The notes beneath the pieces are model-generated. The model was not told where the DNA came from. It made no database searches and saw only the letters and a list, made by a program, of their open reading frames with translations. This document shows, piece by piece, positions 1 through 64,000 of a stretch of DNA of 64,000 nt. The DNA comes from Prorocentrum cordatum (Eukaryota > Sar > Dinophyceae > Prorocentrales > Prorocentraceae). The translations under genes were made by a program, and so were the position numbers. The DNA is taken from NCBI GenBank assembly GCA_963575745.1, contig CAUYUJ010017660.1:572501-636500 (forward strand). The letters run 5' to 3'. Each line of letters opens with the position of its first letter. Position 1 is the stretch's first letter.

Positions 1-360
1 CTGAGCCAGACAAGTGTGAATCACCTTGGGTACCTAACACCCAGAGCGGGGTTAACGTGAACCCACGTGGGTTCTTATCGCGCCAGAGCGGGACAAGCCG
101 TGAAATCTTGTGGGTTCCTGACGCCCCGGAGCGGGACAAGGATGAAAACACGTGGGGTCTTTAACACGCCCTAGAGCGGGACAAGCGTGAAACCGTGTGG
201 GTTCCTAATGCCTCAGGGCGGGACACGCGTGAACACACCTGGTTCCTAACGCCCCAGGGCGGGACACACGTGAAACTACGTGGGCTCCTTTCGCCCCAGG
301 GCGGGACAAGCATGAAGACATGGGTTCCGAACGCCCCAGAGCGGGACAAGAGCGAAGGTG
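1..360. repeat. ~42-bp degenerate minisatellite
   Basis: The segment AGAGCGGGACAAG (or AGGGCGGGACA) recurs at about 43, 85, 128, 173, 215, 256, 298 and 338, a mean period near 42 bp, with GTGGGTTCCTAACGCCCC between copies. The array starts before the window. Open frames across it are a by-product of the period and are not called as genes. Confidence 0.85.
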
Positions 361-1036
361 GTTCTGTGGCGTTTTCCTTGCCCGTTCCGTGACGCGTCCC
401 TTGCCGCGTCCCCTGACACGTCCTTCGGCGCATCCTCCAGTGCGCCTCTGGCATCTTCCATGGCGCGTCCATGCGCCCTGCGCCCCGTGTCGTCTCGTCC
501 CGTTTTGGAACGGAGTCGGGCCTTGAGCTCGAGCTGACTGAGCGCCCCGCACGTTTCGACTGCAACCAGCTCTGGGCCAGCTATGCGCTCAGGCAGCTCG
601 AGCTTGAGTTCCAGATCAGTTCGATCAGGATTCGGATGCTAGGGCGCGTTGATCCACAACGCTATGGAGCACAACGCACGTCATCGCGACATGACACATC
701 TTATTTCAGCACGGCAAAGCTCAGCAGAACCTCAGCACTGTACATCACGATCGATACCTTCAGCATTGCTAAACACATTGCGCGGCGCGTTCCTTGGCTC
801 CTTGGCACGTCCACTAGCACGCTCCGTGGCGCGTCCCTTGGCACGTCATTGTGCGGCGCAGCAAAGCGCAGAGAAGCACAACACAGCTCCATGGCACAGT
901 CGCATTACCACTGCTATCTGCAGCATTGCCACTGCCCATCGCCCAACTGAGGTGCTTGGAACGTTCCCTGGCCGCGCAGTTCTGAATCCCCTTCCGATAT
1001 CCGTGGGTAGATCACGCTTGACAAAGGGATGGGGTA
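361..1036. other. unassigned DNA, no gene seen
   Basis: Short repeats of GGCACGTCC/GGCGCGTCC type lie around 385-440 and 785-850. No reading frame here looks like a conserved protein and no RNA gene is evident. Confidence 0.5.
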
Positions 1037-1490
1037 GCTTCCGAAGCCCACCACTCTCTTGCAAAGGAGAGCCCGTGCAGATCTTCGGCTCCGACAAGGA
1101 GGAGGGAAGGGGGAAGCTTAGAAGCTCCCTCCCCCTTTGCAATGCACCCCCCTCTGTGGCACACAAGTGACTTGGGGGAGCTTGGGAAGCCCCTCCCTCC
1201 CTGGCAAGGGCTTACCCCGGGCCCCGAAAAAAGGGAGGGTAGCTTCCGAAGCCCCCCCCCTTCCACCAGGGAGGGGGGGCTGGCTTCGGAAGCGCCCCCT
1301 TTGGAAAGAGGAGCCCAGGCTTACCCCCGGCCGCGATCGAAAAGGGGTGGAGGGCGGGGTGTTGTTTCCAAGCCCGCCCCCTTTCAGCTTGGGCCTCCCC
1401 GGCTACAAAATGCCGTCCCAAGGGGGAGGGGAGGGGAAGCTTCGGAAGCCCCCCCCCCTTCAAGGTAGGGGGGAGTAGCTTGAAGCCAGG
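1037..1490. repeat. dispersed palindrome GCTTCSGAAGC in G/C-tract DNA
   Basis: The 11-bp palindrome GCTTCCGAAGC or GCTTCGGAAGC occurs at 1037, 1242, 1283 and 1439, with imperfect forms at 1116 and 1180. The copies are embedded in runs of C or G. I see no gene here; the palindromes look like short interspersed repeats. Confidence 0.7.
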
Positions 1491-2082
1491 GCACCCCTTT
1501 TCTTATTCCCGGCCCTGCATGCGCGCTCTTTCGAAGATATGTTGAAATGTTTGGCTGTCTTGAGCGATCTTGAAACATCGGGGGCCCTCTTGGAGCCATC
1601 TTGGGCCAACACGGGCCCTCTGCCACCTCCGTCTGGCCCCCGTCCAGACCTTGGGAGGGGGGTAGGAGGAAGGGTCGAGCTACCCCAAGCCGCAAGCCGT
1701 TTCGCTCAGTCCCAACGGCTTCCCCACTACTTAAGTAGCACCCGAGTCTCAGCACAGGCAGTGGCCGCCATCGACAACTATCGGGAACAGTGCAGACGCC
1801 AGCCAGGTGCGCGATGCCCGCGAGGTGCGCCGCACATGCCAGGTGCACCACGCGCACCAGGTGCGCCACATTGGGAAATATGTCGACTGCCCCATGATTT
1901 TTGTTACAAGCCAATGCACAGAGACGACGAGTTTGCGAGCATTGTGCATTGTGTATCTGTGTGCGTGTGGGTGTGCGCCCGCTTGTCTTTGACAGTGATA
2001 GTAGGCTCGCACACAGCAGGCAGTATGCCGCCCTCCCCGCCGTCCCTGACAAAGTAAATTCTGCATTTCCCTACCATCCTGT
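1491..2082. other. unassigned DNA
   Basis: The first part (about 1560-1640) has several CTTGGGCC / TCTTGGAGCC words like the TTGGGCC-rich stretches at 46.98 and 50.7 kb. From 1800 to 1875 there are short GCGCACCAGGTGCGCC repeats. No coding sequence is supported. Confidence 0.4.
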
Positions 2083-4292
2083 GGTGCTGGGTCTTCGTTT
2101 TGAAAACACGGTCCCCGCGTTCACTTCTCATCCTCCCGCTGCCCCCTTCCTCCCCCCTCCTCCCGTCCCCCTCCTCACTTTGGCACGCCCTTCACACGCT
2201 TCGTGGCCCCACAGGGAGCCCCACCGAAGGCACAAGTGTCAGCGTTCGCATGCGCCCACCGCACCAATTTTGTCACACCCCTCACACGGTTCGTGGCCCC
2301 ACAGGGAGCCCCATCGAAGGCCCAAATGCCAGCGGTCGCATGCGCCCACCGCGCCCATTTTGGCACACCCTCACACGCTTCGCGTCCTCATAGGGAGCCC
2401 CACCGAATGCGGTACATACGACGGCTGTACCCACAATTGCATATGGTTGGGTTCTTCGGCAGGCTAATGTCGTTTGCAACGAATGGTGGGACTGCATCCA
2501 GCAGGCTATATGCGGGCCCCCCGCCGTTCCTGCCAATAACACATGGGAAGTGATCGCGGGACCTCCGCGCATGAACCCGTTGTTTTTCCCAACCAGTATG
2601 TGGTGTTGGGTCTTCGTTTTGAAGGGACGGTCCCCGCGTTCCCCCCGCTGCTCCCTTCTTCCCCCCCCTCCCCCTTCCTCCCGCCCCCCTCTTTCTGGCA
2701 CAATCCTCACAAGTTTCGTGGCCCCATAGGGAGCACAACCGAAGGCACAAGTGCCAGCGCTCGCATGTGCCCACCGCGCCCATTTTTGCACGCTCCTCAC
2801 ACGTTTCGTGGCCCCATGGGGAGCCCCACCGAACGCCAAAGTGTCAGCGTTCGCATGCGCCCACCGCACCTATTTTGTCACACCCCTCACACGCTTCGTG
2901 GCCCCGTGGGAAGCCCCACCGAAGACCCAAATGCCAGCGTTCGCATGCGCCCACCCTCCTCACTTTGGCACGCCCTTCACACGCTTCGTGGCCCCATAGG
3001 TAGCCCCATCGAAGGCCCAAATGCAAGCGTTCGCATGCGCGCACCCTCCTCACTTTGGCACGCCCCTCACACGCTTCGTGGCCCCATAGGGAGCCCCACC
3101 GAAGGCACAAGTGTCAGCGTTCGCATGCGCCCACCGCACCAATTTTGTCACACCCCTCACACGGTTCGTGGCCCCACAGGGAGCCCCATCGAAGGCCCAA
3201 ATGCCAGCGGTCGCATGCGCCCACCGCGCCCATTTTGGCACACCCTCACACGCTTCGCGTCCTCATAGGGAGCCCCACCGAATGCGGTACATACGACGGC
3301 TGTACCCACAATTGCATATGGTTGGGTTCTTCGGCAGGCTAATGTCGTTTGCAACGAATGGTGGGACTGCATCCAGCAGGCTATATGCGGGCCCCCCGCC
3401 GTTCCTGCCAATAACACATGGGAAGTGATCGCGGGACCTCCGCGCATGAACCCGTTGTTTTTCCCAACCAGTATGTGGTGTTGGGTCTTCGTTTTGAAGG
3501 GACGGTCCCCGCGTTCCCCCCGCTGCTCCCTTCTTCCCCCCCCTCCCCCTTCCTCCCGCCCCCCTCTTTCTGGCACAATCCTCACAAGTTTCGTGGCCCC
3601 ATAGGGAGCACAACCGAAGGCACAAGTGCCAGCGCTCGCATGTGCCCACCGCGCCCATTTTTGCACGCTCCTCACACGTTTCGTGGCCCCATGGGGAGCC
3701 CCACCGAACGCCAAAGTGTCAGCGTTCGCATGCGCCCACCGCACCTATTTTGTCACACCCCTCACACGCTTCGTGGCCCCGTGGGAAGCCCCACCGAAGA
3801 CCCAAATGCCAGCGTTCGCATGCGCCCACCCTCCTCACTTTGGCACGCCCTTCACACGCTTCGTGGCCCCATAGGTAGCCCCATCGAAGGCCCAAATGCA
3901 AGCGTTCGCATGCGCGCACCCTCCTCACTTTGGCACGCCCCTCACACGCTTCGTGGCCCCATAGGGAGCCCCACCGAAGGCACAAGTGTCAGCGTTCGCA
4001 TGCGCCCACCGCACCAATTTTGGCACGCCCCTCACACGTTTCGTGGCCCCACACGGAGCCCCATCGGAGGCCCAAATGCCAGCGGTCGCATGCGCCCGCC
4101 GCGTCCATTCTGGCACACCCCGCACACGTTTCGTGGCCTCGGTGGCACAAGTGCCAGCGTTCGCATGCTCCCACCGCGCCCATTTTGGCACGCTCCTCAC
4201 ACGCTTCGCGGCCTCATAGGGAGCTCCACCGAATGCGGTGCATACAACGGCTGTACCCACAACTGCATATGGTTGGGTTCTTTGTCAGGCTA
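2083..4292. repeat. 90-bp minisatellite with a perfect 875-bp tandem duplication
   Basis: The core TCGTGGCCCCATAGGGAGCC recurs every 90 bp (for example at 2716, 2806, 2896, 2986, 3076 and 3166). On a larger scale the block from about 2213 is repeated 875 bp downstream without visible difference until about 4019. Each 875-bp block also holds a unique part: TATGTGGTGTTGGGTCTTCG, then a pyrimidine tract (2598-2700 and 3473-3575), and the end module TGCATATGGTTGGGTTCTTC. The final copy ends near 4292. The long frames through the array reflect a period divisible by three and are not supported as genes. Confidence 0.92.
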
Positions 4293-4299
4293 ATTTTGC

Positions 4300-4640
4300 A
4301 ACGGTTGGTTGAAGGAGTGCTGGCATTGCACAATGCAGGCAATACGCTGTCCCCCCGCCGTTCTTGCCCAGTGATCGCGGGGCGTCCTCTCATGATCCAG
4401 ATTTTGGTGCAAAGTGCACTTTGTATTGTTTTTTGCCAGGGATGGTTTGGGGTGTGTTGGCATTGCGCGCAGCAGGCAATATGCCGGCACCCCCGCCGTT
4501 CCAGTCAAAAGCCAAATTGCAAAGCCATAGGGGCGTCCGCGCATGATCTAGATTTTGATGCAAGCTGCACGTTGTATTGTTGTTTGACGTGGATGGCGAG
4601 AGGGAGGCGCATGGTCCCAGGTTTGTCGCTGGTCGGGTGG
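4300..4640. repeat. ~150-bp direct repeat, two divergent copies
   Basis: CATGATCYAGATTTTGRTGC followed by a run ending TTGTATTGTT appears at about 4391-4432 and again at 4541-4581. Each is preceded by GCAGGCAATATGC / CCCGCCGTTC-type sequence. A related form lies in the 90-bp array at 2460-2570 and 3335-3445. Confidence 0.7.
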
Positions 4641-4659
4641 GGAGCATGTGTATATACAT

Positions 4660-4920
4660 AAGAGTAATGATGAACCCGTCCCCAAAAGGGAAGAAGGGGG
4701 TCTGGAAAAGGGAAGAATCAACTTGTTAGATAACCTAGACGGGCTAACGGCTTTCATGCTTGTTTTCGTCATTGTACGAGCGTTTTGTGTTTGGCCGAAC
4801 CGAATTTGGGAACGTGTGGTTCGCGCTTCTGTACAATTCGTCGTGCCGTCTTCTCTCGGCACATTCGCATATGGGAAACTGTGGCTCATGCTTACCTACA
4901 TTATGTTCTGCGCGCGTTGA
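4660..4920. repeat. dispersed repeat module (copy at 4.67 kb)
   Basis: AACCCGTCCCCAAAAGGGAA, then GGGTCTGGAAAAGGGAAGA and CTAGACGGGCTAACGGCTTT, closely resembles 47461-47560. The latter part also resembles 51361-51480. No coding content is recognised, so it is listed as a dispersed, probably transposon-derived, module. Confidence 0.5.
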
Positions 4921-6860
4921 GTGCTCGCACCGGTAACCGGCCACACCGTTAGCCCACACTTGGACCTAATCCCAGAGGGATGGTGGGATTCAAGTTTCAG
5001 TGCCGAAGTGGTGAGGAAGTCTCAGGCGAAACGCTCGGCCCTCCTTACCGACACGCCTGGCGGTACGACGACGACAAGCTATGTATCGGGCACGGGGATG
5101 GAGGAGGAGAGGGGAATAATAGGAGGAGGAATGCGATGAGGTAGAGAAGGACGGAGGACGGCAGACGAAGGAAGGTAGAGGAAGAGGAGGAGGAGGAGGA
5201 AGAGCAGCAGCAGCAGCAGTAACAGGATGAGGGAGGAGAACTGAGGCTGGAAGACAAAAAGCGCTGATGGATGGAGGAGGACGTATGAGGAGGGTGTAGG
5301 AGGGAGGAGGAGGAAAAGGAGGAAGGATGGGATGGTGACCAGGGGCAATGTGCGCACATTCTCCTCGCCGACCCGCCGAGATTCAGATGCTCCCGACGAA
5401 GGTGGAGGCGCGCCGAGCCGTGGGCCCCACGGCAGCCGGGAGCTGGTGGTTGCGGAGGGTAAGGGGGGGAGGAACCAAGGCATTTGGCAGCTCGAGGATT
5501 TCGCGCCTCGGTTCTTCCAGAATCAGGAGAAGTGCGCTCAACCCGTTCCAGGAGAAGAGCGGCGCATGCCACCCTCCCCCCATCTCTAAGTAAACCAAAG
5601 CACGACCAGTCCACCGGGAATACAGTCCAAGAGAGTCGGAACGTTTTTTGTTTGCAAACAACTAACAATTTGTTGTGCAAGTCGCAGTGTGCGCCTGCCT
5701 TCTGGATAGGGCGGACTGGGTGGGGCAGCAAGCATTCCGCGCTTCTCGGGAGACGTGCAGCCAGATTGTGATGAGTACGTTCGCCCTGGGCATCGTGCCG
5801 AAACGTCAGCTTGTACCGCGCACCGGGGCAATACAAGTCACGGGTAGTTGCCGCAACAAATAATTCGGAGACAAGGTAGTAAGCGCTGTATCTTGCGTAC
5901 GCGCGCATTCCAAAGTCGTTTTAGCATCCGCGCACGCTTTCTTTCTCACTGCCTCTCGCCGGGGGCAGGGCCCTAACGCTCTCGCCGTGCAAGCGGGCGG
6001 TGGGCTTCGGGGCAGCACTGCACGGTAGCAGCTGTAGTGCGGCCCCCTTGCGCCATCTGGAAAAAAGGCGTTGAGGTAAGCTGTGAGCATTCGTTATTTG
6101 GGCCCTTGTGCGGAGTCGCCAACCTATCATGACGAGTGGCGCGCAGCAATGTATGCGCTCCCAGACTTTGCGTGTGCGACGATGGCCCGTGTCCCAACCA
6201 CTTTAAACACGCCGTGTTTGTCAGCCCGGGGTGGCCTCAAGGTAATCTTGACCGCCTGCCTCACGTGTTCATTGAAATTTGGGTCATTGAGACATGGCAT
6301 TTGTTGATCATCAAAAGGCTCACGCTACGCTCGGGCACCACGCACCGATATTCCACAGCGCTTTGACCATATCATACGACGCAGGTGATAACGATGGTGT
6401 GTTTAACGTGCATGGTGGCTCGCTGGGTCGCATGCAAGCGGTTACCCGCCTCCAGTATCGCATCGTCCTTATTTATCCGAGTTGCCGAGCTTCTCCCAGA
6501 GGTCACTCGGCTTCCAAACGCAACTGGCACGTGGTAGGAATGCGTCGCCTCGATGCAAGATTCCCACGTTGATGGTCAGGATTACGGCATGACGGTTAGC
6601 AAGTTTTGGGCCAGCATTATGATGGGGTGCATTGCGTACGGCGAGCCATCGCCATCATTAGTAGAAGACGCAACGCGTACGTTTGAAAGTTCCAACAGCA
6701 TGTGGCACCAATTCCGATCATCTGATTATTTTATATCTAGTTTAATTAAGCCTTGAAGGTTTCTCATGCAAGTCTGTTGATAACCAACGCAACTTGGCCG
6801 CCTCAGCACATCATCCCTTAAACGAACTCATCAGCAACCTAGTGAAGGTATTCCTGGCAC
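4921..6860. other. unassigned DNA with a purine-rich tract at 5095-5335
   Basis: The stretch at 5095-5335 is almost pure GGA/GAA with one CAG run near 5203-5220. The segment AATCCCAGAGGGATGGTGGG at about 4969 recurs as ATCCCAGAGGGATGGCGGGA at about 23352, so part of this region is dispersed repeat. Short open frames between 6083 and 6756 have no recognisable family. I call no gene. Confidence 0.45.
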
Positions 6861-7438
6861 ACGTTGGCCATCGGGATATTGATGGCGTCGTCTTGCCTTG
6901 CGGGTGTGCGCTCAACGTTCTCGCAAACCATCGTGTCCACGAGGAGTTCCCAAGCCGCGTTTGCTCCGCCAGCTCCGAACGAGGCGGGCCTCGCCGCAGA
7001 TTGTCTGATGTCGGTTTGGCCGCCGCCTGTCCGGCATCCCCTGCAGTTGATTGGCTTTTCCTGTGGGATGGCGGCGCTTTGGGCTCTCTTGCGTGGAGCT
7101 CGTCTTCGCTCGGGGGCGCCGCTCACCTCGCCGAACTGCTGGCTGGTGGCAGCGCGCGGCTGCCAGAGCACGACCGCGCCCGCGACCATCCCACCATCGC
7201 CCTTGTGCGCGGCCGTCAGGAGTTCGGTTTCCGTGCTCTGGAGCACCGGTCGTTGCTCGCTGTTCCCGGGGGCCAGGTTGAAGCGCTGGGAGTGGCGCCC
7301 CCACATGAACACGGCGCCAGACGTTCCCCCAGGTCGCGCTTCCCAGGGCTGGCGCACGCGGGCGGCGCGGAAACGTATGGGCTTGAAGGCTTTGATCAAC
7401 GCCAGGTTCAATGCGCGTGGTAGGCCTATCGTCAGCAC
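6839..7438 (-). CDS. weak hypothetical ORF (199 aa)
   Basis: A 199-codon minus-strand frame with one Cys pair (CRGC) near residue 132 and an N-terminal basic stretch. It overlaps equally long frames on the plus strand in GC-rich DNA, and I recognise no family, domain, SL, splice signal or polyadenylation signal. Its length alone is not convincing, because GC-rich sequence is poor in stop codons. It may be a fragment of a decayed element or not a gene at all. Confidence 0.15.
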   Translation of the reverse strand: MLTIGLPRALNLALIKAFKPIRFRAARVRQPWEARPGGTSGAVFMWGRHSQRFNLAPGNSEQRPVLQSTETELLTAAHKGDGGMVAGAVVLWQPRAATSQQFGEVSGAPERRRAPRKRAQSAAIPQEKPINCRGCRTGGGQTDIRQSAARPASFGAGGANAAWELLVDTMVCENVERTPARQDDAINIPMANVCQEYLH

Positions 7439-7599
7439 CGGTGAAGAGTGTCTCCAGATAATTGCAGAGGAGTCCCAACGCTACTTCGTTCTGATCGAGG
7501 ATTGGTTGCTCTGGTCGACGGGTATTCGCCCGCGTCGCACGCGCGTGGGTGTCCCGCCGGGGGCGGCGGCATGCCGCAAGACGTAAGAAACCACATCGT

Positions 7600-8249
7600 G
7601 CTTAGTATCATTGACATGCGTATCCGCAGCATGCAGTGATCTTGTTCCGCTTTCAGCCGTTGGCTTGAGGGTGGCGGGCCAACCCCTCTCCCGCTCTTTC
7701 CTCGCCCCTCCACTATCTCTGCTCACCCGCGCCTCTTCTTCCCTTGTTTCCCTCCTTCCTCTTACCTACGTGCCATCGGCCGTTGCTGCGCCCGTACAGT
7801 CCCGTCGTTGCTCGGGCTGCTCGGTTGTTGGTCGGAGGCCGCCACGTGTCGGAGCCTGGAGCGAGTTTCGTATTGTGCACCATCCTTCGGAGCGTCAGGT
7901 CCTAGGTTCTGGCTGTATGCTTTTCAGTTATTCTCCTCCGTTTCCTCCTCATCTTCTCTCTCGGGTTGGTTGGTTTGATTTTGTTCAGTTTGGTTCGCTC
8001 CTTTCCCGCAGGTCGCATTTCGCCAGAGACAGAGGCTCTGCACAGCGGGGCCCATGCACACGTAATGACGAGCGCTTGTAGGGCGAGCTTAGCCTACATC
8101 CTACTTCGATTCCCGCGGGTTTCGAGCTGACATATGGGTTGATTGTCAGGGTGTGGCGCCCTCTCTTTGTGCAGCCATCTACGATGTGCGACTTAAAAAG
8201 TAGTAGTTTGTCAACTCCGCTGCTCGCCAAAATGCCCCGTCCTCTCATC
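7600..8249. other. unassigned DNA, pyrimidine-rich
   Basis: The region is rich in CTC/TTC words between 7680 and 8010. No gene, RNA or clear repeat was recognised. Confidence 0.4.
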
Positions 8250-9075
8250 CGCTGTTCGTTTTGCCAAACCAATGCGGCCACGGTTGCGCATGTGTTAGGC
8301 TTTGGCTGGAGAGCAGCCAGATGGTTTGCGCAACTGATGCGGCCACGATGGCGATTGCCGATGAGGGCGCCCCAGCGCGTCTCACAGGCCGCACTGGCGC
8401 GCGGGCACTTCAGTGCAAGTCGTTGTTTCGGGCGGGCGCGGTGTCAGAATGACGTCGTCCAACGGCGGCAACGTTGATGATAGTGGCGATGGTGGTGGCG
8501 ATGATGACGATGACGACTGCAAAGCCAAGGACAGCGTTTGCGTTAACGCTCTTTTTGATGAAAAGAGAACATGTGTTGTACAATGCGCCGTAGTAAAATT
8601 GAAGTCGTCAGCTCCACTGCTCGCGCCATCATTCCCGCTCGCGTACCCGCAACCTGTTTTGCACAACCCATGCGGCCGCGATTGCCGTGACTATTTGGCA
8701 CTGGTTCGCGCATCTTTCCGGTGGCGCTAGCGCGCGCAAGCTTGCGCACACAGCGGCCAGCTGGTCTGGCACAGCCGACGCGGCCGCGATAACATTTATT
8801 GATGGGAACTTCCCAGCGCGCGTCACATGCCGCGATGGCGTGCAGGCTGGTGATTCGGGCGGGCGCGGTATCAGAATGTCGTCGACAACAATGGCGACGG
8901 TGATGATAGGATCGTAATGATGGTGGTGGCGATAGTGACGATGACGACGGCAAGGCCAATGACGGCGCCGATGGTGATGAACGTGATTCGGTGATGATGG
9001 CAGCAATGGTGGCGATCGGCGATGACGATAACGGCGGTGATGCGGTGGCGCTGGTGAAGGTGATGGTGAGGAAGT
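8250..9075. repeat. ~424-bp imperfect tandem duplication plus GAT-rich microsatellites
   Basis: TTCGGGCGGGCGCGGTGTCA followed by GAATGACGTCGTC near 8430-8460 is repeated with few changes at about 8856-8884. The preceding GCGGCC...CCCAGCGCG...GGCGTGCA-type sequence is duplicated too. Each copy runs into a GAT/GAC/GGC trinucleotide tract (about 8470-8520 and 8885-9075). Confidence 0.7.
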
Positions 9076-9689
9076 GCGCTCATCGTGCAGAAATGCAATA
9101 TGTATTTGAAAAGTCCGATCTGATAATGTTTCGGGAGCTGGTTTTGTCAACGTATCGACACGTGTTCTTGGCGGCGCGTGCGTGCGTGTGGCGCGCATAG
9201 ATTTTATGTGACACGAAATCGCGCGTTGAGCACGCGCGTGATCAACGCGGATGCGCCAGATGGTGAGATGAACATGCGGGTTCTGGCAGAACGTATGTCA
9301 GAATTGTGGTGGGAATCCATTTGTCTTTTGTTTTGTAGTGTTGAAGTGCATGCATAGCCAGTTTGTGTGCGTGTGTGTTGTATGTGTGTGCGTGTGTGTT
9401 TTCCGGCTCCAGCCGCCCGCCTCTGGGTCTTTGCCGAGGCCTCTCCCGCCTAAGTTTGGCGTGGCCCGCCGCGATTGCGCACGCCGCCCCTTGACGCCCG
9501 CCTCATTGGCGTGGCGTCGCCCTCCTGAAGCTCCGCGTCCGCTGCCCGCCCCGCCCGGTTCCCTGCCCTGCAGCCGCCGCCTCCCCGCTGCCCCCCGCCG
9601 TTCGTCTGCCCCCGCTGCTGCCCGCTGCCCCCGCGTCAGCCCGCCCCCGGCCGCTGCCCCGTGAGGGGCCGGCCGCTTCGCCATTCCTT
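9076..9689. other. unassigned DNA
   Basis: It contains a short TGTG/CGTG tract at 9363-9402 and a CCGCTGCCC-rich stretch at 9530-9660. No gene is supported. Confidence 0.4.
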
Positions 9690-9804
9690 GTTCCCAAGCA
9701 TCCTGTGGTGTTGGGTCCTCGTTTTGAAAAGACGGTGCCCCGCGTTCCTCTCCTCCTCCTCCTCCTCCTCCTCTCCTCCTCCCCCTCCTGCCTCTGCCCA
9801 TCAC

Positions 9805-9833
<29 letters not shown>
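9690..9833. repeat. dispersed TGTTGGGTC-CTCGTTTTGAA module, then TCC and CAT tracts
   Basis: CATCCTGTGGTGTTGGGTCC with the following TCGTTTTGAAAAGACGG matches the module inside the 90-bp array at 2083, 2598 and 3473. As in those copies, it is followed by a TCC-rich pyrimidine tract. A (CAT)n run ends exactly where the SL-like 5' end of the LINE begins. Confidence 0.7.
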
Positions 9834-9836
<3 letters not shown>

Positions 9837-9855
9837 GTTGCCATTTTGGCTCAAG
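9834..9855 (+). other. relict spliced leader at the 5' end of the LINE
   Basis: A full-length 22-nt match to the dinoflagellate spliced leader with one mismatch (CCGTtGCC for CCGTaGCC), ending in GGCTCAAG. It is followed by 113 nt of leader and then ORF1. Because the SL is added only to mRNA, its genomic copy implies that a trans-spliced RNA was reverse transcribed. Confidence 0.9.
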
Positions 9856-9968
9856 GTTGGGGACAGGCCCCAGGTTGAGTGCCGCGACCTCCCGCGAGGA
9901 GGCGGTCCTGAGGTCAGACTGAGGCGGGCCCCCCAAGTTTTCTGCTCGCCTCCCGTGTCGCTGCAGTC

Positions 9969-10838
9969 ATGGCGACGGAGATGAGCGCGGTGCTTGAGGA
10001 AATGAAGAAGATGACTTCGGCATTCCAGTTTCTCACTGGGCAGGTGACTGAGATGAAAGAAAGTCTTCCAAAGTTCAAAGATGGCATCTCGAAAGAGGTG
10101 AAAGAGACCATCGATAATCGTACTGCGGCTCTCGAGGAGCGGATGACGACGCTGGAGAATAAGCAGACCACTGCAGGTTCTTCAGTTGGCGCTCCCTCGA
10201 AGGTATCACAGGGTGGTCTCAAGCGGCGTCTTCTCTCAACTGGGCAGGGTTCTGCTGTGGGCACTACGACGGCGGATTCGAATGATTCTATGGTATGGAT
10301 GAATGGATGGCTTCGCCCCGCGCTTCGTGCTCAGCGCGAGAAATGGCATACCGAGATGGCTGCGCAAATTCCTGCTGATAATCGCACGTGGACGGAGACT
10401 TACTTAGCTGCCATCAGTCATAGCTACATGTTGAAGTTCGAGAATGCGGAAGCTGCTAAAGAGTTTCGTACCATGCTCAATCGCAGCAGTGCCACGTGGT
10501 CTGATCCACGTTCGCAGGTGAAGTTCCACACTAAAGCTCGCCAGTATTTGCCTGAAGATGTTCGAGTTCGTCAGCGGGCTCTCGCTAAGTACTACGATCC
10601 GATCAAGCAGCATCTGGTCGCGAAGAATCTTTGGACGCAGGATATGCCCATGTCTGGTAGCGGTTTCAGGAACGAGTTCTGGGTCATCAAGGAGGTGGAA
10701 GTTTACCCCGTGCTAAAGGCTGGGGTCGACTCCCTCGGCCGCTACATCGTCGCGCCCAACCCGTCCGAGATCCAGGCCCGAGGCATGGACTTGAATGCCA
10801 TCACCGCTATTGTTGCTAGCCCCGCTTCCTCGCATTAG
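9969..10838 (+). CDS. LINE ORF1 protein (289 aa)
   Basis: ORF1 proteins of LINEs bind element RNA and act as chaperones in the ribonucleoprotein. The frame is intact and starts at the first ATG after the SL and leader. Residues about 5-65 are heptad-rich with alternating Leu/Met/Val and charged residues, predicting a coiled coil for trimerisation. Residues about 105-235 form a mixed, Trp/Arg/Lys-rich globular part (WLRPALRAQREKWHTEM, then FENAEAAKEFRTML) whose layout resembles the RRM-like core of LINE ORF1p. That fold is inferred. The stop lies a few bases before the ORF2 frame, as expected for a bicistronic element. Confidence 0.7.
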   Translation: MATEMSAVLEEMKKMTSAFQFLTGQVTEMKESLPKFKDGISKEVKETIDNRTAALEERMTTLENKQTTAGSSVGAPSKVSQGGLKRRLLSTGQGSAVGTTTADSNDSMVWMNGWLRPALRAQREKWHTEMAAQIPADNRTWTETYLAAISHSYMLKFENAEAAKEFRTMLNRSSATWSDPRSQVKFHTKARQYLPEDVRVRQRALAKYYDPIKQHLVAKNLWTQDMPMSGSGFRNEFWVIKEVEVYPVLKAGVDSLGRYIVAPNPSEIQARGMDLNAITAIVASPASSH

Positions 10839-10841
10839 GAG

Positions 10842-13800
10842 GTGAGCTCGTCACATGGACGAGATAATCCCGATTTTGTCGCTCCGTTGGCGCGGCGGGG
10901 GGCGCGCGTGCGTGCGTGTGCGTGCGTGTGGGGGGGGGGGGGGGGGGGGGCTGGCGTAGAGCAATCTCCTGCTGCAGTGCACGTCCCTTCTTCATCTTCG
11001 ACTTCCTCTCCATCTTCTGGCTCTTCAGCTGGCGATAGCGCGCGTGAATTCGATTGCCAAGTTCAGCATCTTCGCTCCCATCCATATGAAGTTAAGCAAA
11101 GGTTCGAACTCTACTCCTGGAATGTCCAGACTCTCGTTGTGGCTGTTGGTGGTGAGTCCTCGCGGCAGGATCTCAAGTGGCAGCGGTTACATACTCTTGC
11201 TCGCAGTGCTACGTGCATTCTTCTTCAAGAGACGCATGGCCATGAGGGTGGTCTTCGTTCTCTGCGATCTGATACCCCTATGTTCGAGTGCTACGGGAGC
11301 TTCCTTCCCTCGCGCAGTGGTGGTTTTATTACAATGATTCGCAAATCGTTTCTGGCTGATTTCTCTGATATCAAGTTTCGGGCTCTCTCGACTGGTCGTC
11401 GATCTGTCTTGATGCTGCGCGGGGGCAAAGGCGCCGCGTTCATCTACAATGTTCACGCTCCTCCGCGATATTCGGTGAAGCTTAAGAAGCTTGCGCTCTT
11501 GAGGTTGGCCCGCCATATCCCGACGTTCGAGCGTGGTCTTTGCTCTCGTGGCTGGAAATTTCAATTGCCTATCGCCTGGGGGCGCCCGCTTCTACACGCA
11601 CGACGCCGATCGCATTCGCACATCTGATTCGCTTGGCATATACTTCGATAAGCTTCTTGGTCGAATGCTAGAGTTCCAGCAGGACTATCCGACACACCGT
11701 GCAATGCAGCGAGGGCGCTTGGTTTCTTCCGCTCGCATGGGCAAAATCTATGTGAAGGCTCCGACGGGTACTATATGTGATTGGCATCCATGCGTGGGAG
11801 TTCAGTGGAAATCTACTTCTCTGCACGAGCCCAGTGATCAGGTACCTCTCTATCTTCAGCTTCGACCAGGTCGGCCCTCCGGAGATAAATTAGCTCGTCG
11901 CATTCCATCACGGGTTGTGCGCAAGCCTGCTTTTGCGGAGAACTTGGCTGTGATTACGATGGATATCCCGCCATCTTGGCACCCATTTGATAAGCTGAAG
12001 TTTCTGACAGATGCCATGCGCTACGCCGCCGACCTTACCAAGGAGCGGTTGTCTTTTCATGGTCCTGAGACCCCAGAGGAGAAGGTCAGCTGGTGCTTCG
12101 CGGTTATGCGTGCTATGGAATCATTTCAATTTCGTCTCATTCGAAAAGCCCGTCATGCGGCGCCTGAGTTGAGGCAGTGCATTTCAGAAGATATGACTTG
12201 GACTGATCTTGCTGGTTCCCACTCTTTGACGCGATCGGCCGCTCTTGCTCGCCTTCGCGCGCAGGAGACTGATATTGATAACGACGAGACGCTCGACGTT
12301 CCCTTTGCAACTCAGCAGAAGGATAAGGTTCAACGATTACACGCTGCTTGGGCCGATCGCAATCGTCGGCTATCATTGCGTGCTGTTATTGGCCCTGCCG
12401 GTCAGGAAGCACCTGGCAGAGCCTCGGGCGCAGCTACCCTTGCTTCATACTGGGGGAAGGTTCATGAGGCCAAGGAGGTCAGGGAGGAGGAGCGGGAGCA
12501 CTATCGCCCTTTTGTGCAGGCTGCTTCTAGAGACGTTCGCTGGCAGATCCCCCTCTGCACGCTCAGGGAAATGCTTCGAACAATGATCGACGCCGCCCCT
12601 GGTCCTGATGGCATTCCATTCTCTTGCTATCACTACGGAGGAGATGGAGCTAGTCAAATTCTATGTGATGTCTATCGGTGTGTTTTGGGAGGAGAAGCGC
12701 TGCCTGCTGATTCCAATTGCTGCTGAATGGTTTTCCTACCTAAGAGTATCCTCCCTAGTGAAGCTATGGGTATTGCACGCACACCCGCTACTGCTCGTCC
12801 GCTTTCGCTTTCTGACACGTCGAACAAAGTGATCTCGCACGCGGTCGACTCGGGTCTTGCACTCCAAGCGCAATGTGCTGTAGATTGGGCTCAGACGGGG
12901 GTTGTCAAGGGCAGACAGATGGCTGATAATATTTTGGGGGTCTCGTCGTCTCTGTCGATATGGGGCGATGTTGAGGGCAATCGTGATTGCGGGGCCACAT
13001 CGGTTGATTTCAAAACGGCTTTTCCTAGCCTCGCTCATTCCTGGATCTTCTGGGCGCTTATGGTCGCGGGCTTGCTTGCATATATTGTGCATAGTATCCG
13101 CGCGCTCTACAGGAATATGCGTACATCGATTGTATATTCTGGGGCTGTCTTTATGGGCTTCACCGTTCTCTCTGGGATTAAGCAGGGCTGCCCGACGTCT
13201 GGCTCGACATTCGCGTTGGCACTTGATCCAGTGGTCCGTCGTATGTGTGCTCGCCTTCCTCGGCCGCTATCGTTCAATAAGTGTTTCGCAGACGATTTGT
13301 CTCATGTATCGAGGGCTCTGTATCCCACTCATCCTACGCTTTTTCGATCACTAATTTCATGTGGATATGCTACTGGGTTTTTGATCAACACTCTGAAGAC
13401 GTTGATTATCTTTCACTTCCCTCGAGATCGGAATCAGATATTGGAACGCTTGAGGTCCGCCGGCCTGAACGCCGCAAGCTTGCAGTTCGTGGACGTGGGT
13501 GCGTACTTTGGCATTCGCATTGGGCTGAATCATTTTGCTGACTCTTGGAGGCTGCCGATAGAGAGATACCGACTGCGGTTATCTTTTTTGCAGGAACTTG
13601 AATGCTTGCCTCACCCAGACAATGGTAAGCTATAATGTCTTGGCTATGAGCGTCCTGACGTACATCGCGCAATTCTTCTCGCCGACTGGCGTGGTTCGTC
13701 GCTGTCAGCGTGAAGGGCTTCAAGCGGTTATTGGTTGGCCTCGTCATTCTCTGCATCCTGATCTTCTGTGTCGGTTAAAGGAACTTGGTTTTCTTGTGCA

Positions 13801-14489
13801 AGCGGTAGATATTGCTCGGTATGCTGCTGCAGCACAATATCGTCTGGCTTATCGCTCTGGTGTTTTCCACAGGCTCATTGATGAATATCATGATATTCTT
13901 GATGGCAGTAACTGGTTGGTTGCTCATGAATACAATCCGAGATTCACTAGCAGTCTGGTTTATCAATTACATGATAACTGGAGGCGGCTCAACTGTGCAC
14001 CGCGTGTTCCCGAATATCCGTGGAGGAAAGACTTTCAGAAACGTGTCCTTGCTCGACTGAATATGCACGAGACTCATGTGTCTTTTTTATCTGCAAGCTC
14101 GAATGGAGCATTGGGTGACGGATCGCCGCACTGATCGAAACGACGCTACACTGATGCTCATTCGCATGTGGATGGTCTCCGCGCAGATGCCCTGCTTCGT
14201 CTTCGCCAGTGTTCTCAAGACTGTGTGTAATGGATGGGCTACTTCCGCTCGGTATTGCCAGCCACTTCATATTTGTCGGTTCGGATGTAAGGCCAGCTCT
14301 TGTGATGCCATCCCTCACTACTTCTCTTGCCCACACTTTGCAACTGCTGTTTCACATCATCTGCCATGCATGCTGGTCTTTCATTTCTTCGGTGACCCCA
14401 GGAAGCGATTCCTGCCGCATCTCTTCGAATGGGGAACCTCAGAGGAGCTCAGAAGTATCGTAGTAGGTATTGAGCTCGCCCACTCATAG
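10842..14489 (+). pseudogene. LINE ORF2: endonuclease, reverse transcriptase, zinc cluster (broken)
   Basis: The coding sequence runs through three frame changes, near 11550, 13610 and 14090, with one in-frame TGA at 12724-12726. The endonuclease shows SWNVQTL (about 11117), LLQETHG (about 11221) and, after the first shift, AGNFNCL, where the usual catalytic GDFN has Asn for Asp. Reverse transcriptase motifs are APGPDGIPF (about 12592), SVDFKTAFPS (motif A, about 13003), GIKQGCPTSG (motif B, about 13177) and the FADD box (motif C, about 13290). The C-terminus has C-x3-C-x4-C...H-x3-C near 14280-14335, a zinc cluster usual in LINE ORF2. A 21-base G run at 10930-10950 lies in the presumed N-terminus. 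A dead copy is near certain. Confidence 0.88.
10930..10950. repeat. poly(G) run of 21 within LINE ORF2 leader
   Basis: The uninterrupted G homopolymer follows a GTGCGTGCGTGTG tract. It is prone to indels and may hide the true ORF2 start frame. Confidence 0.9.
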
Positions 14490-14889
14490 AATGCGCGCAT
14501 GTGAATATTATTGCCCTGTTCTCTTCCTTCGTCTCTTGCATGCCCGTGCTCGTCAGCTGTTGCGTCGCCGAAGGTGCATTGTGTCTATTTCCTCGAATTC
14601 CCGACGTGCGCGTGTTCACTGTCGCTGTGTAGCCGAGCGCGTCTTGCCTTAGCTCGCCGCTATTGGACGGACGTTCTGCCCTCGTCTCGCTTCTTGTCCG
14701 CCCGCCCTCTTCGCGTTTTGCCCTCTTCTCGCCGCATGCTCGCCTGCCCTCGTCTCGTCTCTTGTCCTCAATTTGAGTCTTGATCACCATCATCATCAGC
14801 ATCATCATCGTCATCGCATCGTCATCATCATCATCACCATCATCAGCATCTTCATCATCTTCAGCATCATCACCATCATCGATTTCGGC
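14490..14889. other. unassigned DNA ending in a CAT/CATCAG microsatellite
   Basis: It is pyrimidine-rich, with CTCGTC/TTGCC words. A (CATCAT/CATCAG)n tract runs from 14783 to about 14880 directly before the second 90-bp array. The 3' untranslated part of the LINE may be included here. Confidence 0.5.
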
Positions 14890-16310
14890 ACCGCCCCATT
14901 GTGGCACACCCCCTCGCACGCTTCGTGGCCCCATGGGGAGCTCCACCTGACGCCCCAGTAGCGCAGCTCGCATGGCGCCGCCGCCGCCGCATTCCTCGCA
15001 CGTTTCGTGGCCCCATAAAAAGCTCCACCTAAGATCCCAGTGGCGCAGCTCGCATGGCGCCGCCGCCTTGTTTTGGTACACCCCTCGCACGTTTCGTGGC
15101 CCCACAAGGAACTCCACCTAAGGTCCCAGTGGCGCAGCTCGCACGGAGCCGCCGCCCCATTTTGGCACATGCCTTTCGCACGTTTCGGGGCCCCACAGGG
15201 GGCTCCATCTGAGGTCCCAGCGGCGCAGCTCGCACGGCGCCGCCGCCCCATTTTGGCGCACGCACGCACACCTCTCACGTTTCGTGGCCCCATAGGGAGC
15301 TCCACCTAAGGTCCCAGCGGCGCAGCTCGCATGGCGCCGCCGCCCCATTCTGGCACACCCCTCACAAGTTTCGCGGCCGAGAGAGAAGCTCTACGCAAGG
15401 TCCCAGCGGCGCAGCTCGCATGGCACTTTGGCACACCCCTTCACACGCTTCGTGGCCCCATAGGGAGCTCCACCAAATGCCCCAGTGGCGCAGCTCGCAT
15501 GGCGCCGCCGCCCCATTTTGGCACACCCCTCGCACGTTTCGTGGCCCCACAGGGAGCTCCACCTACGGTCTCACTGGCGCAGCTCGCATGGCGCCGCCGC
15601 CCCAGTTGGCGCACCCCTTACACGTTTCGTGGCCGAGAGATGAGCTCTACGCAAGGTCCCAGTGGCGCAGCTCGCATGGCACTTTGGCACGCCCCTCACA
15701 CGCTTCGTGGCCCCATAGGGAGCTCTACCAACGGCCCCCGTGGCGCAGCTCGCATGGCGCCGCCGCTCCATGTTTCGCGGCCCCATAATAAAGAGCTCCA
15801 CCTAAGGTCCCAGTGGCGCAGCTCGCATGGCGCCGCCGCCGCATTTTTGGCACGCCCCTCACGCGTTTCGTGGCCCTACAAGGAGCTCGAACTAAGGTTC
15901 CCGTGGCGCAGCTCGCATGGCGCCGCCGCCCCGCGTTTCGTAGCCTCATAAAGAGCCCCACTTCAGGCCCCAGTGGCGCAGCTCGCATGGCGCCGCCGCC
16001 CCATTTTGGCACGCCCCTCGCACGCTTCGCGGCCCCGCAACTTAGGGTCCCAGTGGCGCAGCTCGCATGGCGCTGCCGCCCCATTTTGGTACACCCTTCG
16101 CGCGTTTCGTGGCCCCGCAGGGAACTCCACCTAAGGTCCCAGCGGCGCAACTTGCATGGCGCCGCCGCCTCATTTTGGCACACCCACACGTTTCGTGGCC
16201 TTAGAAGGAGCCCCACCTAATGTCTCACTGGCGCAGTTCGCATGGCGCCGCCGCCCGCCGCCCCATTTTGGCACACCCTTCACGCGTTTCTTGACCCCAG
16301 AGGGAGCTCG
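14890..16310. repeat. second ~90-bp minisatellite array
   Basis: Units of 78-97 bp contain TTTCGTGGCCCCATAGGGAG, CTCCACCTAAGGTCCCAGTG, GCGCAGCTCGCATGGCGCCG and CCCCATTTTGGCACACCCC. About 16 copies are present, some shortened by loss of the CGCCGCCGCCCC part. The TTTCGTGGCCCCATAGGGAGC part is shared with the array at 2.1-4.3 kb, so the two arrays have a common origin. Confidence 0.9.
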
Positions 16311-16319
16311 AGCTTGTTT

Positions 16320-16535
16320 TTTTATTGGGGGGGGGGCAACGCCCGTTACGGGGAGGGGGGCGGGGGGGGGTCCGGCCCCAAGTTGGGGGTAACGGTAACG
16401 CGCGGCGGGGCCCTTGCACGGGCCCTGGTAACCTGGTACTTATTGCCAGCACAACAGTCGGCACGGTAGGCTTCGTCTTCGTCGTCGTCGTCGTCGTCGT
16501 CGCCGCTGTCGTCGTCGTCGAAGCCGACCGTGCCT
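16320..16535. repeat. G-tract with GTTACGGGG, then CGT microsatellite
   Basis: AACGCCCGTTACGGGGAGGG and GGGGGTAACGGTAACGCG lie at about 16338-16410. A (CGT)n tract runs from about 16470 to 16520. The CCCGTTACGGG motif is shared with 18.70-18.77 kb. Confidence 0.7.
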
Positions 16536-17135
16536 GTGCGCACTACACAGGCCCTGTGCACCGCGATGCCTTTGCACACCACAACTGCGGCAGAAATGGC
16601 ATGTGCGTGCACCACGGCGACTGAGCACATCATGACAGGCGGGTGCACCACAGCGCCCTTGTACATCTCACTGTTGGTACACACCGCGGCGCCCGCGTGC
16701 ACCGCAGCTGCTGTTTCAACGCCCCGTGTTCGCACCAGAATGCCAGCGTGCACCGCGAAGATTGCGTACACCTGTAAGGTACCGGCGGAGCGAAAGTCCA
16801 GGAGATCGCTCGGGGCCCAACCGTGGCCCTTTCATTATGTGAGCTGCTTGTGGATCTGAGTTCTTCTGGTTCAAAAAGCGCTCGGACCTGTTGAGCCCAC
16901 AGCGCTTGTGTACTCCATTGCGACTGTGTACATCATGGGAGTGTGAACCGTGGCGCCTGTGTATACCACATGGCATGCGTGCGCCACAAAGCTTGCGCAC
17001 GGCTTTTTTTGCGCGGAATGTAAACCGCGCGCCGTGGGGGCGCGCGGGGCGGCGGCAGCCTAGGGAATACAGGAAGCAGGAGCTCCCTGCACAGGCACAA
17101 GGCCATTGAGACATGGGTCGACGGCTGGAGCGTGC
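16536..17135. other. unassigned DNA with GTGCACC-type short repeats
   Basis: Words such as GTGCACCGCG, GTGCACCACG and GTACACC recur at irregular 25-35 bp spacing between 16545 and 16770. No gene is recognised. Confidence 0.4.
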
Positions 17136-17390
17136 ACGCGGGTGCGTCGTCGTCGTCGCCGTCAGTTGCGACGGCGACCGGGGGGGCGACGGCGGCGGCG
17201 GCGGCGACGCGGTCGGCGGCGACGGCGATCACGACGACGACGACGGCGGCGGCGACGGCGGCAAGCGCCGACGGCGGCAAGCGGCGGCGGTGAAGGTGAC
17301 CGCCGCCGCCGTCGCCGCCGTCGTCGTCGCCGCCGACGCCGCCGTCGCCGTCGCCGCCGCCGCCGCCGTGTCCGCAGCCAGTTGCCGAAA
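17136..17390. repeat. GAC/GGC trinucleotide microsatellite
   Basis: Interrupted runs of GGC, GAC and GCC with their complements dominate this stretch. Arg-rich, Asp/Gly-rich and Ala-rich open frames on both strands are artefacts of the repeat. Confidence 0.85.
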
Positions 17391-17589
17391 GCTTCAGCAG
17401 CGCTTGGGGCCCACTTGCTGGATGCACATGCGGGGGGCTGGCGTGGCCAGCCGCGCGAGGTAGGAGGGCCGAGCGCTGGAAGGACATGCGGCCACATCCG
17501 CGTGCAGGTCTCGCCCAGTCCAGCCCCTTGCACCAGCGCAGGGGGAATGGAGGGAGGACAGTGGTAGTAGTCATACTGATATTGTGAGA

Positions 17590-17860
17590 GTGCACCGGCT
17601 GGTTGCGCCATGGCTTGCCCTATGCGTTGCACCATTCGTTGTGTTTGCGTACAGGTACCTGCGCCATAGGTTGAGCCGTAAGCTGCGCCATAGGATGCGC
17701 CCCCGGCGTGCCATAGCTTGCGCCATAGGTTGCGCACCCAGGGCGCCCCACAAATCGCGCCTCACGTTGCGCCTTAGGTTGCGCCCTCAGGGCGTGCCAT
17801 AGGTTGCGTCGACGGTTGCGCCACAGGTTGCGCCAAAGGCGGGGCCACTTTGTGGCGTTG
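17590..17860. repeat. TTGCGCCATAGG minisatellite
   Basis: TTGCGCCATAGG, TTGCGCCACAGG and CTGCGCCATAGG recur at 12-30 bp intervals. The unit is partly self-complementary. Confidence 0.75.
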
Positions 17861-18685
17861 CGTTTCAACGGAACTCCTGGTGCGCGCACTGTTCGGGGAA
17901 ACGTCGCGCTGGCAGGCGGGCGTCGGGGCTCCAGGCGCAGCCCGCAGGATAATGGCAACGGACGCGGCAGGGGTGACGCCGACCATTATGTGGTACCTGT
18001 GGCGCGCCACACCGCCGATCAAGTGCTAAAGCGCAGTGCCCGTTGGCACTGCCCGCAAGATTTGGCGGCGAGCCGAGGGGGAAAATGACAGGGGGCGGGC
18101 CTTCTGAGAAGGCTCAGAGGGAGGACGATCGGAGACGCTCGGAGGGACCAGAGAAGACGATCCCCCTCCTCCTCCGATCCCTCCCGATCCTCCATCCTCC
18201 TCCTCCTCCTCCTCCACTTCTGCCCCCTCCTCCTCCTCATGCCCATCTTCCGATCCCCCATCGCCTCCTCCTCCGATCCTGTTCCAACTTTCCTCGTCCT
18301 CCTCGTCCTCCTCATCCTCCTCCTCCTCATCCTCCCTCTGCCTCGCTCCACCCTCCCCCCAGGAGGTGAGAGGAGGTGGAGGGCACGAGCACTGGAGGGA
18401 GTGCAGAAGCAAGGCAAAGGAGGTGGAGGGGCCAGGCCGGAACCCGTTGAAAGGTTCGCGCCGAGGGATGCGAGTCTCGAACCTCGAGGATCGAGGCATC
18501 CTGGCCCTCGAGGGCCTTCGTCGCCGCCGCGGCTGGACGCGGCTCGGAAAAACGGTGCGTCTGAGCCCCAGTCGGGCCCCGTGGGCCCATTTTGAGCTTT
18601 CGCCGAGGTTCGAACCTCGAACCTCGAACCTCGAACCTGAACACACACGTGAGCGTCACAGCATGCCTGCCTGGACGGAGGGGGG
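17861..18685. other. unassigned DNA with TCC tract and CGAACCT repeats
   Basis: A (TCC)n pyrimidine tract spans about 18165-18360. CGAACCT is tandemly repeated at about 18610-18640, with a relic near 18478. No gene is supported. Confidence 0.5.
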
Positions 18686-18830
18686 GTCCGCACCCCCGTC
18701 CCCGTACGTTTGTTACCGTTACGGGGGGGGGGGGAGGGGGGGGGGACCCCCCGTAACGGGCGTTACGGGTCCGAACAATACAAAAACAAACTCCTCCTCC
18801 GAAGGTCCCAGTGGCGCAGTTTGCATCGAG
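18686..18830. repeat. GTTACGGG palindromic G-tract plus relic of the 90-bp unit
   Basis: TTGTTACCGTTACGGGG, a long G run and CCCCGTAACGGGCGTTACGG form an inverted-repeat-like block. The sequence GAAGGTCCCAGTGGCGCAG at about 18801 is a fragment of the 14.9-16.3 kb repeat unit. Confidence 0.65.
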
Positions 18831-19675
18831 TTTTTCTTGGCAGAGCCGCCGGAGGGCTTGCTGAAGCAGCTGGAGCAATTTGCCACGCACGAAACGGTGC
18901 AGGAGGGAGGCGGCGGCCCTCGCCAGGGAGCTGAGATTCACCGAGTTTACCCGCGAGGCTTGACCTGAGGAGCGGCCCGCCCGAACCTCGCCGTCTCTCG
19001 ACGGTCTGACTGTTTGGCCTCGCGCCGCGGGCGACCCGCACGCGTCGTTTGGACCCTCTCGGGGCGACCAACGCACGTCGCAAGAATTCCACGCTGCGTT
19101 CTGCCCAGAGCCTCGCTCGCCCCCGTCGTCGCTGTGCCCAGCGGCCACAGCCTTGCCCGCTATCAGCCAGCCGACTAGCTCTCTCTGCTCCGCGCAGCGG
19201 GCTACCCGCGCGCGTCGCCAGGACCCTTCCGGGGCGACCAACGCGCGTCGCGGGGACTCCGCGCGGCGCCGCGCCCACAGCCCCCATTGGACGTGGGCGT
19301 GCACGGGCAAAGATGGAGAAAAAAAGCGGGAACCAAACGGGTGCGATCCTCGTGAGGAACGTGCCGACATGGGCGTCGCAGCGTGCGGGCGTTGCTGTCG
19401 GGGTTCCCTGGGAAGCTTCCTGCGGCGGCCAAGCTCGGTGTCACGAGTGCTCAGGGTCAGGCACACGTGAACCATTCACACTCACACATATGTATATACA
19501 CACACACACACACCAGGCGTGGCCGCGCTCGCGCTCATGCAAACATATTCACTCGCATGCAGATTCATTCACATCCAGATTCACTCGCGCTCACACTCAC
19601 CCGCGCTTATTCTCTCGTAAGAAGACCTATCGTTTTCGTTCGCGTTGTGTGCCCCGCCGCGCAATATAGGCGCAC
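18831..19675. other. unassigned DNA
   Basis: Imperfect copies of GGGCGACC(C/A)ACGCG(C/T)GTCG lie at about 19028 and 19190-19250. A CACACA tract and CACTCGC/CACTCAC repeats fill 19470-19610. No gene was recognised. Confidence 0.4.
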
Positions 19676-19775
19676 CCCTCATACGGTTCGTGGCCCCCTA
19701 GGGAGCGCCACCGAAGAATATAGTCACACTTGCGGTACCCACAACTGCATATGGTTGGGTTTTTCGCCAGGCTAT
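19676..19775. repeat. solitary copy of the 90-bp array end module
   Basis: CGGTTCGTGGCCCCCTAGGG, ACCCACAACTGCATATGGTT and GGGTTTTTCGCCAGGCTA match the terminal unit of the first array at 4195-4292. This shows that the array end is a mobile or dispersed module. Confidence 0.75.
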
Positions 19776-19879
19776 TTGTTGTCTTTTCGTCCAAAAACTG
19801 CGCGTTCGGCCGTTGGCCGCGCGAACATCGGTGTGGCGAGTCGCCCAGTCGCAACGCCCGAAAGTGTGTCAGGGAGAGA

Positions 19880-20190
19880 ATTTGTGTGTGTGCGTTGTGT
19901 GTTGTGTGTTGTGTGTGTTGCGTGTGTTATGTGCGGTGTGCGTGCGTGCGTGCGTGCGCGCATGCGTGCGAGCGTGCGTGCGTTCGTTCGTGCGTGCGCG
20001 CGCGCGTGCGTGCGCGCGTGTGTGCTTGCGTCTGTACGTCCGTGCGTCCGTGCGTCGGTGCGTCTGTGCGTGCCTCTGTGCGTCTGCACGCCTGTGCGTT
20101 AGTGTTTTTGTGCGTCTGTGCGTGTGTGCGTTTGTGCGTCTGTGCGTCTGCGTGTTTGTGTGTCTGTGCGTCTGTGTGTCTTGTTCCCCA
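19880..20190. repeat. TGTG/TGCG microsatellite
   Basis: Runs of GTGTGT, GTGCGTGC and TCTGTGCG form a continuous degenerate microsatellite. It is of the same type as the tract at 22.0-22.64 kb, so such tracts lie on both sides of the third array. Confidence 0.9.
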
Positions 20191-20276
20191 CATGTTTCGT
20201 GGGGTTTTGGTTTTCTTCCCTGCCGCGTTGCACCCGCGTCTCACCTCACACCCCCCTCCTCCTCACAACACCGTTC

Positions 20277-21790
20277 GGAGTGGCACTTTGTCGACACCAG
20301 AGAGGGTGCGCAGGGGGTAGGTGGTCTCTCACCGCGGCGTCTATGCGTGCAAGGGTCGGAGAGCGTGGCAGGCGTGGCACTTTCTCGACACCAGGAAGGG
20401 TGCGCAGGGTGTGGTCTCTCACCGCGGCGTCTATGCGGGCCAGGGTCGGAGAGCGTGGCAGGCGTGGCACTTTCTCGACACCAGGGGGGGTGCGTCGGGG
20501 GTGGTCTCTCACCGCGGTCCCTATGCGTGCCAGGGTCGGAGAGCGTGGCAGGCGTGGCACTTTCTCGACACCAGAGAGGGTGCGCAGGGGGTGGTCTCTC
20601 ACCGCGGCGTCTATGCGTGCCAAGGTCGGAAAGCGTGGCAGGCGTGGCACTTTCTCGACACCAGGGGGGGTGCGCAGGGGGTGATCTCTCACCGCGGCGT
20701 CTATGCGTGCCCGGGTCGGAGCGCGTGACAGGCGTGGCAATTTCTCGACACCAGAGAGGGTGCGCAGGGGCTGGTTTCTCACCGCGGCGTCTATGCGAGC
20801 CAGTGTCGGAGAGCGTGGCCGGCGTGGCACTTTCTCGACACCAGGGAGGGTGCGCAGGGGGTGGTCTCTCACCGCGGCGTCTATGCGTGCCAGGGTCGGA
20901 GAGCGTGGCAGGCGTGGCACTTTCTCGACACCAGGGGGGGTGCGCAGGGGGTGGTCTCTCACCGCGGCGTCTATGCGTGCCAGGGTCGGAGAGCGTGGCA
21001 GGCGTGGCACTTTCTCGACACCAGAGGGGGTGCGCAGGGGGTGGTCTCTCACCGCGGCGTCTATGCGTGCCAGGGTCGGAGAGCGTGGCAGGCGTGGCAC
21101 TTTCTCGACACCAGAGGGGGGTGCGCAGGGGGTGGTCTCTCACCGCGGCCCCTATGCGTGCCAGGGTCGGAGAGCGTGGCGGGCGTGGCACTTTCTCGAC
21201 ACCAGAGAGGGTGCGCAGGGGGTGGTCTCTCACCGCGGCGTCTATGCGTGCCAGGGTCGGAGAGCGTGGCAGGCGTGGCACTTTCTCGACACCAGGGGGG
21301 GTGCGCAGGGGGTGGTCTCTCACCGCGGCGTCTATGCGTGCCAGGGTCGGAGAGCGTGGCAGGCGTGGCACTTTCTCGACACCAGAGAGGGTGCGCAGGG
21401 GGTGGTCTCTCACCGCGGCGTCTATGCGTGCCAGGGTCGGAGAGCGTGGCAGGCGTGGCACTTTCTCGACACCAGGGGGTGCGCAGGGGGTGGTCTCTCA
21501 CCGCGGCGTCTATGCGTGCCAGGGTCGGAGAGCGTGGCAGGCGTGGCACTTTCTCGACACCAGGGGGGGTGCGTAGGGGGTGGTCTCTCACCGCGGTCCC
21601 TATGCGTGCCAGGGTCGGAGAGCGTGGCAGGCGTGGCATTTTCTCGACACCAGAGGGGGTGCGCAGGGGGTGGTCTCCCTATGCGTGCCAGGGTCGTCCA
21701 GGCATTGGAGGCGTGGCACTTTCTCAACACCAGAGGGGGTGCGCAGGGGGTGGTCTCCCTATGCGTGCCAGGGTCGTCCAGACATAGCCT
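20277..21790. repeat. third 90-bp minisatellite array (~17 copies)
   Basis: The unit contains GGCGTGGCACTTTCTCGACA, CCAGGGGGGGTGCGCAGGGG, GTGGTCTCTCACCGCGGCGT and CTATGCGTGCCAGGGTCGGA. The period is exactly 90 bp for most copies (20371, 20461, 20551 and so on), and the last two copies are shortened. Because 90 is divisible by three and the unit lacks stops, five of the six frames stay open for hundreds of codons. None is accepted as a gene. Confidence 0.95.
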
Positions 21791-22004
21791 CTAGTGCGGG
21801 ATTGCGTATTACCTCTCGTATCCAAGTGCCAGGCGACGCTGGATATGACCGTCACAGATGACTCCTCAACCCCTCCTCTTCCCCCACACGTTCTCCCCCT
21901 CCTTTCAACGACCACAGGGGGCACCTGAGAGCATGACGGCGGTGGTAGTGGTAGCGCGGTTCACACAAGACATAAAATCAGTATGTGGGGTTCCTCGGTA
22001 GCGT
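21791..22004. other. short unassigned spacer
   Basis: Unique sequence between the third 90-bp array and the following microsatellite. No gene or motif was recognised. Confidence 0.4.
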
Positions 22005-22640
22005 AATTTGTGCATCAGTGTGTCTGTGTGTCTGTGTGTCTGTGATTTGGTGTGTCTGTGTGCCTGCGTGTCTGTGTGCATGTGCGCCTGTTCGTCTGTG
22101 CGTCAGTGCGTCTGTTCGTCTGTGTGTCTGTGTGTTCTTGTGTCTGTGTGTTTGTGCGTCTGTGTGCCTGTGTGTTTGTGTGTCTGTGTGTTTGCGTATC
22201 TGTGTGTATGCGTGTGTGTGTGTGTCATTGTGTCTGTGCGTATGTGTGCCTGTGTGCCTGTGTGTGTCTGTGTGTCTGCGTGTTTGTGTGTCTGTGTTTG
22301 TGTGTGCCTGTGTGTCTGTGTGCTTGCGGGCATCTGTGCGTCTGTGCGTCTGTGCGTCTGTGCGTCTGGGCGTCTGGGCGTCTGGGCGTCTGGGCGTCTG
22401 TGCGTCTGAGCGTCAGTGCGTCTGTGCGTCTGTGTGTCTGTGTGTCTCGTTTGTGTGTCTGCGTGTTTGTGTGTGAGTTTGTGTGTCTATGACGATGTGC
22501 CTCTTTGCGTCTGTGCGTCTGTGCGTCTGTGTGTTTGTGCGTCTGTGCGTCTGTGCGCCTGTGCGCCTATGTGTCTGTGTGTCTTTGAGTCTGTGTGTCT
22601 GTGTGCCTGTGTGTCTGTGTGTCTGTGTGTGTTTGCGTGG
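22005..22640. repeat. GTGTGTCT / GTGCGTCT microsatellite
   Basis: An 8-bp-based degenerate array of TGTGTCTG, TGCGTCTG and TGTGCCTG. The Cys/Val-rich frames on the plus strand and Thr/His-rich frames on the minus strand are repeat translations. Confidence 0.95.
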
Positions 22641-23529
22641 GGAGGGGGGCACACGGGAGGCGCACGGAGTACAGACACCTTTCGTTTTTGCCAGTTCTTG
22701 TGACATGTATGTTTACCAACACACCGTTTCGCGGAGGACACGGCCAGAGAGGCGTCAAGTCCTCTTCTCTTGTTTCTTTTTCTTTCGCCTTCTCCCCTCT
22801 ATCCCTCCTTTGTCTCGTCCTCTGCCTCTGCATCATCCTGTTATTCCACTTCGTTTCCTCTTTCTCTACCTCTACCTCTACCTTCTTCTCCGCCTCTCCC
22901 ACTTCGCTACCATCTTGCACCCATTCCTTATCCTCATGTCCCCCTCCCACGTTCCTTTCCTCCACCTTGTCCAGTTATTCCTCCTCGTCTCCGCCACCCC
23001 ATTTTCCTGTTCCCCCTCCCCTTGCCCTCCCCCTTTTATCCCTCTTCTCCTTCAGTGTCCTCCTGCTCTTCTTCACCTCCCTTTCCGCTTCCCCCATGTT
23101 CGTCTCTCTCGTTATCTCTCTCTCTCTCTCTCTCTCTCTTTCCCTCTCCCCCTCACCGTCCTCCTGTTCCTTCTCTTCCCCCTCCGCAGCATCCTTTTCA
23201 TCCTCCTCCTTTCATCGACGGCCGGAGACGGCCCTTCTCTTCTCCTGAGGCGTCTTTTCCCGCCGTCTTCGGCTACTCGGTTTACCCAGGCCCTTTCGAT
23301 CGTTGGTGGCCGAGGTCTGAGCAGGGAACGGATCCGGCTGGCACCGACATCATCCCAGAGGGATGGCGGGATTTGCACATTCTGATTTTGATCTTGGAAG
23401 GAAGGCTGCAGCAGCGATTTGCGATCTACGCTTGAGTGGCTTGTGCGGGTTCGAGAAGGGGCAGTTCCAGCATGTTGCGCTGCAAATATTCCTAAAGTTT
23501 TCTGGAGTTGGAAGACGACACTTTGGCTT
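22641..23529. other. pyrimidine-rich DNA, no gene
   Basis: 22750-23230 is CTC/TTC-rich with a (CT)n run near 23112-23140. ATCCCAGAGGGATGGCGGGA near 23352 is shared with about 4969. It ends at the Copia target site. Confidence 0.55.
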
Positions 23530-23535
23530 GGTTCT
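23530..23535. repeat. probable target duplication of the Copia element (left)
   Basis: GGTTCT immediately before the 5' LTR is repeated at 41944-41949 immediately after the 3' LTR. Six matching bases are one more than the usual Copia duplication, so the exact register is uncertain. Confidence 0.55.
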
Positions 23536-23847
23536 GTGACTTGTACTCCATACAATGCAGTTGCGAGTGTATTTCAGAGGTTTTCTGACATAAGATGTTG
23601 AATACTACCCTCCCCAGCAGGCATGGCAGAGCATGTGTACAGCACGCAGTGCACAGCAGCAGTCATGACAGCAAGCACCATTGCCATCTGTAGCTCGAGA
23701 GGCCTCTCGGCAGACCGAAAGGGTTACCATCACTTCTCCCCGCCCGCAGAGCGAGATCGGGGATAGTGTCGAGGACGTTTCGGCCGAGGACGGGAAACGG
23801 ATTTTGAGAGAGAGTTTGACGACTTCGAGAGCGTCGAGCAGTTGACA
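23536..23847 (+). repeat. 5' LTR of Copia element
   Basis: This segment is repeated at 41628-41943 with about a dozen substitutions and one 4-bp indel (CATACAATG versus CATGCAATCAATG), about 96% identity. It begins GTGACTTGTACTCC (TG at the second base) and ends GTTGACA, consistent with TG...CA LTR ends. The divergence between LTRs shows that the element is not a recent insertion. Confidence 0.9.
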
Positions 23848-23848
23848 T

Positions 23849-23860
23849 TGGTAGCGGGGC
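23849..23860 (+). other. primer-binding site (initiator tRNA-Met type)
   Basis: TGGTAGCGGGGC begins two bases after the 5' LTR and resembles the TGGTATCAGAGC / TGGTAGCAGAGC sites of Copia elements, which pair with the 3' end of initiator tRNA-Met and prime minus-strand DNA synthesis. Confidence 0.7.
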
Positions 23861-23906
23861 AGTAGCTCCACGGACACCGACACGGACACAGAGAAGTACT
23901 TCAACA

Positions 23907-25988
23907 ATGTGTCCACCAGACGGCAAAGGGGGGCGAGGAGCAGCAGCAGGAGGCGCGCTTGGGCGTGCCGCAGCAGCTGGAAGCGGACAGCAGCTCTCCT
24001 CAGGATTCCTGGGTCGAGCTCCAGAGTTCGATGGCTCGATCGACGGGTACAAGACCTTCCGACGGAAGGTGGAGATCTTCGCAGCTCGAGTTCGTGGCAG
24101 AGAACAAGAGAGGACAGTAGGTTTGGAGATCATGCAGGGCCTGAATGGTCGAGCGTGGGAGGTGGTCGAGGATCTGGACATCGAGAAGCTCGAGGAGGAG
24201 AAAGGTTGGAGAACCATCTTAGATGCGCTCGACAGGGCATGCAAGTATGACCAGATTACGGAGCTGCCGACAGACTTCGAGACGCTCTTCTTCCAGACGG
24301 CCCGCAAGCCAAAGGATACGCTGATGGATTACCTCACGAGGTTTCGCACAGCCGAGCGGAAGATCCGCGCACACGACGTCACATTACCAGACAAGGTGCT
24401 CGGCTGGTTCTTATTACGACGGGCAGGCTTGGACAGAGAGGGCAAGCAGCTGGTCACCAGCCAGGTTGGCGACGACCTGTCGCTGGACAAGGTAGAGAGC
24501 GAGATGAAGAAGACGTTTGGCCTAGACTCCTTCCCAAGCACCAGAGCGAGTTTGGGAGCAGCAGCCTACAACCTGGACGGCTACGACGAAGAGGGCGAGA
24601 TCCAGGAAGATGCCTACTACCACTACGGGTACGAGGAGGACGACTACTATGAGGAAGCTGCAGAGGATCAACAGGCATACGCAGGCCACGGCTTCGACTC
24701 TGAGGCGGCCTACTACAGTGAGACGGCCACCTTGAGTGGCAACCCCATGCCGGACCAGACATACGATGTGGACCAGTACGATGACATCATGGCAGCTTAC
24801 ACGGACGCGAGACAGAAGATGAATGACATGAGATTGGCCAGAGGTTTCTACCCAGTTGTCGCGATGGTGCCGCCACCACAGAGAAACACAACGGCTATCG
24901 TCCCCAGGGCCGGTCAGGCTCGAGGACGAGGCGCGGCACGCGGCACGTCCAGAGGAAAGGCGACTGGGAGAGGTACCAGCAAAGGACGCGGCAAGAGTAC
25001 GTACACCAGCGGACAGGGCAGAGGCTCACCTGGACGAGGTCAGCCATCACACCTGCCACTTATCAGAGCGACAGAAGAGACTATATGCCTACGACGTGGA
25101 GGTCGAGGTCACTTCGCCAGAGATTGCCCACATGCGAGCCGCAAGAGACAGAATGTCGGAGACGATGCGGCCGAGGCGAGGATGGTCACCGACGAGACGG
25201 AGGACGTGCACAACTCGACCGAGCTGGACCCATCAGAGGCGATACACGACAGTGGAGCGACCAGCGTGATAGTGGGCCATGAGACGCTCAAGGGCTACTG
25301 CAAGCAGTTGGTCACAGAAGGGTTCCCAGTCAACAAGATGAAGATATTCCCGTGCAACAAGAGTTTCAGGTACGGCAACGACGCGACCGGCGATGCGACC
25401 GCATGCGTCATGGTTCCGTCCTTCCCTGGCGGCAAGTTCGTGGAGATCCTCGCCTACGTGATCCCAGGGCGTGCGCCGTTTCTGTTCGCCAGACCGGCGA
25501 TGGAGGAGCTGGGCATGGTCGTGGATTACAAGAACAAGAGGGCATGCTGGGACGGCGACGGCAAGTGGTTTCAGCTACGCCAGCAGCCCAAGAGAGGACA
25601 TTTCATCATGGACATGCTGGAGAGCTACGATGAGTGCATGAAAGATCGTGCCAACCAGACTCTGTTGCCGCAGAATATGTTGGACCATGTTCGCGTGCAG
25701 CACCCAATCAGCCCCTGCGCATTCTTTGGAGGCGAGGTGCTGGCCTACGAGGAGTCGGTGGACTTCATCGGCAACATGGTCGAGATCGACAACAAGGTCA
25801 CCATGGCAGACGAAGACTTCCATATCGCCAAGGGCCTCAACGTTAAGCAGTTGCGCAAGTGCCAGGACGCCCTACAGGCGGCCAGCAAGGAGATAGACCA
25901 GGAGCTGAGCAGGGCCAAGGACGTCAAGAAGGGAAAGCGCAAGATATGGGGGTCTACGGCGGCAACTCGGAGCTGGCGAAGGAGCTGA
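23907..25988 (+). CDS. Copia Gag and aspartic protease (693-codon frame)
   Basis: Gag forms the particle that packages element RNA, and the protease matures the polyprotein. The ATG is the first one after the primer-binding site. Residues about 40-215 are a capsid-like helical region. Residues about 220-300 are Tyr/Asp/Glu-rich, and about 330-375 are Arg/Gly-rich, as in nucleic-acid-binding tails. A zinc knuckle follows (about 25085-25130), but only C...GHFARDC remains: the second Cys is Arg, explained by one T-to-C change. The protease active site is DSGAT at about 25249. The true protein leaves this frame at the GGGGG near 25951 by a -1 shift. The last 13 codons here are out of frame. Confidence 0.85.
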   Translation: MCPPDGKGGRGAAAGGALGRAAAAGSGQQLSSGFLGRAPEFDGSIDGYKTFRRKVEIFAARVRGREQERTVGLEIMQGLNGRAWEVVEDLDIEKLEEEKGWRTILDALDRACKYDQITELPTDFETLFFQTARKPKDTLMDYLTRFRTAERKIRAHDVTLPDKVLGWFLLRRAGLDREGKQLVTSQVGDDLSLDKVESEMKKTFGLDSFPSTRASLGAAAYNLDGYDEEGEIQEDAYYHYGYEEDDYYEEAAEDQQAYAGHGFDSEAAYYSETATLSGNPMPDQTYDVDQYDDIMAAYTDARQKMNDMRLARGFYPVVAMVPPPQRNTTAIVPRAGQARGRGAARGTSRGKATGRGTSKGRGKSTYTSGQGRGSPGRGQPSHLPLIRATEETICLRRGGRGHFARDCPHASRKRQNVGDDAAEARMVTDETEDVHNSTELDPSEAIHDSGATSVIVGHETLKGYCKQLVTEGFPVNKMKIFPCNKSFRYGNDATGDATACVMVPSFPGGKFVEILAYVIPGRAPFLFARPAMEELGMVVDYKNKRACWDGDGKWFQLRQQPKRGHFIMDMLESYDECMKDRANQTLLPQNMLDHVRVQHPISPCAFFGGEVLAYEESVDFIGNMVEIDNKVTMADEDFHIAKGLNVKQLRKCQDALQAASKEIDQELSRAKDVKKGKRKIWGSTAATRSWRRS

Positions 25989-26692
25989 GACAGCGTGGAC
26001 ATCAGGCGAGGTCGTTCGGAGTGCACAACGGCTAGGACTTTAGCAAGCCCAGCATCCAGAAGAGGTTCCTCAACCTGATCGACGAGGAGCAGCCCGACGA
26101 CATATGGATCAGCCCCGAGTGTAAGGCTTGGACGATCATGCAGGAGCGAGGTTGCAAAACCGACGAGGACAAGAAGTTGCTGCAGCAGCGTCGTGAGGAT
26201 CATCATCGCACGCACCTGATGTTCTGCAAGCAGATCTACAACAAGCAGTGGCAAGCCTACCGAGATGCTCACCTGGAGCAACCAGCTACGGCACGGAGCT
26301 GGAGGACGAAGGCACTTTACGAGTTACCCGGACATCATGTATTTTTTCGACCAGTGCATGACAGGACGGGAGATTCCAGGGGAAGGATTGGCTCGGAAAC
26401 GCACTGGAGTTCGCGCGACACGACGAGGAATGGCTCTAGGACTCAACGAGAACCAGTGTGATAAACATAAGCACGTCCACCTTAAAGGTGAGATTCCAGG
26501 CACCAACTTGCACCGCGCCAGCTTCGCCGAGAACTACGGGTCCCTCCTGGCGCAGATCTTGAGTGACCTGCTGGAGCAGCCCCCGAGTCAGGGCCCCGAC
26601 GCCCTGGCGTTGGGCCTGCAGGAGGGCGAGGGCGCGGTGGAGTATATATATACCACACGACGGTGGACAGCAACGAGGCCAAGCAGACGCAC
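25952..26692 (+). pseudogene. post-protease module of the Copia polyprotein
   Basis: Continuing one base back from the gag-protease frame, the sequence reads VYGGNSELAKELRQRGH..., a TAG at 26033 (probably TGG originally), then DIWISPECKAWTIMQE (about 26100) and a Cys/His-rich stretch CDKHKHVHLKG (about 26456) after another shift near 26345. A last shift in the (TA)n at about 26645 leads to VDSNEAKQTHQNK at the insertion point. The nucleotide-fold-like opening and SPxC motif recall class I methyltransferases, and cytosine methyltransferases are known in some dinoflagellate retrotransposons. I see no complete catalytic set, so this is only a suggestion. The module is not part of the standard Copia layout. 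Confidence 0.55.
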
Positions 26693-26703
26693 CAGAACAA
26701 GAT
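26693..26703. repeat. 11-bp target-site duplication, left copy
   Basis: CAGAACAAGAT is found here and again at 37440-37450. The left copy ends the reading ...KQTHQNK and the right copy starts QNKMPKSEF..., so one copy belongs to the Copia gene and the other was made by the insertion. Confidence 0.9.
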
Positions 26704-26724
26704 TTTCTGACCCCTATAACCCCC

Positions 26725-26759
26725 GTTTGAAACACGCGCGCGCGGCAAATATTTGAAAC
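26725..26759. repeat. left subterminal GTTTGAAAC / CAAATATTTGAAAC motifs
   Basis: GTTTGAAAC at 26725 and GGCAAATATTTGAAAC at 26744-26759 match the palindromic repeats of the centre of element X (31.3-31.6 and 32.8-32.95 kb). Confidence 0.65.
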
Positions 26760-26884
26760 GGCCCCTGTCTTACGACGCCCGTCGAGGACGCGCGCGTCCC
26801 AAGCCGACCCCCAGCAACCCCCAGTAAGTTCCGACATCGCGATGCGGCTTATATCGCGACTACTCCCAAACACCGCTCGCGCAT

Positions 26885-27400
26885 CGCATACAATCCTCCT
26901 CCTCCCCCTCCCTTTCTGTCCATTATCCATTATCCCCCTTCCCCTCCTCCTCCTCCCCCTCCCCCTCCTCCTCCTCCTCCTCCTCCTCCACCTCTTCGCA
27001 TTCCTCCTCCTCCTCGCCTCCTCCTCCTCCTCCTCCTCCTCCTCATCCTCCTCCTCCTTATTCTTCTTCCTCCAGCGTGAGCTGCATCGGCCACTGGCCT
27101 CCTCCTCCTCCTCCTCCTCATCGTATTCCTCCTCCTCGTTGTCGTCGCCGTCGTCCTCCTTGCCGTTGCCGTCGTCGGCCCGGCTCGGCCCCCCTTGGCG
27201 CTGCGCGGAGGCGGAGGAAAGGCAATGGGGCGGGCGAGGAGCGGGAGGGAGAAGAGGGGGCAGGGGCAGCAGCAGGAGGAGCAGGGGTGGGAAGAGGGAG
27301 CAGGAGCAGGAGGGACAGGAGGGACAGGAGGGAGGAGGGAGGGGGAGGGAGGAGGAAGAGGAGGTGGATGAGGCTCCCAAGTTCTGTCTGCATCCCAATA
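26885..27400. repeat. opposed pyrimidine and purine tracts
   Basis: TCC-rich DNA (26890-27145) is followed after about 60 bp by GGA-rich DNA (27205-27365), so the two halves are roughly complementary and could fold back. This block lies beyond the 3' end of gene A2. Confidence 0.75.
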
Positions 27401-27603
27401 TCATTGCTGCGAACATGTTAACTCTTCATGAAAACTGTTGCGCCCAGGCGCCCGTGCCCCCACCACGCAGCACGCGCTGGCAGCGCCCGATGTCCAAAGA
27501 ATTCCACCGATCGGATCGGAGGTCGATACAACAAACGCGCGCGGCACATCAACTTCAGCACTCATCCCTCGAAGAGTGCTAGCGCTAACTCACTCGCGGC
27601 TCC

Positions 27604-29433
27604 TCACTGGAGCAAGAATTTCGACAAGCCCGTTTGCTTGCCTGCTGGTGCGCGAGGCGAGGTGCCGTCAGCGCCGCCAGCAGCGGCCATCACTAGTTGG
27701 GTGCTCTTTGCAGCGTGATTATTGGCGACGCTTGTGGACACCTGCCCGGGGATCGGCGGCCTGCTGAGAAGCACGCTTGGCTCCCCCAGCGAGGCCGCGC
27801 TAATCTGGAGCCGCGGAAGTGCCACCTCAACAGTGATGCTCTTCTCCCTCGCAGCCATGGCCTGGCTGTATACAAACTTCAACACGTGAGCTGTCGTCTT
27901 GAACTCCATCGTCGGCTCGCCCTCGCTCTCCCTCACCAACCACCCTGGGTTGAACACTTCGCCGTTGATTACCTTGATCACAGGGTCCTGGACGTAGAAC
28001 CTCATGCCGAACGCCTCGCATATCGGGACGGCGTTCTGAGTTGCGATGTTCGGCACGTGGCCCACGAGGTTGAGGACGATGTCATTGCAGACTGGCTTCG
28101 CGATGAGCCATGTGTCCTTCAGTTTCCCAGAGTAGTCGATGCACGCGTTCTGGGTGCCCTTGTCGGAGCTGGAGCCCGACGTCACGTCGTAGAGGAAAAG
28201 CTCGACCTTTGCCATGAACCTCCTGATGACCATTGGATGCACGGGCGAATTCGAGCTGTGTGCATTCCCGTCCTGGCACGACGGCTCCGCGAGCTTGCCC
28301 TCCGAGTCTTCGCCCGACCCGCACATCAGATGCATGAGCGTGTCAACGGCGCTGAGCTTCGAGACGTCGTGGACCGAGTCATCAGATACAACCTTCGCTC
28401 TCTCCACAATTGCCGCATCGCGCTCGTTGAGCGCAGCCGTGCGCTTCTCCACCTGCTTGCTGATGAAGTTGAGGACTGCGGGGATGTCGCCATTGCTAGC
28501 TCTGCCAAGCAGCGTGGACCATAACTCCACCCACATCTCGCTTGAAGTCATCAAGACATCTGCCCTACCAAGGAGGCCCACGGGGACCGTTGAGAGTTTG
28601 TGGAGCGCCGCCGTGAAGTCGTCGCCAGTGACCTTGCAGAAGCCTGTGGATGTGTTCCCGATGACATGCACGGTCTCTAACACCCTGTCGAAAGCGAAAT
28701 CCTCGCATTGCTTGGTCGTGTCGAAAACGCCAACCATCACGATGGGCACTTGTGGCTTCAAGCCTTCGCCTTCACCACGGTGGTCGCAGCCCTGGATGAG
28801 CGGCGCTGCAATCGCGCTCCGAATGCCCTCCACCATCTTCAACAAGCTGGCCCTTGCCGAATGCAACGATGACAGGGCAACTGAAATGCTGACGTTACCT
28901 GGAATGACGGCGGGGTCAGACCTGACACCCTGGAGTAGCTTGGAGAAGTGGTCGCGCGAGCAATGTGCCGACGCGAAATCGATGGAGCCCAAGGCGGCCT
29001 TCAGCTCGTCCACCGAGGTGCCGCTCAAGAAGACCTTCAAGTCGTGCTCCCACACGGGCCTCTCGATGTCCATCGGCACGATCTGGTCTTGCGAATCGTT
29101 CTCTGAGCCTCCAGCGGGCCGCGAATCCACGACCTCGGGCTCGGCGACGGGCGCGCCCTCAATGCCAGCGCGCATGTGCCACAGGTAGTTGCGAAGGCCC
29201 GCCTGCACCTGAGACCACTTGGTCCAGCGCTGCGGCTTCTTCGAGTTCGAGACCCCGTCGGTCGGCGGCAGAAGTGCATCGACGCCCTTGGAGTTGCCGC
29301 GACCGTTCTTGACGACGAGCGGGAACTCCATGCCCCTCCGAAGCACGGTATCAACTTCGCTCCATTGCACGTCGCCGTCGGCGATGCCCCCGATGACAGA
29401 CTCGACTGCAGAGACCAAGCAGTCGAGCATCAT
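27604..29433 (-). CDS. element X gene A2, unknown protein (609 aa)
   Basis: A long uninterrupted frame beginning ATGATG that overlaps the A1 stop in the sequence ATGA. No family is recognised. It is of mixed composition and looks globular: residues about 130-190 and 210-330 are rich in hydrophobic heptads. Residues about 410-540 contain MRFYVQDPVIKVINGEVFNPGWLV, with alternating beta-like runs, and the last 60 residues are Pro/Ala/Ser-rich. There are no obvious membrane spans, signal peptide or nuclease motifs. Codon use and the lack of stops suggest purifying selection until recently. It could instead be the C-terminal half of A1 joined by a -1 frameshift. Confidence 0.75.
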   Translation of the reverse strand: MMLDCLVSAVESVIGGIADGDVQWSEVDTVLRRGMEFPLVVKNGRGNSKGVDALLPPTDGVSNSKKPQRWTKWSQVQAGLRNYLWHMRAGIEGAPVAEPEVVDSRPAGGSENDSQDQIVPMDIERPVWEHDLKVFLSGTSVDELKAALGSIDFASAHCSRDHFSKLLQGVRSDPAVIPGNVSISVALSSLHSARASLLKMVEGIRSAIAAPLIQGCDHRGEGEGLKPQVPIVMVGVFDTTKQCEDFAFDRVLETVHVIGNTSTGFCKVTGDDFTAALHKLSTVPVGLLGRADVLMTSSEMWVELWSTLLGRASNGDIPAVLNFISKQVEKRTAALNERDAAIVERAKVVSDDSVHDVSKLSAVDTLMHLMCGSGEDSEGKLAEPSCQDGNAHSSNSPVHPMVIRRFMAKVELFLYDVTSGSSSDKGTQNACIDYSGKLKDTWLIAKPVCNDIVLNLVGHVPNIATQNAVPICEAFGMRFYVQDPVIKVINGEVFNPGWLVRESEGEPTMEFKTTAHVLKFVYSQAMAAREKSITVEVALPRLQISAASLGEPSVLLSRPPIPGQVSTSVANNHAAKSTQLVMAAAGGADGTSPRAPAGKQTGLSKFLLQ

Positions 29434-31148
29434 TTTAGGCCGGGTGCGCTGGCCACCCGCATCTGCCGCAGCCCCCCCTCGGCAGGGGCGCCGTCAGCAT
29501 CGGCATCGGGCTCCAACACTTCGTGTTCCAAGCGCGCATCCCTGGTGATAATCTCGGACGGCATCTGCGCTGCCTTAGCCTTTGGCTTCTTCTGTTTGTT
29601 GGCAGTGGACCCCGTTGTCCTTGCCGCCCTGCCCCGCTTGGCGGGCGTCGCTGCCGTGCCCTCGAGAACCACAGCGCCTTCCATTGGAAGCATGAAGCCC
29701 TGGATCGATTCCGATGTACACAACTCGAAAGTCTGCGTTGCAGCTTGACTATCAGTCGGCACCGCAATCGAGAGTGCCTGCGTCATAACGCGCTTGAACA
29801 TAATAGGGCGCATGGAACTCTGGAATTTCATCACTACTGTCAGAATATCACTCGGGACGTTCAAGACCGCGTTCTTGGAGTACTTCGGGTGCAGGAAATT
29901 CGCGAAGGCATCCGCGGTCTCGGAGTAGGCTTCGAAGAACTTGAGCCGATGCAGCGCGTTGTACAAGTTTGATACCCGACCGAGCTGGTAGGGGTTCTCG
30001 AATCTGTGTTGGCCGTCCTGGTAGAGGCTGTTAATGTAGGTGAGCCTCTGCTTGCGGTATGTGTCGTCTCCTTTCGTTGGGCATGCCCAAGATCCACCTA
30101 GCTGCTTCCTCGAGTGTTTGCTCCACTCGGCGAGGTACTCCCCCAGCTGTGACAACACTTCCACGTGTGACGTTGAGGCGCCCGAGCGGATGTCATTATG
30201 CAGAGTCTTGAGGTACTTCAAGACGTCCGAAGGCGTCCTCTTGTGAAAGACTGTGCAATGCTTCAGGCCGTTGGCCAGCGTGCGCAGCACGTATTTGTTG
30301 GAAGGTTGCGCCTTGAAGGCGTCGTACACGGCCTCCACCATGGTGGCGCCACTCATGAGCGCGTAGGTGCCGTGCTCACACTCCACTGCCCACGGCTCGC
30401 CGCGCACGCCAACGAACATGCCCTTGGTGAGCATGCATTGGGCGTAGGCTTCGCGCGTCCGCCGCTGTCGGCGATTGTTCTCAGGGCGCCTGCTCAGCAG
30501 GGGCTCGGCGCTGCTGCCTTGCTGGGAGGAGGTCGATGTGACAAGGGACAAGGGGAGTAGGACCAGGAGGACAAGGAGAGGGACTGGATGGGGGGAGAGG
30601 AGGTGACAAGGGGAGTAGGACCAGGAGGAGGATGAGCCTGATCGGAAGTACGACAGCGTCACGTCCTCGCGGATTGCGTACACCTCGAACACAGCTGCCT
30701 ATGGATGATGCAAGGATTGTTGGGGGTCACCGTTGGGGGTCACCGCTGGGGAAGAGGGACCTCTTGGGGCCCCATCGGGACCCTCTCTCTTGGCCACCTC
30801 GAGGCCCTCCTGGGCCCGCTTGGAGGCCCATCTTGGGGCCCTCTTGGACTTCCCGTGGGGGCTCCTCCTTGGGTCCTTCTGGGGGCTCCTTGGGTCTCAT
30901 CTCCGAGGCTCCTTGGGTCCTCCCTTTGGGCCCCCATAGGCCTCTTGGACTTCCCTTGGGGGCTCCTTGGGCCCTTGGGCCTTGTATCCGCCCCCGTCAA
31001 GGGCCTTATTGGCGGCGTGTAAGAAGTACCACGCATCTCGTTCTTTCGAGCGGCAAGCCTGAAGAAGGTTGCCGTCGAGCTGCGGGAACCTCTGCGAAAT
31101 TGACGGTAGAGGCTGGTAGAGCTGGTCCGCATGCACAGCAGAAGTCAT
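29430..31148 (-). CDS. element X gene A1, unknown protein (about 438 aa, three exons)
   Basis: Exons are 31148-30981, 30698-30638 and 30517-29430. Both introns have the dinoflagellate pattern AG|GC...AG|GC: intron 1 is 282 nt, intron 2 is 120 nt with a long pyrimidine tract. Joining the exons keeps one frame (..GGGYK + AAVFEVYAIRE.., then ..YFRS + GSSAEPLL..). The start ATG lies 35 nt after the relict SL; an earlier ATG at 31152 is in another frame. Residues about 75-90 are Arg-rich; the rest is helical with YLKTLHNDIRSG and NPYQLGRVSNLYNALHRL. The C-terminus is Lys/Ala-rich, then acidic. No family is recognised. The stop TGA overlaps the A2 start. Confidence 0.72.
30518..30637 (-). other. 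A1 intron 2 (GC-AG, 120 nt)
   Basis: Borders read TCAG|GCTCATCC and CAGCAAG|GCAGCAG on the minus strand, with AG|GC at both ends. The interior is a pyrimidine tract with a 25-bp direct repeat (30546-30570 and 30604-30628). Removal joins TCA G with GC AGC in frame. Confidence 0.75.
30699..30980 (-). other. A1 intron 1 (GC-AG, 282 nt)
   Basis: Borders read TACAAG|GCCCAAGG and CATCCATAG|GCAGCTG on the minus strand. The body is made of GGGCCCAAGGAGCCCCCAAG-type repeats (TTGGGGGCCC on the plus strand). Removal joins AAG with GCA in frame. Confidence 0.75.
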
Positions 31149-31183
31149 TCATGAACAATCGCGAAGATTGACTGCCCTCAAAG

Positions 31184-31205
31184 TTTGAGCCAAAACAGCT
31201 ACTGA
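31184..31205 (-). other. relict spliced leader upstream of A1
   Basis: On the minus strand, TCAGTAGCTGTTTTGGCTCA plus AA matches 18 of 22 SL positions. The 3' half TTTTGGCTCAA is perfect. It lies 35 nt before the A1 start codon, where a recycled cDNA would carry it. Confidence 0.65.
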
Positions 31206-31289
31206 TGCACCGGGCTGCGATGAGTCGCACGCTGTTGACTGCTGTGATTTGGGGTGGGTGTTTTGTTCAAGTCGATTCACAACGCAGCC

Positions 31290-32960
31290 GAATCTCTTTT
31301 CAAACTATGTTGAACAACCCCCCTGATCTCTTCAAATTGTTTGACACACCATTGCCACGTTTCAAATTATTTGACACGCGCACTGCCCTGCTTTGGAAGA
31401 CCCGCCAGCTCTGTTTCAAATAATTTGACACGCCACCTGCCCCGTTTCAAATTATTTGCACACCACCTGCCCTGCTTTGTAACACCCCCAGCCCTGTTTC
31501 AAATATTTTGAAACACCCCACTGCACTGTTTCAAAAGATTTGCCACAGCAGCTCCTTCGTTTCAAAATATTTGAAAGAGCGTGTTCTACCGCTGCTGGCG
31601 GAAAACCGGGGGGGGTCACTACCGGTTCGAACCCTCCCCCCCCCCCCCCCCCTCCGGAAAACCGGGGGGGGTCACTACCGGTTCGAACCCCTCCCCCCCC
31701 CCCCCCCCTGCTCATCATGAAAAGGGGGGGGGGTCATTACCGGTTCGAACCCCTCCCCCCCCCCCCCCTCCGGATCCGGAAAACCGGGGGGGGTCACTTA
31801 CCGGTTCGAACCCCCCCCCCCCTCGAAAACCGAGTGGGGGTGCGGACAGTGGTGGGGACGGTGTTGGTGGGGACAGTGGTGAGGGGATAGCGGGACAGTG
31901 GTGGGGACAGTGGGACAGTGGGACAGTGGTGGGGACGGTAGTGGTGGGGACAGTGGTGGGGACAATGGTGGGAACAGGGGGGGACAGTGGACAGTGGTGG
32001 TGACGGTGGTGGTGGGGACAGTGGTGTGGGGACAATGGGAATGAGGTGGAAACAGTGGGACAGTGGAGGGTACAATGGTGGTGGGGACAGTGGTGAAGGC
32101 GGTGGCGAGGACGGCGGTGGGACAATGGGACAGAGGTACAGTGGGGACAGTGGTGGGGACAGTGGGGACAGTGGTGGGAACAGTGGGACAGCTCAGTGGG
32201 ACAGCGGAGGAGTCAGTGGGACAGTGGGGACAGTGGGGATAGTCGGGCAGTGGTTGGGGCCGTGGAGACAGTGGGGAGAGTGGAACCGTGGTGGGAACAG
32301 TTCTGGGGACAGCGGGGACAGTGCGACAGTGGTGGGGCCACTGGTGGGGACAGTAGGGGCGGTGGTGGAACCAGTGGGGACAGCGGTGGTGAGGACAGTG
32401 GTGCTGGGAACACCAGTGGGGGATGTGATGCGGACGGTGGTGGGGACCGGGAGTCGTTTGCTGGCGGTGAGTAGGGGGGGGGGGGGGGGGGGGGGGGGGG
32501 AGAGGGGAGGGGGGGGGGTTCGAACCGGTAGTGACCCCCCCCCGGTTTTTTTTTCCGGATCCGGAGGGGGGGGGGGGGGGAGGGGTTCGAACCGGCAGTG
32601 ACCCCCCCTGGTTTTCGAGCGGGGAGAGGGGGGGGGGGGAGGGGTTAGGGGGGGGGGGTTTTGCCGGGTGAGGGGGGGGGGGGGGGGGGGGGGGGGGGAG
32701 GGGTTCCGCAGGGGGGGGGGATTTTCGGAGGGGGGGGGGGGGGCGGACCCCCGGGCTCCGGAGGAAAAGGTTGGCAATTTTCCACAGTAAAGCGGCGGTG
32801 GATCACGCTCTCTCAAATATTTGAAACGCGCCCATCTGTGTTTCAAATATTTTGAAACATCCAGCGGTCCCGTTTCAAAATATTTGACACAACCCCTTGT
32901 CCTGTTTCAAAATATTTGGAACACTACCGCCCCCGTTTCAAATGATTTGCAGCGCCCCTT
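31290..32960. repeat. symmetric nested repeat centre of element X
   Basis: Order along the sequence: eight copies of a GTTTCAAATATTTGAAAC-like palindrome (31297-31575); four copies of CCGGAAAACCGGGGGGGGTC with ACTACCGGTTCGAACCC and long C runs (31598-31830); a GTGGGGACAGTGG minisatellite (31836-32470); the same GGTTCGAACCGG unit in inverted orientation with long G runs (32471-32760); then five more GTTTCAAATATTTGAAAC palindromes (32815-32952). The block therefore reads almost the same from both ends. It separates gene A from gene B and has no supported coding sequence. Confidence 0.85.
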
Positions 32961-33049
32961 GTGCCGCGGCCCACCGAGCTGTGCCACGTGGACACCGCCG
33001 AGGAGGTCACCGAGCTGATCCAAGGGCCCTCGAGAAGCCACTCGCTGAA

Positions 33050-33425
33050 ACGAGGGGAGAGCAGGAGATGAGCAGGAGAGGAGCATGGGGCAGGAGAGGA
33101 GGAGGAGAGGAGCAGAATAGGAGGAGGAGCAGGAGGAGGAGGAGGGGCAGGAAAGCAACCAGAGGAGGAGCAGGACGAGGAGGAGGATGCTCTTGCGACC
33201 TTTTCTTAATCATTTCAGAATATGTCAGCTCACGTTGCATGCTGGGGCAGCGCGTGATCGTTCTCTGGCGCTGGAGGAAGAAGAAGGAGGCGGAGGAGGA
33301 GGAGTGGTCCTCCTGTCCTCCTCCTCCCCCTCCACCTCCTCCTCCTCCTCCTCCGATGCCCTTCCCCCTCCTCCCCCTCGTCCCCTCCTCTGCTCGGCTG
33401 CCCGACCATCACTAGTCTTAACCTT
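33050..33425. repeat. opposed purine and pyrimidine tracts
   Basis: GGA-rich DNA (33055-33305) is followed by TCC-rich DNA (33310-33400), mirroring in reverse order the tracts at 26885-27400. It lies beyond the 3' end of B2. Confidence 0.7.
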
Positions 33426-33452
33426 TTTTTTCCAGCGCGCCCTCTCGAGTTC

Positions 33453-35621
33453 TCAAGGGCGACAAAGGTTGCATATGTGAGACTCGTCTAGGTGCCAGGC
33501 TGCAAAGAGACGGTCGAAAGCGCAAGCGGCGCCAGCACACGTTGCAGCACTCACAGACGCGTGCCTCTTAGACGCTTTGAAGCACGCGATATGCCCGTGT
33601 AACAAGCACAGCGGGCATTTCACGACAACGCCATCTCTCCCACCGCAAGCTGCGCATGTCTCCACAAGCATGCGCGACGGATCCGCACTCTAACCGTTGC
33701 AAGCTAGAACACTGCACATCTGTTTCAGACGGAGGAGGCACGGGTCAAAGTAAGGCCGATCTGCGACTCTGCATTTGACCATGGCGGTTCCAGTGCTAGC
33801 CAAAATGACTTTGCACGTGTCGTCCGTGTAGCACCGAAAACGAAAGTACCCAACAGGTGAAACGTTGCATCTCCCTTTCTCGTCCGAGTTCACAATCTGG
33901 CCGCACATGTCGCCAGCGGCCTCGAACTGCGTGAAGGTAACTGTCAGATTTCCGTCCTCGCCGATTGTTGCTACCAACGATACGTGTTTCGTAAGGGGTC
34001 TGACCTGATATTCGTCCCTGCAGCGCTCGATGCACTGCTGAGACAAGAGGAACTGATCTTTCCAAAGCCTACGCAACTCCAACAACCGCGCCTCTGACAA
34101 TGGCTCAGGCGTCGGCACGCCTTGCTCGTCGCATGGGCCGTCGTCGGATTTCGTGTCAGGTTCGGGCGCTATGTCGACTGCGATCCCATCCAGGACTGGT
34201 TGGTCGCCATGGTCGTCGTCGCTGTCGGCATCGCCGCCCTCGTCTTCCAATGAAGGGGGTCGGCCTGGAGCGGCTGCGACGCATTTGCGTTTGCTGGGTT
34301 CTGGTCGTGGCCACGCCGCGACCTCCTCCGAAACAACATCGAAAGACCCCACCCCTGACCATGCAATCGTCTTCAAGTTGACTTCCAAATGCGACCTTTC
34401 TGCGCCAAGTAACGAAGTAAACATATCCCACCCGTTGACTGCATTGATCGGACTATGGAGCCCAAGCGGTCGCCCATTGCCCTCGCCAGTCGCAGTGGCG
34501 AACACCTGCACGTTGTAGGGCGAAATGGTTGGCGCGTACACAATATCGCCCACAGCGACGCCGATGGCGAACCTCTCTGGGGAGTTGCGCCGTCCGTGCA
34601 CATTGGGGGCCCATGCCCTGCACGCCCTGTCCCTTAGCTGCTTGTCTCCATCGGCTGGCGCCCTCTCAGGTTCTGGGGCGGACGCAGCGTCAATTGGCGG
34701 AGGCGTCGCGAAGCGGCCTTTCTGACCCAAGACTGATTCGATTGACTCGAAATGTTCCACTGCCTCGTCTCGGAGATTCTCGATGGATCCTCGCACGTCG
34801 CTCCAGTTCAATCTCATCTTAGCACTCCGTGAGCCGAGCCCGCATCTTTTCGAGTTGTTGACCTTGCTGCTGAGCAGCGGTAAAGATATTGTCGGGGCGA
34901 TAGCGGACTCAATTGCTATGGGCGAGTTCATGCCCTCGACCTCCTGCGCATCTGGCCTCAGGGACCTCCCGATGCTGAGCGCGACGCGGTGCACCTTCAT
35001 GCTCTGACTCACGTTGCCGTCGACCGCAGCTCGCGCGAAATCGTCGTGGAACTGAGCGCGGAGCCTGAATAGATTGAAGCCCACCCCCAACCTGCTCAAG
35101 TCGGCGCCAGGCCGAAACGCGAACACGTCGCGAGCGATGTTCTTCCTCAGTTCGTTCGGGCCGTCGGGGTCACCAACCCCGAGCGCCAGCAGTCGCACTG
35201 GGTAGACGTTGCATCTGCTACAGATGCGGTTATCAAAGTCAGCGGCAGCGCACGCTGCGCACCGCGTCGCGCCCATCAGAACCTTGGCGCGAATGCCGCA
35301 GGGTAAGTCGTCATCCCCCTGTGGCGCGCCCCCCCAAGCCGACCGTCGAACAGCAAGCTCAGATACTTCGGTATGGAAGTAATCTGCTTTGCCCGCCGCC
35401 AGCGCCGCTAGGCATCCAGGCTTCCCCGCCTTGATTCTCTCGTCGTGACTTTGCAGAAATTGCCGAATTCGTCAATGGCGTTGCCAGCGCGGTGTGACAT
35501 TCGCAAGACCACCCAAACATATATCACACTTGAGGCCCGCGGTGGCGCCTGACAACCACTTGGACAGTTTCTCTTTGTAGTCGTCTCGATCCTCCCTGCC
35601 GATCTCGCCTATCGACATCAT
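33453..35621 (-). pseudogene. element X gene B2, zinc-binding protein of unknown role
   Basis: One frame of 722 codons from an ATGATG start 43 nt after the B1 stop, interrupted by TGA at 35474-35472 and TAG at 33692-33690; coding character continues unchanged past both. An N-terminal LKCDIC pair lies near 35535. A C-x2-C...C-x2-C pair (CAAC, CSRC) lies at about 35260-35210. Asp/Glu/Pro-rich linkers sit in the middle. After the TAG the last 73 codons form a PHD/RING-like cluster: C-x2-C-x9-C-x2-C-x4-H-x2-C and a final C-x2-C. Zinc binding is inferred from spacing; its role in the element is unknown. It may instead be the C-terminal part of B1. Confidence 0.6.
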
Positions 35622-35663
35622 GGCTCCTATTGTTTTTCTCTACGTCGGTTTCTTCGTTGCATT

Positions 35664-37091
35664 ATTTGGCGAGCTTGCGCGTCTTTGAGCCCGATGCGGC
35701 CATGAATGCTTCGGCCATGGTTTTACTCGGCATGGCAGCGAGAACAGACTCGCACGTAAAGAGCGATCCCCACCTGTTGGCGATGCACTTCGGCGGCCTG
35801 CGAGACGTGAACTTCTGTGCTGAAGCGACGCTCGCTTTGAGAATCCATAAGCAATGAATTGACCTGGCGTGCCCCCTCCATACGTTGAAGATCTTCGCGA
35901 CGGTCGCAGGGTAGTTTACACTAGCCGACTCCCACAGCCTGAGGAGCTCTGAGCCTCACTGCAGGATTGCACCCTTGATGAGCTGGTGCTGGTGGTGCAA
36001 GCAATCGCAGTCGAATAAGTATACCCCTGGCGCCTCATTCAACCGAACGGACTCCTTTGCAAGGCATCTCATCTTGGACTCGTCGGAACCAGCGTCAGTT
36101 ACCATGCATAATCTGGAAACTTCGTTTGCTATCGGATCTGATGGTCTTGGCACCCCAATCGACTCCAAAGCTTTCAGCACCATCGCGTAACAATCCCTGC
36201 CAGTCGATCCCTCGACGACTTGCAGGTCAGCAAAATCTTTTCGTGATTCCTCCTGCTCGTTGTCCCAACTGAAGTAGTTTGTAAAAGTCACAACCGTCAT
36301 TAATTTCGACCTTTGCCAGACTTCGGCATTCGTCGCATCGCTCCGAATAAAGTAAATCGCACAATCATGCTCATCGGCCGTGGTTGCGTGAAACCTCCTG
36401 CTGGACGCGACCAAGGCTGCGTCCGCCTTGATCTCCCATGCTGTGACAGTGGTCGAACTAATGTCCATGCCCATTGACAAGCCACACCGCGCGGCTGAGA
36501 CGCGCGATGTGATGCGACGCAGGGCAACCTTCATCCCAGCACGATATGATAAGTGTTGCCCAGATTTTCTCTCTACGATTTGTTGTTGTAGAATATCGAT
36601 CTTATTCGTCGCAACGGCTAGCTTAGTCTCCAAACGTTTGTAGGCCTTTCTCTCGACGTGCAGCTGGCATTGCAACGTATTCGCTCGCTCGAACTGCTTT
36701 CGAACAATCCGTTGTGTGCCGACCCCGACGTCGTGAGGTACAGCGGCTGCAGCCGCGCCGCGCTGCCAGGATCGAAAACTACACAAGATCCCTCTATATG
36801 TCGTGGTCGCACGGCCTCCCAGCCGTCTTTCCAGCTTTGCCAAGTACATGCCACTCCCAGTGTTTGCATTGCCCCGGAGACCACGTCGAGCTCGAAACCT
36901 TCTGAAACAGGCAGGTAATATTTATCCCAACTCTGCGATGCTGCGTCTTTGCACACCGCCTCACCTACAAGATGTTCGAAGCACCATATAACGTCTGTCA
37001 AGTTTGTCTCTGGGATGACTGCGCAACCTCTTGACTCTGAAACATACGCGCTGAAAGTGAAACGAAGTTTCCATATCAGTGCAGGATCCAT
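35664..37091 (-). pseudogene. element X gene B1, DDE-transposase-like protein
   Basis: The ATG directly follows the relict SL. The N-terminal frame runs to about 36720, then a frameshift leads to the frame ending at TAA 35664, with one in-frame TGA at 35958-35956. Order of parts: an N-terminal region (SESRGCAVIPETNL); a coiled coil (about 36690-36580); a helix-turn-helix-like ARCGLSMGMDISSTTVTAWE (about 36490); R-S-D-A-T (Asp codon at 36339); VTDAGSD (36096); C-L-H-H (about 36003); and, past the TGA, ANRWGSLFTCE. Asp...Asp...C-x2-H...Glu is the layout of RNase-H-fold transposases of the hAT/Mutator type. Copies at 47.7 and 55-56 kb share these motifs. Transposase function is inference. Confidence 0.65.
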
Positions 37092-37113
37092 TCTGAGCCA
37101 AAACGGCTACGGA
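37092..37113 (-). other. relict spliced leader directly before B1 ATG
   Basis: On the minus strand CCGTAGCCGTTTTGGCTCA matches the SL with one internal change (A to G at position 10 of the 22); the last two bases read GA instead of AG. The next three bases are the B1 start codon. Confidence 0.85.
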
Positions 37114-37439
37114 CAAGGTGTGTCATGACTGCGCAATCTTCGAGGCAACGCGATTTCCAACGATGTGCCTTGCAACCAATGCTAGTTCAACGGTGAATGG
37201 CAACAAAAATGAGCTCTACCTTATAATCTCCGCCGGCCCCGCTCAAGGCCCCGAGGCGCGCGGCCACTTGAAAAAAGTAGCGTGCTTCCAACAAATGCCA
37301 TATTTTGTTGGGTGGTCCCAGGAAAACGTGATCGTGATTTTTCGTGCCAGACCCCCCAAACGTGGCAAATATGTGCGACGACCCTCCGTTTCAAATTGCA
37401 TTATGTTGCCCGCCCAAAACCCCGAAATCACGACCCCTA
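37114..37439. other. right end of element X, non-coding
   Basis: No gene is seen. GGCAAATAT at 37364 and GTTTCAAAT at 37388 echo the motifs at the left end. Sequence up to the duplication ends CACGACCCCTAC; the left end begins TTTCTGACCCCTATA, which shares GACCCCTA in direct rather than inverted orientation. Confidence 0.55.
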
Positions 37440-37450
37440 CAGAACAAGAT
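37440..37450. repeat. 11-bp target-site duplication, right copy
   Basis: CAGAACAAGAT is identical to 26693-26703. Reading from the left copy into the sequence after this copy restores the Copia frame. Confidence 0.9.
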
Positions 37451-38156
37451 GCCCAAGAGCGAGTTCGGCCAGAACGTGTTCGGGTACGTGGAGCGCCTCC
37501 ACAAGAACCTGGGCCACCCCGGCACGGAGGTGTTCCTGGGGATGCTGACGACAGCGGGCGCCATAGAAGAAGTCACCACCTGCGCCAAGCAGTGCAAGTG
37601 CGCCAGTTGCGCGGAGCGCAAGCGAGCATCACAGCCACCGAAGTCGGCACCAACTTCCTGGACGACGTTCAACCAGGCATTGTACCTGGACTTCTTCGAG
37701 TTCAAGTTGCGCTCAGTCTCGGCGAGGATTGCGCACATGCTGGACGGAGCTAGCCGGTTCCAGAAGTGCAGGATCGTCAACCGTGAGACGACCGCCGAGG
37801 CCATCAAGTCCATCGAGAAGGAGTGGATTCGGCACTACGGGATCCCAACCAACCTCATAATGGACGAGTGCGGCGCAGCATGCAGTCAGGAGATGCTTGA
37901 CTGGGCCAGCCAACACAACGTCAAGATGCGAGTCGCCCCTGGCGAGGCTCATCAGGTACTGGGCCCCGTGGAGCGAGCTCACCAGGCCATGCGCGAGACG
38001 ACGGAGCTCTGGTTCGAGGAGACCGGCCTAGAGCGCACCATCGAGAACCTGAAGACAGCACCGGACTACGTGCCCAACCAGATAAACAGGATGATGCACC
38101 ACAAGGGATACAGTCCAGCACAGTGGGTCCCGGGCTGGGCTACAACCCCGAGCTGA
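37449..38156 (+). pseudogene. Copia integrase domain
   Basis: Integrase joins the cDNA ends to target DNA. The frame resumes right after the duplication. The zinc-binding part has H-x4-H (HKNLGH, about 37498) and CKCASC (about 37596). The catalytic core has Asp in LDFFEF (about 37687), Asp in MDECGA (about 37860) and Glu in GPVERAHQ (about 37968), giving the DDE triad of retroviral-type integrases. A one-base loss near 38120 shifts the true frame, which then continues as GYNPELNDPLSADTLRTPAA. No start codon is expected, since this is an internal part of the polyprotein. Confidence 0.88.
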
Positions 38157-41100
38157 ACGACCCCCTGTCCGCAGATACTCTACGCACGCCAGCAGCGGAG
38201 GCCTACTTGGAGGAGGAGACCTTCCAGGAGGCGATGCAGCGGCGCGTGGCCGCAGCTCCAGCATTCATCAAGGCGGACTCGACGGAGAGGCTTCGCAGGG
38301 CCTTCCTGCGGAAGCGACGTGACACACACGACTCGGTCAACGTGGGCGAGGAGTGCTACTACTGGCGCGATCGCGGGGCCAGCAGGCTCCAGAAGTCACG
38401 CTGGAGGGGGCCGGCTACCGTGGCGTTGCGCGACCCAAGGTCTACTGGGTTACGCATGGCGGGGGTCTTCTACGCTGCGGCCCAGACCGCATCAGACCCA
38501 TCGTGGAGCGGATCGGCGAGCCGAAGCGACCGGCAAACCTACAGGCAGCACAGACCGCCTTGCAAGGGTTACGACGTGGAGGTATTGTGCAGTTCTTCGA
38601 CATCAGCCAGCTGCCTGGTCCCAGCGAGGAGGACCGCTCGAGCGAGCCATGGAGGAGGACGAACCAACCCCAACCACTGGGAGTGCGCCGACGGTGGAGC
38701 AGGCCATGGCGGATCAACTCAGACAGGTATCGGCGCAGGGCTCAGAGCCCCAAGCGGAGCCCAGGCCTGCCAGCCACGAGGAGCCTACAACGACGGCCGC
38801 CAACCAGGCCATTCCAGATGACGACGAGGCCGATCTACTCCCACGACCAGAACAGCAAGAAGCACCAGCAGATCAACCACAGCCAGCTGAGCTACCAGAT
38901 CAACAGGTGACCGACGCGAGAGCAAGGTTCAAGGAGATGCGACGGAGTCAGGACGCCTCCGAGATGGCACCACTACGTACGTTCTCATCCCAGCGAGACC
39001 GACAGAGAAGCGTCAGTCGGTCGGGCCCCCATGACAAAGTGGAGATCGCAGAGGACGTGATGTTCATGAGCGTGGAGGTCCTACCCAAGGGCTGGAACTA
39101 CGACGCAGCCACCATGGCGTTCAACCTGGACTTTGAGGAGTGCTACGCGGCTGGCGAGCTGAGCGAGAGGAACATGAACGCGGAGGACAAGGCCAAGTTA
39201 GCGGAGGCGAAGCGCGCGGAGCTCCAGAGCTTCTTTGACAACCAGGTCTGGGAGCAGGACAAGAAGGAGGTAGAGGGCCCTAAGAAGGTTCTGCGTGCTA
39301 GGTTCCTGCTGAAGTGGTCCAGGAACGCTGACGGAGGCCACCGAGCCAAGGCGCGGCTTGTGATCCAAGGGTTTCGCGATCCAGACGCCATCGCGGGGAC
39401 CCTGGCCAAGTCTTCTCCGACGATGACGAGATTGAGCAGGACGTTCATCGTGCTCCTGAGTCGCATCCATGGTTGGCTTCTGTTCACGGCGGACGTGAGC
39501 ACCGCATTTCTGCAGGGCAAGCGCTCGGATCGTGGCATCTCTGTACTCTTGCCATCCGAGGCCTGCAAGATGTTCGGGTACCAACCTGGAACACGGATGA
39601 AGTCGCTCAAGAGCATGTACGGCTTGAGCGACGCGCCGAGACTTTGGTGGGAGGAGGCCACAGACCGCATGATCGGGTGCGGCTTTGTGGTTCACCCGCT
39701 GGACCCCTGCCTGTTCCTGAGCTACCGGCTGGACGAGACGAACGTGAAGGTGTTCGACGGCGCCATCGGCCTACATGTGGACGACATGCTAGGAGGCGGC
39801 AGCAACCAGGTGGGCCAGGCGTGCTTTTCGGCGCGCGTCCAGGAGCTCAAGAAGGTTTTCAACTTCCGGACGTGGGAGGACACCGAGACTGGCACTTTGA
39901 ACGCGGCCGGTGACTCGTCCATGGATTTCTGCGGCAACCAGCTCACCAAGGCTACAAACGGAGATTATCAGATGAGCTGCGAGACCTACATCAAGGGACT
40001 CAAGCCGATCACGATGACCAAGAGCAGGGCCAGCGACCACAAGTTGGCCATCACAGAGGGCGAGCGACGACAACTACGAGGACTTATGGGCAGTTTGGCG
40101 CGGCCCAGCAACCAGGCGGCACCCCACTTGCAGTGCAGCGTGAGCCTCGGACAAGGTACAATCAACGAGAGCTCCACCGTGCAGGACTTAGTCGAGGCCA
40201 ACAAGACGCTGAGGTTCGTCAAGGCCAACAGCGACGTGTGCCAGTTGTTTCCCAAGATATGCGACGACCCCAACGAGGTGGCGTTCATTTGAATGACGGA
40301 CGCAGCATGGGCAGTACGACGTGATGGAAGCTCGCAGGGAGGCTACCTCATCCTGGCAGCGCACAGGAGTGTGCTGAGCGGCGAGACGGTCAAGTACACC
40401 TTGGTCGACTGGCGATCGTGGAAACTACCAAGGGTGAGCAGGTCCTCATTGGCGAGTGAAGCCCAAGCTGCAGCAGGAAGAGTGGACGCACTCGAGCATG
40501 TGAAGGTGCACTACAGCCTGATGCTCGACCCGACGAGGGACCCGAGGCTCAACGGCACCATGGCGGTGCTGGGCAGGAGTGCATTGGTGGCGGGCGCCAA
40601 GGCGCTGTGCGACGCGGCCCAGAAGCCACACGTGCACAACTTCGACGACAAGCGGACGGGCATCGAGGTGCAGGTGCTCAAGGAGCGTATGACGGCAAGC
40701 GCTGCGGGCTGGCACTGGGTCAGCTCGGAGCGCCAGTTCGCGGACGGCTTCACCAAGCTGTCGGCGCGACAACTACTGGCAGACAGGCTGCGCACTGGGG
40801 CGATCAGCCTGAAGTTCGATGAGAAGTTCCAGGCAGCCAAGAAGAAGACCGTCAAGGACCAACAGGAGGAAGCCAAGAGGTTCGCCACACCAAGACCGAA
40901 GGTAAGCACAATGACGGCGATGGCGACCATGGCATCCATGACGACAGCAGCCAGCAGCGAGGTGGAGATCTACGACGCAAGGGCGACGACAGTGATGGAG
41001 CTCGAGTGGACCATGTCACCGCAAGTGGGGATCAGGATTCCCCTCGGCACGTTCATCAAAGGAGTCGTGACGGCCATCCTGATGATCGTGGGCCTATTCA

Positions 41101-41396
41101 CAGTATGTTATATGACGTACAACGAATGGTCCGAGAAGGAGGCGAGCACGACCCATCCAGAGCCAAGACCCGAGCAGGCAGAAGGAAAGACAAAGCATAA
41201 GCGTGAGCAGAAGGTGAAGATCAGCAGTATCAAGTGGAACGTTGGAGTTCAAGGGCCCGTGCACTACTCATCTGTGGGCCAGACCGACGGAGTTTACGGA
41301 CGATATGTTCATGCTACGCAGGGTTTCTCCCGAGGCTGGGAAGTGACGAAAGAGATAGTGGAATCCCGTGCTGGCCTGAAGGGCCAAAGTGAGTGA
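38157..41396 (+). pseudogene. Copia reverse transcriptase and RNase H, with C-terminal membrane segment
   Basis: After two more one-base losses (near 38420 and 38600) the frame is open to 40292, where an in-frame TGA precedes the RNase H. Reverse transcriptase marks are KWSRNADGGHRAKARLVIQG (about 39312), TADVSTAFLQG (about 39487), SMYGLSDAPRLWW (about 39613) and LHVDDML (about 39770; the usual YVDD box). RNase H shows TDAAWA (40296) and SSLASEAQA (about 40440). Beyond it about 170 residues are not standard Copia. They include a hydrophobic stretch of some 20 residues (about 41053-41115: GVVTAILMIVGLFTVCYM) that predicts one membrane span. The final stop is at 41394. Confidence 0.88.
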
Positions 41397-41627
41397 GCCC
41401 CGGCAAAACACGTTTTGCATCCTGTTCTTGTCTCTTAGTTTCCCCCCTCCCCCCCCCTCGCAATGAAGCGATTCTTTTGAGAGGTCGATTGCGACGATCG
41501 GCCGGCGCATTTCTCTCGGGCGTGCGTTTACAGCGGGCAATGTAACGACGAGCAGCTGCGAAGGATTATTCTTTCATGAGAGAAAGGTGAGTGTTTAATA
41601 TGTTTTCTTTTCCTTTTTTTCATCAGC
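41397..41627. other. Copia 3' non-coding region
   Basis: A C-rich tract (about 41442-41460) may be a remnant polypurine/polypyrimidine feature but is not next to the LTR. AAAG|GTGAGTGTTTAA (41586) and TTTTTTTCATCAG|CG (41626) look like a GT-AG intron of about 40 nt ending just before the LTR; this is unconfirmed. Confidence 0.4.
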
Positions 41628-41943
41628 GTGAATTGTACTCCATGCAATCAATGCAGTTGCGAGTGTATTTCAGAGGTTTTCTGACATAAGATGTTAGATA
41701 CTACCGTCCCCAGCAGGCATGGCAGAGCATGTGCACAGCACGCAGTGCAGAGCAGCAGTCACGACAGCAAACACCATTGCCATCTGTAGCTCGAGAGGCC
41801 TCTCGGCAGACCAAAAGGGTTACCATCACTTTTCCCCGCCCGCAGAGCGAGATCGGGGATAGTGTCGAGGACGTTTCGGCCGAGGACGGGAAACGGATTT
41901 CGAGAGAGAGTTTGACGACTTCGAGAGCGTCGAGCAGCTGACA
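41628..41943 (+). repeat. 3' LTR of Copia element
   Basis: It pairs with the 5' LTR and starts GTGAATTGTACTCC, ending GCTGACA. It is followed by GGTTCT, the same hexamer that precedes the 5' LTR. Confidence 0.9.
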
Positions 41944-41949
41944 GGTTCT

Positions 41950-43195
41950 AGGCTGTAGTTGTTTCTTTCGCCATCGATGAAGGGGGGGTGTAATGTTGGC
42001 AGTGTGCTGTTTGGATGTCCCCCTCCCCCCCTCCCCGCCCCGCGCGCTTGTCGTTTGTCCGTCGTCCGTCGTTTTCGTCGTCGTGTCGTGTCGTCTCCCT
42101 GCACACTGCCACTTGGCTCCCTTTTGCTGGAAAAAACTACTGTTTGGATGTCTTTTTGGACGCCCACCTCTATCGAAGCGATATCCACAACGCAACCTCC
42201 AGGTGACTGTTTCGGTACATGTTCCTGGGTTCTGCGGAGCAGTCGCCAGATTCAACAGCAGCAGTACCGTACAGCAGCATTTCCGTTTTTGTGGCCTCGT
42301 TATTTTGCCCCTCTCGTCTCGTCGTCGTCGTGGCGAAAGCCCTGCGCGGCCGCTCCTCCGCCGTCAGCTCTCCTCCCCCTGTCCTGTCCTGCCTTCGTGC
42401 CTCCTGGATTCTCCCCTTCCTCCTGGAGCCGACCCTGCGGGCTCCCTTCCTCTCTCCACTCCTCATGGATAGTTCCCTCCACACCTCCTGCTTTACTCCT
42501 GTTCGCCCCTCTGGCCCCTGGTCGCTCCCGGATCGCGCAGGCCAAGCCCAGCGACGTGCCCGTCCAGCTAGTGTTCCACAATGTCAGCAAGGCGAAGCCC
42601 GCCCAGTGAGGCTCCACTGTTGCGCAACTGAGCAGGCCGGTAATCTCCCTGATCGTCTGGGGCGTAGGTTGTCATGGGCAGGTGTATTTTGCACCCGCCC
42701 CGTCATTCAAGCGGATCACTGCCGGACGTGTTCAGAATTGTAACTCCCAGCAAACCGACTACATCCAGGTCCGTTGGTGTTTATTCTTGTCCCCCATCCC
42801 CTCTCCCCTCCGTTTCCTCCTCCCCGCGTCTTCTCCTCTCCTGTCTTCTACATCCTTCCAGAGGTCCATCCTCCATATTTACTGATGTTTTTTTGTGTTT
42901 GCGATGCCTCCGCCTTCCACTCCTTCCTCCCTTTTCCTCCTCCGCTCCACTCCGTAGACCCACTCGTACCCAGCTAATCTCCACACTCAGACCCACTCAC
43001 ACTTAGACTCATTCAATATTATTCAGACCCACTCATACTCAGACCTCAGACATTGGGAAGGACGGGCCCAGCACCAAATCAAGCAACATGTGGTGTAATA
43101 GTTTGAGTATTATGTGCGATACCGCCATTTGTGGCTTGCAGAATACAGCGGGGTATTCCAACTACGCGGCTCCAACCGGAGTGGGATGTTATATA
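41950..43195. other. unassigned DNA
   Basis: It is pyrimidine-rich throughout (CTCCTCC and TCGTCGTC words). A short direct repeat ACCCACTCAYACTYAGACYC occurs at about 42980-43045. No gene is supported. Confidence 0.4.
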
Positions 43196-43199
43196 GGTA

Positions 43200-44800
43200 A
43201 CGGCATGAACGCGGATGCCGGCGTCGTCAGAAATATCGTCCGTGATGGTGCAGGCGCCGGCATTTTTTGTTGGCGTAGGCGCCGCCGTCGTTGCCGTCTT
43301 AGGCGTAAGCATTGGCTTCGGAGCTGGCGTGGATGCTGGCGTCGTCCAAGCTAGCATCGGCGCTGGTGTAGGCGCCAGCGTTCGTGCTTGCGTTGGCCCT
43401 GGCGTGGATGCCGTCGTCGTCGGAGCTAGCATTGGCGCTGTGTAGGCGCCGGCGTTCGTGCTCACGTTAGCGCCATCGTCGGTGCCGTCGTAGGCGCAAG
43501 CATTGGTGTCGGCATTGGCGCGGATGCCGGCGTCACCAGAGATAGCGTCCGCGATGGTGCCAGCGTCTGTGCTGGCGTAGGTGCCTGTTGGTGCCGTCGT
43601 AGGCGTAGGCGTTGGTTTCGGCGCTGGCGCGGATGCCGGCGTCGACGGAGCTGATGTCGGTGCTGGTGTAGACGCTGGTGCTTGTGCTGCCATAGGCGCG
43701 GTCGTCAGTGTTTTCGTGGGCGTAGGCGTGGGCGTCGGCGCTGTCGTGGAAGCCGTCGTCGGAGATAGCGTCGACGTTGGTATAGGCGCTGGCGTTCATG
43801 CTCATGTTGGCGCCGTTGTCGGTGCCATCGTAGGTGAAGTCGTTGGTGTCGGCGTTAGCGCGGATGCCGGCGTCATCGGAGATGGCGTCGGCGATGGTGT
43901 AGGCGCCAGCGTCCGTGCTGACGTAGTCGCCGCCGTTGGTGCCATCGTAGGCGCGAGCGTTGGCTTCGGCGCTGGCGTGGATGCTGGCGTCGCCCGAGCT
44001 GGCGTCGGTGCTAGTGTAGGCGGCGGCGGTCATGCTGGCGTAAGCGCAATCGTCGGTGCTTGCGTCGGCGCAGGCGTGGGCGTCGGCATTGGAGTGGATG
44101 CCGGCGTCATCGGAGCTAGCATCGACGTTGGTGTAGGCGCCGGCTTCCGTGTTCCCACTGGCGCCATCGTCGGTGCCGTCGTAGGCGTAAGCGTTAGTGT
44201 CGGCGTTGGTGTGGGTGCCTGCGTCGTCGGAGATAGCGTCGGCGATGGTATAGGCGCTGGCGTAGGCGCTGGCGTCCATGCTGGCGTAGGGGTTATCGTC
44301 GGAGCCGCCGTAGGTACTCGCACGGATGCCGGTCTCGTCGGAGCTGGCGCAGGTATTATCGTGGGCTCCAGCGTTCGTGTTGGCATAGGCGCTATCATCG
44401 AGGCCGTCGTGGGCGCAGGCGTTGGTGTCGGCATTCGCATGGATACCGTCGTCGTCGGAGCTATCGCTGGTATTGGTGTAGGTACCGGCGTCGGCGTAGG
44501 CGTTGGCGCCGGCACTGGCATGAATGCCGGCGTCGTCAGAGCTGGCGCCGGTATTGGCGTAGGCGCTGGCTTTCGTGTTGGCGTAGACGCTGCCGTCGGA
44601 GGCGTCGTAGGCGTAGGCATTGACGTCGGCACTTGCGTGGGCGCCAGCGTCGTCGGAGCTGGCGCCGGTATTGGCGTAGGTGCCGGCGTTCGTGCTGGCG
44701 TAGACGCCGCGTCGGAGCCGTCGTAGGCGTAGGCACTGACGTCGGCATTGGCGTGGATGCCAGTGTCGTCGGAGGTGGCGTTGGTGATGGTGCAGGCGCC
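43200..44800. repeat. GGCGTYGGMG-based minisatellite with ~115-bp higher order
   Basis: GCGGATGCCGGCGTC or GTGGATGCTGGCGTC recurs at about 43521, 43632, 43746, 43860, 43976, 44094, 44211, 44323, 44437, 44635 and 44750, a spacing of 111-119 bp with one short unit. Smaller 6- and 12-bp periods lie inside. The Gly/Val/Ala-rich plus frame (381 codons) and Ala/Asp/Thr-rich minus frame are repeat translations. Confidence 0.85.
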
Positions 44801-44829
44801 GCCATTCATGTTAGTGTAAGCGCCAGCAT

Positions 44830-46975
44830 CGGCGATAATTACGGTAAGAGCCCCTTGATGTCAGACAGAGGACATGGCGGGGGGGTGGGGCAGGGGGTCC
44901 AGGCGGCATTGCAGCGTGGGGTGCGAGATTTGGAGGGTCGGCAAAAAGGATTGGAAGCATATCGTGGTCGGTTGGTCGGGCACCTTCTCGAGTAGGGCTT
45001 GCTGTCGGTGCTACTTGACCAGCGCCGGGCAGTCTTGCAGGCGTGGACGAGATCCCGAGCGAGTGGAGTGCTGAGACAGCGTCATCGCGAGTCATACTCT
45101 ACATCGGCGGTGCAATCGGAAGAGGGGCGTCAATCGGGGGAAAAGTGGGCGGGGGGGCTGGCAGAAGGGGGGTAGCAATCGCGGCATCAAGCAGCGGCCG
45201 GGGGAAGAGCCCAAGCGGAGGATCGCACTCAGCACAACCAGGGGATAAAAGGTCCAGCACTAGCATGCACGGAGGGGTTTGGGCGAGGGCAAGGGAACAC
45301 ATTATTATTTCGTACCGCGGTTACCGGCGTAGGCATGGGTGGAACCGTAGTTGAAGTTGCCGCAGCCAGAGTCGAAAGACGTAGTTGTCGTTTTTTATAT
45401 TGATCGGCGCCGCTGCGCTCATAAACGCATCGTTTCGACCATGCCCCACTGCCTCCCGCATCGATTAACGACCAGGGTACAGGTTGGGGAAGCTGCTCAT
45501 CCAGGGCCGCCTGGAACACTTGCCCGACTCGACCAAGCACTCCAACCATTACGGTTGGGACCAGCAGTCAGCAACACCGTCGATAGTAGAGGGCAAAACC
45601 GACTACCGACTTACAAGACTTCAAGTTCCACCGCTTATGGCGACTTTTGGTACGTCCCCTCGCCTTGCTAACGCAGCCCCTTGCTCACTGATCCACCCCG
45701 TCCTTCCTCGCCGCCCCCCGCCCGATCAGCCCTAGGATGCGCTGTTTGACTTGTGGGGCCACTCTGTCCAGGCGGGGGGGGTCATGAACTCCCTCCTCCG
45801 GCAGCGCGCGTCGACCAGCCTCTCAAGCCACCTGGGCCACGAGCTCCCATTCCCGAGAGGCCCTCGTCTGCCCCAGTGCCTGGGCCCGACGCTCGGAGCG
45901 AGAAGCCGCCGCCCGACCAGCTGGGAGATCCGCCCAGCCCCCTTCCGACGGCCTCTTCGACGAGAGCGGCAGACGCAATGGGCCCCCCATTGCCTCAGAG
46001 CTCACCCCCCTGCCAACAACCCGACCCAAAAGGGGCGAAGATGGCTGGCCGCCGGACATGCAAGATCGAATTCCTGAAGCGCCTCAAATGCGAGTCTTTG
46101 CGCCTCAGGTCTCGGCCCACGACCTCCCACGGAGTTGCTGGCGATTCTGGCGCATGCCCCATCAAGTTTGAGACCGTCGCCCAAACCCCCAGAAGACCGA
46201 GGGCGCGCTGGCATTGTGATGCCCACGCGCCCTTTGTTGATAGAATCCAGGAAAACAGCGCGATAGGCAAAACATAGAAAAATGATAGGGCCGCCGATAG
46301 AAAAAAATGAACCATGTTCGTTGTGAGGGCGCCTGATTTTTTTTAACAGGATGCGATTATATGCGCGATTGTGAATGGGCACCCAAACCTTCTCCTTCAA
46401 ATCGCTCTTCACTCTCCTCTACGTCATCATGTTGCTCTTCTCCTCCTCCTCCTCCCCTTCTCATTGTCTTCCCCGCAATCGCCTGCCCTCTGCCTAGTCG
46501 TTCTACCCCTCTTCCGACGGAGGGCCTGATACATAGGAAGAGGGCCCTCGCCCTCCTCCGCGACCAGTTAGCTTTGGCAGAGGGAGGGGTGCGACGGACA
46601 TCTAGACGCCACCTGCAAATTTATCGGGATCACGGGCCCTTAGTGGGCCAGTCCAGGGGATAGAGGAGGGGGTTGGACTGGGGGCGGGGGGAGGGGGGGG
46701 CATAGTCGTCTTGTGGCCGAGCTCATGCTGTAGATGGACAGTCTTGGAGGCAGGTGAATCCACGCGTCTTGTGGCCAGAGCTCTCTCATGCTGTGCGTTC
46801 TTTTTGCTGCTTCGCAGCACGATGAATCGAGTAGAAGCCGCACGTAGACTGAACAGAGGCTAAACAACTCTTCACGCTTCGCGTATCCCCACCAGCCCAC
46901 CCCAAAACAGCCGCCAGGCGAGCTGCCTTGATGAAGGGGCTGTAGCAGCGAGCAACAATCCAAAAGTGAACCACA
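44830..46975. other. unassigned DNA
   Basis: No conserved protein or RNA gene was recognised. ACGCTTCGCGTATCCCCACC at about 46875 recurs in altered form near 50598 and 51808 and may be a dispersed repeat. Long GC-rich frames at 45753-46280 have no family support. Confidence 0.4.
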
Positions 46976-47300
46976 TCCGTTTTGGAGGCCTGTCGGGGTC
47001 GTCTCTGGCCGTCTTGGGCCATCTTTGGGCTATATTGGGCCGTCTTGGGTGCATATTGGGCCGTCTTGGAGACATTGGGCCATTTTGGGCTCTCTTGGGG
47101 CCGTCTTGGCCGTATTGGAGGCCACCTTGGGCGTCTTGGAGGCAATTTGCACTGTCTTTGGGCCCTCTTAAGGCAGTTTTGGGGGCCTCAGGGGCAGTCA
47201 TGGGGCCATGTTTGGGCTTCTTGGAGCGGTCCTTAATCTCTCTTTGGGGGCCCTTGCGAGCCGTGGAAGGCATTTTTGGGGCCATCTTGGAAGCGGTCGG
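46976..47300. repeat. TTGGGCCGTCTTGG short-period repeat
   Basis: GGGCCGTCTTGG, GGGCCATCTTTGG and GGGCCATTTTGG repeat at 15-25 bp intervals. The same words fill A1 intron 1 (30.7-30.98 kb), about 1560-1640 and 50.75-51.3 kb. Confidence 0.7.
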
Positions 47301-47454
47301 TGAAAAGAGGGGGCGCCCCGATCGATGCCCCTCCCCTCGGAGGCCACGACCCGTGTGAGGGTGGCAAAAATAGCATTCCCATGGTCCGAAAAGGTGCGCT
47401 CTAACTAACTACGCGCGGCCCCCATCGCCCGCCCAGGTGGGACGGGGAAGGGGG

Positions 47455-47658
47455 CAGTGATAAACCCGTCCCTGAATGGGAAGAGGGGTTGTTGGAAGAG
47501 GGAAGAGGCATCTAGGCCACCTGTCGCCAAAAGGCTGGTGGGATAACGATAGAGTCGCCCGTGTATTGATTGAATAGAAGCCTCCGAAGACTGATTGCAT
47601 TGAACGGGGGTATTAGAAGCCTTGCAAATTCTCCAAGAGGTTCTGTTGTTTTGGCACA
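47455..47658. repeat. dispersed repeat module (copy at 47.46 kb)
   Basis: AAACCCGTCCCTGAATGGGA, GAGGGGTTGTTGGAAGAGGG and CTAGGCCACCTGTCGCCAAA match the module at 4.67 kb and in part 51.36 kb. It ends just before the relict SL. Confidence 0.5.
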
Positions 47659-47679
47659 TCCGTAGCCATTTTGGCTCAG
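47659..47679 (+). other. relict spliced leader of the B1-family copy 2
   Basis: CCGTAGCCATTTTGGCTCA is perfect here, preceded by T and followed by a single G. It is therefore the 22-nt SL lacking one A before the final G. It overlaps the start of the copy 2 open frame. Confidence 0.92.
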
Positions 47680-49563
47680 GCGTCAGCCCCTCCATGCCAT
47701 TGGGGGGGGTGGGCGCATTTCGTCGGGCCGTCCAGCCCATCGCCGAGCGAGGCCGATGCGCCGCCCAGCGGCGGCTGGGCTGCGTTCGCGGATGGCGACG
47801 CGGGCGGCTGGGAGGCTCTCGCGGGAGCAGCAGGCTCGTTGAGCCCTGTCGAGGACGGCGCCGAGGAGCCCGCGCGGGACGGGCCTCCGCTGGACAGGGG
47901 GGCTAAGCGGCGTCGGCGGCGCGCCACCGCCCAGGAGCTGTGGCGGCCCGTTGGTGCTGCTCTGGCGGCCAAGGACGTCGCCGCGCCGCTGGCAGCTCCG
48001 CGCGGCGACGTCGAGCCAGCCGACGGCGAGGGCGCCTCTGAAGGCGACGGCGAGCCAGCCGACATCGAGGGTGCCGTTGGCGACGTCGTGCCCGATGAGA
48101 TGCAGATTGTTGTTGCTGGTCCAGTCGGGCCGCCAGCTGATGCCTTAGATCAGGACTGCGAACGTTTACGGGGCCTCCTGCATGTTCAACGGCAGCGTCG
48201 CGGTAGCCTCCTGTATAACCCATTGTTGGTTGCGCTTGGCGTCATAAGAGAGGACCCTGACAGACCAGGTATGTTCGACAAAGTGGCAACATATACGATC
48301 AATGCGATCCGTGGCAAACTGGCGAACCATATGATGAGTGAAAGTGTCAGTGCCCAAGCTGCTGGAGTTAGCAGGTCGGTGTTCGCAAGATGTAAGTCAC
48401 GGTTTGTGGCGCTGGCAATGTTGACAGAACGAGCAATGGCCATCAGCATGATGAATGCTTGCGTTGGGAGGGTTACAAGTGCAGGTGGCGAGTGCATGTT
48501 GTTTTCTCAACAGTGCAGGTTTGATGGGACGAAGCTGGCAGCCGCATGTTTTGACAACGACGACGCATCCTTGGAACTAGCAGTTGGAACCGCGTTGGAG
48601 CGACACGACCTTTCCAGAGCTCAGATCGACATGGACGGCGGCAGAGAACCAACTCATGTGTCAAAATTGCCATTGTTGAACACAGAATGGTTGTACACTA
48701 TGTTGTTCAAGATCGGTGGATCATACACTGAGGTTTCTTTCAACGTGCTCGTGCCGATCCAGGTTATGACGGCTGGCAAAGGCGAGAACTACGCAGCCGC
48801 GGTGGAGGCGAGTGGCTTGGATACGCCTGGAGTGTCGAGGTTGTTCAAGCACAGGCAGAGGGTTGTGTGCACGGATGGCGACGGTGCGATCGCCAGGGCT
48901 GAGAGGTTTTTCAGCGTTCTGGATGCTGGGCAGTTGGCTTTACACAACAGGTGCCACGTCCACAGGGCAGCGACTGCGAAACATGATGCGTGTTCCCTTC
49001 GTTCAGGCCTCATCAGCTCCCTCACGCACACAGCGCTGGCACTCAAGGGCCCCAGTTGCATGCTGGAATTCCGCAAGATCGTTGGAGACATCGTCATGAG
49101 GCGGCTCAACATTGTCAGGGACACGCTGCCGCACCCCAGAGTTGTTGCCAAGAACGCAGATGTGTTGTATCGTTTGTTGCCAGGCCTCCACGATACCAGT
49201 GCGGTCAAGCGCAGGACTGTCATATTGTCGTTGGCCAATGGTTCTTGGGATGATACGGAACGGGTTCACTTTTTCACGACATCTGACAAGCCAGATGCGT
49301 ACATCAAGCGCTTGTTTCGCAACGTTCGTGAAAGCGCTTGTTGGAGATGGTCCTAAATCGTTCCCTAGTCGGAATTGGGCTGGGTCTGAGGTCACGCCGT
49401 CCTGGATCGGTGTTTTGTTGGCGGTTCACAATATTTTCGCTGAAGCCTTCGTGGCGTTCTGCAGGCGAGCTGGTACTACTGGTGATTATGCTGCACCAGG
49501 CTGCCTCCCTAAACCCGCCATCCTCTTCGCCCCCCTCATCTCCGTCCCCCATCTCTTCTTTGC

Positions 49564-49622
<59 letters not shown>

Positions 49623-49936
49623 CAGGCGAGTCGCAATTGGGGATTGGCTCTGGCGGCGCTGCTGATCCAGTGGCTGCCGCTCGCGCGGCCGCCGACGGGC
49701 ATCGGCGAGAAGCGCTCCTTTGGGCCACGAGGGAGTACGACTGTCCATTCGCAGGCGTCTTTGCAATTAGATCCTTCATGGAGCCTCATCGTGCGTACAT
49801 GTTCAAATCAGTGACGCTTCGCGGCGCGCCCAGGCTCGCTAATGAGATTGCCCATGCGTGGCCCATTCGAGTTGTCCTGGCCACGAGTTCCCCTGGTCGG
49901 GCCCAAGGTTGCGAGGGCATGGGGCCCACTGTGTAA
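47671..49936 (+). pseudogene. B1-family (DDE-transposase-like) copy 2
   Basis: A 561-codon frame runs from the SL to 49356; coding then continues one frame over (VKALVGDGPKSFPSRNWAGSE...) after a shift near 49325. No ATG is in frame before 48100, so the original start is lost. A Pro/Ala/Gly/Asp-rich N-terminus leads to a helix-turn-helix-like SESVSAQAAGVSRSVFAR (residues about 223-240), then R-F-D-G-T (Asp about 285), VPIQVMTAGKGENYAAAVEA, CTDGDGA (Asp about 402), C-H-V-H (428-431) and GSWDDTER. These match B1 (RSDAT, ADLQVVEGSTGRD, VTDAGSD, C-L-H-H) in order and spacing. An intron with a 58-base T run interrupts the 3' part. Confidence 0.65.
49465..49625 (+). other. candidate GC-AG intron with (T)58 in copy 2
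   Basis: CAGGCGAG occurs at 49462-49469 and 49623-49630. With CAG|GCGAG borders the 161-nt interval starts with GC and ends with 58 T and CAG, the same AG|GC pattern as the A1 introns. The spliced product meets a stop after 13 codons, so this copy has either an additional indel or a different splice. Confidence 0.5.
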
Positions 49937-50335
49937 TTAGAGTTATCGCCTTGGCCAGCAGTTTGATAATTTGGGGACGGTCGGCGGGGGGGAAGGGGGA
50001 GCAACCATAATAGCACATCATGCATAGTGAGTGTTGGTGGGTGTAGTTGCGCGTGCCAATGCGACCGTTGGTTACCTTATGCGTGCGTTTGCGCGCCGCG
50101 GCATCGTCTGTGCCCGCGCCGTTGGGGCTTGGGGCCATCTTGAGCCACGTTGGGCATGATTGAAGTGGCGCGGTGATGTCGCGTGCATTCCCACGCAAGT
50201 CTTGGAGCTATAAGGGGGTATATTGGACGCTCCTGCCGCCCTCCGCCCGCCGCGCCCAGGCGCGCCAAGGTTTGGCGCATGTAAGTCTCTACATATCCCC
50301 GCAGGGGAAGAAACTGTCGTAAGCCATGCTCGCCC

Positions 50336-50740
50336 TGCGCGGCGATGTTAGGATTGCTCAGATTGGCATCGGAAGAGTGGGACCGCACACAGGCCGCCCG
50401 TGCACTGGATGCGGGCGATGGCGGCGGCCCACGTCCCACATATAGGATGCTTGAGGTCTTCGGAGCGAGGCGCGATGCTGAGTTCATTCGTGACATGCAC
50501 GTGGTAATGATGGATGATTCGCTGTGGTCGCACATGCCGTCCATTGGTCGCACTGGCGAGAGGGAGGCGTGGGTGTTTTCAAGTCTGTACGCTTCGCGTG
50601 TCACCGCCAGCACATCCCAAACCAGCCACCTTTGCGACGAAAGCCGACGGTCGTGGTGCTCGGGCCCACGCGGCCTCCTGCTCTCGCACATCTCCGCCTC
50701 CTCCCTCCACCTCCTATGTTTTCTGGTGGTTTCCCCGTAG
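50336..50740 (+). CDS. possible further exon or ORF fragment
   Basis: The plus frame SEEWDRTQAARALD..., YRMLEVFGARRDAEFIRDMH and DDSLWSHMPSIGRTGEREAW looks like real protein between about 50345 and 50600. It could be a downstream exon of copy 2 or an unrelated fragment. The rest of the frame is low-complexity. I recognise no family. Confidence 0.25.
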   Translation, partial: CAAMLGLLRLASEEWDRTQAARALDAGDGGGPRPTYRMLEVFGARRDAEFIRDMHVVMMDDSLWSHMPSIGRTGEREAWVFSSLYASRVTASTSQTSHLCDESRRSWCSGPRGLLLSHISASSLHLLCFLVVSP

Positions 50741-51335
50741 GGTGTTTGCAGGGTACAGGTTTCTCGGTGCTCTCTTGGGCCCCCCCCAAGGCTCTCTTAG
50801 GGGCGTATTGGGGCGCTGTACGCTGCACGGCCATCTTGGGTCTTGGGGCACCCTGGGAGGGCATGGGACGTATGTGTGAGGGGTACCCTCGATCAAACAA
50901 AGCTGCGAGCATTTATCTGGTTTCATCCCTCCCCGCCCCCCGCAGGCCCGAACCGTCGCCGCATAGTGCCATATGGCCCTATGGGCCGCTCTTGGTGCGC
51001 CCTTGAGCGCACTCGGGCCCGCCTCGGACCTCTCTTCGGGCCCGCACGTTGCCTCGCTGGTGTCATCTTAGTGCTAGCTGGAGGCGTCAGAAGAGACGAA
51101 CAGACAAGAAAGGAAGCACACGCGCACATGGTTGCCCCTAAGGTTGTGGTGCGAGGTTGGCTTCTCGGGGGCGTCCTTGGGAGACATCGTTGCCGCGTTG
51201 CGTCCTGGGGCCGCATTGAGGCGAGGTGGGGGCCACTTGTAAACATGTCGTGGGCGATATTGGGCCATGGATGGCTATCTTGGGCGGTCGCTGCGGCATC
51301 TTGAGCACTCTTACGCACCCATACTTGGATCCAAA
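50741..51335. repeat. degenerate TTGGGCC / CTTGGGG repeats
   Basis: GGGCCCCCCCCAAGGCTCTC, GGCCATCTTGGGTCTTGGGG and GATATTGGGCCATGGATGGC are of the same type as 46.98-47.30 kb. No gene is supported. Confidence 0.5.
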
Positions 51336-51349
51336 GGTCGCCCCAATCC

Positions 51350-52030
51350 ATCGCGATGGAGCGCCATCCAGGCCCAGGGAGAAGGGGGTAGAAGGGGGGA
51401 TCGCACCCCGCCCCGACAGGAGAGGAGTAGGGGTTGAACAGGGCGGGCGACCTAGACCACTCACGCCCAGAGGGCTGGTAGGATTGCTGCGAAGTCTTGC
51501 TGCAGGGTCAACGCGTTGATGGAGAGACACAGGTTCAAGCAATCTACCGAACCGAACCCCTTCTCGGAGTTCGCCACACAGCCACGGGGGTGGGGATGTG
51601 GACTAGGGGCGGCGGGCGTCGGCTGGAGGGCCGAACAACAGAAGGGGGGGAGGCGCGGCGGCATGCGCGGGTAGCCACGACCCACCGCCATTCACTCCAC
51701 CTTTCCGTCCACATATCGCCCGTATCATCCTTTTGCCCGTCTTCCCTCCCCGCCAGCCGCTCCACGTGTCCACCGTATCGTTTGCAAACCAATGAACTAA
51801 ATTCTTGACGCTTCGCGCCCCCGCCAGCCCCAGCCCATCGACTACGCCTGCGGCAGCTGATGCGGCCGCGGAAGGCGTGGCACGCACTGGCGCGCCATGG
51901 AAAGGGTTGCGCCGCCATTTGAAGGTGTCATGGATGGGGTGGGTACTCCCCCTGGGAAGCGTGGCCCAGGCCGCCGTCGCTCAGACGCGCGACGGGTCAG
52001 CTCCTGACCCCTCCTCGGCTTGTTCCCGCA
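51350..52030. other. dispersed module remnant and unassigned DNA
   Basis: GACCTAGACCACTCACGCCC and AGAGGGCTGGTAGGATTGCT (about 51450-51490) resemble the module at 47.46 kb. The remainder has no recognised feature. Confidence 0.4.
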
Positions 52031-53460
52031 TCAGAAACCATGCGTTGCAAGTCGGGAAATCAAACACCGATGTTCGCAAACCATCGAAAAAACACCATCG
52101 CAAGCTGTGGAAATTGAGTAGGACCACCGTCGCAATTGAACAAAATACCGCGCGCGCGTGGCATTTTTCACACATGTGTGCGCACTTTTCGTAGCAACTG
52201 CGCGCAAACAGTAATCGAACACGTGAATGCGATTACGCGTTTTCTTAAGTTGCGACCCGTCGCAAATTGAGAAAACCTGGTGTGCGTTGTGGATTGTGCA
52301 TTATCTGCGCGTGCCACACAGACAAAAATCATCATGCTTATATTGTGTGTTTCGGGTTGGCAATTGCACAACTATACGACTATACGCGTCCGCAATCGCA
52401 CAAAATTCAACAAGCGACTCGGTTATATGTTGGATTTCCCGACCATGCATGCGACAACCAATGACATACTGTCGGGCGTCAAACATCGACTGATGAGAAA
52501 ACAATAAGCGTGCGGCGCGCTCCGTTCACAACGCCTGCTCACATGCGTTAAGCGCAAGGCTTCGACCGTCGCGACCCCAACAACAATTCGCGCGCAAATA
52601 TGGGAACCGCCGCGCCGCGAAACCAACGACAGCTCGCGCGTAAAATGCCCGCGCGCATCTGCGAACAACAGCGGGCCGCCCGCGCCTGTGTCTACAAGCG
52701 CCCGCTCGCGCCCGCAAACACCAACGCGCGTAATGACGCAGATCGGCCGAACGTCGCGCGCAACGCCTTGCATTTTCAATCGCAGCGCGCACGTGTAAAA
52801 CAAGTGCAATGTCCTTCGAAAATCGAGGCAACCACCCAGAGCGCGACCGTCACACATCGGCCGAAATAGCGACAACACCAGTCGCAACTCAGACAACACA
52901 ACGAAACCGTCGGTCGCAATTCGAAACTGACCCCCGTCGCGCCACGCATGTATTTTATCGCGCCCCGCGCGCGCATGCGGAAGTAGTGGCAGCAACATTC
53001 GCATTAAATTTAAAACGCGCGAGCGCGTCTGCGAATATGGTGGGCGCGAAACTCACGTAGGTTAGCTCTAGCTGCGATCCATGCGTGCTCTGGGTCGTGC
53101 TAGCGCACGCTCGCGAATCTGCGACTCGGTTCAGCGGCTGCCTTTTCTGCGTGACATGAACGTCGCATCGCTCGCGCACCTGCTAAATGGAGAAAAAAAC
53201 AGCCGTTCCCGCCATACCCGAAACATTAGCAAATGCTCACCAGCCCATTCTACTGCCCACACCTCATTGCGTTGACCGAGCGACGTGGCATTCTTGGTGA
53301 ACAGCGGATGGGAAATCAGCCCACGACCAAAATGAACACCGCCCGCGCTGACAACGCGTGCGCGCGCAAACACGCGCGAATCCGCTCGCCATGTCCACCG
53401 CCCGCGCGCGCACTGCACCTCCCGCTTTGCCGTGGGGCGCGATCCGAGTGAGGGGCGTGC
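52031..53460. other. intergenic block rich in CGCAA/TTGCG and CGCGCG
   Basis: Compositionally distinct from its neighbours, with many TGCGAA, CGCAAC, GTCGCAA and CGCGCGC words on both strands. Frames here are short, on both strands, without recognisable protein character. I see no RNA gene. It may be the body of an old non-autonomous element. Confidence 0.35.
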
Positions 53461-54270
53461 CGATATGTGCAATGGGGTCGCGAGCAACAGCGCCTGGGTT
53501 CTTCGGGCAGCCCGAAAAGGGGGGGCGAAGTTAGGGCGGCGGCGGCGGGGCGGGGGGACTTGAGGCAGGGGGCATTCGCAAAGTCAGAGGTCGACCAACC
53601 ACAGGGGCGGGGGCGGAAGGGGGCAAGGGAACACGATAAGGGGCCCCCCAATCTCACATGGGCAGCGCCCTGGAAGGACAGGACAGGGGAGGGGAATGGA
53701 GGGAACTGAGCGGGGGGAGAGACATGGCTGGCGCTGCGCTGCTGACGTCCTATCTGCAGCCGCTCCGCTGCCATCTCGGCCCCGCTCCGCCCATCTTACC
53801 CATCTTCCGGCCCCGCCCTCTGGGCCACTCTGGGCCCCAGCTGCCGCAACGACGCCGATGTCATGCGAGGCGCGGAGGTTCATTTTCCTCGCGCGCAGGC
53901 ACGGCGCGACTACGCATGGCGACGCCGTCGCGATGCCGGACGGCGGCGTGGCGGCCATGCTGAACGAGCTCAGCACTACTACCTTCCCTGCCCTTGGGAA
54001 GTGGTCGCCGTCCAGGCATCGGATGCGACAAAGTGGGGGGAGGTGGGCGGGAGGGCAAGGCATCGGACAGGGTATGCTCGCCGTGCCAATCCAGCGGTTG
54101 CAGCGCAGTGCATTGCAAGCAAGAGGACGCTCTGGATGGGGCCCTGGATGGATTCCCTACCCGACGATTCCTCTCACGCCGTCTCCTTGCTCCCCTCCCG
54201 GGCCCCTCCCCATCCGTTCGGCTATCGATTGCGGTGCTACCCTTCCTTCGCCGTTGCCCTGGGCCGACAC
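53461..54270. other. unassigned GC-rich DNA
   Basis: Long overlapping frames on both strands, none convincing. No repeat of note. Confidence 0.35.
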
Positions 54271-54448
54271 CGATCGACGACGACGACGACGACCACGACC
54301 ACGACGACACCGATCGACGACGACGACGACGCGACGACGACGACGACGACGGCGACGCGACGACGCGACGACGACAACCACAGACCACGACGAAGACGAC
54401 GACGACGACGACAACGACGACGACGACACGACGACGACGACGTCGGCA
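54271..54448. repeat. ACG/GAC trinucleotide microsatellite
   Basis: Interrupted (ACG)n directly upstream of the first recognisable exon of B1-family copy 3. Confidence 0.9.
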
Positions 54449-56345
54449 AGGCTCCAGAGGCGCGTGCCCGAGCTGATGCAGTACCCGGAGCGCGGCATGT
54501 GCGACATCGACGCGATCGCGTTCGTACTCTGCGACGCTCGTGCTGTGCCAGCGGTCGTGCTAGATGCATGGAGGACTGCATGTAGGACTTTGTGCCGTGA
54601 ATTCGGTGTGCCTGCTCCTGATGACAGGGCCCCAGCGGCCCCAGCGGCCCCAGCAGCATCGCCAGCCTTGGCCCCGGACCCGTCGGGCACGCAGTCCCTG
54701 CTGGACGCAGCCCTTGCTCGGATTGCAGTGCTGGAGCGCAGGAGCTAGGGAGTGGGGAATATGGCTTGTCGCCCGTCGCCCACGGCCCTCCCTCCTACTA
54801 CCCTCCTACCTAACCCTCGTAGGCTTCTCCTGTTGAGGTTTGCGGTTCCTTTCGTTGCCGCAGGTCGGATTCGGCGCGCTGGCGGGGCTCAATGGTCAGA
54901 ATCTGTTTCGGCCCCTCCCCCGCCCCTTGCCCTGTTGCCCGAGCCCCAGAGAAAGCGCCCGAATCCAACTCCCCGTGGGGGGGGGGGGTCGACGGTCGGC
55001 GGGGTGCCTTCGCCCATGCCCCCATGCCCTTAGGGTGGAGACGTTGCAGGCCGACAAAAAGTCATTGAAACTTCAGCTGAAAAACGAATCTCGCAAAAAC
55101 GAGCGCCTCCAGAACAAGATTGAGCACAGCGAGCAAGAACATATTCATAAGATTACGGTGCTGCACTCAGAACAGCTCAGGCGGGGGCCTTCACAACGGT
55201 ACTTCTCCGTCCAGGGTGGGTTCATGCTGGCCGCGCGTCGAATTTTGGCAGGTGGCGCATCCAGGAGTTTCGGTTTTGCCTTAGGCATGGATATCATGAG
55301 CAAGACAATAACACCATGGGAAATAAAGTTGCGCGCCGCGCGCGTGGCCAGCATGAGGGCTTACATTAGATCGGGCGTTGCTAAAGTCCCCCTGGCCCGA
55401 GCTGCCCCCCCAGAATTTCCAAGAAGGCCCCCGCGGCCTCCAGCGCACCCCTCACTCGGCCCAAAGGTTCTCCCCGGAAGCCCCCAAATTGAGTGACGGC
55501 ACCTTGGGCCAGGGGCACATTTTAGCAACTCCCGACTAGAGAGAGTTACTTGGCAATCCACCGGGAGCTTAGCTACCGCATCAGCTCGGTTGCTGGCGGT
55601 GAGCAGGCGTGGTCCTACGCCCTGCACACGATCAGAGGGGACGCTACTAACGCCAAGGTTGGCCCTGGGACCATCAATCAGAACATGCCCTTGGCTCGAG
55701 CACGAGAGCTCCCCGGAGTGCCGCCAAGCCTATTCGGGCTGGTCTCCCCCTCCCCTGTCCCCATTGTCGTCCTCCGTTTGCCCCCTCTCCTTTGCCAGCT
55801 CCCCCCTATCCACCTTGATGGCTCTCTGATGGCTCCGCCTGCCCATTGCAATCAACCCGCACAGTAACGTTAACGGACAACTTCCCAACTTTCCAAGGTT
55901 GCCCTGCAAGCCCTTGCACCCTTGCCCCTTCGGCTCAGCGGCTTTCGTCGGCCAGAGTCGGCCAGCCCCGTTTGCCGTTTGACAACCGTTAACGTTACGT
56001 TGCGCTCCAAGGCCCATGATACCCACAGTCAGTCCTCAGACTATGGATTCCATAGTATGAGGACTGACTGTGGGTATCATGCAAGGTGTGGCAGAAGCAG
56101 AAGCTCCACGCAGTGGAAGTGACATGCTCGTTCGTCAACTCACCGATATTGCCGCGCCACGACTACGTGGTCGATGTGCTGCCCCGCGTGCACACCAGGA
56201 AGCTGCTGACCGACTTGCAGGTGCACGTGCACGGCAGCGGATGGGGTGCTCTCAGCATGCTTCGCAAGCAGCTGGCGAGCATCGGGCTGGACACGACGTC
56301 GGCGTCGCATGTGCCCGCCATCTGCTGGTCTGCGGGTGCTGCCAA
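54449..56345 (+). CDS. B1-family (DDE-transposase-like) copy 3, multi-exon fragment
   Basis: Four exons join in one frame: about 54449-54741, 55034-55369, 55540-55657 and 56086 to about 56345. The first junction completes a coiled coil (ARIAVLER + RVETLQADKKSLKLQ). Exon 2 carries a helix-turn-helix-like FGFALGMDIMSKTITPWE, matching B1 GLSMGMDISSTTVTAWE. Exons 3 and 4 read HTIRGDATNAK + VWQKQKLHAVEVT, matching B1 YFIRSDATNAEVWQRSKLMTV, followed by LLTDLQVHVHGSGWGALSML against B1 DFADLQVVEGSTGRDCYAMV. About 17 residues in exon 3 are absent from B1. The second Asp and C-x2-H parts are not found, so it is truncated at the CT microsatellite or continues beyond an unrecognised intron. Start unknown. 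Confidence 0.65.
54742..55033 (+). other. copy 3 intron 1 (GA-AG)
   Basis: Borders are GCGCAG|GAGCTAGG and CCCTTAG|GGTGGAG, with AGG at both ends so the exact cut is ambiguous by one base. A TAG right after the border is skipped and the coiled-coil heptads continue across. A pyrimidine-rich stretch precedes the acceptor. Confidence 0.7.
55370..55539 (+). other. copy 3 intron 2: transposon-like intron with inverted repeats
   Basis: The interval is bracketed by TAGA (55367-55370 and 55537-55540). It carries terminal inverted repeats: TCGGGcGTTGCTAAA at 55371 and, in reverse complement, TCGGGaGTTGCTAAA at 55535, each continuing into CCCCTGGCCC. Removing 170 nt joins ATT AG with A GAG in frame. 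It has the features of an introner: a mobile element that makes its own splice sites with its target duplication. Confidence 0.72.
55658..56085 (+). other. copy 3 intron 3 (GT-AG, 428 nt) with foldbacks
   Basis: Borders are GCCAAG|GTTGGC and ATGCAAG|GTGTGG, with AAGGT at both ends. Joining AAG with GTG restores the B1-like motif NAKVWQKQKL. Inside, GTAACGTTAACGG (55864) is inversely repeated as CCGTTAACGTTAC (55986), and a long hairpin ends five bases before the acceptor. Confidence 0.8.
56016..56080. repeat. near-perfect 32-bp inverted repeat, 1-nt spacer
   Basis: Arms 56016-56047 and 56049-56080 pair at 31 of 32 positions (ATGATACCCACAGTCAGTCC outermost), with one base between. In RNA this would be a very stable hairpin just before the splice acceptor of copy 3 intron 3. 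Confidence 0.95.
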
Positions 56346-56398
56346 CGTGTCGCATGTTTCTGATTCGCCTTCCCCCCGCTCGTCCCTCCCCCCTTTCT

Positions 56399-56402
56399 CT
56401 CA

Positions 56403-56455
<53 letters not shown>

Positions 56456-56573
56456 TCACTCACTCTCGCTCTCTCTCGCTCTCTCTTTCTTCATGTATTG
56501 ATTTATACATTTCTCGGCATTGTGTTTCTACACATTTATATCTATAGAAGAGAGAGGGAGAGAGAGGGAGAGA

Positions 56574-56629
<56 letters not shown>

Positions 56630-56720
56630 AAGAGAGAAAGAGAAATCTGGATAGAGAGAGGGAGAGAAAGAGAGAGATAACAAACAAAGGAACGAGAGAG
56701 AGAGAGAGAGAGATCGGACA
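56399..56720. repeat. (CT)n followed by (GA)n
   Basis: CT runs (56399-56490) and GA runs (56546-56712) lie about 55 bp apart in inverted orientation. Confidence 0.95.
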
Positions 56721-57082
56721 AGTAGGCGGACCAGGGTCCGTCCGCGAGGCGCACTGCGGCGCGACAACTCGCATACACTATTTGCGGCGGTGCAGCCTTT
56801 AGATACGAGGGCGGGCAACCAAAAAAAACCCTCCCCCGGCGCAGTGCGACAGACGCTACAGACGGCGGACAGACGATGATGATCTCACCTGTCAGACCGC
56901 GTGAGGAAATAGGCCCCAACAAGAAAGGCGACGTGCTGACACGTGGCTAGGCGGCTTGGCAGACCGCCAGTTGGGCGCTTGGCCGCAAAGCGGCGCGCAG
57001 TGACGGGGCACCCCCCGCCCCCACGCCCTGACACCGTGGACGCGGAGCCACGCGTACACACGGGCAGGCAGAAAGGAGGAGA
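56721..57082. other. unassigned DNA, possible 3' region of the right-hand LINE
   Basis: No gene is seen. If the minus-strand LINE has a 3' untranslated region it would lie here; no poly(A) run was found on that strand. Confidence 0.35.
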
Positions 57083-57745
57083 TTAGCGCGGGGCACCAGG
57101 TGGAGCGCCGCGGAACGATGACAGCGTCGGCACGGCACCATCGGGCGAGGCCGTGAGCAGCTCGGCAAAGGCTCGCCCAGCGCTGTGGAGGCGCTGGAGT
57201 AGAGGGCCTTGACGAGCTTGGGCGGCGGCGAGGTCCGCGGCGAGAGCTAAGCACCTCTGCTGGAGAGCAGCCATAGCCTGTGACAGCTCGGTTTCGCGGT
57301 CGGTGAGGGGTGGCTGCTCAGTGCCAGCAGCCGAGAGCCTCGAGACAGAGGCGAGGTCCTCGGTACGCCTGTCCAAATGGTGGACTAGCGTAGTGCGGCA
57401 CCCTGTACGCTGTCGTCCGTCACCCTTGAAGGGTGACTGGAGGGGCCCACGCGACCCCAGGGCTGGAGCCGCTAGGGCCACGCCCCGAGAGGTCGGGAGA
57501 GCCGCTTCCTCTCGCTCAGCAACGATGGAAGCGTGGATGGGGCACGAGGGCCTGTCTGGTTTAGTACCCTGCGGGGGGGCTGAAGCCGCCCCCGCGGGCT
57601 GCCGGCGGTGGGGGGGCGGAGTGGTTTGCGCGGTGGGACCAGTCATGATGCCGTGCAAGGGCTCTGAGGTCGGTCGCGTAGAAGGTTGGCGTCTCGGTAG
57701 GGCGGCATGGTCGGCAGCGTGTGGTATCGGCGGTGCGTCCTCCAT
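57083..57745 (-). CDS. LINE accessory ORF3 (220 aa), coiled coil
   Basis: It starts five bases after the stop of the endonuclease-RT-RNase H frame. The first 120 residues are Pro/Ala/Arg-rich and disordered-looking. Residues about 147-195 (TDRETELSQAMAALQQRCLA and following) are a clear heptad coiled coil. No enzyme motif is visible. It may be a separate cistron of the LINE or a C-terminal extension after a frameshift. Unusual for LINEs and not assigned to a family. Confidence 0.45.
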   Translation of the reverse strand: MEDAPPIPHAADHAALPRRQPSTRPTSEPLHGIMTGPTAQTTPPPHRRQPAGAASAPPQGTKPDRPSCPIHASIVAEREEAALPTSRGVALAAPALGSRGPLQSPFKGDGRQRTGCRTTLVHHLDRRTEDLASVSRLSAAGTEQPPLTDRETELSQAMAALQQRCLALAADLAAAQARQGPLLQRLHSAGRAFAELLTASPDGAVPTLSSFRGAPPGAPR

Positions 57746-57750
57746 GCCAC

Positions 57751-60700
57751 TCAGTCCGCGGGGGTCACCCAGGTCATGGTCGGCGTCTTGGCGGTGGCCG
57801 ATATCATCGTATGTGGGCGATGTCGCTCTCGGGGACGGAGTCGCAGTAGGGATCGAGAGGTTTCCCGACGGGCGGGGTTTTCGCTGGCTGGTCCGTCGTC
57901 CAAAGCGTCCGATCCCCCACCGAAGCTGAACAGGTCATCCTCCTGTTCGTCAGCGTCTTGAAAATGAGCGGCGTTGTCATGTGGGTGCGCTGCCGCTCTC
58001 AATGGCGGAGTCGGGGGCGCCGTGCGGGTGCCCGACGGGGCAGGGTTGGCGCTGGCTGGCCCGTCGCCCAGGAAGTCCAGGCCCCCACCAAAGCCGAACG
58101 GGTCGTCCTCCTGTTCGTCGAATATCGCCCGTTGGGCCTCGGCCCAGAGCTCGTCCGGGTTCTGTGGGATGTCTGGTCCAGCCGCGGGTGGTGCCTGGTC
58201 AGACAGCAGGGGATTTGGTTCCATTTTGTTGAGTTCCGCAGCTGTGAACCCAGCCCTGCGGTGTGGGAGGGGGAGTGTACGGTGTCTACGCTCGTAGATG
58301 GCGACAGCGACTCCATGAAGCACGGTCGCTTGGCGATGTCGTGTTTTGGCAGCTTCGACAATGTCGTCTGGAAGGTTATGAGTACGTGCCGCCGTTGTGG
58401 CGAGGGCGTCAGCCTGACGATTGAACTCCTCCGCGATGGGCCCGATGAGCCCGAGGTCGATGCCCATGTCGCCCTGGTGGCTAGCGACTTTCTCGACGCG
58501 GAACATGTTGGGCTTGGCCATGACGCATCGGTGGATCTTTTCCCAGAGCTCCACGTGCGTGCCCTGCGGTGGTGAGTGTCCGTCGATGATCCTTTGGAAC
58601 CATCAACCACCGCCTGGTTGTCCACGAAAACGTGTACGGGCCGTTCAGCACATGCCGTGAGGTGGACAATGGCGAGGGTCTCCGCAAGCTGTGCGTTCTG
58701 CGTAATGCCGTGAACGCGTGCACTGTAGTTCATGCGGTGGTCGATGCCGTAGTAGACGCCGTAGCCCGCTCGTGCTAGCAATGGGATGGCTTGGTTGGTG
58801 CATGCACCGTCCGTGGCAGCGTAGACCCATGTCCAACCAGTGTCGTGGTCAAGGTAGGTGGTGTAGGAGTCCTGGGCTGAAGCCGCAGGATCTCCCTCAG
58901 GTGGGGGCCGCGGTATGGGCTGAGGTAGCGGGTCCCTCGCGAGGTCGGCCTGCAGGTCGAGGAGGGCTGGGTCTTCATCGAAGAGCCCGCAGTGTCTTGT
59001 GTGCGGCGGAAGACGGGCCCACTGCTCGTCACTGATGAGGGTGGTGAGAGGGACTCTTTCTCGGGCCCAGCACTTGCAGTCGCGAACAGTGTGCTCCTGA
59101 GTTTCCTCTTCCTCGTCGCAGTATCGGCAGATGGGGCTGGGGTCAGCGGACGTGTTTGATCGGGATCGTCGCTGTTGGGTGTGGTCCCCGCCCGACAGGT
59201 AGTTTAGGAGGAGCGCCAGCTGCCATGCGTTGCATTTGGCTGCTCCTTTCGTTCGGGCGAGCCACGTGCTGGCGAAGAGGTCGAGGCCCTGTCTGACAGA
59301 GGCCAGGTGTCCAAGGTCATGACGCCGTGGCTTGATTTTTCTCAGAAAGGCTCTGCGTTGTGAGGCTCGCAGCATGTGAAGGAAGGCGTTTTGGGGTAAG
59401 TTCAGCCAACTGATCTGACAGCCCCAGTCGTCGTACATGATGCCAAATGTGGGCCAGGTCCAACGGAGCTGCTGAAGCGTCTGGACAAGTCGTCCGACAG
59501 GTCCTCCCCCGAAAAGGGTCTGGACATGGTGTTGGAGATCCCTGACGAGACCGCAGAGAGTAGCGTCGCGGTTAACCTGTCGCCGCAGACACAGGAAGAC
59601 TTCACGCTGCATAATGGCGTCAATCTCCAGGGCGTGTCCTGGGACGCACACGGCCATGAGAGTCCAAAACTCGACCCACCTGTTTCCCTTGGGGCGGATA
59701 GCCGCCTTAAGGGCATGGTTGTAGGCAGTTTTGACGGGGCCTGATGGGGCTTGAATGTCGGTGCCCGTGGTACAGACGCTGGCAGCAAGGGAACGGGCGT
59801 GCCGCGCCTTAATAAGCATCGGTGATGGGAGCTTGCCAATGCGCGGCAGGCGACTAGTCGCCCTGCGAACACGGGCGTCAGCGGTGGCCGTGAGGTTAAG
59901 CGCGGCTGGAGCCGGCGCTGCCTCGGCGTTGATGTAACTCCCGACGAGCTTGAAGGAGTCGACCACGCGTAAGGGCCGTTCCGCCAGAGTGAGCTGGGTA
60001 ACGGCGGTGTGAAGCTCGTCGGTGAGCGCCCACCCCGCCACTTTGCCAGGGTGAATGCGTTGACCTGAAAATCGATCAAACTTGGCGGTTTCATCAAGAG
60101 ATTTCTGCAACTCAGGCGCGGTGTGGGTAGTGGAGTTGCTGTCGTCAACAAAGGTAGTGCTGAGTGATCGCGGAACGTATCGATGCTGTCTCTTGGTCCA
60201 CACACACATGAGCAGCTTAATGTCGTCCAGGGACCAAGAGCTTCCCTGGAGGTGACCGTTTGTCCTGGCCAGTTCCTTAGAGTACGCACCGTTCATGCGG
60301 ATGTAGCGTTTGTGGCGACTGTAGAAGTTTCTGCGGACAGTAACGATGTCTTGGGGACACCCCGCGTGAAGCGCAAGGTTAAGGCAGATGTCCGTGATGA
60401 GGTAGTCGAAACACTTCTGTCGGTCCAGGGCAGCTCCAGCTAAGGGAAGGAGTAAGGCCCTGGCGTGTTCGATGCGCAGGGCAAGAGAGGTGCTGACGTC
60501 CCCAATGGTAGCTTTGGGGACAGCGCCAAAACTCGTGGCGTGGGTCCATCCTTTCCGCCAGTCCGTGAGGCTGCGGTAAGCTGGCGCTTCCCACGCATAC
60601 ATCCAAACGGAAAGCACCGAGAGAAGTCGTTGGTCCGTTGGGAGTTCGCCTCGGCCTTTTCGGAGGCACGGGTTTGGCACGTGGAGGAGGGGTTCTGGGA

Positions 60701-62882
60701 TGGTGCCAGTGCGTTGCATAGCGCGTAGGACGCTGGCGAAGAGGCGAAGAATGTCGTCGGGTAACTCCTTAGCCTCCTTAGTAGTCCAGCCGTCCAGTCC
60801 CCCCGCGCGGCGCGGTGAACGGGTGCGAATGAAGTGGATGAGTTGGTCGTCGGTGAGGTGGAAAGGGGTAGCTGGTGATGGCGTAGGCAGCTCCTGTCGG
60901 TACTCGTCGTAGAAGTCGGCCCACGTCGGCATGGCTTCGGCGTCATGTCCCGCACGTGCACGGTACCTGCCCAAGATGGGCTCCCAGGTGTCGACCATGA
61001 GCTTCAGCATGTCCTTGGTGTTAGCAACAATGGCGTTGGCAGGGAGGATGTCGGGGACTTGCGCAGGTGGTGGTTCACGAGTGTGGTCTTCGTCGCTGTC
61101 CGTGTCGGGCGAACTACCGTCGCTGGGGCTGAAGCCGCCAGCTTCGGTGTCAGCGTCGCTGTCGTCCGTGCTAGCTTCGTCAGGTTTAAAGGCGTTGGTG
61201 TCGCAGTGGAGTTGCGTATCGTCAGGTGTGGTAGGCGTGCGGAGATACGCCGTGGGCGAGCTGTCAGCAGCCCGTGCGTATATGGCCGCCTTTCGCCCGC
61301 TTGGCTCGCGGACGCCCTCAGCCCATATCTTGATGCGTTCAGCTTTGGCGCGGTTCGCACGTCGCGCCAGCTCCAAGTCGAGGTGTTGGATCAAAACGTC
61401 AAGGTGCTCTCCGTGAGGTGCTGGCTCGTCGGGGGTCCAGGCCTCGGGGAAGTCTAGGAGAACCGTGGGGCGCAGCTTGTGGCATAGGAGGCGGGCCGCG
61501 GTCCACGTGCAGTCGATGCGCTGCGCGAGGTACGGCGGGATAGCACGGCAATCCAAATGATGGTGCTGTCCGATGAAACGAAGCTCACAGAGTTGCCGAT
61601 GGAGCTTGCGCAGTCGGTTCATGTGTATCGTGGAAGCTCCGTAGGTGGGGAAGGCGCGGGGGACAACTGGTCGCTCTTCGAACGTGGGCGTGAGCCCGTG
61701 CATGGTGGGGGGCTTCTTTTTTGGGTGGTCGGGCGGTGGAGGTGGCAGGTCGCGCAGACGGGTGAGATGGTACTCATGACTGGCCTCGTTAGCCAGGGCG
61801 AACATGCGCTCCACGTCGTCGCGTGTGTCGGCCTGTTCCATGCGGTCCTGATATCGCCCAGCGATGAGGGTCCCTAGTGCCTGCAGCTCGTGACCCTCAT
61901 GAGCTCCATCGTCGGGAGGGTAGGGCGTGGGGGCAAGAAGACGTCGGGCCGTATGGTCGAGGCGACTGAGGTCAAGCGTGACCTGCAGGCCAACATGAGA
62001 CTTCGCTGGCAAGTCGCGAAGGTAGCAGAAGTCGGTGACAAGGGATCGCGCCGCTTGGTTGGCAATGATATAATCGATGCGCGAAGTGCGGGGGCACTTG
62101 GTGACGCGGTCCCAGTCAGGGATATTGCCGTATGTGTGCATGGTGTGGTCTGGTGTGCCCTCAGCGACGTTGAACCATCCGTGCTGCAACATGTGCAGAA
62201 GGTGTGGATTGTCGTCGATGTTCGTATTGGCGTCCATGCAGATGAAGTAGGGGGCTGAGCCGACCCTAGCGGCGGCGCAGTCAGCGAGCCGAAAAAGAGC
62301 TGTGCTGTCTCCTCCAGCAATCCCGTAGAGGCTCGCTATGTAGATCCCCGCGGGCCCGTGGTTGTTTCGTCGCCGCCTGCGGCGGTGTTGAGTGCAGAGC
62401 GGGAGAAAGACCTCGTGCCATCTTTTCTTGGCCTTGAGGGCGACGATACAGGGCGCATTGTCGTCGACAGTGGAGTCGACAATGGCATCCTTAGAGAGGA
62501 TGGCGACCCCTCCCGAGGCGCCAGTGTTGCCCACGACGGTGTGGTCTGTGCCGCCGTGGGCAGCTCTGCGCTGGGCTCGCGCCAGATCTAGGTCAGGTCC
62601 AAGACTGGCGTGGTATCCTCCGTGGAGTGGATTGGCGGCGCTGGTAGCGCTGGCTTGTCTAGTCGGCTTGGCATGTCGGGTCTCCTGCAGTGCTATGACT
62701 GCGGCGTTGTGGTCGACACCAAGGGCGGTGATGGTTGGCCAATTCGCTGAGAGACTGGTGATGTTAAGGCTGACGAGGTGTATGGAGCGACCTGGCCCGT
62801 CTCCATCGGTGGAACTGGGGTTTGCACGCCCCGCACGGTGAAGGTCAGCCTGACCCTCGCCCAGGTAGGAAGGCTTGGCCAC
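57751..62882 (-). pseudogene. LINE ORF2: endonuclease, reverse transcriptase, zinc knuckle, RNase H
   Basis: The endonuclease shows LNITSL, LQETRH, GGVAILSK, ASLYG, DANTN, SRIDYII and SHVGLQ (residues about 35-300). Reverse transcriptase marks are AGGLDGWTTKEA (about 700), ALDRQKCFDYL (motif A), GHLQGSSWS (motif B) and FVDD (motif C). A C-x2-C-x8-H-x4-C knuckle lies at about 59130-59080. RNase H has ATDGA (about 58815), AETLAIV and VDNQAV (about 58605). A single frameshift near 58580 moves the rest into the frame ending at 57751: KVASHQGD and EEFNRQADALA complete RNase H, followed by two acidic repeats (DEQEDDPFGFGGG and DEQEDDLFSFGGG). No ATG opens the long frame; the 62882 codon is GTG and a TGA lies upstream. 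Confidence 0.9.
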
Positions 62883-63023
62883 AGTAGGAGCTCATGGCGT
62901 TCCTATGGATTAGCTTGACCGGGGCTGAAGCCGCCGTCAGGCCAGAAGTATAGGCGGGACACGGTCGGCACTGCGCCAGGGGGGGTTCATAAACGTCAGT
63001 AAAAATGTCACGAAAAATCCTCC

Positions 63024-64000
63024 TCACTCCAGTACCGTAGGGGACGAGGGGAGGAGAGGTGAGACGGCAGCAGAGGGAGAGGGAGGCGACTCCTCGATCC
63101 GTCCTGCCGAACACAAAAGCAAAAGCGAACCAGCGGCGGCGGCTAGGCGCGGCAGCGGCACAACGCACGCGCATATACTGCGCACGCGACACCGCTGGTC
63201 CGTCCTGCGGTGGCGCGCCCGCCCCGTCAGTATCTTGATGAGCAGCATCTGGTGGACAGCTCCAGCAGCACGGTCGGAGGCCTGGCGCTGGGCCTCGTCC
63301 ATGCCCGCTGCCGTGAGGCCCACGTTGCGGACAGGGCTGATTCCCCGCGGGGCCGCCGCTGCCGCGGCAGCAGCTGAGGTGGCGGGGGCTCCGCCCCGAC
63401 TCTGAGGTGAGAGCGGTGAGCCACCGCCGAAACCCGCCACAAGGTTCTTGACTCGGTACTTGTTCTTGAACGGGTCGAAGGTTGGCGCCTCGTCGATGGG
63501 GACGATCACGCGGGTGGGCAGCGGCGGCTCGTGGTCCGTGGACGGCGTCGGGGAGAGGTCGACCTGGCCAGGTTCGATGACGCTGGCACCGAAGCGTGGC
63601 ACCACTTCGGGGGCTCGGCCATCAGCCTGAGTCTCGCGAGGCGGCGAGCTCGTGGAGCTCCCTGGGGCCTTGCGTGAACTGTGGCGGCTGCAGGTCCTGC
63701 TGCGCGGGGCGCGCCCGCCCGTGTGGCGGTCGCGTGGCGAGGTCGCCTGGGCATTAGCGCGCTCGGAATCCGCCCTGCTCGGGGATCGGATCGGCGCCGC
63801 GCAGGGTGATGGGCTGGGCTGGCGAGAGGCGCTTGTGCCGCCTTCCGCCGTGGCTGTGGCCTGGTCGGGGTCGACCGCGTCGGGGCGGGGGCTGACGAGG
63901 TGGGCGCTTCCCTCGCTGTGCCGCGGGGAGGCGCTGTGATGCGCCTGGATGTGCGTGAGGACGAGCGGGGTAAGCGGCTGCCTCTCCCGCTCAGGTGGGG
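63024..64000 (-). CDS. LINE ORF1, 5'-truncated by window edge
   Basis: The frame is open from the window end (no start seen) to a stop at 63024. It encodes a Pro/Ser/Arg-rich tail (SASRQPSPSPCAAPIRSPSR), then FDPFKNKYRVKNLVAGFGGG and VGLTAAGMDEAQRQASDRAA. Position before ORF2 and low-complexity basic character fit an ORF1/Gag-like protein. The last 50 codons (Cys/Leu-rich) may lie beyond the true end or an intron. A short frame ending MSSYCGQAF at about 62895 overlaps the beginning of ORF2. Confidence 0.5.
   Translation of the reverse strand, partial: PPERERQPLTPLVLTHIQAHHSASPRHSEGSAHLVSPRPDAVDPDQATATAEGGTSASRQPSPSPCAAPIRSPSRADSERANAQATSPRDRHTGGRAPRSRTCSRHSSRKAPGSSTSSPPRETQADGRAPEVVPRFGASVIEPGQVDLSPTPSTDHEPPLPTRVIVPIDEAPTFDPFKNKYRVKNLVAGFGGGSPLSPQSRGGAPATSAAAAAAAAPRGISPVRNVGLTAAGMDEAQRQASDRAAGAVHQMLLIKILTGRARHRRTDQRCRVRSICACVVPLPRLAAAAGSLLLLCSAGRIEESPPSPSAAVSPLLPSSPTVLE

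Follow-up and report, generated by a model that had tools for sequence, protein, structure and literature searches.

Dinoflagellate genomes are huge, and their transposons are, to our knowledge, poorly classified. Among the DNA transposons described in other organisms, members of the hAT superfamily have YARNG termini and transposases, exemplified by that of Hermes, in which the conserved residues D, D, CxxH, RW, and a late E follow each other in this order. Mutator-like elements (MULEs) are flanked by 9-bp duplications, often carry a second gene, and have a motif order of their own. In the literature, hAT elements are described as making 8-bp target duplications and being 2.5 to 5 kb long (PMC3942097), and Merlin elements as having 8- to 9-bp duplications, 5'-GG termini, and a DDE_Tnp_IS1595 domain, with related proteins in Symbiodinium (PMC8101967).

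The window analyzed here, a 64,000-nucleotide stretch of the Prorocentrum cordatum genome with a GC content of 60%, contains a Copia retrotransposon interrupted by a large insert with genes of its own on the opposite strand. The reading that we favor, with a probability of a little under 0.9, is that this insert represents an inactive remnant of a DNA transposon of the cut-and-paste type with terminal inverted repeats (TIRs), a member of a large family in this dinoflagellate genome that uses a 9-bp stagger and a DDE-type transposase encoded by ORF1. The features of the element are listed in Table 1.

Insertion site, element ends, and empty sites

As noted in the first-pass annotation, the 11-bp sequence CAGAACAAGAT is present on both sides of the insert (26693-26703 and 37440-37450), and reading across the insert restores the Copia polyprotein just before its integrase: ..QTHQNK joins MPKSEFGQ.. 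directly upstream of the integrase core (rve, E = 7.8e-8). In a search of the host assembly allowing up to 3 mismatches, the uninterrupted 33-base Copia junction was found at 25 other sites (14 with 2 and 11 with 3 mismatches; none with the reversed-pattern control). Judging from these 33 bases, which were all that the comparison covered, the 25 sites probably represent Copia relatives without the insert.

Five further full-length copies with the same boundaries, one of them the twin of another, are present in the host assembly (4.13 Gb, 21,875 contigs). The first 400 bp of the window copy match five other sites, all from the same first base (one match ends at base 370), and its last 410 bp match the same five sites at 98% identity. 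The six copies are thus those in the window and on contigs C19804, C9502, C20754, C13496, and C5969. The copies on C19804 and C9502 are one insertion, alike in 9649 of 9651 bases and in all 1000 flanking bases on each side.

The absence of clear inverted termini, reported earlier, holds for the window copy and fails for the family. The other five copies start with TAGGGGTCGTGATTTATATTGATTTTCTGACCCC, as opposed to ATTTTCTGACCCC in the window copy, which is 21 bp shorter, and their right ends read ..AAATCACGACCCCTA (with a 2-bp insertion in C13496). The family has a perfect 15-bp TIR, TAGGGGTCGTGATTT, which occurs at 10 exact sites in the 4.13 Gb, all of them at the ends of the six copies (none for the reversed control): at both ends in four copies and at one end each in the window copy and in C13496, where the other repeat carries the 2-bp insertion.

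Nine-base-pair duplications flank five of the six copies, which count as four loci because C9502 is the twin of C19804: GCCATGGAC at C19804 (the same locus as C9502), TGAGTAACC at C20754, GTCGTCGTC at C13496 (within a microsatellite), and CAGAACAAG in the window. The copy on C5969 has both inverted repeats and no target duplication; this full-length copy (C5969:150326-159900) may have a rearranged flank or lie at an assembly join. The empty site of the C19804 insertion is present on C21203, where it is exact over a 32-bp joint; its left and right flanks are 97.9% and 98.8% identical to those of C19804 over 238 and 757 bp, respectively, and overlap by exactly 9 bp. Together with the 25 Copia junctions, this gives empty sites for two loci; none was found in the host assembly for C20754 with up to 3 mismatches.

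The duplication in the window is therefore 9 bp long, CAGAACAAG, and the 11 bp reported earlier consist of these 9 bp and a 2-bp chance match. The window copy has lost the first 21 bp of its left terminus; the next bases of the element are AT, and in our reading these equal the AT that follows the right duplication by chance. Of the two ends said to be fixed to the base, the right one stands and the left one is displaced by the truncation, which illustrates how the boundaries of an element can be misplaced when a copy is truncated. The insertion is real, and its interpretation as a discrete mobile element nested in Copia is supported by the presence of both ends, identically bounded, at other sites, by the different duplications, and by the empty sites.

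Table 1. Features of the transposon copy and its surroundings in the window
Positions	Strand	Feature	Basis
26693..26701		Left copy of the 9-bp target-site duplication, CAGAACAAG	9-bp size from other copies and empty site
26702..37439		Transposon copy as it stands, ~10.7 kb, judged inactive	Copy comparison
26702..26760	+	Left end without the first 21 bp of the family left terminus (15-bp repeat and 6 bp)	Comparison with five copies; no exact repeat here
27607..30698	-	Second gene (ORF2); lies in two frames in window copy; 1025-1031 aa open in 3 of 6 copies	Reading frames of six copies
31184..31204	-	Weak, degenerate match to the spliced leader, upstream of ORF2; 4 mismatches	Leader scan
31360..31576		AT-rich TTTCAAAT-ATTTGAAA-like repeat array between the genes; goes on past the nested insert to about 32930	Pattern search
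31577..32813		Nested G-rich insert, 1.2 kb; short inverted ends, flanked on each side by a CAAA(A)TATTTGAAA repeat	Ends read by eye
33456..37091	-	ORF1, predicted transposase gene; frameshifts and stops in window copy; 1213 aa open in 4 of 6 copies	Reading frames of six copies
37092..37112	-	Spliced-leader-like sequence abutting the ORF1 ATG; 3 mismatches ungapped, 2 edits	Leader scan
37425..37439	-	Right terminal inverted repeat, inwards TAGGGGTCGTGATTT	Copy comparison, genome-wide repeat search
37440..37448		Right copy of the 9-bp target-site duplication, CAGAACAAG	9-bp size from other copies and empty site
37449..38156	+	Continuation of the host Copia polyprotein with its integrase core	rve domain match

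Genes and interior of the element

Both genes are broken in the window copy, and intact proteins of 1213 aa (ORF1) and 1025 aa (ORF2) are encoded in some of the other copies. The dN/dS ratios among the six copies, about 0.6 to 2.4, give no sign of recent constraint. The same pattern that detects the TTTCAAAT-ATTTGAAA repeats between the genes finds them nowhere else in the window. The G-rich insert that interrupts these repeats is missing from the other five copies; it has short inverted ends AGAGCGTGNTCNACCGC, ACCGGTTCGAACCCC repeats, and a 13-bp near repeat flanking it. By eye, the region 30690-31150 may contain a first exon of ORF2, immediately following the weak leader copy, and an intron rich in repeats that ends before position 30690.

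Relatives in the host genome

With the six copies excluded, relatives of ORF1 were found on at least 28 other contigs (of 4,738 candidates from a first look, 38 were scored) and relatives of ORF2 on at least 30 contigs (45 scored of 1,465). At least 10 contigs carry both, with the ORF2 relative located 3' of the ORF1 relative on the same strand, about 2 to 12 kb apart; the ORF2 matches listed include none on the remaining 18 of the 28. The window itself contains a fragment of another ORF1 relative (54840-55493; 33% identity over 121 aa). By eye, DNA that contains inverted repeats and is either intron-like or inserted appears to interrupt this related transposase fragment (54840-56400).

An alignment of ORF1 with relatives from 17 of the 28 contigs (18 rows) revealed a set of invariant residues, D-D-CxxH-RW-E. 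Asp331, Cys362, His365, Arg438, and Trp439 are conserved in all 18 rows, Asp250 in all 15 rows that cover it, and Glu717 in 16 of 16; several of these rows are near-copies of one another, so they represent fewer independent lines. Asp250, Asp331, and Glu717 are the candidate catalytic triad. Between subfamilies, dN/dS was 0.11 to 0.27 in the four pairs with finite dS, rough values because dS exceeded 1 in each, and two more pairs were saturated; five close pairs gave 0.52 to 2.35. We would read this pattern as constraint between lineages followed by drift after insertion. The AlphaFold model of a piece from the window, built from 3 rows, was of too low quality (pLDDT 42.5) to show an RNase H-like fold.

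Element ends could be located for two of the more distant relatives. On C16744, where the ORF1 pieces are 45 to 69% identical to those of the window family, the left end is CAGGGGTCGTAAATC and the right end, read inwards, TAGGGGTCGCAACTT (CAGGGGTCGT../TAGGGGTCG..); these ends were chosen by eye and by similarity to the family repeat. The 9-bp flanks agree in 6 of 9 positions, and the interrupted satellite resumes beyond them, again by eye. On C20368, where ORF1 identity is 27% in the genome search and 24% in the alignment, the 12-bp TIR TAGTGATGTGCG is present at both ends, about 20.1 kb apart, and GCTATAGGG flanks the element on both sides within an 8-bp satellite. The lengths of the duplications at C20368 and C13496 are not unique because both lie in short tandem repeats. 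Where ends were found, the relatives carry apparent 9-bp duplications. C13691 shares the 3' but not the 5' side of C20368. When C16744 and C2259 were scanned for pairs of TIRs flanked by near-intact duplications, neither yielded one, and the ends of the C2259 element were not found. A self-hairpin seen at the left end of the family (TAGGGGTC..GACCCCTA) is not kept in C16744 and was dropped as a general feature.

Comparison with known transposon superfamilies

The remark in the first-pass annotation that the element fits no standard class can be divided: it belongs with the TIR DNA transposons, and its predicted transposase matched no family model searched. Neither ORF1 nor ORF2, compared singly with 5.8 billion proteins, had a homolog at E ≤ 0.001 among the approximately 8,000 scored candidates for each. 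A search with the 18-row alignment recovered one 325-aa ENA protein that has, by eye, those motifs that its length can cover. Pfam, NCBIfam, and PDB sequences yielded weak matches alone (best E = 0.0097), which were taken as chance, and none of 18 pattern matches in viral contigs was confirmed. The enzymes typical of Polintons, Helitrons, and Cryptons (polymerase, Rep-helicase, and tyrosine recombinase) had no Pfam match in the ORF1 or ORF2 proteins at E values up to 5. Models of hAT (e.g., Dimer_Tnp_hAT), MULE, Merlin (DDE_Tnp_IS1595), and the P element (THAP and transposase domains) were absent both for ORF1 and among the families listed (25 of 30) for 18 members. The titles and beginnings of abstracts retrieved from the open-licence literature contained no description of this transposon family.

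In layout, the family is nearest to hAT (Hermes, Ac, Buster, and Tip), with which it shares short TIRs starting with T/C-A-G, the cut-and-paste logic, and the order of conserved residues, and it can be expected to work like hAT-type transposons. It might accordingly be a highly diverged hAT member that has kept the same mechanism, with hairpins formed on the flanking DNA, and has changed its stagger from 8 to 9 bp. The termini of all three subfamilies with known ends fit YARNG (TAGGG in the window family, CAGGG/TAGGG in C16744, and TAGTG in C20368), although in the papers cited here this consensus is given for P elements only. The D, D, CxxH, RW, and late invariant E of ORF1 follow the order seen in Hermes, and by sequence this order would fit a hAT D-D-E enzyme with the tryptophan in an inserted helical domain; the AT-rich internal repeats are reminiscent of hAT subterminal repeats. 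However, the duplication is 9 bp rather than 8 bp, the elements are about 9.5 to 20 kb long and carry two genes, and there is no detected sequence similarity or dimerization-domain match. In a comparison by hhalign with four hAT proteins from the same genome, the probability was 0.1 percent, below the 0.5 of the reversed control, with a hAT profile that was thin and mostly C-terminal. Because of the 9-bp duplication, the length, and the negative domain and profile tests, the family was not filed as hAT; its membership in that superfamily is unsupported and appears unlikely.

Assignment to one of the known classes with 9-bp duplications, MULE or Merlin, is highly improbable. The size of the duplication fits both, Merlin elements are likewise TIR DNA transposons, and a second gene is shared with many MULEs. 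However, the ends here are 5'-YAG rather than the 5'-GG of Merlin, the protein is far larger and is accompanied by a second gene, and the domain searches were negative for both classes, for ORF1 itself and among the 25 of 30 families listed for 18 members. Unlike MULEs, this family has very short TIRs and a different motif order, and the three MULE matches found in this genome are on other contigs.

The preferred reading, a TIR family with DDE-type cut-and-paste transposition, leaves the superfamily unassigned and possibly new.

Spliced-leader sequences next to ORF1

The dinoflagellate spliced leader is given as DCCGUAGCCAUUUUGGCUCAAG in the literature (PMC6050394), and 24,192 copies of its tag were found in the host assembly at up to 1 mismatch (0 for the control). 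A near-copy of the leader is located 0 to 8 nt before the ATG of ORF1 in five of the seven families examined, the start codons outside the window family having been picked after the leader was seen. These copies differ from the leader by 2 edits in the window family and in C17243, where the copy overlaps the ATG by one base, by 3 in C13311 (and its near-twin C904) and in C2259, and by 4 in C14433; in each case, none of 200 shuffles of the 203-bp stretch did as well. The other two families, C13691 and C16744, failed this test (7 edits, reached by 67 and 59 of 200 shuffles, respectively) and have, by eye, a degenerate leader core near their starts. A plain leader scan of the other 12 relative loci (L029 and L035 to L045), most of which begin inside the frame, found none. 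The sequence upstream of ORF2 in C20754 resembles the leader only weakly, with 5 edits, as did 3 of 200 shuffles.

Dinoflagellate retrogenes similarly carry genomic spliced-leader sequences upstream of open genes, and those with leader relicts are described as common (PMC6050394). The leaders here lie within 0 to 8 nt of the ATG, as opposed to the usual -50 to -100 given for retrogenes (PMC6050394), and they belong to divergent transposase genes inside a DNA transposon. Spread of the genes by retroposition of spliced-leader mRNAs, with the flanking repeats incidental, would account for the leader-like sequence that adjoins the ORF1 start in five of the seven families. However, the full copies share noncoding ends, intergenic repeats, and both genes; TIRs delimit them, 9-bp duplications flank five of the six, and the ends that were read have no poly(A). 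Retroposition is scarcely credible as the source of these copies.

A mere relict should decay at the divergence seen, so the genomic leader would either have been retained because it serves as a promoter or as the leader of the mRNA or have been regained repeatedly. The family allows a test of the function of a DNA-encoded spliced leader. More tentatively, and with odds short of even, it may be the founding example of a separate superfamily, numerous in this genome and marked by 5'-YAG ends, a 9-bp duplication, linked ORF1 and ORF2, and the D-D-CxxH-RW-E set, in which selection maintains a genome-encoded leader on the transposase gene, as a promoter or a ready-made leader for the mRNA, so that the transposon imitates the 5' ends of host mRNAs.

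Two further leader copies, each with 1 mismatch, are present elsewhere in the window. One (47660-47680) contains the listed start, at 47671, of a 561-aa open frame (47660-49356) with DGTK, CTDGD, and RCHVH motifs that by eye resemble those of another transposase; this frame has no similarity to ORF1 (E = 0.11) and no Pfam or NCBIfam match. The other (9835-9855) lies 113 nt upstream of an ORF (at 9969) with a LINE-like appearance by eye, which suggests a retroelement whose copies begin with the leader.

Proposed transposition mechanism and abundance

The weakest alternative, in which the element lacks inverted termini and is flanked by a duplication of 11 bp, reflects the appearance of the window copy alone and has a negligible probability, given that the five other copies have the missing 21 bp and that the duplications, where present, are 9 bp long. 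The preferred reading, a TIR DNA transposon, agrees with the inverted repeats, the target duplication with its empty site, and the conserved acidic triad, whose catalytic role is predicted; the ends, the duplication, the empty sites, the linkage of the two genes, and the conserved residues are direct observations.

Under cut-and-paste transposition, the ORF1 protein, acting as a DDE-type transposase with the candidate residues Asp250, Asp331, and Glu717, would bind the YAG.. ends, excise the element, and join it to the target with a 9-bp stagger, and gap repair would then produce the 9-bp duplication. ORF2, which accompanies ORF1, probably encodes an accessory protein with a binding or regulatory role. 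The window copy would have entered the Copia element by this route and later taken in the 1.2-kb insert, the frameshifts, and the stops, the order of these later events being conjectural. Its 21-bp loss starts either exactly at the left cleavage site or a single base earlier and may represent a failed excision that was resealed by end joining.

The family provides repeat annotators with a search model, and its ends and target duplication are defined for use in assays. In the first-look searches of the host genome, ORF1 gave 4,738 candidates, hAT 48 (8 matches), and MULE 64 (3 matches), figures that are only roughly comparable because the queries differed in length. The abundance of this transposase in the genome is suggested rather than measured because only 38 of the 4,738 ORF1 candidates were scored.
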